From positions 1 to 37,582 of the IMG/VR virus record IMGVR_UViG_3300013307_000674: a stretch of DNA of 37,582 nt; one strand, 5' to 3'. Positions 1-37,582 of the stretch are shown here, one piece after another. The notes beneath the pieces are model-generated. The model had not been told where the DNA came from. It did not search any database and saw nothing but the letters and a program-made list of their open reading frames with translations. The DNA comes from a virus. The position numbers and the translations under genes were made by a program. Numbering within the stretch: position 1 is the stretch's first letter; each line of letters opens with the position of its first letter.

Positions 1-231
1 ATGGCAAAGAAACACATAGTTGAACCTATAGCTATTGAGTTATTGGCTAAGAACGTGCGCAAATACCGTTTAAAAACTGGTATTAGTCAAACTACCTTAG
101 CAGAACTGATAGGGGTGACTTATAGCCAGATCGCGAGAATAGAGTTAGCCGAGATCAATACCAGTGTGAGTATGGTTTACCTTATCGCTAAAGCTCTTGA
201 TGTTAAACCTTCTCAGTTACTCGAAGAGTAA
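1..231 (+). CDS. XRE-family helix-turn-helix regulator, 76 aa
   Basis: Small single-domain DNA-binding protein. Residues about 15-70 form an XRE/Cro-type helix-turn-helix: the segment ISQTTLAELIGVTYSQIARI matches helices 2 and 3 with the usual glycine turn, and the C-terminal part (AKALDVKPSQLLEE) is the typical last helices. It begins at the first base of the window, so its promoter is not visible. Its stop codon directly abuts the stop of the leftward gene beginning at 232. Lying at the edge of the phage, opposite the early cluster, it could be the phage repressor or a host gene next to the insertion; the sequence does not decide between them. Confidence 0.85.
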   Translation: MAKKHIVEPIAIELLAKNVRKYRLKTGISQTTLAELIGVTYSQIARIELAEINTSVSMVYLIAKALDVKPSQLLEE

Positions 232-528
232 TCACTTTCCGACAGAAAACCTTTTCCTGTAATCGCTCTTATTAACGAACTTATTGATGAAATTAATCAA
301 TTGTGAGTTTGATACTTCATTTTCATAGTTCCTATAATAGTTCTGCTCATCTACTGTAACCCAAATATCTAAATACCCTTCGCAGTTATACGGGTTTAGA
401 TGTTCAACAGCTATTTTGATCTTCTCATTATTACGGATGAACTCATAGCCGCCAAAGATGCAGTCACGCAATTTATTGTAACTCATTTTAAAAGTGGAGT
501 TGTTATTTTGTTGTGTTATTTCCTTCAT
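232..528 (-). CDS. Hypothetical protein, 98 aa
   Basis: Unrecognised small soluble protein with mixed charge and many aromatic residues in its second half (IWVTVDEQNYYRNYE). It is the last gene of a leftward early cluster and ends exactly against the stop codon of the XRE gene, with no room for an intergenic terminator. Its start overlaps the end of the 503-769 gene by 26 bases in another frame, as is common for coupled phage genes. No function is assigned. It could be an inhibitor or accessory early protein; nothing in the sequence favours one. Confidence 0.6.
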   Translation of the reverse strand: MKEITQQNNNSTFKMSYNKLRDCIFGGYEFIRNNEKIKIAVEHLNPYNCEGYLDIWVTVDEQNYYRNYENEVSNSQLINFINKFVNKSDYRKRFSVGK

Positions 529-769
529 TTTTTAATTTTTCGTTAAATGAATCTTCCAATGTTTCCTTAACTTGATCTAACATGTAAATCTTTGTTCCTA
601 TAGTTTGATATAGTTCAGTCATTGCTGGTTCAACAGCTTCAACCGTATAATAATTTTTAATAGCTGATTCGCTAACTAGTTTAACAGTATAAGCTATGTT
701 ATCAGCAATGATTTCCTTTACAACCTTGTTGTAAGTAGGAATGGGCACTTCTATTTTAATTTGACACAT
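503..769 (-). CDS. Hypothetical protein, 88 aa
   Basis: Unrecognised acidic/lysine-rich small protein, with a predicted helical second half (LDQVKETLEDSFNEKLKNEG) and no membrane segment. The ATG at 769 lies only 4 bases after a leftward copy of the TAGTATTTAT motif (783 to 774) found before many late genes of this phage. That supports this start and suggests a separate transcription start inside the cluster. It overlaps the following gene by 26 bases. Confidence 0.6.
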   Translation of the reverse strand: MCQIKIEVPIPTYNKVVKEIIADNIAYTVKLVSESAIKNYYTVEAVEPAMTELYQTIGTKIYMLDQVKETLEDSFNEKLKNEGNNTTK

Positions 770-773
770 ATTT

Positions 774-783
774 ATAAATACTA
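774..783 (-). promoter_or_regulatory. Recurrent TATTTAT start-proximal motif (leftward copy)
   Basis: Leftward reading TAGTATTTAT, 4 bases before the ATG of the 503-769 gene. It is one of twelve related copies in the window; see the finding on the recurrent motif. Probably a promoter element, or else a translation-initiation signal. Confidence 0.4.
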
Positions 784-788
784 CTGAC

Positions 789-1085
789 TTAAATAAAACG
801 CTTGGTTTTTCTTGTAATTTCCTTTTTTAATTTTGTCAGTTCAGCTAGGAAGGAAGCGAATTGCGGTTTCTTTTTCCAATCTTCACTTGTCGATAAATAT
901 TCGATCAAAGCTGATAAGACTTCTGGACATATTTCTATTAAAATCTTCCAATAATCTTTAGTATAAATAGAAAATTTGAATTGGAAATGTGCTTGTAAAT
1001 CTTTTAAATAAGTACTATACATAGGTAAGTATGAAATTTTGCCTTTTATAGTTTTGTCTTGTTTTTTATTTGCAGGATAGCCCAT
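789..1085 (-). CDS. Hypothetical basic protein, 98 aa
   Basis: Unrecognised lysine-rich protein. The N-terminal 20 residues and the C-terminus (KLKKEITRKTKRFI) are strongly basic, which may mean nucleic-acid contact. The middle is helical with several tryptophan and tyrosine residues. It lies in the leftward early cluster, 19 bases upstream of the next gene and 10 bases downstream of a 51-aa gene. No signal peptide or membrane segment is visible. Confidence 0.6.
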   Translation of the reverse strand: MGYPANKKQDKTIKGKISYLPMYSTYLKDLQAHFQFKFSIYTKDYWKILIEICPEVLSALIEYLSTSEDWKKKPQFASFLAELTKLKKEITRKTKRFI

Positions 1086-1095
1086 AATTTAATTT

Positions 1096-1251
1096 TTATT
1101 TTTCTTTTAATCGATTTAATAATTTTTCAATAATTGTTGTTGCCGGGTGTATCATAGGCAATCTTGTTAAGACATTCTCTAATGCTACTATAGCGTCTTC
1201 AATTTCTTCATTAGAAGGGGATGTTAACTGTACGTCTTTAATTTTGTTCAT
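1096..1251 (-). CDS. Small hypothetical protein, 51 aa
   Basis: A short open frame filling the gap between two leftward genes: ATG at 1251, stop at 1096. The predicted product is acidic and helical (SNEEIEDAIVALENVLTRL). It begins 1 base after the stop of the 1253-1810 gene and ends 10 bases before the start of the next, so translational coupling is likely. Unknown function. The tight packing and protein-like composition are the only evidence that it is real. Confidence 0.5.
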   Translation of the reverse strand: MNKIKDVQLTSPSNEEIEDAIVALENVLTRLPMIHPATTIIEKLLNRLKEK

Positions 1252-1252
1252 A

Positions 1253-1810
1253 TTAGTCCTGCTTTTTAAGACCTTCTACATAAGCTATAATTGATTGTTC
1301 AGTAAGTGTAGTTCCAAATGATTTTAGATACTCATCACTGTTAAATGAAAAATCTTTAAATAGAGCTTCAAGGCACTTGTTGAATTCATTCTCATATAAG
1401 GTTGTTACTTCGCTATTAAAGGGTTGTTTCATATGAGCAGTATGATTGCAATAGCTCACGGAGCTTAATTTGAAATAAACTTCATAGCCCAATAAAACCT
1501 CGTTGTCACCGCCGAAATTGACCCAAAAATTGAACTTTGTCTTATTGTTTGGTTCATCTTCAAGTTCAAATTTTATATGCTTTTTCTTATTATTAAAAAA
1601 AGTATTCTCGTCAATAGCTAAACTTAGTGCAGGGAAGAAAAATTGATAATATAATGGTTGAAGGTATTGGTGAAAAGCCTTGTTGGTGACTTTAGTCTTA
1701 TACTTTTCAACTTCTGATTCTACAATTTCCAACCCTAGTCGACTTTTTACTTCTTGGGACTTTAACTGAAATTCACTCTTCATTTCGATTTTTTGTTCAC
1801 TTTTTAACAT
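1253..1810 (-). CDS. Hypothetical early protein, 185 aa
   Basis: Unrecognised soluble protein. Residues 1-40 form a charged helical region; the rest is mixed alpha/beta with aromatic patches (LYYQFFFPALSLAIDEN and FNFWVNFGGDNEVLLGYEVYF). No motif points to an enzyme. It is the first gene of the five-gene leftward cluster; upstream lies a 295-base gap containing a hairpin at 1875-1900 and two palindromes. Position next to the primase-like gene suggests an early DNA-metabolism or host-takeover role, which is inference only. Confidence 0.65.
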   Translation of the reverse strand: MLKSEQKIEMKSEFQLKSQEVKSRLGLEIVESEVEKYKTKVTNKAFHQYLQPLYYQFFFPALSLAIDENTFFNNKKKHIKFELEDEPNNKTKFNFWVNFGGDNEVLLGYEVYFKLSSVSYCNHTAHMKQPFNSEVTTLYENEFNKCLEALFKDFSFNSDEYLKSFGTTLTEQSIIAYVEGLKKQD

Positions 1811-1874
1811 AACTAATTGATTAACAGATTGATTTTATTTAAATTTATTTTTAATTTTTTTCCTATAAACGACG

Positions 1875-1900
1875 AAAGACGGATATTACTCCGTCTTTTT
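1875..1900. terminator. Hairpin with T tract, bidirectional terminator
   Basis: Perfect 9-bp inverted repeat AAAGACGGA / TCCGTCTTT around a 6-base loop, followed by further T on the + strand. The A run on the left arm makes it usable on the other strand too. It lies between the primase gene and the early cluster, so leftward transcription from the primase would stop here and the cluster would need its own promoter. The rest of the 1811-2105 gap shows no gene I can support. Confidence 0.65.
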
Positions 1901-2055
1901 GTATTATCGGTTGATTTTGCCGACTACGCCTTTGATTATTGGGCAAATGTAGGCATTAGAATTGGAATATGCAAGAAAAATTTTAAAATTCTTATTCCTA
2001 TCAACGACTTTAGGGGATATTTTAAGCCCTAGTTCTATAGGTAACTTTGAAAAAA

Positions 2056-2101
2056 TGTAAATCTAATTTACGTTCTTTTTTTTTGTGTAAATCTAATTTA
2101 C
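2056..2101. repeat. Two identical palindromic sites 30 bases apart
   Basis: TGTAAATCTAATTTAC occurs at 2056-2071 and again at 2086-2101. Each contains the inverted repeat GTAAAT / ATTTAC around CTA. The 30-base spacing is close to three helical turns, so two dimers could bind the same face. The sites lie just after the primase stop codon. T runs follow a site on each strand, so they may instead act as weak hairpin terminators. Confidence 0.6.
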
Positions 2102-2105
2102 ATAA

Positions 2106-3743
2106 CTATTCCATATTATAATATGCAAGTTTTGTGTTGCCATCACTATAGACATAAAAGTCAAATGTCTTTTGACATGTTGAAAGCGTATGGTCACCAT
2201 CAGGTAAAGCAAACAGGGTTTTTATTATGGTAGCTTTATCTTCTTTTTCAATGTTTGAAACGTCTGATTTGAACTGAGAATAATTAGCTATACAAACAAC
2301 GTTGTCATCTGCTAGTATCTTGATTGCATCCTCATTAGCATACTCTATATATTTAAGCTTAATCTTCTTATTCATATTAATCACTGTGGCTTCATTAGAA
2401 GCGATTTCAGGCGTTATTTCTGTATCGACAATAGTTGTATTGTCTTGCTTTTTATCCTTCATTATAGGGCTTCTATTAGCTTTAAATTCAGTGTTCAGTT
2501 CTGCTACGTAGTCTTTAAACTCAGGCCAATATTTAACAATGGTTTTATTACTCATATTACCATATTTAATAATTGCTCTAACTGTTATTTTTCCACAAGT
2601 ATCAAAATCCCATTTTTCGATTATATCATAGAGTTTAGCTTTACTGTCATCAGCTTTCCATTTTGATAGTATATTACACGTTATTTTTTTCTTTTCATCT
2701 ACATCAAGTTTTGCATCCTTGGCAAAAATTAATTTTCTTTTCTTGTTCCAAAGTATAGGTTGAAGCGTACCATCTTCTTTGTATTTAAAAACAGATGTAA
2801 CTATTCTTTTTAAGTGAGCGTCATCAACTGGTGTTGCACACATTATTGAATTTACATTTTTTAAAATTTTTAAAGTGCCCGGTATGGTAAGATGTGGATT
2901 TAACCAAACTAGATTAGTAGTATATGCTAATAATGTATCGTTACGGTTGCTAGTTATTTTTCTAATAGGAATAAAGCATTTAACTATATTTTCAAATCCA
3001 TCTCTATTTTCGATATAATCACCAATAAAGCTTATCTCATCAGTATTATCATATCTTATACTTTCTAATTTTGTATCCCCTTCGTGTGTATATGCTTGTT
3101 GTTTTTTTAGATTACCATCGAAGGGGATACATTTTATATTATCATTAATTAGATTAACATCAATAGTATTATCATTAATTGAACTAAATACAAATGAATC
3201 ATAATTGATGAAAATGTTAGGGTCATAACTTAATACATTAAACTGCGTAGCTTTAACTGCACTTTTATCATAGTATTTAGATAATCCTAATTCTTTTAAA
3301 ATATTTTGATAAGTTGATTTGTAATTATTATATGTTAATCCCTTAACCTGAACTAATACAACATAACCACTTCCTCCAAAGGATTTATGGTAAGCATAAA
3401 TTTTAGATTTATCTAAAGAATTAATATCAAATGAATTATCATCATCAATATCGATATAAATTAAACCAGTACTACCTGATATATTATCATTTAATTTATA
3501 CGTATGAAATGTGAAGTTATAGGTGATGCAAGGAATCTCTCCATTTTTGATTTTATCATATTCCTTGCTTTTTCTAGGGTATTGTCGCGCCTCTAATATT
3601 TTATCAGTATAATCTGATGATTTGATTAGATTGAACCAATCTTCAATAGTAGTGTAGTCTTTTACTGTAGGTGGTGTATTTAGATTTTTAAATACATTAA
3701 ATTTTGTAGTTACCAAGTCGTTTAAATATTTGCCCGTTATCAA
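2106..3743 (-). CDS. VirE N-terminal / BT4734-type primase-like replication protein, 545 aa
   Basis: Replication protein of the archaeo-eukaryotic primase type common in Bacteroidota phages and islands. Residues 1-190 match the BT4734/VirE N-terminal layout: LIYIDIDDD near 94-102 gives the acidic metal-binding strand, GGSGYVVLVQV (123-133) the next core strand, and DKSAVKATQFNVLSYDPNIF (159-178) the last. Residues about 270-430 are helical, with basic stretches, and could be a primase C-terminal domain; no helicase Walker motif is present. The start must be TTG at 3743: an in-frame TAA lies two codons upstream and the next methionine is about 300 residues in. The leader is heavily self-complementary and opposed by a candidate antisense RNA. 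Confidence 0.8.
   Translation of the reverse strand: MITGKYLNDLVTTKFNVFKNLNTPPTVKDYTTIEDWFNLIKSSDYTDKILEARQYPRKSKEYDKIKNGEIPCITYNFTFHTYKLNDNISGSTGLIYIDIDDDNSFDINSLDKSKIYAYHKSFGGSGYVVLVQVKGLTYNNYKSTYQNILKELGLSKYYDKSAVKATQFNVLSYDPNIFINYDSFVFSSINDNTIDVNLINDNIKCIPFDGNLKKQQAYTHEGDTKLESIRYDNTDEISFIGDYIENRDGFENIVKCFIPIRKITSNRNDTLLAYTTNLVWLNPHLTIPGTLKILKNVNSIMCATPVDDAHLKRIVTSVFKYKEDGTLQPILWNKKRKLIFAKDAKLDVDEKKKITCNILSKWKADDSKAKLYDIIEKWDFDTCGKITVRAIIKYGNMSNKTIVKYWPEFKDYVAELNTEFKANRSPIMKDKKQDNTTIVDTEITPEIASNEATVINMNKKIKLKYIEYANEDAIKILADDNVVCIANYSQFKSDVSNIEKEDKATIIKTLFALPDGDHTLSTCQKTFDFYVYSDGNTKLAYYNME
3703..3732 (+). promoter_or_regulatory. Candidate rightward promoter inside the primase 5' end
   Basis: TTTG at 3703-3706, an 18-base spacer, then AATATTTG at 3725-3732. 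This is close to the Bacteroidota housekeeping pattern TTTG-N19-TAnnTTTG, with one mismatch in the -7 box. It would start a rightward RNA near 3739, antisense to the primase leader, running to the hairpin at 3904-3939. Confidence 0.35.
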
Positions 3744-3822
3744 GTTTTAATCCGCTGTCAAACGGGTAGGCAGCACCCTGGTTAGTAAACTTGATGAACC
3801 TAACTAGGGTGTGACATCTGCC
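3733..3822 (-). promoter_or_regulatory. Self-complementary leader of the primase gene
   Basis: Read leftward, the primase leader folds as GGCAG (3822-3818), bulge ATGTCA, a 12-bp stem 3811-3800 with 3785-3774 (one G-T pair), a 14-base loop, then CTGCC (3773-3769). CCCGTT (3766-3761) can pair with AACGGG (3738-3733) in codons 2-4. TGACA (3760-3756) complements the bulge. The loop segment ATCAAGTTT (3795-3787) is the exact complement of AAACTTGAT (3747-3739), which contains the TTG start. Five complementary pairs in 90 bases suggest start-codon control. An origin of replication is an alternative. No RNA family was recognised. Confidence 0.5.
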
Positions 3823-3939
3823 ATATATCTATATATACTTTCATTGTTTGAAAAGTATCAATTTATCTTTTTAAGATTTTTAATTTCTATTAGTCTTCAA
3901 TAAGGGTAATAGCACTCCCACTATTACCCATTATTTTTT
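3739..3939 (+). ncRNA. Candidate antisense RNA opposite the primase leader
   Basis: Inferred from three parts: a promoter-like pair at 3703-3732 on the + strand, the self-complementary segment shared with the primase leader, and a strong hairpin with a T run at 3904-3939 in the same orientation. No rightward open frame occupies the interval. The transcript would be about 200 bases. The arrangement resembles antisense control of plasmid replication genes, but expression is unproven. Confidence 0.3.
3904..3939 (+). terminator. Rho-independent terminator, rightward
   Basis: Perfect 9-bp stem GGGTAATAG / CTATTACCC around an 8-base loop, followed by ATTATTTTTT. It faces right although the nearest upstream gene is leftward, so it has no protein-coding transcript to end. 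This is the main hint of a rightward non-coding RNA from the preceding 200 bases. Confidence 0.65.
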
Positions 3940-4054
3940 ATCTAACAATGAAATCTGTATGTAAATATAAAATGAACTCCAAAAAATACAAGTCGAGATG
4001 GTAAATATATTTTTAAAAATATTTTAAAATTTTCGGGCACTTTATTTTTCTACG

Positions 4055-4064
4055 TAGTATTTAT
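4055..4064 (+). promoter_or_regulatory. Recurrent TATTTAT start-proximal motif
   Basis: TAGTATTTAT, 6 bases before the ATG at 4071, at the head of the rightward early operon. One of twelve related copies. Confidence 0.4.
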
Positions 4065-4070
4065 GGGTAT

Positions 4071-4256
4071 ATGGAACATAGGAAAACACTTGAATTATTA
4101 GGTTCTTATTATCTTTTAAATGAAGATGGCTATTTTTTAATTAACCCGAAACGAAAACTGGTTAAAGAAATAAGAAAAGAACACTTTGAATTGGTGGAGA
4201 CGATAATTGAAATATCAGAAGTATTCAAATCAAAACATTGGGGAAGGAAAATATAA
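4071..4256 (+). CDS. Small hypothetical protein, 61 aa
   Basis: Unrecognised small charged protein, first gene of the rightward early operon. The N-terminal half has a tyrosine-rich turn (LLGSYYLLNEDGYFLINPK) and the C-terminal half is a basic/acidic helix. The start is supported by a TATTTAT motif 6 bases upstream, and the stop lies 1 base before the ATG of the next gene, suggesting coupling. No homolog recognised. Confidence 0.5.
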   Translation: MEHRKTLELLGSYYLLNEDGYFLINPKRKLVKEIRKEHFELVETIIEISEVFKSKHWGRKI

Positions 4257-4257
4257 C

Positions 4258-4740
4258 ATGAAAATAAAGTATGTAGAAGCAGAGACGATTGGTAGAAATT
4301 GCTTTGCAAATGCTTATCCTACTTATACCAAAACATATTCTGAGAATAGATTTGATTTTTGGGATGTATCAGGATATACAAGTAACAATAGCAGTACATT
4401 GACTATAGAGCAGCCTTATATAGCGGAGATAAAACAAAGGAAGGATATTAAGCATGATAGATATAACACTGTAATGTTGGAGGTTATTAAATATCAGAAT
4501 CTAATTAACTATACCCAACAATCAGGTATTCCATCATTTTATTTTTGTGTTTATGATGATACAGCTTTAATCGCCAATTTGTCAAAAATCAATTTAGAAA
4601 ATTGCGTAAAAAAACAAAAGCTATTGCCAGAAACATCCGACCCTGATACCAATTGGATTTGGAAGGATATTTATGAAGTGCCATTAAAGTATTTCAAGAA
4701 GGTGGATAAAGGGGGAAAATATTATAAACATGATAACTAA
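4258..4740 (+). CDS. Possible PD-(D/E)XK-fold nuclease, 160 aa
   Basis: The pattern fits a small restriction-endonuclease-like domain: an acidic residue in FDFWDV (about residue 36-41), then YIAEIKQRKD (about 59-68) giving the ExK signature, then a lysine/tyrosine helix (MLEVIKYQNLINY) and a strand in SFYFCVYDD. I chose ATG 4258 rather than the in-frame ATG at 4207, because the shorter form does not overlap the preceding gene and keeps the protein-like part. Its end overlaps the next gene by 11 bases. A role as resolvase or recombination nuclease is possible; the fold call rests on motif spacing only. Confidence 0.5.
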   Translation: MKIKYVEAETIGRNCFANAYPTYTKTYSENRFDFWDVSGYTSNNSSTLTIEQPYIAEIKQRKDIKHDRYNTVMLEVIKYQNLINYTQQSGIPSFYFCVYDDTALIANLSKINLENCVKKQKLLPETSDPDTNWIWKDIYEVPLKYFKKVDKGGKYYKHDN

Positions 4741-4981
4741 GCTAATTCTCTTATCACTATTTATTAACTGGTTACTAATGTTACCAGTATATCAAAATAT
4801 AGTATTCAAGTTGAAACTACCGAGTAAGCCATTTAACTGTGAATACTGCTTAACCTTTTGGTTATGTATCATTTTAGCTATTGCACTGCAAAGTGCCTCA
4901 TACATGATAATTGCTGTTACAGCACCAGTTGTAACAGTATTAATCAAAAGGGCAATAGATGCCCTAGCTATTAAATTTTAA
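4730..4981 (+). CDS. Small CxxC membrane protein, 83 aa
   Basis: Two or three hydrophobic stretches: residues 1-20 (LILLSLFINWLLMLPVY), about 43-56 (FWLCIILAIALQ) and about 58-72. Between the first two sits PFNCEYCLTFW, a CxxC pair followed by an aromatic/hydrophobic run, a pattern common in short phage inner-membrane proteins of unknown function. It overlaps the preceding gene by 11 bases and precedes the sigma-like gene by 8, so it is co-expressed with both. The cysteine pair might bind metal; this is not shown. Confidence 0.6.
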   Translation: MITKLILLSLFINWLLMLPVYQNIVFKLKLPSKPFNCEYCLTFWLCIILAIALQSASYMIIAVTAPVVTVLIKRAIDALAIKF

Positions 4982-4989
4982 AATTTTAA

Positions 4990-5676
4990 ATGTCAGGAAC
5001 TACACAAACAAAAACAAATGAACAAATCAAACAAGAACTAATTATTCAACTGTGGGAAACAGGTAGAATAGACGGTAGATATTTTGGTAAAACCAGTAAA
5101 TCTAAAAAACACCCGATTAAGGAATATATTAGAAATTTATTATATCGAAACTTTTTATTACAAGATAATGAATTTTTAGAAGATGTATTTTCAGAATTTA
5201 TTTTGCAGTTAAATCTGATTGATGCAGATAAATTTGTAGCTATTTATAATGAATCACCAAATAAACTAATTGCTTATTCTCTAAGGATAATTGCATTGAA
5301 ATGCTTTGCTAAAGATAGCCGTAATCCAGATAACTATAAGCACTCATTAGTTAGGAATATGGCTTATGGCTCAGTTTTCAATAATTCTAACTATTCAATT
5401 AATTCAATTGAAAATATACCTGATGAAGATGATTTTGATAGTAAAAGAGAATCATTAGTTATATATGATATTGAAGAAGAAGCTGATGATTTTCTTTACC
5501 AATATGGATTTACGATTGAAGAGTTTCTAAGCTTATTGCCAGAAGAGGACAAAGCTTTCTTTTATCAATTGGCAGGAAAGAATACTAAACGTGGAAAACC
5601 TACAAATGAGTTTTTAGCAAAGAAGCAAGCTCTATTCAATAAAATCAAAGCTTTGAAGGAGAATAAAAAAGAATGA
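4990..5676 (+). CDS. Sigma-factor-like protein, 228 aa
   Basis: The layout resembles a divergent sigma-70/ECF factor. Residues about 42-110 match region 2: basic helix (PIKEYIRNLLYRNF), acidic helix (NEFLEDVFSEFILQL), then an aliphatic helix (LIAYSLRIIALKCFA). An acidic linker follows. Residues about 170-225 look like region 4: FTIEEFLSLLPEEDKAFFYQ, then a lysine-rich helix with a TKRGKPTNEFLAKK turn. It sits just before the terminase operon, where a late-gene activator would be expected, and this phage has a repeated start-proximal motif. An alternative is a generic HTH or terminase-related protein. Confidence 0.5.
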   Translation: MSGTTQTKTNEQIKQELIIQLWETGRIDGRYFGKTSKSKKHPIKEYIRNLLYRNFLLQDNEFLEDVFSEFILQLNLIDADKFVAIYNESPNKLIAYSLRIIALKCFAKDSRNPDNYKHSLVRNMAYGSVFNNSNYSINSIENIPDEDDFDSKRESLVIYDIEEEADDFLYQYGFTIEEFLSLLPEEDKAFFYQLAGKNTKRGKPTNEFLAKKQALFNKIKALKENKKE

Positions 5677-5885
5677 CGGATAAAGAAAAGCTTGCAAAGC
5701 TCTATGTCAAAGATTTAAGCTATGAAATAATAGCTAATATTCAATCTGGTGATCATACAGTAGAAGACATGTTAAATTATATTGATAACACGAATAGTGA
5801 AATGGTAGATTTAGAAGAGTATGAAATATGTATTCAACTAATGAGATTAAAAAAATGGCTAAAGAAAACGTATGATGTTAACTGA
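5673..5885 (+). CDS. Small hypothetical protein, 70 aa
   Basis: Unrecognised acidic helical protein (EKLAKLYVKDLSYEIIANIQ, then a mixed second half with MRLKKWLKK). Its ATG overlaps the stop region of the sigma-like gene by 4 bases and its end overlaps the next gene by 14, so all three are probably translated together. No motif identified. Confidence 0.6.
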   Translation: MTDKEKLAKLYVKDLSYEIIANIQSGDHTVEDMLNYIDNTNSEMVDLEEYEICIQLMRLKKWLKKTYDVN

Positions 5886-6207
5886 AAAAGAATTATATAA
5901 TAAATTAAAAATTTTAGAAAAATCAATAAATCTATTTAATAAAAATAAACTAACTGGTTTGAATGCAAATGAAGTTAATATATTAAAAATAACATTTGAT
6001 ACGGTAAAGTCAATGGTAAAAACTCCAATGCCAGTTAAATTAACAACAAGTTGCAGCAGTTGTATTAAGCAAGCTTTTTCTGCCTATGTAGATTTATATG
6101 GAAAGCTAAAAGATAAATTTGATAAACCTGAACCTGTTGAAACAGTAGTAACCACAGGTCAAACTGAATCAAATAATTTAAATAAGAATAATAAAAAGAA
6201 AAGATAA
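5872..6207 (+). CDS. Hypothetical protein with a CSSC motif, 111 aa
   Basis: Helical protein with a central SCSSCIKQAFSAYVDLYGKL segment. The CxxC pair followed by an amphipathic helix recurs in small phage proteins encoded just ahead of terminases. The C-terminal 30 residues are low-complexity, ending in asparagine and lysine. Two adjacent ATG codons (5872, 5875) could start it. It is coupled to the gene before by overlap and to the 55-aa gene after by a 1-base gap. Function unknown. Confidence 0.6.
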   Translation: MMLTEKELYNKLKILEKSINLFNKNKLTGLNANEVNILKITFDTVKSMVKTPMPVKLTTSCSSCIKQAFSAYVDLYGKLKDKFDKPEPVETVVTTGQTESNNLNKNNKKKR

Positions 6208-6208
6208 T

Positions 6209-6376
6209 ATGAAAGAATTAAAAGATAACTGGATGGAATTGAACCGTTCAATGAATGTTATAAAGAAAGAATTAGAAGATGTTGAAATGTCTTTTGAAAA
6301 GTCAATTAAAATTTATAATGAATTTAAAGATATAGCTGAAGCTATGCGTAACTTAGAATCAGACATAGAAAAATAG
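6209..6376 (+). CDS. Small coiled-coil protein, 55 aa
   Basis: ATG at 6209, TAG at 6374-6376. The product is nearly all helix, with heptad-like hydrophobics (NRSMNVIKKELEDVEMSFEK), so probably a coiled coil. It is the last gene of the early operon, 1 base after the preceding stop and just before the terminator at 6401. It may be a small structural or regulatory partner; no homolog recognised. Confidence 0.55.
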   Translation: MKELKDNWMELNRSMNVIKKELEDVEMSFEKSIKIYNEFKDIAEAMRNLESDIEK

Positions 6377-6400
6377 TTAAATATTTTCTATTCGTTAAAA

Positions 6401-6429
6401 AAGCTAATCTTAATTGATTGGCTTTTTTT
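6401..6429 (+). terminator. Terminator of the early rightward operon
   Basis: Stem AAGCTAATC / GATTGGCTT (9 bp with one U-G pair), 6-base loop, then seven T. It separates the early operon from the terminase genes, so the late region needs its own start. Confidence 0.75.
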
Positions 6430-6516
6430 ATTTGTGTTAAGTTTCTGATTGAAATAAATTTAAAATAAATCTAGTTTATATTGAGTGTACAAGCCTCTCT
6501 TTTTCTTTGCATATAA

Positions 6517-6527
6517 CTAATATTTAT
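6517..6527 (+). promoter_or_regulatory. Recurrent TAATATTTAT motif before the terminase genes
   Basis: CTAATATTTAT, 25 bases before the small-terminase ATG, the longest spacing in the set. It follows the early terminator and so fits a late promoter. Confidence 0.45.
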
Positions 6528-6552
6528 TCATTGATAGAATCAATATAGTATT

Positions 6553-6861
6553 ATGCCATTTCAAAAAGGAAGAGAGAAAACCGGGGGTAGAGTTAAAGGC
6601 TCTAAGAATAAAACCACACAGGAAATAAGAGATGCTTTACAAAAAGTATTGTCAAATAAGATTGAAGATTTGGAAGCAGATTTAGAAACAATGTCAGAGT
6701 TCAAGCAATGGACTATTTTAAATTCAGTTGCCAAATTTGTGTTACCTACTCTCAATAAGAATGATGATAAAGTTGAACATTCAGGTGAGATAAATATTAA
6801 TGTTAATTTTTCTGATGATTTAGGTATATCAGAAACTAATGACCCTGCTGATGAAATCTAA
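6553..6861 (+). CDS. Terminase small subunit-like protein, 102 aa
   Basis: The N-terminal segment (residues 3-23) is glycine- and lysine-rich (FQKGREKTGGRVKGSKNKTT), a hallmark of small DNA-binding terminase partners in Bacteroidota and other phages. It is followed by a helical region (about 24-65) and an acidic tail. The stop lies 3 bases before the large-subunit ATG. It would recognise phage DNA and present it to the packaging motor. Confidence 0.75.
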   Translation: MPFQKGREKTGGRVKGSKNKTTQEIRDALQKVLSNKIEDLEADLETMSEFKQWTILNSVAKFVLPTLNKNDDKVEHSGEININVNFSDDLGISETNDPADEI

Positions 6862-6864
6862 TCA

Positions 6865-8067
6865 ATGCAGGTTGACATTAATTTACCTAAGCCTCATAAA
6901 GGGCAAAAAGAAGTCCTACAATCAACTGCAAGGTTTAAGGTGTTGCTATGTGGGCGTAGATGGGGAAAGTCTCTAATAAGTCAGATAATAAGCATCCTTT
7001 CAATAATTAAATCTAAACATGTTGCTTATGTAACGCCAACTTATAGTTTATCTAAAATCTTCTTTCAGGATATACTTAAAACGTTACCAGTTCAATTAAT
7101 TAAATCAGCAAATAAAACTGATTTAGTAATAACACTGGTAACAGGTGGTTCATTAAGTTTCTTAACAGGTGAACGTCTTGATAATTTTAGAGGTAGGAAG
7201 TTTCATACGGTTATAATCGACGAAGCAGCCTATATACCAGACCTTGAGAATGCTTGGTTAAATTCAATCAGACCAACTTTAACAGATTATCAGGGTAATG
7301 CTTTATTCATCAGCACACCGAGAGGTAAAAATTACTTCTATAGCCTGTATTTAAAAGGATTGAATAAAGAAGAGGGCTTTGAATCATTTCATTACAGCAC
7401 TTATGATAATCCATATATCAGCAAAGATGAAATTGACTTAGCTCAAGCATCATTACCAGATTCAGCTTTTAGACAAGAATACTTAGCAATACCTTCTGAA
7501 AATACTAATGCAGTAGTCAGCAGTACAGTTATTGAAGCTAATACTATTTCAACCCTTAGTAATAAGCCAACAGTTGTATATGGTATAGACGTAGCTAAAT
7601 ATACTGACTACACTGTTATCACTGGATTAGATGAAAATGGTTGTATGACTTACTTTGAACGATTCCAAAGGGATAATGATTATACTAAGCAAAGAATTAA
7701 AGCATTACCTGCATCTATACTCAAGGCTATGGATAGTACGCACGGCTCTTTAGGTGATGGAATATTTGAATCATTACAGAATGAAGGAGTTAATAATTTA
7801 ATTGGCTTTGAATTTACAGCAGCAAGTAAGCCTAAACTGATTACTGAGATGATATTGGATTTAGAGAAAGGTAATCTTAAATATAATGATGTTACCGCTA
7901 ATGAGCTATCAATATTTGAATACAGTTATACCAGTACTGGACATATCAAGTATGGTAATGCACCGGGTGGTCATGATGATACGGTTGTAGCATTAGCTTT
8001 AGCTAATAAGTACAGAAAGTTAATTCCTGCTAATGGTAGCTTTTTAGCCTCTTTTGGCTTCTTTTAA
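6865..8067 (+). CDS. terL: Terminase large subunit (packaging ATPase/nuclease), 400 aa
   Basis: Motor of DNA packaging. ATPase domain: Walker A variant CGRRWGKS at 29-36, Walker B VIIDEA at 117-122 with the catalytic glutamate, and coupling motif STPRG at 150-154. Nuclease domain: YGIDVAKYTDYTVI near 239-252 gives the first acidic residue, a second candidate is D290, and GGHDDTVVALALA near 368-380 the last acidic cluster. At 400 aa it is on the short side but all motifs are present. It is followed not by the portal, as in many phages, but by an inverted cassette and tail genes; the portal lies about 19 kb downstream. Confidence 0.95.
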   Translation: MQVDINLPKPHKGQKEVLQSTARFKVLLCGRRWGKSLISQIISILSIIKSKHVAYVTPTYSLSKIFFQDILKTLPVQLIKSANKTDLVITLVTGGSLSFLTGERLDNFRGRKFHTVIIDEAAYIPDLENAWLNSIRPTLTDYQGNALFISTPRGKNYFYSLYLKGLNKEEGFESFHYSTYDNPYISKDEIDLAQASLPDSAFRQEYLAIPSENTNAVVSSTVIEANTISTLSNKPTVVYGIDVAKYTDYTVITGLDENGCMTYFERFQRDNDYTKQRIKALPASILKAMDSTHGSLGDGIFESLQNEGVNNLIGFEFTAASKPKLITEMILDLEKGNLKYNDVTANELSIFEYSYTSTGHIKYGNAPGGHDDTVVALALANKYRKLIPANGSFLASFGFF

Positions 8068-8144
8068 GCTGATTTTGTCCCCTTTTTTTGTCCCTTTATT
8101 GATTAGTTTAATCAGATAAGGCTTTTTGTAAAATTATCAGATTT

Positions 8145-8732
8145 TTACTGCTTTGAAATGATCTTTTTTTTGCCAGTAAGCGTTATTGAATCTGTAGGTT
8201 TGCTTTTTGTTTCTTTAATTATTAAATACTGTTCCTCTACTTGTTTAGTTTGATTTGCGGATTTGTATGCAATTTCTGATGCAGCATAGCTTTTATAAGC
8301 AACATAAACGCTGCCGGAAGTAATAAATAATGTCGCGATAAGAATAATTGTTTGCCAACGTGAATTTCTCGCTGTTATCTCATTAGTTTTTATAATTGAA
8401 TCTTGAACTTCATCATTCCTAATACGATTCTGTTCGGCCATATAACAGTTATAGCCCTCTTGAGTAATGTATGCGGTAAGTTCAAACGCCAATACCGGGT
8501 CATATAAAGTATAACCTTCTCTTTCATTTCGCATTTTATAATCGATCAGTTTACTATTCTTCATCTTTTCTAAAAAAATCCGAATATCAGAGGTTGCAAA
8601 ATCTAATGGATAACTCGTTGTCACTTCATAACTATCTAGTACTTCATGAAATAGATGTTTTATGTCAACTTCATTATTGATGCCTGCGTCTGCCAAAAAG
8701 CCTAAAACTTTAAAAAATAATTTTTTGTCCAC
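8145..8732 (-). CDS. Inverted cassette gene: membrane protein with winged-helix-like N-terminus, 195 aa
   Basis: Leftward gene between terminase and tail genes, starting at GTG 8732; no ATG alternative is in frame upstream. Residues 1-100 look like a small winged-helix/helical domain (FLADAGINNEVDIKHLFHEVL, then IRIFLEKMKNSKLIDYKMRN). Residues about 125-146 are a transmembrane helix (TIILIATLFITSGSVYVAY), and a charged tail follows. The opposite orientation in a structural operon marks it as a moron-type accessory gene, possibly for superinfection exclusion or defence; this is inference. Confidence 0.65.
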   Translation of the reverse strand: MDKKLFFKVLGFLADAGINNEVDIKHLFHEVLDSYEVTTSYPLDFATSDIRIFLEKMKNSKLIDYKMRNEREGYTLYDPVLAFELTAYITQEGYNCYMAEQNRIRNDEVQDSIIKTNEITARNSRWQTIILIATLFITSGSVYVAYKSYAASEIAYKSANQTKQVEEQYLIIKETKSKPTDSITLTGKKKIISKQ

Positions 8733-8775
8733 GATATGTTTTGTAAAGCGGTAAAGTTAGAAAAACTTAAACATC

Positions 8776-8786
8776 ATACTATTTAT
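8776..8786 (+). promoter_or_regulatory. Recurrent TATTTAT motif before the tail chaperone gene
   Basis: CATACTATTTAT, 14 bases before ATG 8801, directly after the first inverted cassette; this is where rightward transcription must restart. Confidence 0.45.
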
Positions 8787-8800
8787 GAGAAAGAATACTA

Positions 8801-9358
8801 ATGAATTTTATAGACCGATTACCCAAGAGCTATAACGAATTAAAGTTTACTAAATACCTTCAAATCATTAATACAATACCTGCTACTAAGCCTGATGATT
8901 ATACAGATGATGACTGGAATGAGTATGTACATCTAACTATATTATCAATCTTATTAGAAGCTTCTGTAGAAGCTATTAGAGCCTGTAAGCCAACAGAAGT
9001 AATTGAAATGATAAAAGGTATCACTTACTTAAATGAAGTGCCTAAACCGTCTAAAACTAAGCTTAAAACGATTGATATATCTAAGGTTACGTATGACCAG
9101 TTTGTAACTTATCAAAAACTTAGTAGTAACCCATTTAATAACTTTGTTGATATACTTTCAATCCTATTACCAGATACCTCAAAAGAAGAAATTCAAAACT
9201 TATCAGTGCAAGAGGTCACTGACTGTCTAAAAAAGTTGAATACCTCATTACTGAAATCTTACAACTCTTCAATCATTTCTTTAAGCCTCAAAATGCTGAA
9301 ACAGACAGCGAAGCGGAAAGTGATGAACCTATTCAAAAGACCGGGCAAGAAATCCTAA
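8801..9358 (+). CDS. Tail assembly chaperone, zero-frame product, 185 aa
   Basis: The N-terminus (LPKSYNELKFTKYLQIINTI) resembles the opening of phage tail assembly chaperones, in which a short product and a -1 frameshifted longer product are made from one start. Residues 1-145 are acidic and well composed. The last 40 residues in this frame are serine/lysine-rich (AKRKVMNLFKRPGKKS) and look less natural. At codons 144-145 lies A-AAA-AAG (9229-9235), from which the -1 frame is open to 9552. The chaperone would coat the tape measure before tail-tube assembly. Its position just after the terminase, rather than next to the tape measure, is unusual. Confidence 0.7.
   Translation: MNFIDRLPKSYNELKFTKYLQIINTIPATKPDDYTDDDWNEYVHLTILSILLEASVEAIRACKPTEVIEMIKGITYLNEVPKPSKTKLKTIDISKVTYDQFVTYQKLSSNPFNNFVDILSILLPDTSKEEIQNLSVQEVTDCLKKLNTSLLKSYNSSIISLSLKMLKQTAKRKVMNLFKRPGKKS
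9229..9235 (+). other. Slippery heptamer A AAA AAG for -1 frameshift
   Basis: Phased exactly as A-AAA-AAG in the 8801 frame, the heptamer used in E. coli dnaX. The -1 frame is open from 9223 to the TGA at 9550-9552. No strong downstream hairpin was obvious; only a weak TTGAA / TTCAA pair (9236-9240, 9268-9272). A one-base error in the A run would look the same. Confidence 0.6.
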
Positions 9359-9552
9359 GTGAGTTTAAAAAGCAACAGGATATTGAGTTTAACAGAAAGT
9401 GGGGTTGGATAGATTTAGCTATGTCAGTAGCAAAAGAGACTAATGAATCATTTTTCAATATCCTGAATAAGTCAGCAATTGAAATATTTACGCTTGCTAT
9501 GTACCTACAGGATAAAGTAAAAATGATTGAATCAAAATATAAGAACACATGA
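9235..9552 (+). CDS. -1 frame extension of the tail chaperone (fusion 8801-9552, about 250 aa)
   Basis: Read in the -1 frame from the slippery site, this adds 105 residues. They include an acidic linker (NAETDSEAESDEPIQKTG), then a compact helical domain (EFNRKWGWIDLAMSVAKETN, and later FTLAMYLQDKVKMIESKYK). The W-x-x-x-A plus LAxYLxDK pattern fits the T-domain of G/GT-type tail chaperones. The TGA stop overlaps the next gene's ATG as ATGA, which argues that this frame is really translated. The frame lacks its own sensible start codon, so fusion by frameshifting is the simplest reading. Confidence 0.65.
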   Translation, partial: VEYLITEILQLFNHFFKPQNAETDSEAESDEPIQKTGQEILSEFKKQQDIEFNRKWGWIDLAMSVAKETNESFFNILNKSAIEIFTLAMYLQDKVKMIESKYKNT

Positions 9553-10190
9553 GAAACCAAACTTATAAGCAAGCCAGAGCAGCAGCAATATCAAGCCTTG
9601 ATAACTTAGGTCAGAGTAAAGCAGACTTTGAAACAAAGGATATGTTTAGTGCTGCTGAGAATGATGTAGCAGCTTTTATTGAACGGGTAAAAGAAAATAT
9701 TGAATCTGCTGACATGATAGTAACAGGTGGTATTGCTGATTTAAAAATTGAAACTACTGATACCAGTATCAATATATTGGGTAATCCTTGGTTAATCTAT
9801 CAGGATAGAGGCGTTAACGGTTCTGAAGAAAAGCTTTATAATACTCCACATAGTTATTCTGATAAAACGCCCCCTAAAGATGTTTTTGTTGAGTATATCA
9901 AAACCAAGAACCTACAGGTACGCAATGAAGAAAACTATTCTGGTAATCCACATCCAACCAAGAAATCACCTTTTGAAGAAATTGATGGTAACGATAAAGC
10001 AATAGATTCTGCTGCTTGGGCGATGGCTAAGAAAATCTATAAAGAAGGTTTTAAACCCCGGAATATATTTGCGAAGGAAATACCACAACTGGTAACTGAC
10101 TTATCAAAAAGTATTGCCGGGTTTAGTGCTTCAATGATTAGCAGTTCAATTAAGGATAAATACGGGAATAATGTGATGAATAAAAAGTAG
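9549..10190 (+). CDS. Tail-completion / HK97 gp10-like structural protein, 213 aa
   Basis: Probable neck or tail-completion protein. The N-terminal helix has a run of alanines; the middle has LGNPWLIYQDRGVNG; the C-terminal third (AWAMAKKIYKEGFKPRNIF, then a helix AKEIPQLVTDLSKSI) resembles the end of gp10-type proteins, where a glycine/aromatic turn precedes the last helix. Its ATG overlaps the TGA of the chaperone extension. Its stop is 2 bases from the stop of a leftward gene, with no terminator between. The family assignment rests on pattern and neighbours. Confidence 0.5.
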   Translation: MRNQTYKQARAAAISSLDNLGQSKADFETKDMFSAAENDVAAFIERVKENIESADMIVTGGIADLKIETTDTSINILGNPWLIYQDRGVNGSEEKLYNTPHSYSDKTPPKDVFVEYIKTKNLQVRNEENYSGNPHPTKKSPFEEIDGNDKAIDSAAWAMAKKIYKEGFKPRNIFAKEIPQLVTDLSKSIAGFSASMISSSIKDKYGNNVMNKK

Positions 10191-10192
10191 TA

Positions 10193-11071
10193 TCAACTCT
10201 TTGCTAATACTATTGTTATCACTATTATTAATGATGCTATTATAAGTAATAAGAAAAATATCGCACTAAGCCTATCACTGATTAAGCGATTTGAAATTCT
10301 TGTTATGGTTCCTTCAGTAACAACAAGTTTTCTTATTTTATTACCTGTTATAGGTGGTGTAAACTCAAGAATCGCGTTATCAATCGGTGTAGAGCATCCA
10401 TTAATTAAATTGAAAACTGCATCTCCTATTGTTAGTGAAGCCTGTTTAGCTTGTCTAATTAAAATTGTTTCGTTTTGTATGGTACTGTAAATGTGTTCAT
10501 AATATACCTCGGAAACCCGGCCAGCAGTAACAGTTAGGTTACGACTTTTCATCTTTATAACTGAGTTTTCTAAGGGTGAGAATGTTGAATCAAATATTTC
10601 TAATCCCTTAAATGTAATAACGTTAGGTGCTGATTTAACGTAAAAAATGTTGTTGTCTATTGTTTTAAAAGTTTTTAGATCGTGCTTTTTGATATACAAG
10701 CCCCGTAAGTACTTTTCATAATTCAAATCCGGAATGACATTTTTATTTACTAATATCCAAGGCTTTTCATTGCTACCTTCTTTTTTCAAAAGCATTATTC
10801 CATCTGTTAGAAAGATGTGATGAAGTAATATATTGTCTACGTTTCTGTCGATCAGTAGGCTGTTAGAGCCGGAAAGATATTCCCATTTCCCAATTTGCGC
10901 CTGCCCGTTCAATGCCATTACTAATCTTCCATCCGGTAAAAAGGAGTAATGATGTTGGTTACTTTCTTCATCTATCATTATCCACGGTTTATTAGTAAAT
11001 AAGCTTATTTGGTCAAGTTTCTTATTGAATTGTTGAAGTCGGGGTAAGATTTGAGAAAGGTAGGTTTGCAT
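10193..11071 (-). CDS. Inverted cassette gene: tail-anchored membrane protein, 292 aa
   Basis: The frame is open back to 11308, but I place the start at ATG 11071: the upstream part overlaps the 11193-11411 gene and is not protein-like. The first half has repeated beta-type segments around KPWIMIDEE and KPWILVNKN, suggesting two related modules. The middle is beta-rich, and the last about 25 residues (IFFLLLIIASLIIVITIVLA) form a membrane anchor, leaving the body cytoplasmic or exposed depending on topology. Unrecognised family. Opposite in direction to the tail genes on both sides, so probably an accessory gene expressed in the lysogen. Confidence 0.65.
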   Translation of the reverse strand: MQTYLSQILPRLQQFNKKLDQISLFTNKPWIMIDEESNQHHYSFLPDGRLVMALNGQAQIGKWEYLSGSNSLLIDRNVDNILLHHIFLTDGIMLLKKEGSNEKPWILVNKNVIPDLNYEKYLRGLYIKKHDLKTFKTIDNNIFYVKSAPNVITFKGLEIFDSTFSPLENSVIKMKSRNLTVTAGRVSEVYYEHIYSTIQNETILIRQAKQASLTIGDAVFNLINGCSTPIDNAILEFTPPITGNKIRKLVVTEGTITRISNRLISDRLSAIFFLLLIIASLIIVITIVLAKS

Positions 11072-11192
11072 ATCGTTTGATATTTGTTCAAAAATAAAAA
11101 ATATATTCGCAGCAATACAAGCCGAAAGGCTTTTATTGTGATAAGGTTTAGGTTGAGCTTCGGAGCAGCGAGTGTGTCCGAGGCTCTTTATT

Positions 11193-11411
11193 TTAATCAA
11201 TAATTCTACCTTCTGGAAAATGCTTCTTAAAAATAGATTTACATACATATTTTTCCGAATCTGAAGCATGAAGCTTCGGGAAAGACAAAGTTGGTATGTC
11301 ATTGACATCTATTTGAAATTTACTTTTCTCGTTTTGCACCTCTTTTGAACCTCTTAAAATTTCAAATTCACATTCTTTTAGTTTTTCTGTTGCTGGCTTT
11401 TTAATATACAT
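11193..11411 (-). CDS. Inverted cassette gene: small protein, 72 aa
   Basis: Unrecognised small basic/acidic protein (KPATEKLKECEFEILRGSKE at residues 5-24; later YVCKSIFKKHFPEGRIID). The ATG at 11411 is preceded at 5 bases by CCTAATATTTA, the leftward version of the recurrent motif. It is followed by 121 bases with GC-richer hairpins (for example AGCCTCGGA with TCCGAAGCT around 11149-11178), then the tail-anchored gene. The two may form one accessory pair. Confidence 0.5.
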   Translation of the reverse strand: MYIKKPATEKLKECEFEILRGSKEVQNEKSKFQIDVNDIPTLSFPKLHASDSEKYVCKSIFKKHFPEGRIID

Positions 11412-11416
11412 AGTTT

Positions 11417-11427
11417 TAAATATTAGG
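11417..11427 (-). promoter_or_regulatory. Recurrent TAATATTTA motif (leftward copy)
   Basis: CCTAATATTTA read leftward, 5 bases before the ATG at 11411. It shows the motif also serves a gene on the minus strand. Confidence 0.4.
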
Positions 11428-11513
11428 TACTGTAAAGATAAAATAATACGTGACGTTTTTAACTAAATATTATTAAACATGTAAAGTTGAATAGATGTGG
11501 GTAGTCCGATAAC

Positions 11514-11530
11514 ATACTGACTGTCAGTAT
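11514..11530. promoter_or_regulatory. 17-base palindrome, candidate operator
   Basis: ATACTGAC-T-GTCAGTAT, perfect 8-base arms around one base, in the divergent gap between the minus-strand cassette (start 11411) and the tail operon (start 11620). The size suits a dimeric repressor. The rest of the 208-base gap is AT-rich with no gene. Confidence 0.45.
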
Positions 11531-11595
11531 TATATTTATTTCCATTACACGCGGTAATAATATTTTAGTTCCGCAGGTTATTAACAGCCTTAACC

Positions 11596-11606
11596 ATACT
11601 ATTTAT
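11596..11606 (+). promoter_or_regulatory. Recurrent TATTTAT motif before the baseplate gene
   Basis: CATACTATTTAT, 13 bases before ATG 11620. The copy and the start codon form an inverted repeat (CATACTA / TAGTATG). Confidence 0.45.
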
Positions 11607-11619
11607 CTAAAAGAATAGT

Positions 11620-12927
11620 ATGATTTCAATCGTTAAACAGCCTCAATCATATTCACCTGTATATACACCGCAGGTATTTCAGCTAACTTCTGATAATGCC
11701 AATATTATTTATTTCAAGTGCAATGTAGTTGATGCTGTAACCAATTATATAATTGCTTCTCAGCGTTATTTTACCTTACCCAATTATCAGAACGGTACAG
11801 TATTCGACCTTTCATCATTGTTATCAGCTCTGGTTGATTCTCAATTGGTTCCCGGTGCTTTAATCGTTGAACCCAAGAATATTTATCAAGGGTATTACCT
11901 GCAAATTACTGAAGCAATCACTTCTGGTAGTACAGTAATCACCGGAGCTACAGCAAGTACTTCAAATTATACGGTTTGGAATGGAACGCTGAACAGGGTT
12001 CAGTACCAGAACTATGATTATAATAAGTACTTATTCAATACAGGTTATACTGGTTCAACGGTTTTCTTATCCAATAAACCTAATTACACCACCTTAAATT
12101 GCAATTCCAGAGAATACTTATATGGCTTTATTTCGGGTTTTACAGGTACAGCAGTATTCAGGTTGTATGATAGTCAGTCACTTTTATTGGGAACGTATAC
12201 CCAAGATTTTCCAACTGGTATTACTGCTTTCAGAATTGATGTAAGCCCTGATAGCATTGAAACAAATTTTGGTGTAAGCTTATCAGGTGTGAGTTATTAT
12301 TCAATTGCGGTTAATGATGGAACCGTACAAAAATCTGAATTAAAAATTTACAAGTACTTAGCTGGATATAAAAATCAAATTCCTATTGAAATCTTATTTG
12401 CTAATAAAATTGGTGGTTTTGATTCCTTTACTTTTTTCAATCCACAAGAAACGATTGATGTAACTAAGACCAGTATTAACACTTATCCATTTAAGTTTAA
12501 TTCCAGTGGTATCTATAGCAATGAGGACAATAATGTTTTCAACCTTGATACAGAGGTCATCAATGTAGCTACTACATCAACCTTCAGTGTAGTTTCTGGT
12601 GTGCTAACTGATACCCTTGGAAGATATTTAACGGAGTTAATTGAATCACCTAAAGTATACGTAAAAGTATTAACAGGCGAGTTTCTACCAATTCAAATTA
12701 CTACCACCAATTATAAAATACTGCAAAAGAGATACAGCACCTCTAACAACAGGTTAAGCATCAATTTTACCATTGACTCTAATGCTGATATTTTGGTTGA
12801 AGAGACAAGCGCAGCTTATCTACCACCTAATACTTGCCCTACACCTACAGTAACCGTATTCAATGGTGCTGACACCTATAGCTTTGGTTATGTAGAACCA
12901 GACGGTAACGGCAAGGCCACTATTTAA
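11620..12927 (+). CDS. Tail/baseplate structural protein, 435 aa
   Basis: Large beta-rich protein with serine, threonine, glycine and aromatic repeats, typical of tail-tip or baseplate proteins of Bacteroidota phages. A recognisable local motif is ILFANKIGGFDSFTFFN (about residues 258-274), an NxxGGxDSFxF pattern that I associate with such proteins. No enzymatic motif, coiled coil or membrane segment. It is followed at 9 bases by the giant glycosidase-bearing tail protein, so the two are probably partners at the tail tip. Confidence 0.6.
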   Translation: MISIVKQPQSYSPVYTPQVFQLTSDNANIIYFKCNVVDAVTNYIIASQRYFTLPNYQNGTVFDLSSLLSALVDSQLVPGALIVEPKNIYQGYYLQITEAITSGSTVITGATASTSNYTVWNGTLNRVQYQNYDYNKYLFNTGYTGSTVFLSNKPNYTTLNCNSREYLYGFISGFTGTAVFRLYDSQSLLLGTYTQDFPTGITAFRIDVSPDSIETNFGVSLSGVSYYSIAVNDGTVQKSELKIYKYLAGYKNQIPIEILFANKIGGFDSFTFFNPQETIDVTKTSINTYPFKFNSSGIYSNEDNNVFNLDTEVINVATTSTFSVVSGVLTDTLGRYLTELIESPKVYVKVLTGEFLPIQITTTNYKILQKRYSTSNNRLSINFTIDSNADILVEETSAAYLPPNTCPTPTVTVFNGADTYSFGYVEPDGNGKATI

Positions 12928-12936
12928 CATGTAAAA

Positions 12937-15900
12937 ATGAAAGTACAAAAGATATTATTATACGAAGATATTATATTAAACGTGGGTAGTCCTGAACCCG
13001 GTGAAACAGGTGTGGTTATCGTAAAGCAAGATTTAACTGGTAATCATCAGGTGTTATTACCTACTGGTTATTATGGGAATATTTACATAGAACCTACACC
13101 CGGTAAATCAACCCGTTTAGACTGGTTATGTGATGATGAAGGGATCTATTTTACTTCAACAGTTATTACCCCTGTTGAAATCATTAATGCACCTGCTGCT
13201 ATAACAGATTTAACAGTTTCCAGAACGGATAGTATTTCTGTTAAGATTCAATGGACTGCACCTAGTGGAGACGGTATCAAGCAAAATGTAAGTGCTGATA
13301 AGTACATCATGTATATTTCAACAGCACCAATTACTTCTGCTGTTACTGTCAGTGCATTAACAGTTTATAACCAAAACTTAACACCTGCTGCACCGGGTAC
13401 ACCAGAAACATTTTCTCTAACTAATCTTCAGCCTAATACCCCTTATTATTTGGTTATTCAAGCTATTAAAACCACTTATGGTACAAAGCGTACGGGTGGT
13501 ATTAGTAATGTTTTATCCATTCACACCTTGACTATTTCATCTGATGCAACAGTTAGTGCTTGGATGCCTATAGATGCTTCTAAAACATATATCAGTGGCA
13601 GATATGATTGGCAGGCCAGTAGTATACCAGATAGTCAGGTAGACCATAGCAGCCAGATCATCTATAACATGAACTGGTGTTTGGACTATGATAATGTTCA
13701 AAATGTAAACGGCGTGTTGCAAGGCAATGAACCACAACAAACTTCAATCTATCAATACGGTATTTTCTTTAGTGGTTGGTATAATACACCTTATGTAAGG
13801 TTTATAATGCCTTTAGACGGAACGTACTCGATTGATAAGGCTTGCTTCTTAGGTACTGTAGGGGTAAACTTTGATTTTACTATATCAACTTCATCTGATG
13901 GTACAATTTGGAATGTTGCTACTGACAGTAGAAATTATACTCAAGACAAAACCAATACGCTTGCTTGGGCTACTTATCCGTTTACTTCATCAGCCAGTAC
14001 CAATGTTAATTACATCAGTTTAGACGTAACTATACCTGCTGCCTGTTTACAGGGGTTAGCTTTTTTTGGTAAGAAATCAGTCAATAATGCTTTAACGGGA
14101 ACTAAATATAAAAGGGTGTTATCAAGTCCTATTCAATGGACACAAGCGGTTGGTACAAACGGATTCCTGATTGAAGACTTAACCAATATGGCACAGATTT
14201 CAAATTGCACAAGGTTCTATAATATTTTCAATTGGTTTTTTAATTCAACGGGTTATGGTCAGGGTGCAAATATCAATGAATCTAACTTAGATATGAGGTT
14301 TTCAACAAGTAGGATGTGGGATTTTGATTATCAATTAAATTATGTTAGAAGTCTTGGCATTGAGCCAATATTTACCGTTAATGATGAGCTTCCAATGTTA
14401 GCACCTGCTGATTATGCCAGTGACCCAACATTTAGAAAATCTTTAAATTCAGGAATAACCATTGATTCAACTACTAAAACCTTGAATCCTTACAACTGGT
14501 CAGTATTTGCCAGAGTAGTTTATAATATCGTTGCCCGTTATGGTTTCAATACTTCTGCTGATACTCAATACATCAGTTTATCCACTGGTGATACTACACA
14601 GCCAACAACATCACCTGAATACAATGCTGAACCTTTAAAAGTTGGTTTAGGTTATTGCAAATATTTTGAGACAATTAACGAGCCTGATAAATACTGGAAA
14701 AGCCAAGAAGCATATTATAACCCACAAGAATTAGCAATGCGTTTAAGTGTTGGTTATGATGGTCATAAAGGTGCATTAGGTGCAGGTTATGGAATGCAAG
14801 CAGCAGACCCTAATGCTAAACAAGTAATGCCGGGTTTATCCTGTACTAATATTGGTTATGTTAAAGAAATGCTTGCTTGGTGGGATGTCAATAGGGGAAA
14901 GGGTGATTATCCAATTCACGCTTTGAATATCCACTATTACAATTCAAATCACGGTTCTCAAGGTTTCAATGAATACGACACTTCAATAACTATTTTTGGT
15001 ACTCAACCAGAGTATTCAGACCAGCCACGTATTATAAAACAATGGGTTGATTTCCGCGATTCATATTGCCCTCAATTTGAATTATGGATAACAGAAGTCG
15101 GTTATGACGAACAAAATTTTGGTGCGTATGCTCCCTTTATAACTGATTTAGTGACCAGACACGTTACTAAGGCTCAATATTTAATGAGGTCTTTAACCTT
15201 GATTCAAGCTTATGGTTTTGACAGAATATTTCAATATATGTTCCGTCATCAAAATGCTAATGATGTGTGGGCACAAGATACTAATACTGCTGCCAGAGAT
15301 ACGTTTTTAACATCTGGTTATATGGTTCCTCATGATTCAGGCGGTGGGTTCTGGACTAATTCAATTCCTACAGAAGCTTGGTGGTATATGACTGCATTTC
15401 GTAATGAAATGACAGGTTATACTTTTAGCCATTTTATCAGAGAATACGGTAATTCGTTAGTTGACAATAACCCAATTGAAAATTATGTACCTGAAATATT
15501 TGCTTTAGCTTATACGCATGCTAATGGCTCGAATGCAATCCTTGCTTGGTTAGCACCTACATCACAAGCTGCTTTATTATCTCAGCAAGATTATAATCCT
15601 ACCAGTATTGTAGTTAACAGTAATGAAGTAAATGTAATGGTGGTTGATTTTGATAATGCACATATCAGTCAAACCAAATCAGGTCATACCACTACCTACG
15701 TAGCTACTCAAGGTTCAGACGGATTGAATAGAATCACGGTCAATATCAATGAAACACCAAAGATTATCAAAACCAATAATGTAGGTACTAAAAAGTTAAT
15801 TGACCCGGTTAACTTTCAAGGTCAGGCATTAGATACCACTACTGCTAAAATCGTTTGGACTGACAAAAATATTGGTACAAATAACACCCTTATTTTTATG

Positions 15901-17316
15901 TCTCAAACCAACAATGCAAACTTCACGCAAATCTATAACGGTTATATTGATAATGGTTCTTATACGGTTTCGGGGTTATCAGAAGGTCAGTCATATTATT
16001 TCAAGATACAATTTGAATTAAATGGTGCTACTTCTAATGAAACTGCTGTTGTTGGCATTGGTATGCCTGTAACTATTCCAGTACCAACAAACTTTCAAGC
16101 CACACAAATTAAATCCACTTCAATTAGCTTAGGTTGGTCTTATTCTGCTTATACAATGATTGATTCATTTGAAATCTGGAAATCAAATACAGCAGACGGT
16201 ACTTATAACAGAATAGCAGTAGTTGATAAATCTACTCTAGCTTATACTGATGTTGGTTTGGTTGCATCAACGGAATATTACTACAAAATAAGGGCGGTTA
16301 ATGCTTATGATTCCAGTGCCTTTAGTTTTGCTTATGGTGTGACTACAGATGCAGCAACAGCCAATCCACCTAATATTATTTACACCAGAACCAATTATTC
16401 AGGGGATAGGATTTTAATTGAATTTGACTTAGCGATTAGTGACCCTTCAGGTAATCAATCAGCTTTTACGGTAATAGATAATGGTGGTTCATTGAATTAT
16501 ATTAATGTTACTCAAACGATACCACACCCAACAGATAACACTAAAATGTATTTATGTTTAGCTAATGCAGTAGCTTCATCAGCAGATACGGTATCATTCA
16601 GTTATAACAGCACTGGAGGTACTATTCAATCCATTTATAATGTTAAATTAGATTCTGTAAGTGGTCAGGCCGTAATTAATGATTACAATAATTCAAGTTT
16701 ATTAAGCCGCGTATTTAAGGTAAACTTTACGGATTCATCAGCAGATTATCAGACTGGTTGGAATAATTTAGTAGTTAACAGTGCTGTTGCTCAAATTACT
16801 AATCTGGTTGATATAAGCGGTAATACCACTAATGTGCAATTAACTATTCCTGCTGATTGGCCTTCTTATGCTGTTGGTTATTCTACTTCAAATTTTGGTC
16901 AAAGTAATCCGCAAAGTACAGACCCTATTAACAGCATATTCCCAAGTACAGTAAGGTTGTTTGGTTTATCCAATAACGGTTACGGCCATAGTCAGGCCAT
17001 CATTATTAATAATGTGGATAGTACCAAAGCCTATAACATTAAAATCTATTTTGATAAGTTGAATACTGGAACAATCAATTTGAGCCAGTATAAAAACACC
17101 GGTACAACCCAAAGCTTAACCATTGGTGGAAGTGCTAACATGAATAACTATACGTACATGACTAATATAATGCCGGGAAACACACCAGTTACTTTTGATT
17201 CCAATTATAGTATAGATATGACCAAATTAACTCCAAATGTGGCTTTTGAATATGTAGCTACAGATAACCAGAATATGCAATGTGATGGGATAATTATAGA
17301 AGAATTTGATGTTTAA
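12937..17316 (+). CDS. Tail protein with FN3 domains and a clan GH-A-like glycosidase, 1459 aa
   Basis: Order of parts: short N-terminal beta domain (1-80); FN3 domain (about 84-200) with the LQPNTPYYLVIQAI signature; a beta domain (200-390); an (alpha/beta)8-type glycosidase (about 400-800); two FN3 domains (about 956-1040 and 1048-1140, with ASTEYYYKIRAVN); and a C-terminal beta region to 1459. The catalytic pair looks like E582 in ETINEPDKYW (acid/base) and E720 in LWITEVGYDE (nucleophile), 138 residues apart, as usual for clan GH-A. LNIHYYNSNHG (about 665-675) fits a substrate-binding strand. It probably degrades host surface polysaccharide at adsorption. The exact GH family and substrate are unknown. 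Confidence 0.75.
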   Translation: MKVQKILLYEDIILNVGSPEPGETGVVIVKQDLTGNHQVLLPTGYYGNIYIEPTPGKSTRLDWLCDDEGIYFTSTVITPVEIINAPAAITDLTVSRTDSISVKIQWTAPSGDGIKQNVSADKYIMYISTAPITSAVTVSALTVYNQNLTPAAPGTPETFSLTNLQPNTPYYLVIQAIKTTYGTKRTGGISNVLSIHTLTISSDATVSAWMPIDASKTYISGRYDWQASSIPDSQVDHSSQIIYNMNWCLDYDNVQNVNGVLQGNEPQQTSIYQYGIFFSGWYNTPYVRFIMPLDGTYSIDKACFLGTVGVNFDFTISTSSDGTIWNVATDSRNYTQDKTNTLAWATYPFTSSASTNVNYISLDVTIPAACLQGLAFFGKKSVNNALTGTKYKRVLSSPIQWTQAVGTNGFLIEDLTNMAQISNCTRFYNIFNWFFNSTGYGQGANINESNLDMRFSTSRMWDFDYQLNYVRSLGIEPIFTVNDELPMLAPADYASDPTFRKSLNSGITIDSTTKTLNPYNWSVFARVVYNIVARYGFNTSADTQYISLSTGDTTQPTTSPEYNAEPLKVGLGYCKYFETINEPDKYWKSQEAYYNPQELAMRLSVGYDGHKGALGAGYGMQAADPNAKQVMPGLSCTNIGYVKEMLAWWDVNRGKGDYPIHALNIHYYNSNHGSQGFNEYDTSITIFGTQPEYSDQPRIIKQWVDFRDSYCPQFELWITEVGYDEQNFGAYAPFITDLVTRHVTKAQYLMRSLTLIQAYGFDRIFQYMFRHQNANDVWAQDTNTAARDTFLTSGYMVPHDSGGGFWTNSIPTEAWWYMTAFRNEMTGYTFSHFIREYGNSLVDNNPIENYVPEIFALAYTHANGSNAILAWLAPTSQAALLSQQDYNPTSIVVNSNEVNVMVVDFDNAHISQTKSGHTTTYVATQGSDGLNRITVNINETPKIIKTNNVGTKKLIDPVNFQGQALDTTTAKIVWTDKNIGTNNTLIFMSQTNNANFTQIYNGYIDNGSYTVSGLSEGQSYYFKIQFELNGATSNETAVVGIGMPVTIPVPTNFQATQIKSTSISLGWSYSAYTMIDSFEIWKSNTADGTYNRIAVVDKSTLAYTDVGLVASTEYYYKIRAVNAYDSSAFSFAYGVTTDAATANPPNIIYTRTNYSGDRILIEFDLAISDPSGNQSAFTVIDNGGSLNYINVTQTIPHPTDNTKMYLCLANAVASSADTVSFSYNSTGGTIQSIYNVKLDSVSGQAVINDYNNSSLLSRVFKVNFTDSSADYQTGWNNLVVNSAVAQITNLVDISGNTTNVQLTIPADWPSYAVGYSTSNFGQSNPQSTDPINSIFPSTVRLFGLSNNGYGHSQAIIINNVDSTKAYNIKIYFDKLNTGTINLSQYKNTGTTQSLTIGGSANMNNYTYMTNIMPGNTPVTFDSNYSIDMTKLTPNVAFEYVATDNQNMQCDGIIIEEFDV

Positions 17317-17320
17317 AAAT

Positions 17321-17422
17321 ATGACAGGACAAACACAGACAATTATCTATGACAATGAAAAGATACTTCAATCAGTAAGGCAGGTCATAGATAATGTAAG
17401 AGGTAAAACAATTAAGCGATAA
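17321..17422 (+). CDS. Possible small protein, 33 aa
   Basis: ATG at 17321 starts 4 bases after the glycosidase gene's stop and runs to a TAA at 17420-17422. The product is hydrophilic (TIIYDNEKILQSVRQVIDNV). The tight spacing suggests translational coupling, but the length is small and no homolog is recognised. It could be a chance frame. Confidence 0.4.
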   Translation: MTGQTQTIIYDNEKILQSVRQVIDNVRGKTIKR

Positions 17423-17487
17423 AATTTAACTTTTAATTATTTTTTTGAATTTATTTCTTATATTCATTACTCCTAAATCCAAGTCAT

Positions 17488-18036
17488 ATGAACCCTACAA
17501 CTATTTCGTTGATTGGCAACGCACTAGCCATTATAGCGTTTTTAATCGACCGAGTTTATAGAATTCGCGCATTAAAGGAAACAGAAGATGCAAATAAAGC
17601 AATGTTAGCGGCGAAAGATGCAACGATTCAATTAAAGGAGGAGGACATTAAAAGTTTAAAATTTAGCTTAGATTTTTTAATAAAAAATAATGATGTTGAA
17701 CTAACGGAGCAGTTTAAGAAGAGGTATGAAGATTTAAAAATCATTGTTGCCGAGCAAGAAGAAAAGATAAAGGTTCATAAAGCTCTTTTGGATTCTGCTG
17801 AGATTTCTTTGGAGACTACACGGCAAGCCACTCAAACGGAGGTTACTAGTAAGTTTGAAAAAATTATTGAAGAGCTAAAAAATGAGTTAGAATTGGAGAG
17901 AGAAAAATTAGGTGCTAAGAGAGAGCAACTTAATGATATTAGTACTGAGATGAAAAAAATAAAGCCAATGAGTATTAAGGGTGTAATAGGAGCTTTAAAT
18001 AAGGTAGATGGGCAAAATATAAAAGGGGCTATATAG
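17488..18036 (+). CDS. Membrane-anchored coiled-coil protein, 182 aa
   Basis: Residues 5-22 form a hydrophobic N-terminal segment (TISLIGNALAIIAFLIDRVY), followed by a long charged coiled coil (about 28-160: glutamate/lysine heptads such as AEQEEKIKVHKALLD and KNELELEREKLGAKREQ), then a short basic tail. No TATTTAT motif lies close upstream. Its stop codon is inside the palindrome at 18023-18042. It may be an accessory membrane protein rather than a virion part. Function unknown. Confidence 0.6.
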   Translation: MNPTTISLIGNALAIIAFLIDRVYRIRALKETEDANKAMLAAKDATIQLKEEDIKSLKFSLDFLIKNNDVELTEQFKKRYEDLKIIVAEQEEKIKVHKALLDSAEISLETTRQATQTEVTSKFEKIIEELKNELELEREKLGAKREQLNDISTEMKKIKPMSIKGVIGALNKVDGQNIKGAI

Positions 18037-18042
18037 CCCCTT
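18023..18042. terminator. 20-base perfect palindrome between convergent genes
   Basis: AAGGGGCTATATAGCCCCTT spans the stop codon of the 17488 gene. It is followed on the minus strand by TTTTATATTTT, and by a weaker T-containing stretch on the + strand. It faces the leftward gene ending at 18065, so a bidirectional terminator is likely. Confidence 0.7.
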
Positions 18043-18064
18043 ACTTGTTTTAGTCGAGTTGAAA

Positions 18065-18523
18065 CTAAGCTTTCTTTTTCCGGTTGGTCAAAGCATTAGC
18101 TATTTTATTTTTGTTGGCTTTTATATCAATTTCAGGGTGTAGTTCCGCAATCACTTTTTCAACATCAGCTTGGGTAACTTCTTTCAACGGCTTACCAATT
18201 TTAGGTAGAGCTTTTTCAAAAACTTGATTCCAACTGATTCTTGTTGAATCGCCAGATGCTTTAGCAGCTTTTACAGTTTCACCTGTTAGGCTTTTCAAAG
18301 CATTTTTAACATTAACTATTTCAGCTTGGTCATTTTTAAAAGCAGCCAATGCTTCATCTTTAGTTTTTTCGGCAATTGAAAGAGCTTCTTTGTATTGCTT
18401 TTCTGCAACCTTAATAGCTTCTTTGTATTGTTTCTTAATGTCTGCGGTACGACCGTCTAAACTGTTTTCTAAGCTTTCTAATGTTTGCTTTAAAACCTCA
18501 ATTGCTTTATCTGTTGTTGCCAT
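18065..18523 (-). CDS. Inverted cassette gene: coiled-coil protein, 152 aa
   Basis: I place the start at ATG 18523 (MATTDKAIEVL) rather than the in-frame 18550, because the shorter form begins with the helical body and leaves room for a promoter. Residues about 5-80 are a long coiled coil (KKQYKEAIKVAEKQYKEAL, with an alanine-rich continuation). Residues about 95-150 are a small basic C-terminal domain (ISWNQVFEKALPKIGKPLKE ending in NALTNRKKKA). A TAGGTTTG box 24 bases upstream looks like a host -7 element, so it may be expressed in the lysogen. Family not recognised; could be nucleoid-like or a defence component. Confidence 0.6.
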   Translation of the reverse strand: MATTDKAIEVLKQTLESLENSLDGRTADIKKQYKEAIKVAEKQYKEALSIAEKTKDEALAAFKNDQAEIVNVKNALKSLTGETVKAAKASGDSTRISWNQVFEKALPKIGKPLKEVTQADVEKVIAELHPEIDIKANKNKIANALTNRKKKA

Positions 18524-18547
18524 AAAATTTTTCAATTGTGTGAATTG

Positions 18548-18555
18548 CAAACCTA
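18548..18555 (-). promoter_or_regulatory. Candidate host-type -7 box TAGGTTTG
   Basis: Leftward TAGGTTTG matches TAnnTTTG of Bacteroidota housekeeping promoters, about 24 bases before ATG 18523. The -33 box is weak (TTTT at 17 bases). It suggests lysogenic expression of the inverted gene. Confidence 0.35.
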
Positions 18556-18558
18556 TTA

Positions 18559-18569
18559 ATAATATTTAT
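18559..18569 (+). promoter_or_regulatory. Recurrent TAATATTTAT motif before the baseplate gene
   Basis: TTAATAATATTTAT, 14 bases before ATG 18584, directly after the inverted coiled-coil gene. Confidence 0.45.
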
Positions 18570-18583
18570 TGGAAAAGAATCTA

Positions 18584-20392
18584 ATGAATATAAATTATAA
18601 AATATTTTTAGTTGAACCTAATGGCAATTATGCAGAATTGGATTTAGATACCAGTGCTGTAGATTTTACTACTACATTTTCTGTTTCTAACATATCAGAT
18701 ATATCCCAACGTAAAGACAGATTATCTAAAAATTTAGTATTGAAAGGAACTAAGAACAATAATCGGATATTAGGTAATTGTTTCAACTTTTCCAGATATG
18801 CAGATGGTTCACTGGATGAAAAGATGTTTTATAATTATTCACCAAATAGGGCTGTAGACTGTGTAGTATTTGAAAATTCTACAATGCTTTTTAAAGGTGG
18901 ATTTAAATTGCAGGAGATAGACAAGGACAAAAATGGTAACTATACTTATCAGGCAATCATCACCGGATATTTTATTAATTTCTTAGGCAAAATAGGGGAT
19001 GCACTTTTAACTTCAGCTTTTACCGGTAGTGATAGCCATACCTTCAATATGAATACGGTTATCAATAGTTGGATTTATAATACTGGTCAAACCTTTATTT
19101 ATCCGTCAATTGATTTTGGTAGCGGTATCGTGCCAAATGCTTACAATTTTGACATTGGAAATTTTAGAACGGGTGTCTATCTGAAAACCTATTTTGATAA
19201 CATTTTTAACACTTATGGTTATAGCTATTCCGGCGATTTTATTAATTCAGATTTATTTAAAAAGGCTTATATACCGTATACAGAAGAAAGTTTCAGCAAG
19301 AATGTGCAAAGTGTAATTTATTCCGCACAAACTACATCTGGTTATACGTGGTATTTCACCGAAGGTAACTATGAAGCTTTGTATTCAATTGAAATGGATA
19401 GTGCTGTATCTACAGATACCATAACGGTGTCAGGCCAGAACAATGAATTTATCTTTAAAAAGGATGTTAAAACACAAATCACTTCAACGGTCAATTGTGA
19501 CATTGCTTTTTCTATTCAACCATCAGACCCAACTTACAATGTTGACATTTTTTTAAATCATCAATACTACAACCTAACGGGAGCTGATTTAACTGGTATT
19601 ACCGTAACTGCTAATTATACAATGCCTTATAGTGCTTATACAGGTAATACTGCTTTTGGTATTCCCTTGGATATTTATTACAGTCAAAGAGATATTGATG
19701 CTAGTAACATTGCCCCAATTGCATTGACCGTACATTACGCTGATATTATTGTGGGTGCAACTGGTTTAACTTCAACCATAGCTATTAAAAGTGGTGATAC
19801 CGTTAGTTTAAAAGATGTCATACCTCAAGATATAACCATTAAAGATTTCTTGAAATCAACGTTGCAGTTTTACAACCTGTATATGATTGAAGACCCCAAT
19901 AATCCCAATGGTTTAATTATTGAACCTTATGATATATTTTACAACAGGTGCCAGAATCCGGTGAAATATGCTTTAGACTGGACACATAAACTTGATTTGT
20001 CCAAAGGGTATAAAATGACCATATCGACAGATTTACCTTCAGCTTATCAATTTAAGTTCACCGATGATTCTGATTACTATAATGATTTGTATAAGCAGAA
20101 ATATAATGACACCTATGGCAATTTCACCATTTCAAATAGTGCATTTACGGGTAATGATGCTAAAGATATTCAAGTAAGTTTTTCACCTACTGTAATCGTT
20201 CTTGAAAACTATGATGATAAAACAATGGCTGCTATTTGGAAAGGAGATTTAACCAAAAAGGAATCGTTTAAATCTAATATGCGGTTATTGTATAATAATG
20301 GTACAGGTAGTTGTCAAAGTTATAATGTTTCTTCTGTTAATGTTGATAGCGGTGGTACTGTAACAGGTCATACGGTATTGTTACAGGTTTAA
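18584..20392 (+). pseudogene. Baseplate/tail protein, main part (frame shifts near its 3' end), 602 aa
   Basis: Start placed at ATG 18584; a longer frame would begin at TTG 18569, inside the motif. The N-terminus has SNISDISQRKDRLSKNLVLK and then GTKNNNRILGNCFNF, a signature I recognise from large baseplate proteins of Bacteroidota phages (D-I-S-D-I, R-x-x-x-x-S-K, T-K-N-N). The frame ends at 20392 with an abrupt LLQV tail. The -1 frame continues from about 20350 to 20742 with what looks like the C-terminal part of the same protein. No slippery heptamer is present at the junction. A one-base deletion near 20375-20380, or a sequencing error, would explain it; two separate polypeptides are also possible. 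Confidence 0.6.
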
Positions 20393-20742
20393 CTTACTAC
20401 AATACTTCTGATACCATATTGAAAAGTGGTACTACCAATGTATTCAATGCTTTGTTTGGTGTGCCTAAAGAAGTATATGCAACAGTAGGACAGGATATAT
20501 TTAGCTTACCAAATATTTATTCTTATTTCTACCAAAATCAATTAATAGAATTGAATGATTTGAACTTATTTATCCTTGAAGCAAGCTTTAACCTAAATTC
20601 AATAGATATGGGTTCATTAGATTTTAGAACTCCAATATTTATTCAATCTCAAGACGGTATGGCTTATTTTAAATTGAATAAAATAGATTATTATAATTCA
20701 AATGTATTAGCTGATGTTAAATTGCAAAAAGTAATCATTTAA
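20350..20742 (+). pseudogene. C-terminal part of the baseplate protein in the -1 frame
   Basis: Open in the -1 frame from 20350; the only start-like codon is TTG at 20419. Content (TYYNTSDTILKSGTT, then LDFRTPIFI and AYFKLNKIDYYNS) looks like the end of a baseplate protein of the same kind: an LDFR..IFI strand and YFKLNKI near the C-terminus. Lack of a good start and direct overlap with the end of the upstream gene argue it was once, or is really, one reading frame. It ends 7 bases before a 56-base repeat. Confidence 0.55.
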
Positions 20743-20749
20743 TATTTTG

Positions 20750-20805
20750 CCCCCCAATCGATAGTAATATAAAAAAAACAAAAGCATATACCGTCGAAGG
20801 GGGGG
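20750..20805. repeat. 56-base repeat, copy 1
   Basis: Begins CCCCCCAATCGA and ends TCGAAGGGGGGG, so the ends can pair; the interior is A-rich. It is 53/56 identical to 36286-36341, including the unpaired interior. It fills the gap between a rightward and a leftward stop codon (7 bases on either side). Possible bidirectional terminator or small mobile repeat. Confidence 0.8.
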
Positions 20806-20812
20806 CATTTTA

Positions 20813-21088
20813 TTATTCTTTAATTTCCTGCTTACACCACATTTCAAGTATTTCTTCAAATAAACTTTCGTGTACCAAATAAAAACCTTCAACTTTTAGT
20901 ATAGGTATTTTCTGACTTTTAGCCCACCACTTAGTAGCTTCATCATTAGCTATCCTTTGCTGTTGGACACATATTTTTTTTACGTGTTGCTCTTTCCTAT
21001 AGCAATTAACCAACTCATAACCTTTCCCAAATACACTATTATCTGGAACAATGAAATAAACCTTCCTGAATCTGTACTTCTTACTCAC
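20813..21088 (-). CDS. Inverted cassette gene: small basic protein, 91 aa
   Basis: GTG start at 21088; no upstream ATG fits. The product is basic and aromatic at its N-terminus (KKYRFRKVYFIVPDNSVFGK), has one helix in the middle (QQQRIANDEATKWWAKSQK) and two further cysteines in the body. It could be a small DNA-binding or nuclease-like protein; no family is recognised. It stands alone, inverted between the baseplate and tape-measure genes. Its 3' end adjoins the 56-base repeat and its upstream side has CAAATTTG about 6 bases before the start with TTTG 21 bases earlier, a weak host-type promoter. Confidence 0.5.
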   Translation of the reverse strand: MSKKYRFRKVYFIVPDNSVFGKGYELVNCYRKEQHVKKICVQQQRIANDEATKWWAKSQKIPILKVEGFYLVHESLFEEILEMWCKQEIKE

Positions 21089-21144
21089 AAAAACAAATTT
21101 GCTAACTTTTTTAGTATTTATCCAAAAAGATTTGTCAACACCAA

Positions 21145-21156
21145 CCTAATATTTAT
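21145..21156 (+). promoter_or_regulatory. Recurrent CCTAATATTTAT motif before the tape measure gene
   Basis: CCTAATATTTAT, 12 bases before ATG 21169. The preceding bases AACACC also occur before the copy at 33237. Confidence 0.5.
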
Positions 21157-21168
21157 GAGAAAACATAG

Positions 21169-23928
21169 ATGGCAGACAATTCAGGCAACATACAACAAGA
21201 TATTTTATTGGGTATCAATGTCACTGGTACAGAAAAAATTAAAGAAGCTCAAGGTGAGGTTGAAAAATTAGGAAAAGAGATTGAAAAGACTGGTAATAAG
21301 GATGTTGGTGCCAATCAGTTCAAGAATTATAGGCAATTAATTCGTGAAGCTACCTATGAGCTTCAAAAAACTGAGCAACAATTTGGTAAGAACAGTCAAC
21401 AATTCATTGAAGGAGCTAAACAGTTAGGTGACTTAAAATTAAAGGCTCAGGAGTTTAACCAGACTATTCAAGCCTTTAACCCGGCTAACAAGTTTGCAGC
21501 ATTTTCATCAATAGCACGTGGGTTATCAGGTACATTAATGGGTGTTTCTGGTGGTATGGTTGCCCTTGGTTTCAATTCTGAAAAATCTGCTGAAAATATG
21601 GCAAGATTACAGGGCTTAATGATGTTTGGTAATGCCTTGAAAGAAATTGAAATGGTAAAAGCCGGGTTTCTTGACTTCGGAAGGGTCATCAAAGGTATGT
21701 TTATGGTTAAACAACAAGATGTTACCCTAACTCAAGCACAAATTGATGCTAATGCAGAGGTTTTAGCCAGTACAGAGGCATTAAATGCAGCTACAGCAGA
21801 AAGAGTTGCAGCAGAAACAGCTTTAGCAGAAGCTACTACAGCAGCCAATGAATTAGAAATTGAGACACAGGAGGCGTTAAATGCTGCTAAATTGGAAGGT
21901 TTAGATAGTGATGCTTCAATTACAGGTGCAGAGCAAGCCTACATTGAGTTAGCAGCAGAGAGAGCAACAGCATTAGAAGTGTTAACTGCTGCACAAACAG
22001 CTTATAATACCGCTTTAGCTACAGAAGCAGAACTTCAAACAGCAGCAACCACAGCTAGTGAAGCACAAAGTGAAGCAAATTTAGCCAATGCAGCAACAAC
22101 AGGTGCAGCAGCAGTAGCAACCAACGTATTTGGTCTTGCTTTAAAAGGTATCGGTATAGGTTTAATCATTGCAGCTATTGTTGCATTGGTTGAAAATTGG
22201 GATAAAGTAAAAGCCGGTTTTGAAAGTATGTTCCCGGTGTTGAAAAATACAAAAGATGGCTTTCAGGACTTTATGCAGGTTATAAACGGTGTAGGGAACG
22301 CTGTACTGCATTATCTAAAAGTACCGATTGATTATGCTGTGAGTAGTGTAAAGGCGCTTATAGATGTTTTTAAAGGTGATTTCAAGGGTGCTGCACAAGA
22401 TTTCAAGGATGGTTTAAAATCAATCGCTGATGACCTTAATGTTATCGATAATTATAAAAAAGGTTACGCAGCTAAAGCAGCAGATTATGCTGAACAAGAA
22501 AGAAAAGTAAGGGTTCAAAAACAAATTGAAGCAAATGAACGCATCATAAAGGAGTTAAAAGCATTAGGTGAAGATACCACCAACTTAGAAATCAAAAATC
22601 AACAGCTTAAAAATTCAATTCTTGATAAGAACGATAAGGATTATCAGAAAAAGTATGCTGATGGTCAATCAGAAATTACGGTATTAGAAAATCAGGAAAT
22701 TAAGAAGAGAAATGATGCTGCTGAAAAATTAGCAAAAGAGCGAGCTAACAAAGCAGCACAGCAATTAAAATCTGATTTAAATGAAATCAAGAAAAATAAT
22801 GACGAAGCTCAAAAAATAATGGCTGAAGGTTCTGGTGATGCCAGAGAAAAAGAATTAGCTGATATTCAAACCAAGTATGATAAAGAATTTGCCTTATTGG
22901 AAAAGCGTAAAGCTGATGTTAAAGATTTCAATAAAGAATATTCAAATTTGGTAACAGCGCGTAAAGATGAAGAGGCCAGAATCAATAAAAAGTATGATGA
23001 CCAAATCAACCAATATCTTCAAGGTGTACAAAATGAAGCTGTAGATTCTTTTGATAAGTCCATTGATGATATTAATAAAAAGGTTGATGAATTATTAAAA
23101 AATGCTACTCCTGAACAAGCTGCTGCATTAGAAGCTGCACGTAACAAGCAGATTAATAAGCAACGTACTTTAAAAGTTGATACCAGTGTAAAAACCGTAG
23201 CTGATACTTCATTAACTAAAGCAGAAGATAAAAATAGACCTTCACCAAATGATACCCCTGATGAAGCTAAAGCTAAAATTAATGCTATTGCTAAAGCACA
23301 AATAGATGCTGAAAATGCTGCTTATAATTTAAAGAAAGACCAGTTACAAGGTCAGAATGACCAGTTGGAACTGTTAGAAGCAGAGCACCAGAAAAAGCTA
23401 ACCGATATTAATAAAGCTAATGCTGATGCACGTAAAGAAATAGCTAAACGCGAAAAGGATAACCAGTTAGCAATGTATGATGCTATAGGTCAGGGTGCTA
23501 ATGCTGCTTCTGATTTATTGGGTAAAAATACCATTGCGGGTAAGGCTTTAGCGGTGGCTGCTGCTACTATTTCAACTTATAGTGCAGTGGCAAAGACCTT
23601 AGATGCCTTTGCAGGTGTACCTATTCCGGGCTATGCAATTGCAGAGGCTGTGGCAATTTCGCTCGCTGGTATGGCACAAGTAAAAAATATTTTAGCGGTA
23701 CAGGTTCCGGCTACAGCAGGTGCAGGTGCTTCAACTGGTGGACAAACTGTTGCCCCGGTAATTAATTCAACGGTATTACAACAAGCTCAAACAGGTACAC
23801 AGGATATAGTAAGTGCAGTTAATCAAAAGAACCAGACACAACCGAATATCAGGGCTTATATCGTTCAAACTGACCTTGAAAAACAGCAAGCTAAATCAGC
23901 TTATTATAATCAGCAGAGTACTTTTTAA
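21169..23928 (+). CDS. Tail tape measure protein, 919 aa
   Basis: Long helical, alanine/glutamate/lysine-rich protein that sets tail length. The first 110 residues have a coiled coil (GTEKIKEAQGEVEKLGKEIE). A hydrophobic stretch at about 318-343 (LALKGIGIGLIIAAIVALVE) is the typical tape-measure membrane segment, and a second hydrophobic/glycine-rich region sits at about 790-860. Residues 180-310 contain alanine-rich helical repeats. Length 919 implies a tail of roughly 130-140 nm by the usual 0.15 nm per residue rule. It follows an inverted cassette rather than the chaperone gene. Confidence 0.9.
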   Translation: MADNSGNIQQDILLGINVTGTEKIKEAQGEVEKLGKEIEKTGNKDVGANQFKNYRQLIREATYELQKTEQQFGKNSQQFIEGAKQLGDLKLKAQEFNQTIQAFNPANKFAAFSSIARGLSGTLMGVSGGMVALGFNSEKSAENMARLQGLMMFGNALKEIEMVKAGFLDFGRVIKGMFMVKQQDVTLTQAQIDANAEVLASTEALNAATAERVAAETALAEATTAANELEIETQEALNAAKLEGLDSDASITGAEQAYIELAAERATALEVLTAAQTAYNTALATEAELQTAATTASEAQSEANLANAATTGAAAVATNVFGLALKGIGIGLIIAAIVALVENWDKVKAGFESMFPVLKNTKDGFQDFMQVINGVGNAVLHYLKVPIDYAVSSVKALIDVFKGDFKGAAQDFKDGLKSIADDLNVIDNYKKGYAAKAADYAEQERKVRVQKQIEANERIIKELKALGEDTTNLEIKNQQLKNSILDKNDKDYQKKYADGQSEITVLENQEIKKRNDAAEKLAKERANKAAQQLKSDLNEIKKNNDEAQKIMAEGSGDAREKELADIQTKYDKEFALLEKRKADVKDFNKEYSNLVTARKDEEARINKKYDDQINQYLQGVQNEAVDSFDKSIDDINKKVDELLKNATPEQAAALEAARNKQINKQRTLKVDTSVKTVADTSLTKAEDKNRPSPNDTPDEAKAKINAIAKAQIDAENAAYNLKKDQLQGQNDQLELLEAEHQKKLTDINKANADARKEIAKREKDNQLAMYDAIGQGANAASDLLGKNTIAGKALAVAAATISTYSAVAKTLDAFAGVPIPGYAIAEAVAISLAGMAQVKNILAVQVPATAGAGASTGGQTVAPVINSTVLQQAQTGTQDIVSAVNQKNQTQPNIRAYIVQTDLEKQQAKSAYYNQQSTF

Positions 23929-23964
23929 TGTTGTTTTTTAAACTGATTTTTCATATATTATTAT

Positions 23965-24150
23965 ATGAACCTTACACTTAAAAAAGGGCAGTTTGTTAGA
24001 CATACTGACCCTACAGTAAACGATGGTATGCCAATGCAAATTTTAGATGTTAATTTTCGAGATAAATTGGTAATGGTCAATCACTATGATAGGCACAAAG
24101 ACAAGTATATCGACGAATGGTTGTCATTTGAATATTTGGAAATAGTTTAA
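23965..24150 (+). CDS. Small beta-rich protein, 61 aa
   Basis: Compact protein with alternating hydrophobic and charged residues (LKKGQFVRHTDPTVNDGMPM, then DKLVMVNHYDRHKDKYIDEW), which looks like a small SH3/KOW-type beta barrel. It sits alone between the tape measure and head blocks, with an AT-rich CATATATTATTATATG start context and a strong terminator 17 bases after its stop, so it may be an independently expressed accessory gene in the forward orientation. Function unknown. Confidence 0.55.
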   Translation: MNLTLKKGQFVRHTDPTVNDGMPMQILDVNFRDKLVMVNHYDRHKDKYIDEWLSFEYLEIV

Positions 24151-24167
24151 TTCATCTTCCAAAGTAG

Positions 24168-24193
24168 AAGCCCCTTTATAGGGGCTTTTTTTT
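24168..24193 (+). terminator. Strong rho-independent terminator
   Basis: AAGCCCC, 6-base loop, GGGGCTT, then more T. It separates the tail block from the head block; a TAATATCTAT motif follows within 30 bases. Confidence 0.85.
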
Positions 24194-24215
24194 ATGCCTA
24201 AATAATTCCCTATCA

Positions 24216-24226
24216 CTAATATCTAT
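24216..24226 (+). promoter_or_regulatory. Recurrent motif variant CTAATATCTAT before the head block
   Basis: Copy with C for T, 12 bases before ATG 24239, directly after the strong terminator, so a transcription start is needed here. Confidence 0.45.
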
Positions 24227-24238
24227 GGTAAAGAGATA

Positions 24239-24865
24239 ATGAAAAAATCTTTACCCTTAGTAGAGCTTACCATATCACCCGACACAGGTTCTTTTGTGTC
24301 AGCTATTGCCTTAGTTGAGTCACCTGCGATTGAAAGTGATTTCATAGCTTTTTCCAGTAAAACGAAACAATACTTTTCAAGTAATGATGAAAAGATGGAG
24401 TTGATCGGCTGTGCTATGATTCCCGACCAAGCAATATATCGGAATAGCCCCGACCTCGGAGAGTATGCCGTTACCTTTTCTGCTGATACCATTAGACAAA
24501 TAGCACAAGTTTATGCTGCTAAAGGTCTATTCAACCAGACAAACCTTGAACATACTTCAACACCTGCTGATTCCTATGTATTTCAATCTTATATCACTGA
24601 TGAATCTAAGGGTATTTCTGCACCTAAAGGTATTGATGTACCAGATGGTAGTTGGATTGTAGGGGTAAAGGTTAATAACCCTGATGTATGGTCAGAAATT
24701 AAAGAAGGAAAAGTTAAAGGCTTTTCAGTAGAAGGTATTTTCAATTTGATTGACACTAATACTACAGTCAATCTACACAATCAATTAAAACAAAGTGAAT
24801 TTGATATAGCAGTTTCAGAATTTGAAGCTGCATTAATTGCTTTAGAAGAAAAATCTAAGGCATAA
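24239..24865 (+). CDS. XkdF-like prohead protease, 208 aa
   Basis: Maturation protease of the head. NLEHTSTPADSYVFQSYIT (about 102-120) gives a candidate catalytic histidine (H105), and VKGFSVEGIF (about 159-168) a candidate serine (S163). GSWIVGVKVNNPDVWSEIKE between them is the usual conserved strand/helix of the XkdF family. Residues 1-90 form an N-terminal beta domain. It is followed at 27 bases by the scaffold-like gene and then the capsid gene, the standard protease-scaffold-capsid order. Confidence 0.75.
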   Translation: MKKSLPLVELTISPDTGSFVSAIALVESPAIESDFIAFSSKTKQYFSSNDEKMELIGCAMIPDQAIYRNSPDLGEYAVTFSADTIRQIAQVYAAKGLFNQTNLEHTSTPADSYVFQSYITDESKGISAPKGIDVPDGSWIVGVKVNNPDVWSEIKEGKVKGFSVEGIFNLIDTNTTVNLHNQLKQSEFDIAVSEFEAALIALEEKSKA

Positions 24866-24866
24866 C

Positions 24867-24877
24867 ATAATATATAT
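24867..24877 (+). promoter_or_regulatory. Recurrent motif variant CATAATATATAT
   Basis: Weak copy (TATATAT instead of TATTTAT), 15 bases before ATG 24893; may be coincidental in AT-rich DNA. Confidence 0.3.
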
Positions 24878-24892
24878 AAGTAAGAACAGATA

Positions 24893-25537
24893 ATGGATAA
24901 AACGAAATTAGAAACGGTTATTGAGAAAGCGCAAAATCTATTAAAATTCTTCACTGAAAAGCAATCAGAAAAATTTACAGGTGTAAAAGTGGTTGATTCT
25001 GATGTACTGATTGATTATGCTGATTTACAAATTGGTTCAGAAGTACAAATTTCAACATCTACTGGTTCAGAGCCAGCACCAGACGGAGATTATAAGTTAG
25101 TTAACGGTGTTGAATTTACAGTAAAGGATGGCAAAATATCAGCTATTGCTTCAACTGGTGATGCAGAAGATGCTGCTGATGCTAATGACCCGAATGAAAA
25201 AGCTGAAGGTGAACAAATGGCTGAAAATGCACCACAAGGTGAACAACCTGATACTGATGGTGATGCAGCAGAAGATGAAGCTGAAACACAAGCTTTAAAT
25301 GACTTAACTCAAAGAGTTGGAGCTTTAGAAGATGCAATGAATCAAATATTGCAAGCAATCGGTGCAGTTCCTTCAAAAGAAGATATGACTGCATTTTCAG
25401 CAGAACTAAAAACGGTTACAGAATCAATAGAAGCACTTGCAAAAGTACCAACTCAATTTTCAGCAGATAAAAGGGTAGAAGTACAGGATGCAGAATTAGA
25501 TAAATACAAACGTATTGCTGAATACTACAGCAAATAA
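24893..25537 (+). CDS. Head scaffold-like protein, 214 aa
   Basis: N-terminal helix (1-25), then a small beta segment with GDYKLVNGVEFTVKDGKISA (about 64-83), then a very acidic alanine/glutamate/aspartate-rich stretch (about 88-135), then a coiled coil (DLTQRVGALEDAMNQILQAI and a following helix), and a short basic end. An acidic low-complexity middle plus a C-terminal coiled coil just ahead of the capsid gene is the usual scaffold arrangement. It would guide capsid assembly and be removed by the XkdF-like protease. Confidence 0.65.
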   Translation: MDKTKLETVIEKAQNLLKFFTEKQSEKFTGVKVVDSDVLIDYADLQIGSEVQISTSTGSEPAPDGDYKLVNGVEFTVKDGKISAIASTGDAEDAADANDPNEKAEGEQMAENAPQGEQPDTDGDAAEDEAETQALNDLTQRVGALEDAMNQILQAIGAVPSKEDMTAFSAELKTVTESIEALAKVPTQFSADKRVEVQDAELDKYKRIAEYYSK

Positions 25538-25570
25538 TAAAAAAAATATTAAAGAGAGAGATAAGAAGAG

Positions 25571-26479
25571 ATGGGATACAATATTTCAGCCTTACCTAAC
25601 TACACCGACCAACAATCAAGGGTGTTTGTTACCAAAAGTATCTTAGAAGCAGATACTATTAAATTATTAACCGATGCAGGTTCTTTTGACCCTACTGCAA
25701 AAGGTAATCAAGCTATTCAGCTATTAGATACTGATGTTTATTTTCAAGATGGTACTGCTTGCGGTCGTAACGCTTTAGGTGGTGCTAATTTTTCACAAGC
25801 TACTTTATCCGTAAAGGATTTGAAAGTTAACCAAAATTACTGTGTTAGAGACTTGGAAAAAACTTATGCTGTAGAAGATTTGAAGGCTAAGATGAAAGGC
25901 CAAGTTTATACTGATATGTTATTCTTAGAAGACATTGGTAACCTGAATGCTACAAAAACTTCATACGCATTAGAACAATTAATATGGCAAGGTGATACCA
26001 CTATTACTGGTACTACTAATTTAAATATGGCTGATGGTTTATTGAAATCAATCAAAGGTGGTTCTTATATCAATTTGTCAGCAGTAACTTCTGGTTCTTC
26101 TGTAACCGCTAAACTACAAGGCGTATTTGCCGGAATGCCAATTGAAGTATCAAGCAAGCCAGATTTTAAAATTCTGATTGGTAAAGATACTTGGAACGCT
26201 TATCAAGCTGAAATTGCCGCTAAGAATTTGTTCAATCCAAACGACCCTAAAACACTTTGGGGCACTGATGCAAAATTAGAAGTTGTAAATGGTTTGAATG
26301 GTACTAATTATGTTGTTGCTTGCCGTTTGAGAAATCTACAGGCAGGTGGTGAAATGACTAACGTTAGTTTCCAAAAACATTATTCATTCGAAACAGAGCA
26401 AGTATATCTTGATTCACGCTTTTCATTAGGTGTAGTTGCTGTTTACCCTCAAGAAATTGGCTTAGTAAAAATTGCTTAA
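25571..26479 (+). CDS. Major capsid protein, 302 aa
   Basis: Called from position after protease and scaffold and from composition. Mixed alpha/beta with an N-terminal arm (NYTDQQSRVFVTKSILEADT), a central ALEQLIWQGDTTITG strand/loop, and a C-terminal hydrophobic strand (SLGVVAVYPQEIGLV). No scaffold domain is fused to it. The leader before the ATG is unusually purine-rich (AAAGAGAGAGATAAGAAGAG), likely to support high expression. The HK97 fold itself cannot be proved from sequence by eye. Confidence 0.8.
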   Translation: MGYNISALPNYTDQQSRVFVTKSILEADTIKLLTDAGSFDPTAKGNQAIQLLDTDVYFQDGTACGRNALGGANFSQATLSVKDLKVNQNYCVRDLEKTYAVEDLKAKMKGQVYTDMLFLEDIGNLNATKTSYALEQLIWQGDTTITGTTNLNMADGLLKSIKGGSYINLSAVTSGSSVTAKLQGVFAGMPIEVSSKPDFKILIGKDTWNAYQAEIAAKNLFNPNDPKTLWGTDAKLEVVNGLNGTNYVVACRLRNLQAGGEMTNVSFQKHYSFETEQVYLDSRFSLGVVAVYPQEIGLVKIA

Positions 26480-26504
26480 TACTTATTAATAAGATAATTC
26501 CATA

Positions 26505-26529
26505 GGGGGCTGAATTAAGCCCCTTTTTT
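26505..26529 (+). terminator. Terminator after the capsid gene
   Basis: GGGGCT, 6-base loop, AGCCCC, then six T. The capsid gene therefore has a strong terminator of its own although structural genes continue downstream. Confidence 0.8.
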
Positions 26530-26537
26530 AAAAATAT

Positions 26538-26543
26538 AAGGAG
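26538..26543 (+). promoter_or_regulatory. Shine-Dalgarno-like AAGGAG
   Basis: AAGGAG, 10 bases before ATG 26554. Such a site is unusual for Bacteroidota, where SD sequences are rarely used, and it is the clearest one in the window. Confidence 0.45.
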
Positions 26544-26553
26544 AAAAAATTTA

Positions 26554-27090
26554 ATGGCTTCAAATAGTTTAATAGCCCTAGCAAGAGAAACAGGTAAATA
26601 CAGCAAAACCAGTACTAAACCCGAAGTGTATTTAATTGCTTTTTCTGACCTTGCTGCAATCTCAGGTTCTACTGAGGTGTTTGCTACTGATGGAACTGGT
26701 CAGGTTTCCGCAATTAATTTAGCATCAGGTTCTACCAAATTCGTTAAATGGGGTGTTGTTGAAGATGCTTCAACTGTCAAATCAGATTATACCTATAACG
26801 CTAACGGTAGTTATGACGTAATTAAAGAGCTTGGTTTTACCGTAAATAATTTAGGCTCAGTATCAGCTAAGGTTGCATTTGAATCATTGTTTGCACAACC
26901 AATTGCAGCTATGGTTAACTTACAAAACGGTGCTTGGTTAGCATTCGGCTTAAATGGTCAAATGATGCTAAAAACTGGTTCCGGCACTAATGATAAAAGC
27001 TCAAATGGTAGAGTTATCACATTAGCAGGTTCAGATGTTGAAGATGTACAAATTGTTGATTCAACAATTGTTCCTTCACTGATTTCTTAA
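26554..27090 (+). CDS. Probable major tail (tube) protein, 178 aa
   Basis: Beta-rich protein with an N-terminal helix, then paired strands (GTGQVSAINLASGSTKFVKW) and VKSDYTYNANGSYDVIKELG, a helix (SAKVAFESLFAQP), WLAFGLNGQMMLKTGSG and a final VITLAGSDVEDVQIVDS. The order helix, strands, helix, strand with a TG...D..NG loop resembles tail-tube proteins of Bacteroidota phages. It lies between capsid and portal and has terminators on both sides and an SD-like site, all consistent with a strongly expressed structural protein. A head decoration protein is the alternative. Confidence 0.5.
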   Translation: MASNSLIALARETGKYSKTSTKPEVYLIAFSDLAAISGSTEVFATDGTGQVSAINLASGSTKFVKWGVVEDASTVKSDYTYNANGSYDVIKELGFTVNNLGSVSAKVAFESLFAQPIAAMVNLQNGAWLAFGLNGQMMLKTGSGTNDKSSNGRVITLAGSDVEDVQIVDSTIVPSLIS

Positions 27091-27113
27091 TTAGTTCTAT
27101 AGTTAAGTATTCA

Positions 27114-27143
27114 AAGGGGTATTCATTCAGAGTACCCTTTTTT
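27114..27143 (+). terminator. Terminator before the portal operon
   Basis: AAAGGGGTA paired with TACCCTTTT (9 bp with one G-U), loop of 11 bases, then T run to 27143. It is followed by a TAATATTTAT motif 28 bases later. Confidence 0.75.
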
Positions 27144-27165
27144 ATTGCCTTAATATTTTCTGCAC

Positions 27166-27177
27166 CCTAATATTTAT
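27166..27177 (+). promoter_or_regulatory. Recurrent CCCTAATATTTAT motif before the portal operon
   Basis: CACCCTAATATTTAT, 8 bases before ATG 27186, after a terminator. Confidence 0.5.
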
Positions 27178-27185
27178 CAGAAAGT

Positions 27186-27536
27186 ATGATACTAATTGAT
27201 AAATCTAAATCGGTACAATCAATAATTCTAACATTATCTGAATTAACTACTGTTACTTCACCTCAATTTGTTTTGGAATTATTATGTGATTCAACTAGAG
27301 AAACTAACAGGATTTATTTACCTGTAATCAGTTCTGCCAGTACATCAAGATTTGATTTATTCAATATAGATACCAATGTATTTTCTGCTTTTAATCCCGG
27401 TTATTATTCTTATGCCATTTATCAGAATGATACAGATGCTACGCCGATTGAAACAGGAAAATTAAGGATTCAGGGTATTCAGGATTCATTAGAAGTCATT
27501 AGCCCGGTGAGAAATGAAGTGTATAGAATTTACTAA
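27186..27536 (+). CDS. Small structural protein, 116 aa
   Basis: Beta-rich protein that looks like a small immunoglobulin-like domain (SIILTLSELTTVTSPQFVLE, later FNPGYYSYAIYQNDTD and GKLRIQGI). The G-Y-Y-x-Y-x-I-Y turn is typical of short structural proteins encoded next to portals in Bacteroidota phages. Its TAA overlaps the portal ATG by one base. Probably a head or adaptor component; no precise family. Confidence 0.5.
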   Translation: MILIDKSKSVQSIILTLSELTTVTSPQFVLELLCDSTRETNRIYLPVISSASTSRFDLFNIDTNVFSAFNPGYYSYAIYQNDTDATPIETGKLRIQGIQDSLEVISPVRNEVYRIY

Positions 27537-29455
27537 TGAGTGATAAGAATAATGAAATATTTAACCAATTAATAACTTTTTCAAAAAAGGTAACACCACA
27601 ACCAATTGAAGTATTGGTAAACGGTTACAGTGATGACCATTGGATTTATTGGGGTGTTGATAATTTATATCCTAACTTTTTATTAGAACTATTCAATGAG
27701 GTTCCATTACATAAAAGCATCACTACAAGCAAAGTAGATTATTTAATGGGTGATGGTTTGACCCTTAAAGGCTCTAATGAAGCTGCTGATTTTCAGATTA
27801 GCCTTGTTGATTCTTTAGAGGAAGTAGTAAATAAATTAGTTTTTGACTATGTATTGTTTAACTTCTTTGTTCTTGAAATTCAATATAATGTGATGGGGCA
27901 GCCTATTTATTTTAATCATGTACCCGGCAATTACATCAGAACTAATAGAGCTAAGAACAAATTTTGGATAAGTGAGCAATGGGATTTAATGAGAGAGGCT
28001 TTAAGCTATGATAGATTTACCCCCGGTAAAAATGAAGATGGTTTTTCTAAGGTGTATTTCTATTCTGGTTATATGCCTACAGCACAGAATGTGTATCCTG
28101 CTCCGAAATATAATGCAGGGATAACTTCAATGATTACTGAAATACTGGTGAATAATTTCAATAAAAACAGTATTGAAGAATCTTTTTCACCTTCCCATAT
28201 AATTAGCTTTTTCAAGGGCGTACCATCACCAGATGAAGCAAGAAAATTTGAAAGAAGCTTTGGTGAGACATTCAAAGGTGAAAACGGATTAAAGTACATT
28301 TTAAACTATAATAATGCAGGTGATACCCCTGTACAAGTTTCTTCAATTCCCGGTGATGATTATGCTGAGAAATTAGTTGAACTGAATAAGAAAATTGAAA
28401 CTAATATAGTTACTAGCCATCAAGCTACCTCTAAACTACTATTTGGCATAGAAACACCCGGTTCATTAGGTAATTCCAATGAACTTGAAGAAGCATACCA
28501 GATATTCAAGAATGTATGGGTAAAGAATAATAGGAATCAGGTTGAAAGAGGTATTAATAAGTTATTCAAATCCTGTGGTTTACCTGAAATTGAATTTAAA
28601 GATAAAGGTTCCTTATTCTCAATCAGTTTACCAGATACCACTAAGGAAAAAGTATATACGGTTAATGAATTACGGGCAATTGACAACCTTCAACCAATAC
28701 CAGACGGAGATATTTTAATTCAGAGTGTTGCTAAAGGTAATGCTGCAAACGGTGAACCAGTACCAGAGGGTACACCAAATGATTCTGCAATTGAAGGGTT
28801 AGCTGAAGCACCTGAACAACCTGAGATTGAAAAGAAACTTACTTCAAAAAAGCTAACTGCTGATGATTTTGAGAAAGTGAAGCATTTAGGTCATTCCAAA
28901 GGTGATTTTTCAGTATTGGATTCCATTGATATGAGTGTTTCCGGTCAATTATCCTTTAAACAAATTGAACTCATGTTTGATGATGCCAAAGATATTGAAG
29001 ATTACCTCATGAAAAATAAAATCAATGGTAAATCCTTATCAGATATTAAAGCAGGTATCAGAAAAGATTTCGGAATAAGTATTAGTACATCAGATTTAGC
29101 TCGCAAAATCAAAGCACTTACTGATGCAGGTATTTTAAATAGCGAAATTGAAGGTGATACCGTATCGATTACCCCTGTTAAGCAAGATTCACCACGTACA
29201 GTTCAAACAATGTATGACTATCAGGTTAGACCGGGTTATGGAGCACCATTAATTTCAACCAGTAGGGATTTCTGTACTAAGCTAATTGAAAATGATAGGC
29301 TTTATACACGTCAGGACATTCAAACGATGAGTGAAATTTTTGGCTATGATGTATTTACACATTGTGGAGGGTGGTATACTGACCCTAATACCGGAAAAGC
29401 AGAAAATCAGTGTCGACATCAGTGGGTGAGCCAAAGAGTAATAAGGAAGAAATAA
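27536..29455 (+). CDS. Portal protein with C-terminal extension, 639 aa
   Basis: Residues 1-390 form the portal: DHWIYWGVDNLYPNFLLELF near 30-49, the membrane/clip-like region with YLMGDGLTL, and a stem region ending in a glutamine-rich helix (ETNIVTSHQATSKLLFGIET). It forms the ring through which DNA is packaged. After about 400 comes an acidic linker, then a winged-helix-like segment (about 520-570: ISTSDLARKIKALTDAGIL) and a cysteine/histidine-rich end (about 575-639: SRDFCTKLIE, then THCGGWYTDP and QCRHQW). The Cys/His set could bind a metal. The extension more than doubles the usual non-core part. Confidence 0.8.
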   Translation: MSDKNNEIFNQLITFSKKVTPQPIEVLVNGYSDDHWIYWGVDNLYPNFLLELFNEVPLHKSITTSKVDYLMGDGLTLKGSNEAADFQISLVDSLEEVVNKLVFDYVLFNFFVLEIQYNVMGQPIYFNHVPGNYIRTNRAKNKFWISEQWDLMREALSYDRFTPGKNEDGFSKVYFYSGYMPTAQNVYPAPKYNAGITSMITEILVNNFNKNSIEESFSPSHIISFFKGVPSPDEARKFERSFGETFKGENGLKYILNYNNAGDTPVQVSSIPGDDYAEKLVELNKKIETNIVTSHQATSKLLFGIETPGSLGNSNELEEAYQIFKNVWVKNNRNQVERGINKLFKSCGLPEIEFKDKGSLFSISLPDTTKEKVYTVNELRAIDNLQPIPDGDILIQSVAKGNAANGEPVPEGTPNDSAIEGLAEAPEQPEIEKKLTSKKLTADDFEKVKHLGHSKGDFSVLDSIDMSVSGQLSFKQIELMFDDAKDIEDYLMKNKINGKSLSDIKAGIRKDFGISISTSDLARKIKALTDAGILNSEIEGDTVSITPVKQDSPRTVQTMYDYQVRPGYGAPLISTSRDFCTKLIENDRLYTRQDIQTMSEIFGYDVFTHCGGWYTDPNTGKAENQCRHQWVSQRVIRKK

Positions 29456-29456
29456 G

Positions 29457-30032
29457 ATGAAGCAGATACTTTTTTTAACAGTACAAGAATTAAAAGATTC
29501 AACCCCTTTGCAATCTAATCTTGATGAAAAGGTTTTAAATCAGTGCATTCAGGAATATCAGGATTTAGAATTACAACCCCTATTAGGTAAAGACCTGTTT
29601 CAGAGATTAAGTAATACACTGGTTTCCGGTGCTACCATTTCAGGTTACACTTATTCAGATGAAGATTCTCTTTTACTGGATTATATCAAGCCAGTTATGG
29701 TGTATGGTGCCTTGCTTTTTTCCATTACACCAATATCCCTTAAAGTAACCAATAAAGGTGTTCAGAAGCTTACTGATGCTAATGCTGTAGCAGGTGCATC
29801 AAATGATATTGACGCTCTTAAATCGGCTTATACGACCAAATTAGACGGTTATAAAAAGCGATTGATAGACCTGATGAATCAGGAACCAGACATTGAAGTT
29901 GAACCAGTATTAAACGCAATAACTACTCTTGACTTTACAGGCATTGCCATTGAAGATAACACCCTTAACCCTGCTGAATATTGGGATAAGGTGTATAATA
30001 AGACCGGGTACGCGAGAAGGATTTTTTGGTAA
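29457..30032 (+). CDS. Head-tail connector / head completion protein, 191 aa
   Basis: Helical protein with a DLELQPLLGKDLFQRLSNTL segment (about 37-56), the L-G-x-x-L-F pattern typical of connector proteins that bind beneath the portal. A long helix (about 115-145) and a proline/tryptophan-rich end (NPAEYWDKVYNKTGYARRIF) follow. Starts 1 base after the portal stop; its TAA overlaps the next ATG by one base. The family call rests on length, motif and position. Confidence 0.6.
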   Translation: MKQILFLTVQELKDSTPLQSNLDEKVLNQCIQEYQDLELQPLLGKDLFQRLSNTLVSGATISGYTYSDEDSLLLDYIKPVMVYGALLFSITPISLKVTNKGVQKLTDANAVAGASNDIDALKSAYTTKLDGYKKRLIDLMNQEPDIEVEPVLNAITTLDFTGIAIEDNTLNPAEYWDKVYNKTGYARRIFW

Positions 30033-30793
30033 TGATAACTATTAACCAGTATAAAAAACTAATTGAAGATTTCTTTAAACAGCACTATCAAATCAATACG
30101 GTGGTTACATGTAATGAATTTGATTTCAATGCTGATAGTGATATTGTTTATCCTGTTGCACACATTGAATACATTACTCAAAATATCCGTACTACAACCA
30201 TTACCAATCAGTTTTTAGTAACGATTGCAGACCTTTTTGACCCTAATTTACCGGGTTCAGAACTGGATATTTATAATGACACAAGTCTGATTGCTGCTGA
30301 CTGTCTGGATTACTTTTCCAACCAGATTGAAGAGCAATATGAAGTACATGAAAATGTATCATTCCAGAAGTTTACTAACGGTAATGTTGATAGGGTAGCA
30401 GGTTGTGTATTCTCTTTAAACTTTGACCAGTTCAGGGTAGCAGATGCTTCAATTATTCCTGTTGAATCAAATATTGATACCACTGTAGTTTACACTGCTT
30501 ATTTCGGTGCAACCACAAATTATAGTACTTGGGCTGATATTGCTGCTTTAGAAAATACCAGTACTAAGGAGTTTGAATTGAATACTGGTTTAGCAAATTC
30601 TTTCCTGATAGCTGTCTTAAACACTTATTCAATTGCTCAGGTAACTGATATTACTGCTTCAAATCTTGATTTGACTGGACTATATGAAGCAGTAGGTTCA
30701 ATTACTAATAATGGTTTGACTTATAACTTATTCCTGATGCAGCAAGCTTTGGATTATACTTCAAATCACATACATAAAATAGAATTACAATAA
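30032..30793 (+). CDS. Tail terminator-like protein with C-terminal virion domain, 253 aa
   Basis: Start placed at ATG 30032; a TTG at 30026 in frame is less likely. Residues 1-145 resemble a tail-completion protein (KKLIEDFFKQHYQINTVVTC, then a strand set with FLVTIADLFDPNLPGSELDI). The rest (about 150-253: VVYTAYFGATTNYSTWADIA then NGLTYNLFLMQQALDYTSNH) is a beta domain of a type often attached to tail or fibre proteins in Bacteroidota phages, so the gene looks like a fusion. Its stop overlaps the fibre start. Confidence 0.5.
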   Translation: MITINQYKKLIEDFFKQHYQINTVVTCNEFDFNADSDIVYPVAHIEYITQNIRTTTITNQFLVTIADLFDPNLPGSELDIYNDTSLIAADCLDYFSNQIEEQYEVHENVSFQKFTNGNVDRVAGCVFSLNFDQFRVADASIIPVESNIDTTVVYTAYFGATTNYSTWADIAALENTSTKEFELNTGLANSFLIAVLNTYSIAQVTDITASNLDLTGLYEAVGSITNNGLTYNLFLMQQALDYTSNHIHKIELQ

Positions 30794-32718
30794 TGACAGG
30801 TGAAGAAAGACCTTTAAATATAAAATTGACTAATCCCGGCAACATTGATTGGTGGTATGGTAGTGGTAATACTGCTTATAACACCGTTCAGGATGCTATT
30901 AATACCGTACCTCAAGCTATAAGACTTGGTAAAACTGTAGGTGTATTATCAGGCAACACTATTGTTGAAATGTGGTGGGCTAGTGGTACAACTGATACTG
31001 ACTTGGTGGTTAAAAGTGATGGGGCTGTAGATTTATCAGATTATTATACTAAAGAACAAGCTGATTCAAAATTTTTAACCGGGTACACTGTAGATTTTAG
31101 TAACTATTATGATAAAGCTACTTCTGATTCCAGATTTCAACCAGTAGGCAATTATTTAACAGGTATAACGGCATCAGAAGTTGATTCTGCTTTAGGTTTC
31201 ACACCTGAAAATGCAGCAAATAAAAATGCTGTTAACGGCTATGCAGGTCTTGATTCATCTGGTCTGTTATCATTGAATTTATTTCCAGATAAATTGTTGG
31301 GTAACGTTAAGTATAAAGGTACTTATGATGGTAATGTTATCACAAGTTCTGATAATTCATTAAATGGTTTAGCATTACCTATTTCTAATAGTGGTACAAC
31401 TGGTTTTTATTTCATTTTAACATCAGGTGTTACTAATTCAGGTATCACATATAATGTTGGAGACTGGATTATTTCAGATGGTGATGCAGGTTGGAATAGG
31501 GTTCAAAATAGTGATGCCGTAACTACTGTGTTTGGCCGTAACGGTAATATTGTAGCTAATGCAAATGATTATGCAACTTATTATTTACCAGTGTCATCAG
31601 GTGCAACCATTACTGCAAATACTGCTTCAATCAATAACGTTCAAAGTAGTCTGAATAATTACCAGTTGCTATCAGGTAAAGATGTTAATGGTGGTTATGT
31701 TGGAAGGGATTCATCTGGTAATATTAAAGTATCTGCTGTTACCATTAATGATACTCAAATGAGTGCAGGTTCAGGTTCTATTTTTACATCAGCAGTAACT
31801 TCTACATCATTTGCCGGGATGAATATGTTTAACAGCGCAGGTGTATTAGCAGCATCATTTCAATACGGTGGTAGTGGTACGGGGCAATGGGCTAATAACA
31901 TGTTAATGGGGCCTAGGTTGGTGGGAGGCTCTTTGCTTTTTATCAGAAATGCCAATGCAACAGAAAGTGCGCGAATTAATCAAAATGGACGTTTCTTACT
32001 AAATACCACTACTGACAATAATGTTGACCTATTACAGGTGAATGGCAGTGTGTTAACCTCTCAAATTAACGGTAGCAGTTCAGCAAGTGGAAACTTAACT
32101 TTAGCTTCAACATCTAATACTACAAAAGGTAAAATTTATTTGGGTTCATCTGGTAATGTATGGTTGGATGAACCTTCTTCCAGTTTAGTCTTTAACGGTA
32201 GTGTTATTGGTATTACAATTAATTCTGGTGATTCACATCCCCATTTTTACCAACAGTATGGCTATACTATAATGAGGGCTACAAGTAACGGCGTAATCTT
32301 AATGGCCGCGAATGGTAGTAATGGTTTAATTGTTGATAATAATGCACGCGTTAATCTTGGCTATTCATCTACCGCTACTGCAAAAGTCCATTTTGGGGCT
32401 GGTTCAAGTTCCGCAAGTGGTGCAGGATTAAAGTTAGCCCCCGGTGTAACTGGTCAGACTACGACAGAATTAGGTGCAGTTAACTTTGATGGTAATAATG
32501 TTTATATAGGTACTACAGGCACAACAAGTGCAACTGGTACAACCAATTTAAAACTGATTCAAGGTTTATCAGATGTTACTGCTGTCGGTAATACAACCAA
32601 TACTGATGTTGAAATAACCAATGCAGCAAACGGTATTATATTAAAGGATGCCGGGGATGGAACCAGAAGGCGTATAACAGTGGTTAATGGAGTATTAACG
32701 GTATCAGCACCTTTATAA
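30793..32718 (+). CDS. Tail fibre / receptor-binding protein, 641 aa
   Basis: N-terminal attachment part (1-80: IDWWYGSGNTAYNTVQDAIN), then two repeats of a Y-Y-x-K-x-x-x-D-S-[KR]-F type (about 84-112), a marker of trimeric fibre shafts, then a long glycine, serine, asparagine and threonine-rich beta region to the C-terminus with SGN/NGS spacing. No chaperone or depolymerase motif at the end. It is the last rightward structural gene before the lysis region. Host recognition is the likely role. Confidence 0.75.
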   Translation: MTGEERPLNIKLTNPGNIDWWYGSGNTAYNTVQDAINTVPQAIRLGKTVGVLSGNTIVEMWWASGTTDTDLVVKSDGAVDLSDYYTKEQADSKFLTGYTVDFSNYYDKATSDSRFQPVGNYLTGITASEVDSALGFTPENAANKNAVNGYAGLDSSGLLSLNLFPDKLLGNVKYKGTYDGNVITSSDNSLNGLALPISNSGTTGFYFILTSGVTNSGITYNVGDWIISDGDAGWNRVQNSDAVTTVFGRNGNIVANANDYATYYLPVSSGATITANTASINNVQSSLNNYQLLSGKDVNGGYVGRDSSGNIKVSAVTINDTQMSAGSGSIFTSAVTSTSFAGMNMFNSAGVLAASFQYGGSGTGQWANNMLMGPRLVGGSLLFIRNANATESARINQNGRFLLNTTTDNNVDLLQVNGSVLTSQINGSSSASGNLTLASTSNTTKGKIYLGSSGNVWLDEPSSSLVFNGSVIGITINSGDSHPHFYQQYGYTIMRATSNGVILMAANGSNGLIVDNNARVNLGYSSTATAKVHFGAGSSSASGAGLKLAPGVTGQTTTELGAVNFDGNNVYIGTTGTTSATGTTNLKLIQGLSDVTAVGNTTNTDVEITNAANGIILKDAGDGTRRRITVVNGVLTVSAPL

Positions 32719-32722
32719 AACA

Positions 32723-32752
32723 AATAGCCCGGTTAAGGGCTATTGCTGTTTT
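32723..32752. terminator. Hairpin after the fibre gene
   Basis: AATAGCCC, 6-base loop, GGGCTATT, perfect 8 bp, then GCTGTTTTA. It lies between convergent genes (fibre and the leftward 32757-33101 gene). Confidence 0.6.
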
Positions 32753-32756
32753 AGTG

Positions 32757-33101
32757 TTAACTTGGAGGAGTAAAAACTGGTAACTCAAACTCTTGAAAAT
32801 CTAAATCATCAAGACGTTTAAAAGTAAATTTACCTTTCTTTTTGTCACTTGGTAAATCAAATACTACATAAACTTCACCAGTATTAGAACTGTAATCAAG
32901 CTCATAATTGTTAAGTGACTTTACAATAGCAGTTTCAACATTAGGTTCAGAACCCGGAACAACTAACATTCCGTCGATTCTTAATCCATAATAAGGATAA
33001 TTTAATAAGGGTAGACTTGATTTAAAATCTACGATTGCTTCGCCTAAGCCTTTAGGCTCTCTTTGACCATACTGGTCTTTGTTGGAAATTAAATTGTGCA
33101 T
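32757..33101 (-). CDS. Inverted cassette gene, 114 aa
   Basis: Start placed at ATG 33101, because the extra 13 residues to 33140 are not protein-like. The product is a compact alpha/beta protein (AIVDFKSSLPLLNYPYYGLR, later TGEVYVVFDLPSD and KGKFTFKRLDDLDFQEFELP). No family recognised. It is the last of five genes or gene pairs inverted inside the late region and may be expressed independently of the lytic programme. Confidence 0.55.
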   Translation of the reverse strand: MHNLISNKDQYGQREPKGLGEAIVDFKSSLPLLNYPYYGLRIDGMLVVPGSEPNVETAIVKSLNNYELDYSSNTGEVYVVFDLPSDKKKGKFTFKRLDDLDFQEFELPVFTPPS

Positions 33102-33231
33102 AAAAGTTATTTTAATGTGCCGGGGTATTAAAAGGCACAACTAAAATTAAGAAAGAAAATCGATTTGCCAAAATTTTTAGTAAGCAATGTATCAACACTA
33201 AATGTGAATAGATGTAAATTATTAACACCCT

Positions 33232-33243
33232 CCTAATATTTAT
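33232..33243 (+). promoter_or_regulatory. Recurrent CCTAATATTTAT motif before the lysis genes
   Basis: AACACCCTCCTAATATTTAT, only 4 bases before GTG 33248. It is so close that a transcript from it would be almost leaderless. Confidence 0.5.
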
Positions 33244-33247
33244 CTAT

Positions 33248-33700
33248 GTGAAGATAGATTTAGAGGGAAGAAAATTCATTTACAGTGAAGAAGGAGTTAG
33301 GTTAAAAGCTTATAAAGATGTTGCCGGAATACCTACTATTGGTGTCGGATTTACTTATTATCCCGGTACTGGTAAAAAAGTTGAAATAGGTGATACCATT
33401 ACTCAAGAACAATGTGATGATATATTTACCCATATCATTTCAACCTATGAACAAGCCGTTACTGATGCTGTAAAAGTTACCCCGAATCAGCATCAATTTA
33501 ATGCCTTAGTATCTTTCGCATTCAATGTTGGTACTGCTGCTTTTAAGAACAGTACTCTATTGAAACTTATTAATGCTAACGCTTCTGAAGATGCAATAAC
33601 TGCACAGTTTTTACTATGGAAAAAAGCCGGGGGAAAGGTTGTTGAAGATTTACTTGAACGAAGAAAGAGAGAAGCTGCATTATACTTCAAACAACCCTAA
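33248..33700 (+). CDS. GH24-type lysozyme (endolysin), 150 aa
   Basis: Cell-wall muramidase of the T4/P22 lysozyme class. The catalytic triad fits E15-D24-T30 in EEGVRLKAYKDVAGIPTIGV (residues 14-33): glutamate, aspartate 9 residues on, threonine 15 on, the same spacing as T4 lysozyme E11-D20-T26. QHQFNALVSFAFNVG (about 81-95) and LLERRKREAALYF near the end are the family's C-terminal features. There is no signal peptide, so it relies on the holin downstream (starts 6 bases after its stop). GTG start. Confidence 0.92.
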   Translation: MKIDLEGRKFIYSEEGVRLKAYKDVAGIPTIGVGFTYYPGTGKKVEIGDTITQEQCDDIFTHIISTYEQAVTDAVKVTPNQHQFNALVSFAFNVGTAAFKNSTLLKLINANASEDAITAQFLLWKKAGGKVVEDLLERRKREAALYFKQP

Positions 33701-33705
33701 ACCTG

Positions 33706-34149
33706 ATGAAATACCTTTATAATTTACTCAAGTCCTTCATTTCCTTTTTCTGGAAATACATTTTAATCGCATTCGCTTTTATTGCCCCAATTCAACCTTA
33801 TCTGTACTGTATATATTTTCTGATTTTTTTAGACCTGCTGTCAGGCTTATATAAAGCTAAAAAGAAAGGTGAACCCATTACCAGTAAACGTTTAAAAGAT
33901 ACCGTAACTAAGCTTGGTTGGTATACTATACCCTTACTTGCTGTATTTGCCGTTGATGTATGTATTCTTAAAAGCTCAAGCTGTTATTTATCAAGAATAG
34001 TAGCAGGTACAATTTCAATGATTGAAGTAAAATCAAATTTTGAAAATGCTTCTGAAATGTTGGGTTTTGATTTATGGTCAATGGTTAGAGATAAGCTAAC
34101 AGCTTATGTAAATGATAAACTAAAAGTACCGGGTAATGACAACGAATAA
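33706..34149 (+). CDS. Holin, 147 aa
   Basis: Three or four hydrophobic segments (about 16-30, 32-48, 72-90) with a central LIFLDLLSGLYKAKKKGEPI, a D-x-x-S-G-x-x-x-A-x-K signature of the phage holin_4/toxin-secretion holin family, followed by TSKRLKDTVTKL. It forms the membrane lesion that frees the lysozyme. It overlaps the spanin-like gene by 14 bases. The soluble C-terminal 45 residues are probably cytoplasmic. Confidence 0.8.
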   Translation: MKYLYNLLKSFISFFWKYILIAFAFIAPIQPYLYCIYFLIFLDLLSGLYKAKKKGEPITSKRLKDTVTKLGWYTIPLLAVFAVDVCILKSSSCYLSRIVAGTISMIEVKSNFENASEMLGFDLWSMVRDKLTAYVNDKLKVPGNDNE

Positions 34150-34759
34150 GCTATATATCATCATTCTAGTACTTGTTGCCCTGTTGATAGCTATAGGTTA
34201 TTATAGTTGCCACCAGAGCCAGAAAATAAGTCTTAAAGATTCACAGGTTAAAGCTTTATCCGATACAACCAGATTATATAAAACCAAATCAGGTGCTTCT
34301 GGTGCAGAAAAAACAATCTTTCAAGGTAGCAAATCAGATGTATTAGCTGCATTAAAGAAACAGGATTCCACCGGATATAAAACGGTTAGGAATAGTCATG
34401 ATGTTCATTCTTATTCAACAGTAAGTACTAAGACTAAAATTGATACTACAGTTAAAGCAGATTCAGCTATTGAGATTATTCAACCCAAAGGATTTTATAA
34501 AGCTGATATTAATGTTAAAAATGATTCAGTAGGGTTCAAGGTCGAGTTGAATGATAAATATAAAATCATTACCCACGAAAAAAGTAATGGGATATTTAGA
34601 CCAAAATCTTATGTGGTTACGGTCGAAAATGAAAACCCTTTTGTAAAAATAGACGGTTTAACTTCTTATGAAATTAAGCCTACTAAAAATTACACAGGCT
34701 TAAAAATCGGTGGTGCTATAGCTGTTGGGTTAGGATTGTTCTTAGTGTTACATAAGTAA
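34136..34759 (+). CDS. Spanin-like membrane protein, 207 aa
   Basis: N-terminal membrane segment at about 6-22 (LYIIILVLVALLIAIGYYSC), a periplasmic serine, threonine and lysine-rich middle, and a second hydrophobic segment near the C-terminus (about 189-205: LKIGGAIAVGLGLFLVL). Its place after lysozyme and holin, overlapping the latter by 14 bases, fits outer-membrane disruption. The two-membrane-segment layout differs from classical lambda Rz/Rz1, so the spanin role is inference. Confidence 0.5.
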   Translation: MTTNKLYIIILVLVALLIAIGYYSCHQSQKISLKDSQVKALSDTTRLYKTKSGASGAEKTIFQGSKSDVLAALKKQDSTGYKTVRNSHDVHSYSTVSTKTKIDTTVKADSAIEIIQPKGFYKADINVKNDSVGFKVELNDKYKIITHEKSNGIFRPKSYVVTVENENPFVKIDGLTSYEIKPTKNYTGLKIGGAIAVGLGLFLVLHK

Positions 34760-34760
34760 A

Positions 34761-35003
34761 TCAAAGAGCTTTTTTGAAAAAAATCATAGATGTATAAGTT
34801 ATAATTAGATAAATTATTAATAACCCTACTAGCCCATACAGGAAGTTTTTGTAGTGCAATAATTTATCGATTGGATGTCTATTAAAGACTTTGCGAATGT
34901 AGGTGCCAAGTTTGAAAATCGAAATAAATAACAACAGGCATACAAAAACGATTACCCAAAAAAACGTTTGAACGGGGTCTGAATGGTAATAAGATAGTAT
35001 CAA
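34761..35003 (-). CDS. Small two-helix membrane protein, 80 aa
   Basis: Two hydrophobic segments (about 13-35: TFFWVIVFVCLLLFISIFKL; about 53-72: FLYGLVGLLIIYLIITYTSM) with a basic loop between. It ends 1 base after the spanin-like gene on the other strand. It is the last gene of the leftward trio near the integrase. No family recognised; a lysogenic conversion or exclusion role is possible. Confidence 0.55.
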   Translation of the reverse strand: MILSYYHSDPVQTFFWVIVFVCLLLFISIFKLGTYIRKVFNRHPIDKLLHYKNFLYGLVGLLIIYLIITYTSMIFFKKAL

Positions 35004-35031
35004 TCTTCGAAGCTTTAAAAATCAGGTTAAA

Positions 35032-35748
35032 TTAAAAATCTTTAAGATTCTTTATTTGTTGTTTCTTGGTATTGTTCTCAGATTTAACCCGATAGCTATC
35101 TTCACACTGCTTTAGCTGTTGGTTTGTTATATAATAGTGGAAGCTTCGGTTAATCTGCTTTTCACAGTGGTCATCATAAGTTTCCCATAATAAGCTGGTT
35201 GCAGAAATCGTATTGTTCACCCATTCTTCTTGATACGTTTTGGCAATTAGCGGTTTAGTTAATCCCGTTAGTTTATATAAACAGTTGTATGTGGTTTGAG
35301 TGACAGTTAATTTAGGTTGTCCGTACTTCAACTTCAATGCATCAGTAATTTCCATTGACGCATCAGAATCAAAGTCTACTAACTTGTTCTTGAAATATTT
35401 CAATCTGATATTTTTTATAGTGATGCCTGCTACTTCATAGGCGGTTAAAAAATATTCGGAAACGTCAGGGCAAAGACTCAAATCCCAAATTTGTCTTGTT
35501 GGGTCGGAATTTGTTTTTAATCGAACCAATTGTGACATATTCGCCACTTTGACGTAATCATAATTTTCATAATCATCACAATCCCTTATGTATTGCACGT
35601 GGGTTGATGCATAATTGATTAATATTGAAGTATCAGTACCAATTTTGAAAATACCTACACCAGTAAACTTTTCGTTATTAGGCTGACAAAATGAAATTGT
35701 AGTGATAAAACACAGGGCAATTGAAAAAGCGAATCTCGTTAATAACAT
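35032..35748 (-). CDS. Secreted protein with signal peptide, 238 aa
   Basis: Residues 1-22 (MLLTRFAFSIALCFITTISF) are a classic signal peptide, ending near a cysteine (FCQPN) that could be a signal peptidase site. The mature part has several more cysteines and aromatic strands (YLKYF, TVTQTTYNCLYKL, HCEKQINRSFHYY). Starts 9 bases after the 35758-36165 gene. Unrecognised; it probably acts in the periplasm or outside. It is a strong candidate lysogenic-conversion gene because it is next to the integrase and inverted relative to late genes. Confidence 0.6.
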   Translation of the reverse strand: MLLTRFAFSIALCFITTISFCQPNNEKFTGVGIFKIGTDTSILINYASTHVQYIRDCDDYENYDYVKVANMSQLVRLKTNSDPTRQIWDLSLCPDVSEYFLTAYEVAGITIKNIRLKYFKNKLVDFDSDASMEITDALKLKYGQPKLTVTQTTYNCLYKLTGLTKPLIAKTYQEEWVNNTISATSLLWETYDDHCEKQINRSFHYYITNQQLKQCEDSYRVKSENNTKKQQIKNLKDF

Positions 35749-35757
35749 AAGTTAGTG

Positions 35758-36165
35758 CTAGGAGTATTTCTTGTCAAAAAAGATAGATAATTCTTTGTAG
35801 TCTTTTGATTTAAGTAAAGCTTTTTTAACAAACCTATTATATTCCCATATATTGAATCGCATATGAATAAAGCTTACAAAGGGAATAAAAAAAGTAAAGA
35901 TAGATATTGCAATATAGAAGGCAAATGCACCTGCAAAATCCAATTTATTATCACTTATATATCCGAATAGTAAAAACAATGGTATTAACAGTGTTTGTAA
36001 AAGCAGATAAAAGAATAACTTCCTAAACATCTTTGAATATGAAGGGATACCACCATAGAAGTCCACTTTTTTACCTTCCTCGACAAGTTTCTTATAGTCG
36101 TCATAAAACTCTGCTCTAAAAGGATAATAAGGAGTTAGCATCCTGTAATAAAAGATTTTTGCCAT
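35758..36165 (-). CDS. Membrane protein, 135 aa
   Basis: N-terminal soluble part (1-45) with aromatic residues (YYRMLTPYYPFRAEFYDDYK), then two hydrophobic segments (about 49-69: LFFYLLLQTLLIPLFLLFGY and about 76-100), then a basic tail ending in a tyrosine-serine. It begins the leftward trio 34761-36165. No promoter box was clear upstream (only GATATTTG, a weak -7 match). Unknown function. Confidence 0.55.
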   Translation of the reverse strand: MAKIFYYRMLTPYYPFRAEFYDDYKKLVEEGKKVDFYGGIPSYSKMFRKLFFYLLLQTLLIPLFLLFGYISDNKLDFAGAFAFYIAISIFTFFIPFVSFIHMRFNIWEYNRFVKKALLKSKDYKELSIFFDKKYS

Positions 36166-36285
36166 ATGATTTAAGTCTGCTCAAATATCATATTTTTAAC
36201 CTGATTTGTGGCTAACCAGTCTGCATTGAAGTTAATTTAAGTTCCAATTCTTTATCCATAGTCATGAAATAAGTTTTGAATTTTT

Positions 36286-36341
36286 CCCCCCAATCGACAG
36301 TAATATAAAAAAAACAAAAGCATATACCATCGAATGGGGGG
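36286..36341. repeat. 56-base repeat, copy 2
   Basis: Same element as 20750-20805 with three substitutions. The arms CCCCCCA-A-TCGA and TCGA-A-TGGGGGG pair over 11 of 12 bases. It lies 27 bases downstream of the integrase stop, where it could end the integrase transcript. The interior is as conserved as the arms. Confidence 0.8.
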
Positions 36342-36367
36342 AATTTTATAAAATCAATTTAAGCAGA

Positions 36368-37582
36368 TTAAAACCGTTCTGCACTTGATGGTTTAATCAC
36401 ATCCTTGAACAATCGTTCCTTTATATACAAAGTGGTAACCTGCAAATTAGCGTGTCTATTTCTTTGTCTGATTTCCTCAAAGCTTGCTCCATCTTGTAAA
36501 TCAAAATAATTACTGGTATGCTTTAAAGCATATAGCTTTAAATGTGCAGGTAGTTTATATTTCTTTTTGAAGATTACCCATCGTTGTAATAGGAGATCTT
36601 TTGCTGCCATTACAGGTGAAGTTTTGTTTCTACCTGCAAAGACATAGTGGTCAGTCGGTGCATTGCCTATAAGTCTTTTAAATAGCTCTGACATACGTTC
36701 ATTTAATTGCCATCTAGCCTCATTCCGGTTTTTGGTTTTGCATCCTTCCAATACCAATAAATTCTTGCTAAAATCAATATTGTAAGCCTGTATCCTAATA
36801 ATTTCAATTGGTCGAATATTGTAGTAGTAAATCAAGTTCGAAGCAACATATAAGGGAAAGAACTGATCATCATTAGCAAGTTTAGTAACAACAAGTCTGA
36901 GTTCCTCTTCATCAAATATTTTGAATCTGGATGTATCATTTCTTATATTTTTCTTTTCAGTATGGTTAACAGGATTATCATGAAGAATTTTTAAAGTAAC
37001 CAAGTAATTGAAAAATGTGCCTAAATCAGTTCGGTAATGGTTGAAGCTTACTTTACCCCATTTTCTGTTAGCTGCTGTAGTATGAAGGAAGTTTTCAATG
37101 TCGAGTTTATTAAATACTACAGGTCTTTTATGTAATGCACCTTTAGCTTTTAGCCACTCTTTAAAAAAGGATGTTATATACTTAGTGCTGCTATACCTTT
37201 TCTCTGTAATAGCCTCGTTGTCTAATTTCTCCTTATTGTGCTTCATCCATCTATCAAGACATTCAACAATAGGGGATAAGGGTGTCAGTGGGGAATCATC
37301 AAACTTATTGCTAATCGGATTCCACCCCTTATCAAGTAGGGTTACAAAATCATTAATTAATTGTGTGGCCTTTTTCTTCAGTGTTTTTAAATCTGAACCT
37401 TTTTCAAGAGTATCAAATTTTCGAATTCTTTCATTCTTGTTAGTGTCAGGATTTAGGAAGTTAAAATGTACATACGGCTTACTATCTTTGTCGGCAGGTA
37501 CAAAGAGTTTAAACTCATAATCATTCCAAGTGTGAAGGATAATTGATTGACTTTTTTTTGTGCTCATAGCGGTTGAAAACAT
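36368..37582 (-). CDS. int: Tyrosine-recombinase integrase, 404 aa
   Basis: N-terminal arm-binding region (about 1-95), core-binding SAM-like domain (about 100-205), catalytic domain from about 215. Catalytic residues: R257 in YNIRPIEIIRI, K282 or K284 in GCKTKNRNEARW, box II YALKHTSNY (350s), H377 in RNRHANL, and nucleophile Y386 in VTTLYIKER. Box II reads Y-A-L-K where HxxR is classical, a variant I know from Bacteroidota elements. The first in-frame ATG is at the window edge (37582); ATG 37567 (MSTKK) may be the real start. It catalyses insertion and excision of the prophage; the att sites are outside or unresolved. Confidence 0.92.
   Translation of the reverse strand: MFSTAMSTKKSQSIILHTWNDYEFKLFVPADKDSKPYVHFNFLNPDTNKNERIRKFDTLEKGSDLKTLKKKATQLINDFVTLLDKGWNPISNKFDDSPLTPLSPIVECLDRWMKHNKEKLDNEAITEKRYSSTKYITSFFKEWLKAKGALHKRPVVFNKLDIENFLHTTAANRKWGKVSFNHYRTDLGTFFNYLVTLKILHDNPVNHTEKKNIRNDTSRFKIFDEEELRLVVTKLANDDQFFPLYVASNLIYYYNIRPIEIIRIQAYNIDFSKNLLVLEGCKTKNRNEARWQLNERMSELFKRLIGNAPTDHYVFAGRNKTSPVMAAKDLLLQRWVIFKKKYKLPAHLKLYALKHTSNYFDLQDGASFEEIRQRNRHANLQVTTLYIKERLFKDVIKPSSAERF

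Follow-up and report, generated by a model that had tools for sequence, protein, structure and literature searches.

How temperate phages of Bacteroidota tune the synthesis of their replication primase is the question raised by the DNA preceding the primase gene in the virus record analyzed here, a 37.6-kb contig taken at its full length of 37,582 nucleotides and referred to below as the window. A first-pass annotation had proposed that the primase start codon is sequestered in a leader capable of alternative pairing and that an opposed antisense RNA perhaps sets the fold. The terminase relatives of the window phage lead to Mucilaginibacter prophages. The nearest of these by terminase (L123, L124 and L143) carry other early modules, without the primase and its leader; compared with them, the early module that contains the primase (window 1-4300) has been exchanged, with terminases 77-94% identical, and the HTH gene at window 1-231 is inverted relative to L123. 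A search for DNA-level similarity of the window in phages and plasmids returned nothing credible. The relatives that bear on the leader were sought through the primase protein and the leader RNA, and the gene itself is described by the following features.

2106-3716, minus strand: primase gene of the BT4734-like archaeo-eukaryotic primase family (PF08800 in homologs); the aligned N-termini of homologs make TTG 3716-3714 the most likely start.
3714-3716, minus strand: TTG, the probable true start codon of the primase, at the place equivalent to the ATG of L145, L146, L147 and L284.

The BT4734-like primases constitute a family within the archaeo-eukaryotic primase superfamily (PMC5862659). PF08800 was detected in all eight proteins of the first primase alignment (E <= 0.1, best 5.9e-8), the window primase taken alone scoring 2.6e-4 and 21.6 bits, slightly below the cut-off of 22.4; PriCT_1 was found in one of eight homologs (E 0.002), and a PDB sequence search with the primase gave nothing credible. 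When the primase was used as a query against 400 genomes of the family, seven clear homologs with 37-52% identity were obtained, and further homologs were reached via alignments in viral contigs and in other genera. The homologs that have leaders show 30-57% identity. The start at TTG 3741-3743, from which the first-pass annotation had argued, is not borne out: the ATG of the four closest homologs corresponds to the window TTG 3716-3714.

The layout of the leader in the window is given below from its 5' end.

3719-3828, minus strand: whole leader RNA element, as matched (E = 7.1e-4) by covariance model R2, which was built from L145 and L284 only.
3818-3822, minus strand: 5' strand of helix P2a, GGCAG (helix search and column-pair test).
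3812-3816, minus strand: bulge segment a, TGTCA, within the conserved GATGTCAC (helix search and permutations).
3800-3811, minus strand: 5' strand of helix P2b, CACCCTAGTTAG (helix search and column-pair test).
3787-3795, minus strand: loop segment b, ATCAAGTTT (helix search, duplex energies and column-pair test).
3774-3785, minus strand: 3' strand of P2b, CTAACCAGGGTG; two-sided change at all eight tested P2b column pairs.
3769-3773, minus strand: 3' strand of P2a, CTGCC (helix search and column-pair test).
3761-3766, minus strand: 5' strand of helix P1, CCCGTT (helix search).
3756-3760, minus strand: segment a', TGACA, partner of bulge a; the changes seen in L145 (GTCACA) and L146 (TGATA) are compensatory.
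3739-3747, minus strand: segment b', AAACTTGAT, partner of loop b; all nine column pairs are kept in all five leaders of its subtype, four of them with two-sided change.
3733-3738, minus strand: 3' strand of P1, AACGGG (helix search); the equivalent P1 in L147 is CCCTTACC/GGTAAGGG.

All five pairs of complementary segments noticed at first pass are present at the coordinates given, namely ATCAAGTTT/AAACTTGAT (9 bp), CCCGTT/AACGGG, TGTCA/TGACA, GGCAG/CTGCC and the 12-bp stem. On the coding strand the stem contains a single A.C mismatch; it pairs throughout, with a G-U pair, only on the plus strand. Local fold z-scores against shuffled sequence are -3.9 for the plus strand and -3.0 for the minus strand. 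P1 and the pseudoknots formed by a/a' and b/b' may be incompatible in three dimensions. We also considered a leader peptide initiated at the ATG in GATGTCAC, and rejected it because TGA directly follows that ATG in L145 and the ATG is missing from L146.

Whether these pairings are conserved could be judged from 12 more distinct leaders adjoining homologous primases (13 with the window), which belong to phages of Sphingobacteriaceae and other Bacteroidota. Two related layouts are found on the coding strand upstream of the primases. In subtype A (n = 5: the window, L145, L146, L147 and L284), P2 with the bulge a and the large loop b is followed by a second hairpin region with a' and b', then by about 15 nt, and then by the start codon, which in L145, L146, L147 and L284 lies about 15 nt past the P1 3' strand; GATGTCAC and GGATTAAA are conserved in this subtype. 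In subtype B (n = 7: L148, L149, L150, L158, L293, L296 and L297), segments a and b precede P2, a' sits in the P1 loop (CTCTTA...TAAGAG) and b' falls between P1 and the ATG; a partner search found no good a/a' pairing in L148. The leader of L237 is similar in appearance but weaker. The close relatives with ATG starts retain the complementary segments, an outcome opposite to the one on which the first-pass annotation would have been abandoned.

The covariation test gave a clear positive result: 18 of the 29 subtype-A pairs show compensatory two-sided change. In the subtype-A alignment 94.9% of cells are paired, a level reached by none of 500 shuffles, and pairing falls to 40-53% when the partners are slid by one to three columns. 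The b/b' helix, which lay outside the model used for aligning, is paired in all five subtype-A leaders (100% of cells), the window being the changed member, with ATTGTT/AACAAT replaced by AAGTTT/AAACTT. Permutation of partners among the subtype-A leaders gave 1/120 for P2a, 1/120 for P2b, 4/120 for b and 6/120 for a, figures to be read with the small number of sequences (five), the permutation floor of 1/120 and an alignment whose fitting to a model favors P2. The corresponding values for subtype B are 1/5040 for P2, 3/5040 for a/a' and 6/5040 for b/b'. Column counts for P2 and P1 of subtype B also exceed those of shuffles, with the qualification that they include one antisense row: one row of alignment A11 is an antisense match, and A14 is the clean subtype-B set. 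The evidence for a/a' is the permutation test, since the rows differ by one position in the register of this helix, which bars column-wise counts.

The element can also be recovered by search. Model R2, from which the window was excluded, found L147 (7e-10), L146 (3e-4) and window 3719-3828 on the minus strand (7e-4) in 225 kb. It is this recovery, together with the covariation in homologs, that led us to reject chance complementarity. Across 295 whole genomes two covariance models gave five matches, each directly upstream of a primase that had been found independently by protein search; stricter model filters missed two true leaders (G143 and G107), so that absence of a match elsewhere is no proof of absence. 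Exact 14- and 16-mers of the leader used as queries produced chance matches only, and the subtype-A pattern run against viral contigs recovered two primase leaders that were already known, along with two matches in coding sequence that are due to chance. Searching the window with Rfam 15 at gathering thresholds gave no family, and relaxed thresholds gave nothing credible for any of the leaders. A mir-4433 match in L297 was rejected: it falls on a nearly perfect long inverted repeat within the primase gene (L297:2171-2249), which microRNA models matched by shape only. On this comparative evidence, we take the leaders to represent an RNA class of Bacteroidota temperate phages that is supported by covariation and uncatalogued in Rfam. 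More distant primase homologs (L285, L286, L289, L291, L292 and L294) have other strong hairpins 5' of the start, for example CCAGGGG...CCCCTGG in L285, and these may be further subtypes of the leader RNA.

Two readings of a conserved structure next to a replication gene are made less attractive by these results. Many riboswitches have a double pseudoknot adjoining the start of translation, and this layout, like the conservation of GATGTCAC and GGATTAAA in subtype A, would fit a small-molecule riboswitch that controls primase translation. The RNA, however, precedes a single gene family in the 295-genome scan, the occurrence of two subtypes with different topology suggests weak constraint on a ligand pocket, and Rfam offers no match, all of which leaves a riboswitch with very little probability. 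It is likewise very unlikely that the structured stretch is a replication origin, the main alternative named at first pass, or a primer RNA, on which the primase would act as DNA or as RNA. The element does adjoin a replication gene, but neither iteron-like repeats nor a marked skew switch was found at the element; moreover, what the conserved partner segment copies is the site where translation begins, and in every case the element extends as far as the start codon and ends there.

Which strand carries the functional RNA is the next question, and it requires the features farther upstream.

3962-3991, minus strand: Bacteroidota-type primase promoter, TTG-N19-TATATTTA, with counterparts in relatives; it had been overlooked at first pass.
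3904-3939, plus strand: terminator-like hairpin followed by a T run, located in the 5' UTR of the primase; window-specific.
3825-3858, minus strand: a further promoter-like motif (TTTTCAAA...AGTATATATAGATATA), directly adjacent to the leader; a variant of the GTATTTAT motif.

Both covariance models match the coding strand at the primases, with one weak antisense match (E 0.58), and folding stability is greater on the coding strand in 10 of the 13 leaders, the window being an exception (-29.8 coding vs -36.0 antisense). A tally of 28 G-U against 2 A.C pairs is biased by the choice of helices, and the strand argument thus rests on the model matches and fold stability. Taken together with the helices, these results indicate that the element is a conserved RNA of the coding (minus) strand, forming part of the 5' leader in the mRNA of a BT4734-type primase.

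According to the antisense proposal, a plus-strand RNA of about 200 nt, running from near 3739 to 3939, would pair with the leader and set its fold. The plus-strand hairpin at 3904-3929 with its T run is real in the sense that one was found where 0.3 +/- 0.5 were expected, there is no plus-strand gene to its left, and the window stem, as described above, pairs fully on that strand only. The rightward promoter, on the other hand, is a site of a kind that occurs at chance level, about one per 370 bases (19 TTG-N17-23-TAnnTTTG-like sites of equal quality in 7 kb of the antisense strand of 13 regions), and the 12 other leaders have kept neither this promoter nor the terminator. In contrast, 12 of the 13 leaders have a TTG-N19-TAnnTTTG-like promoter on the primase strand, at -184 to -275, and since the one in the window lies at 3991-3962, the 3904-3939 hairpin is inside the primase 5' UTR. 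With the structure conserved family-wide as a coding-strand RNA, which also folds better, the opposed antisense RNA finds no support as a conserved part of the system, and antisense control of the window primase, perhaps by an RNA confined to this phage, has a low probability.

In 12 leaders the GTATTTAT motif directly adjoins the 5' end. It also occurs a few bases 5' of the ATG of genes with leaderless-type starts (window 781 on the minus strand and 4057 on the plus strand, L123:3654 and L123:7202), and it probably represents a class of promoter used by these phages. Its two positions, at the leaders and before leaderless-type genes, suggest that a transcript likely begins exactly at the leader. 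A phrog_31903 protein encoded at window 4990-5676 (plus strand) is common to L123, L124 and L143; its sigma factor signals are weak but repeated (Sigma70_r2 at 0.22 in the L143 homolog, TIGR02937 at 0.078 in the L124 homolog), and sigma factors make up most of the top Foldseek matches of a pLDDT-59 model, with no E value better than 0.5. This protein could serve the GTATTTAT motif. The primase 5' UTR of the window also contains an inverted repeat, TTTCATTGTTTGAAAA/TTATCTAACAATGAAA, at 3839-3854 and 3938-3953, whose core, CATTGTT/AACAATG, is the b/b' pair of the relatives.

What the conserved pairings might do is suggested by a second partner of loop b.

3709-3719, minus strand: start region that can pair with loop b (GACTTGGTAAC), at about -9.3 kcal/mol (duplex energies, own versus shuffled).

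The first-pass annotation had the 9-base loop match cover the start codon. An alternative pairing can cover the start region, but the 9-base match covers a mimic of the start and not the true one, which is located 27 nt downstream of the b' TTG. In the window, loop b can pair with the true start region at -9.3 kcal/mol and with b' at -11.3 kcal/mol. Summed over the five subtype-A leaders, the b/start duplex energies are equalled in 0 of 2000 dinucleotide shuffles and in 3 of 120 permutations; taken singly, the leaders of L284 and L146 show only a weak b/start pairing, fractions of 0.12 and 0.08 of the shuffles being as good. Segment b' nearly duplicates the start region (ACTTGATAAC vs ACTTGGTAAC). 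The two sites of one phage are more alike than sites taken from different phages (47 of 65 identities, 3/120 permutations), and they share the type of start codon, TTG/TTG in the window and ATG/ATG elsewhere in subtype A. Subtype B has no start mimic, and there b' itself lies just 5' of the ATG.

The mimic also bears on the misplaced start. TTG 3743-3741 falls within b'. The ATG within b' of L145, L146, L147 and L284 lies in a different frame from the primase and cannot be its start; in the window the b' TTG is in frame with no stop, which accounts for the choice made at first pass, and a longer primase isoform initiated from it is possible. In four of the five subtype-A leaders (all the ATG members) the frame opened by the decoy ATG has its stop close to the primase start, between -4 and +8, an arrangement suggestive of translational coupling.

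We propose that the conserved RNA acts in cis as a two-state switch, governing translation of the primase by a choice between b/b' and b/start pairing, a reading to which we give a probability of about 0.55 from sequence comparison. Pairing of b with b', in the double pseudoknot, would leave the primase start free, and pairing of b with the start region would block initiation. Of the first-pass idea that alternative pairing controls primase translation, the leader and its pairings are thus retained, and the antisense RNA as the factor that sets the fold is not. The state of the switch may instead be set by the primase itself, and such autogenous control would allow the phage to limit its replication enzyme to need; the primase is our likeliest guess for the trigger, by analogy with the T4 gene 32 mRNA. 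A more specific version, that of self-mimicry, is tentative: the leader would carry a decoy copy of its own start, and a single loop would choose between the decoy and the real start. In the relatives, where the decoy opens a short frame ending at the real start, the loop would pick which of the two initiation sites opens.

The pseudoknot may alternatively be a plain operator, that is, a site where the primase, or some other protein of the phage or its host, binds and blocks ribosomes, with the b/start pairing being incidental. The finding of the RNA only beside this primase in the scan of 295 genomes fits such an operator, as does the succession of a pseudoknot, an A/T-rich spacer with TAAA/TTAAA-like runs and a start, which resembles the T4 gene 32 operator (PMC535899). 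We nevertheless consider it rather doubtful, as b' tracks the start codon and its context in each subtype-A leader, which would be needless for a plain operator.

With the two-state switch as the preferred reading, the leader offers a testable answer to the question of how temperate phages of Bacteroidota tune their replication primase. Ribosomes of Bacteroidota rarely use Shine-Dalgarno pairing, and the decoy model, if true, would reveal a compact design of translational switch for such bacteria. It would also explain why a false start is picked here by a gene finder or a reader.

Several known systems are comparable. The replication genes of plasmids R1 (CopA/CopT) and pT181 are controlled by antisense RNA and have a structured leader; the primase leader shares with them a structured leader at a replication gene and differs in having no conserved countertranscript. 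In the rep (repZ) leader of ColIb-P9/IncB, as far as it is described in the works cited in PMC10724649 and PMC7646527, a pseudoknot switches translation of the replication gene. As there, the primase leader has an upstream hairpin whose loop is complementary to sequence preceding the initiation region. The plasmid type also has a leader-peptide frame with termination coupled to the initiator gene, to which the short upstream frame of the subtype-A relatives, ending near the start, may be comparable. In the same accounts the antisense RNA (Inc/RNAI) is a defining part of the plasmid system; such an RNA was searched for at the primase leader and not found conserved, and membership in the ColIb-P9 type is accordingly not claimed. 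The primase leader further departs from the plasmid leader, as portrayed there, in its two long-range pairings, its copy of the start region and its place before a phage primase in Bacteroidota. In the operator of T4 gene 32 a pseudoknot comes first, and the ribosome-binding site lies together with UUAAA/UAAA runs in a less structured part behind it, the pseudoknot component, of about 28 nt, being the nucleation site for the single-stranded DNA-binding (SSB) protein (PMC535899). The primase leader is longer, at about 90 nt, and has two long-range pairings and a possible alternative pairing with the start; what the two have in common is that each belongs to a phage replication protein and that each places a pseudoknot at the 5' side, followed by a less structured A/U-rich segment that contains the start.
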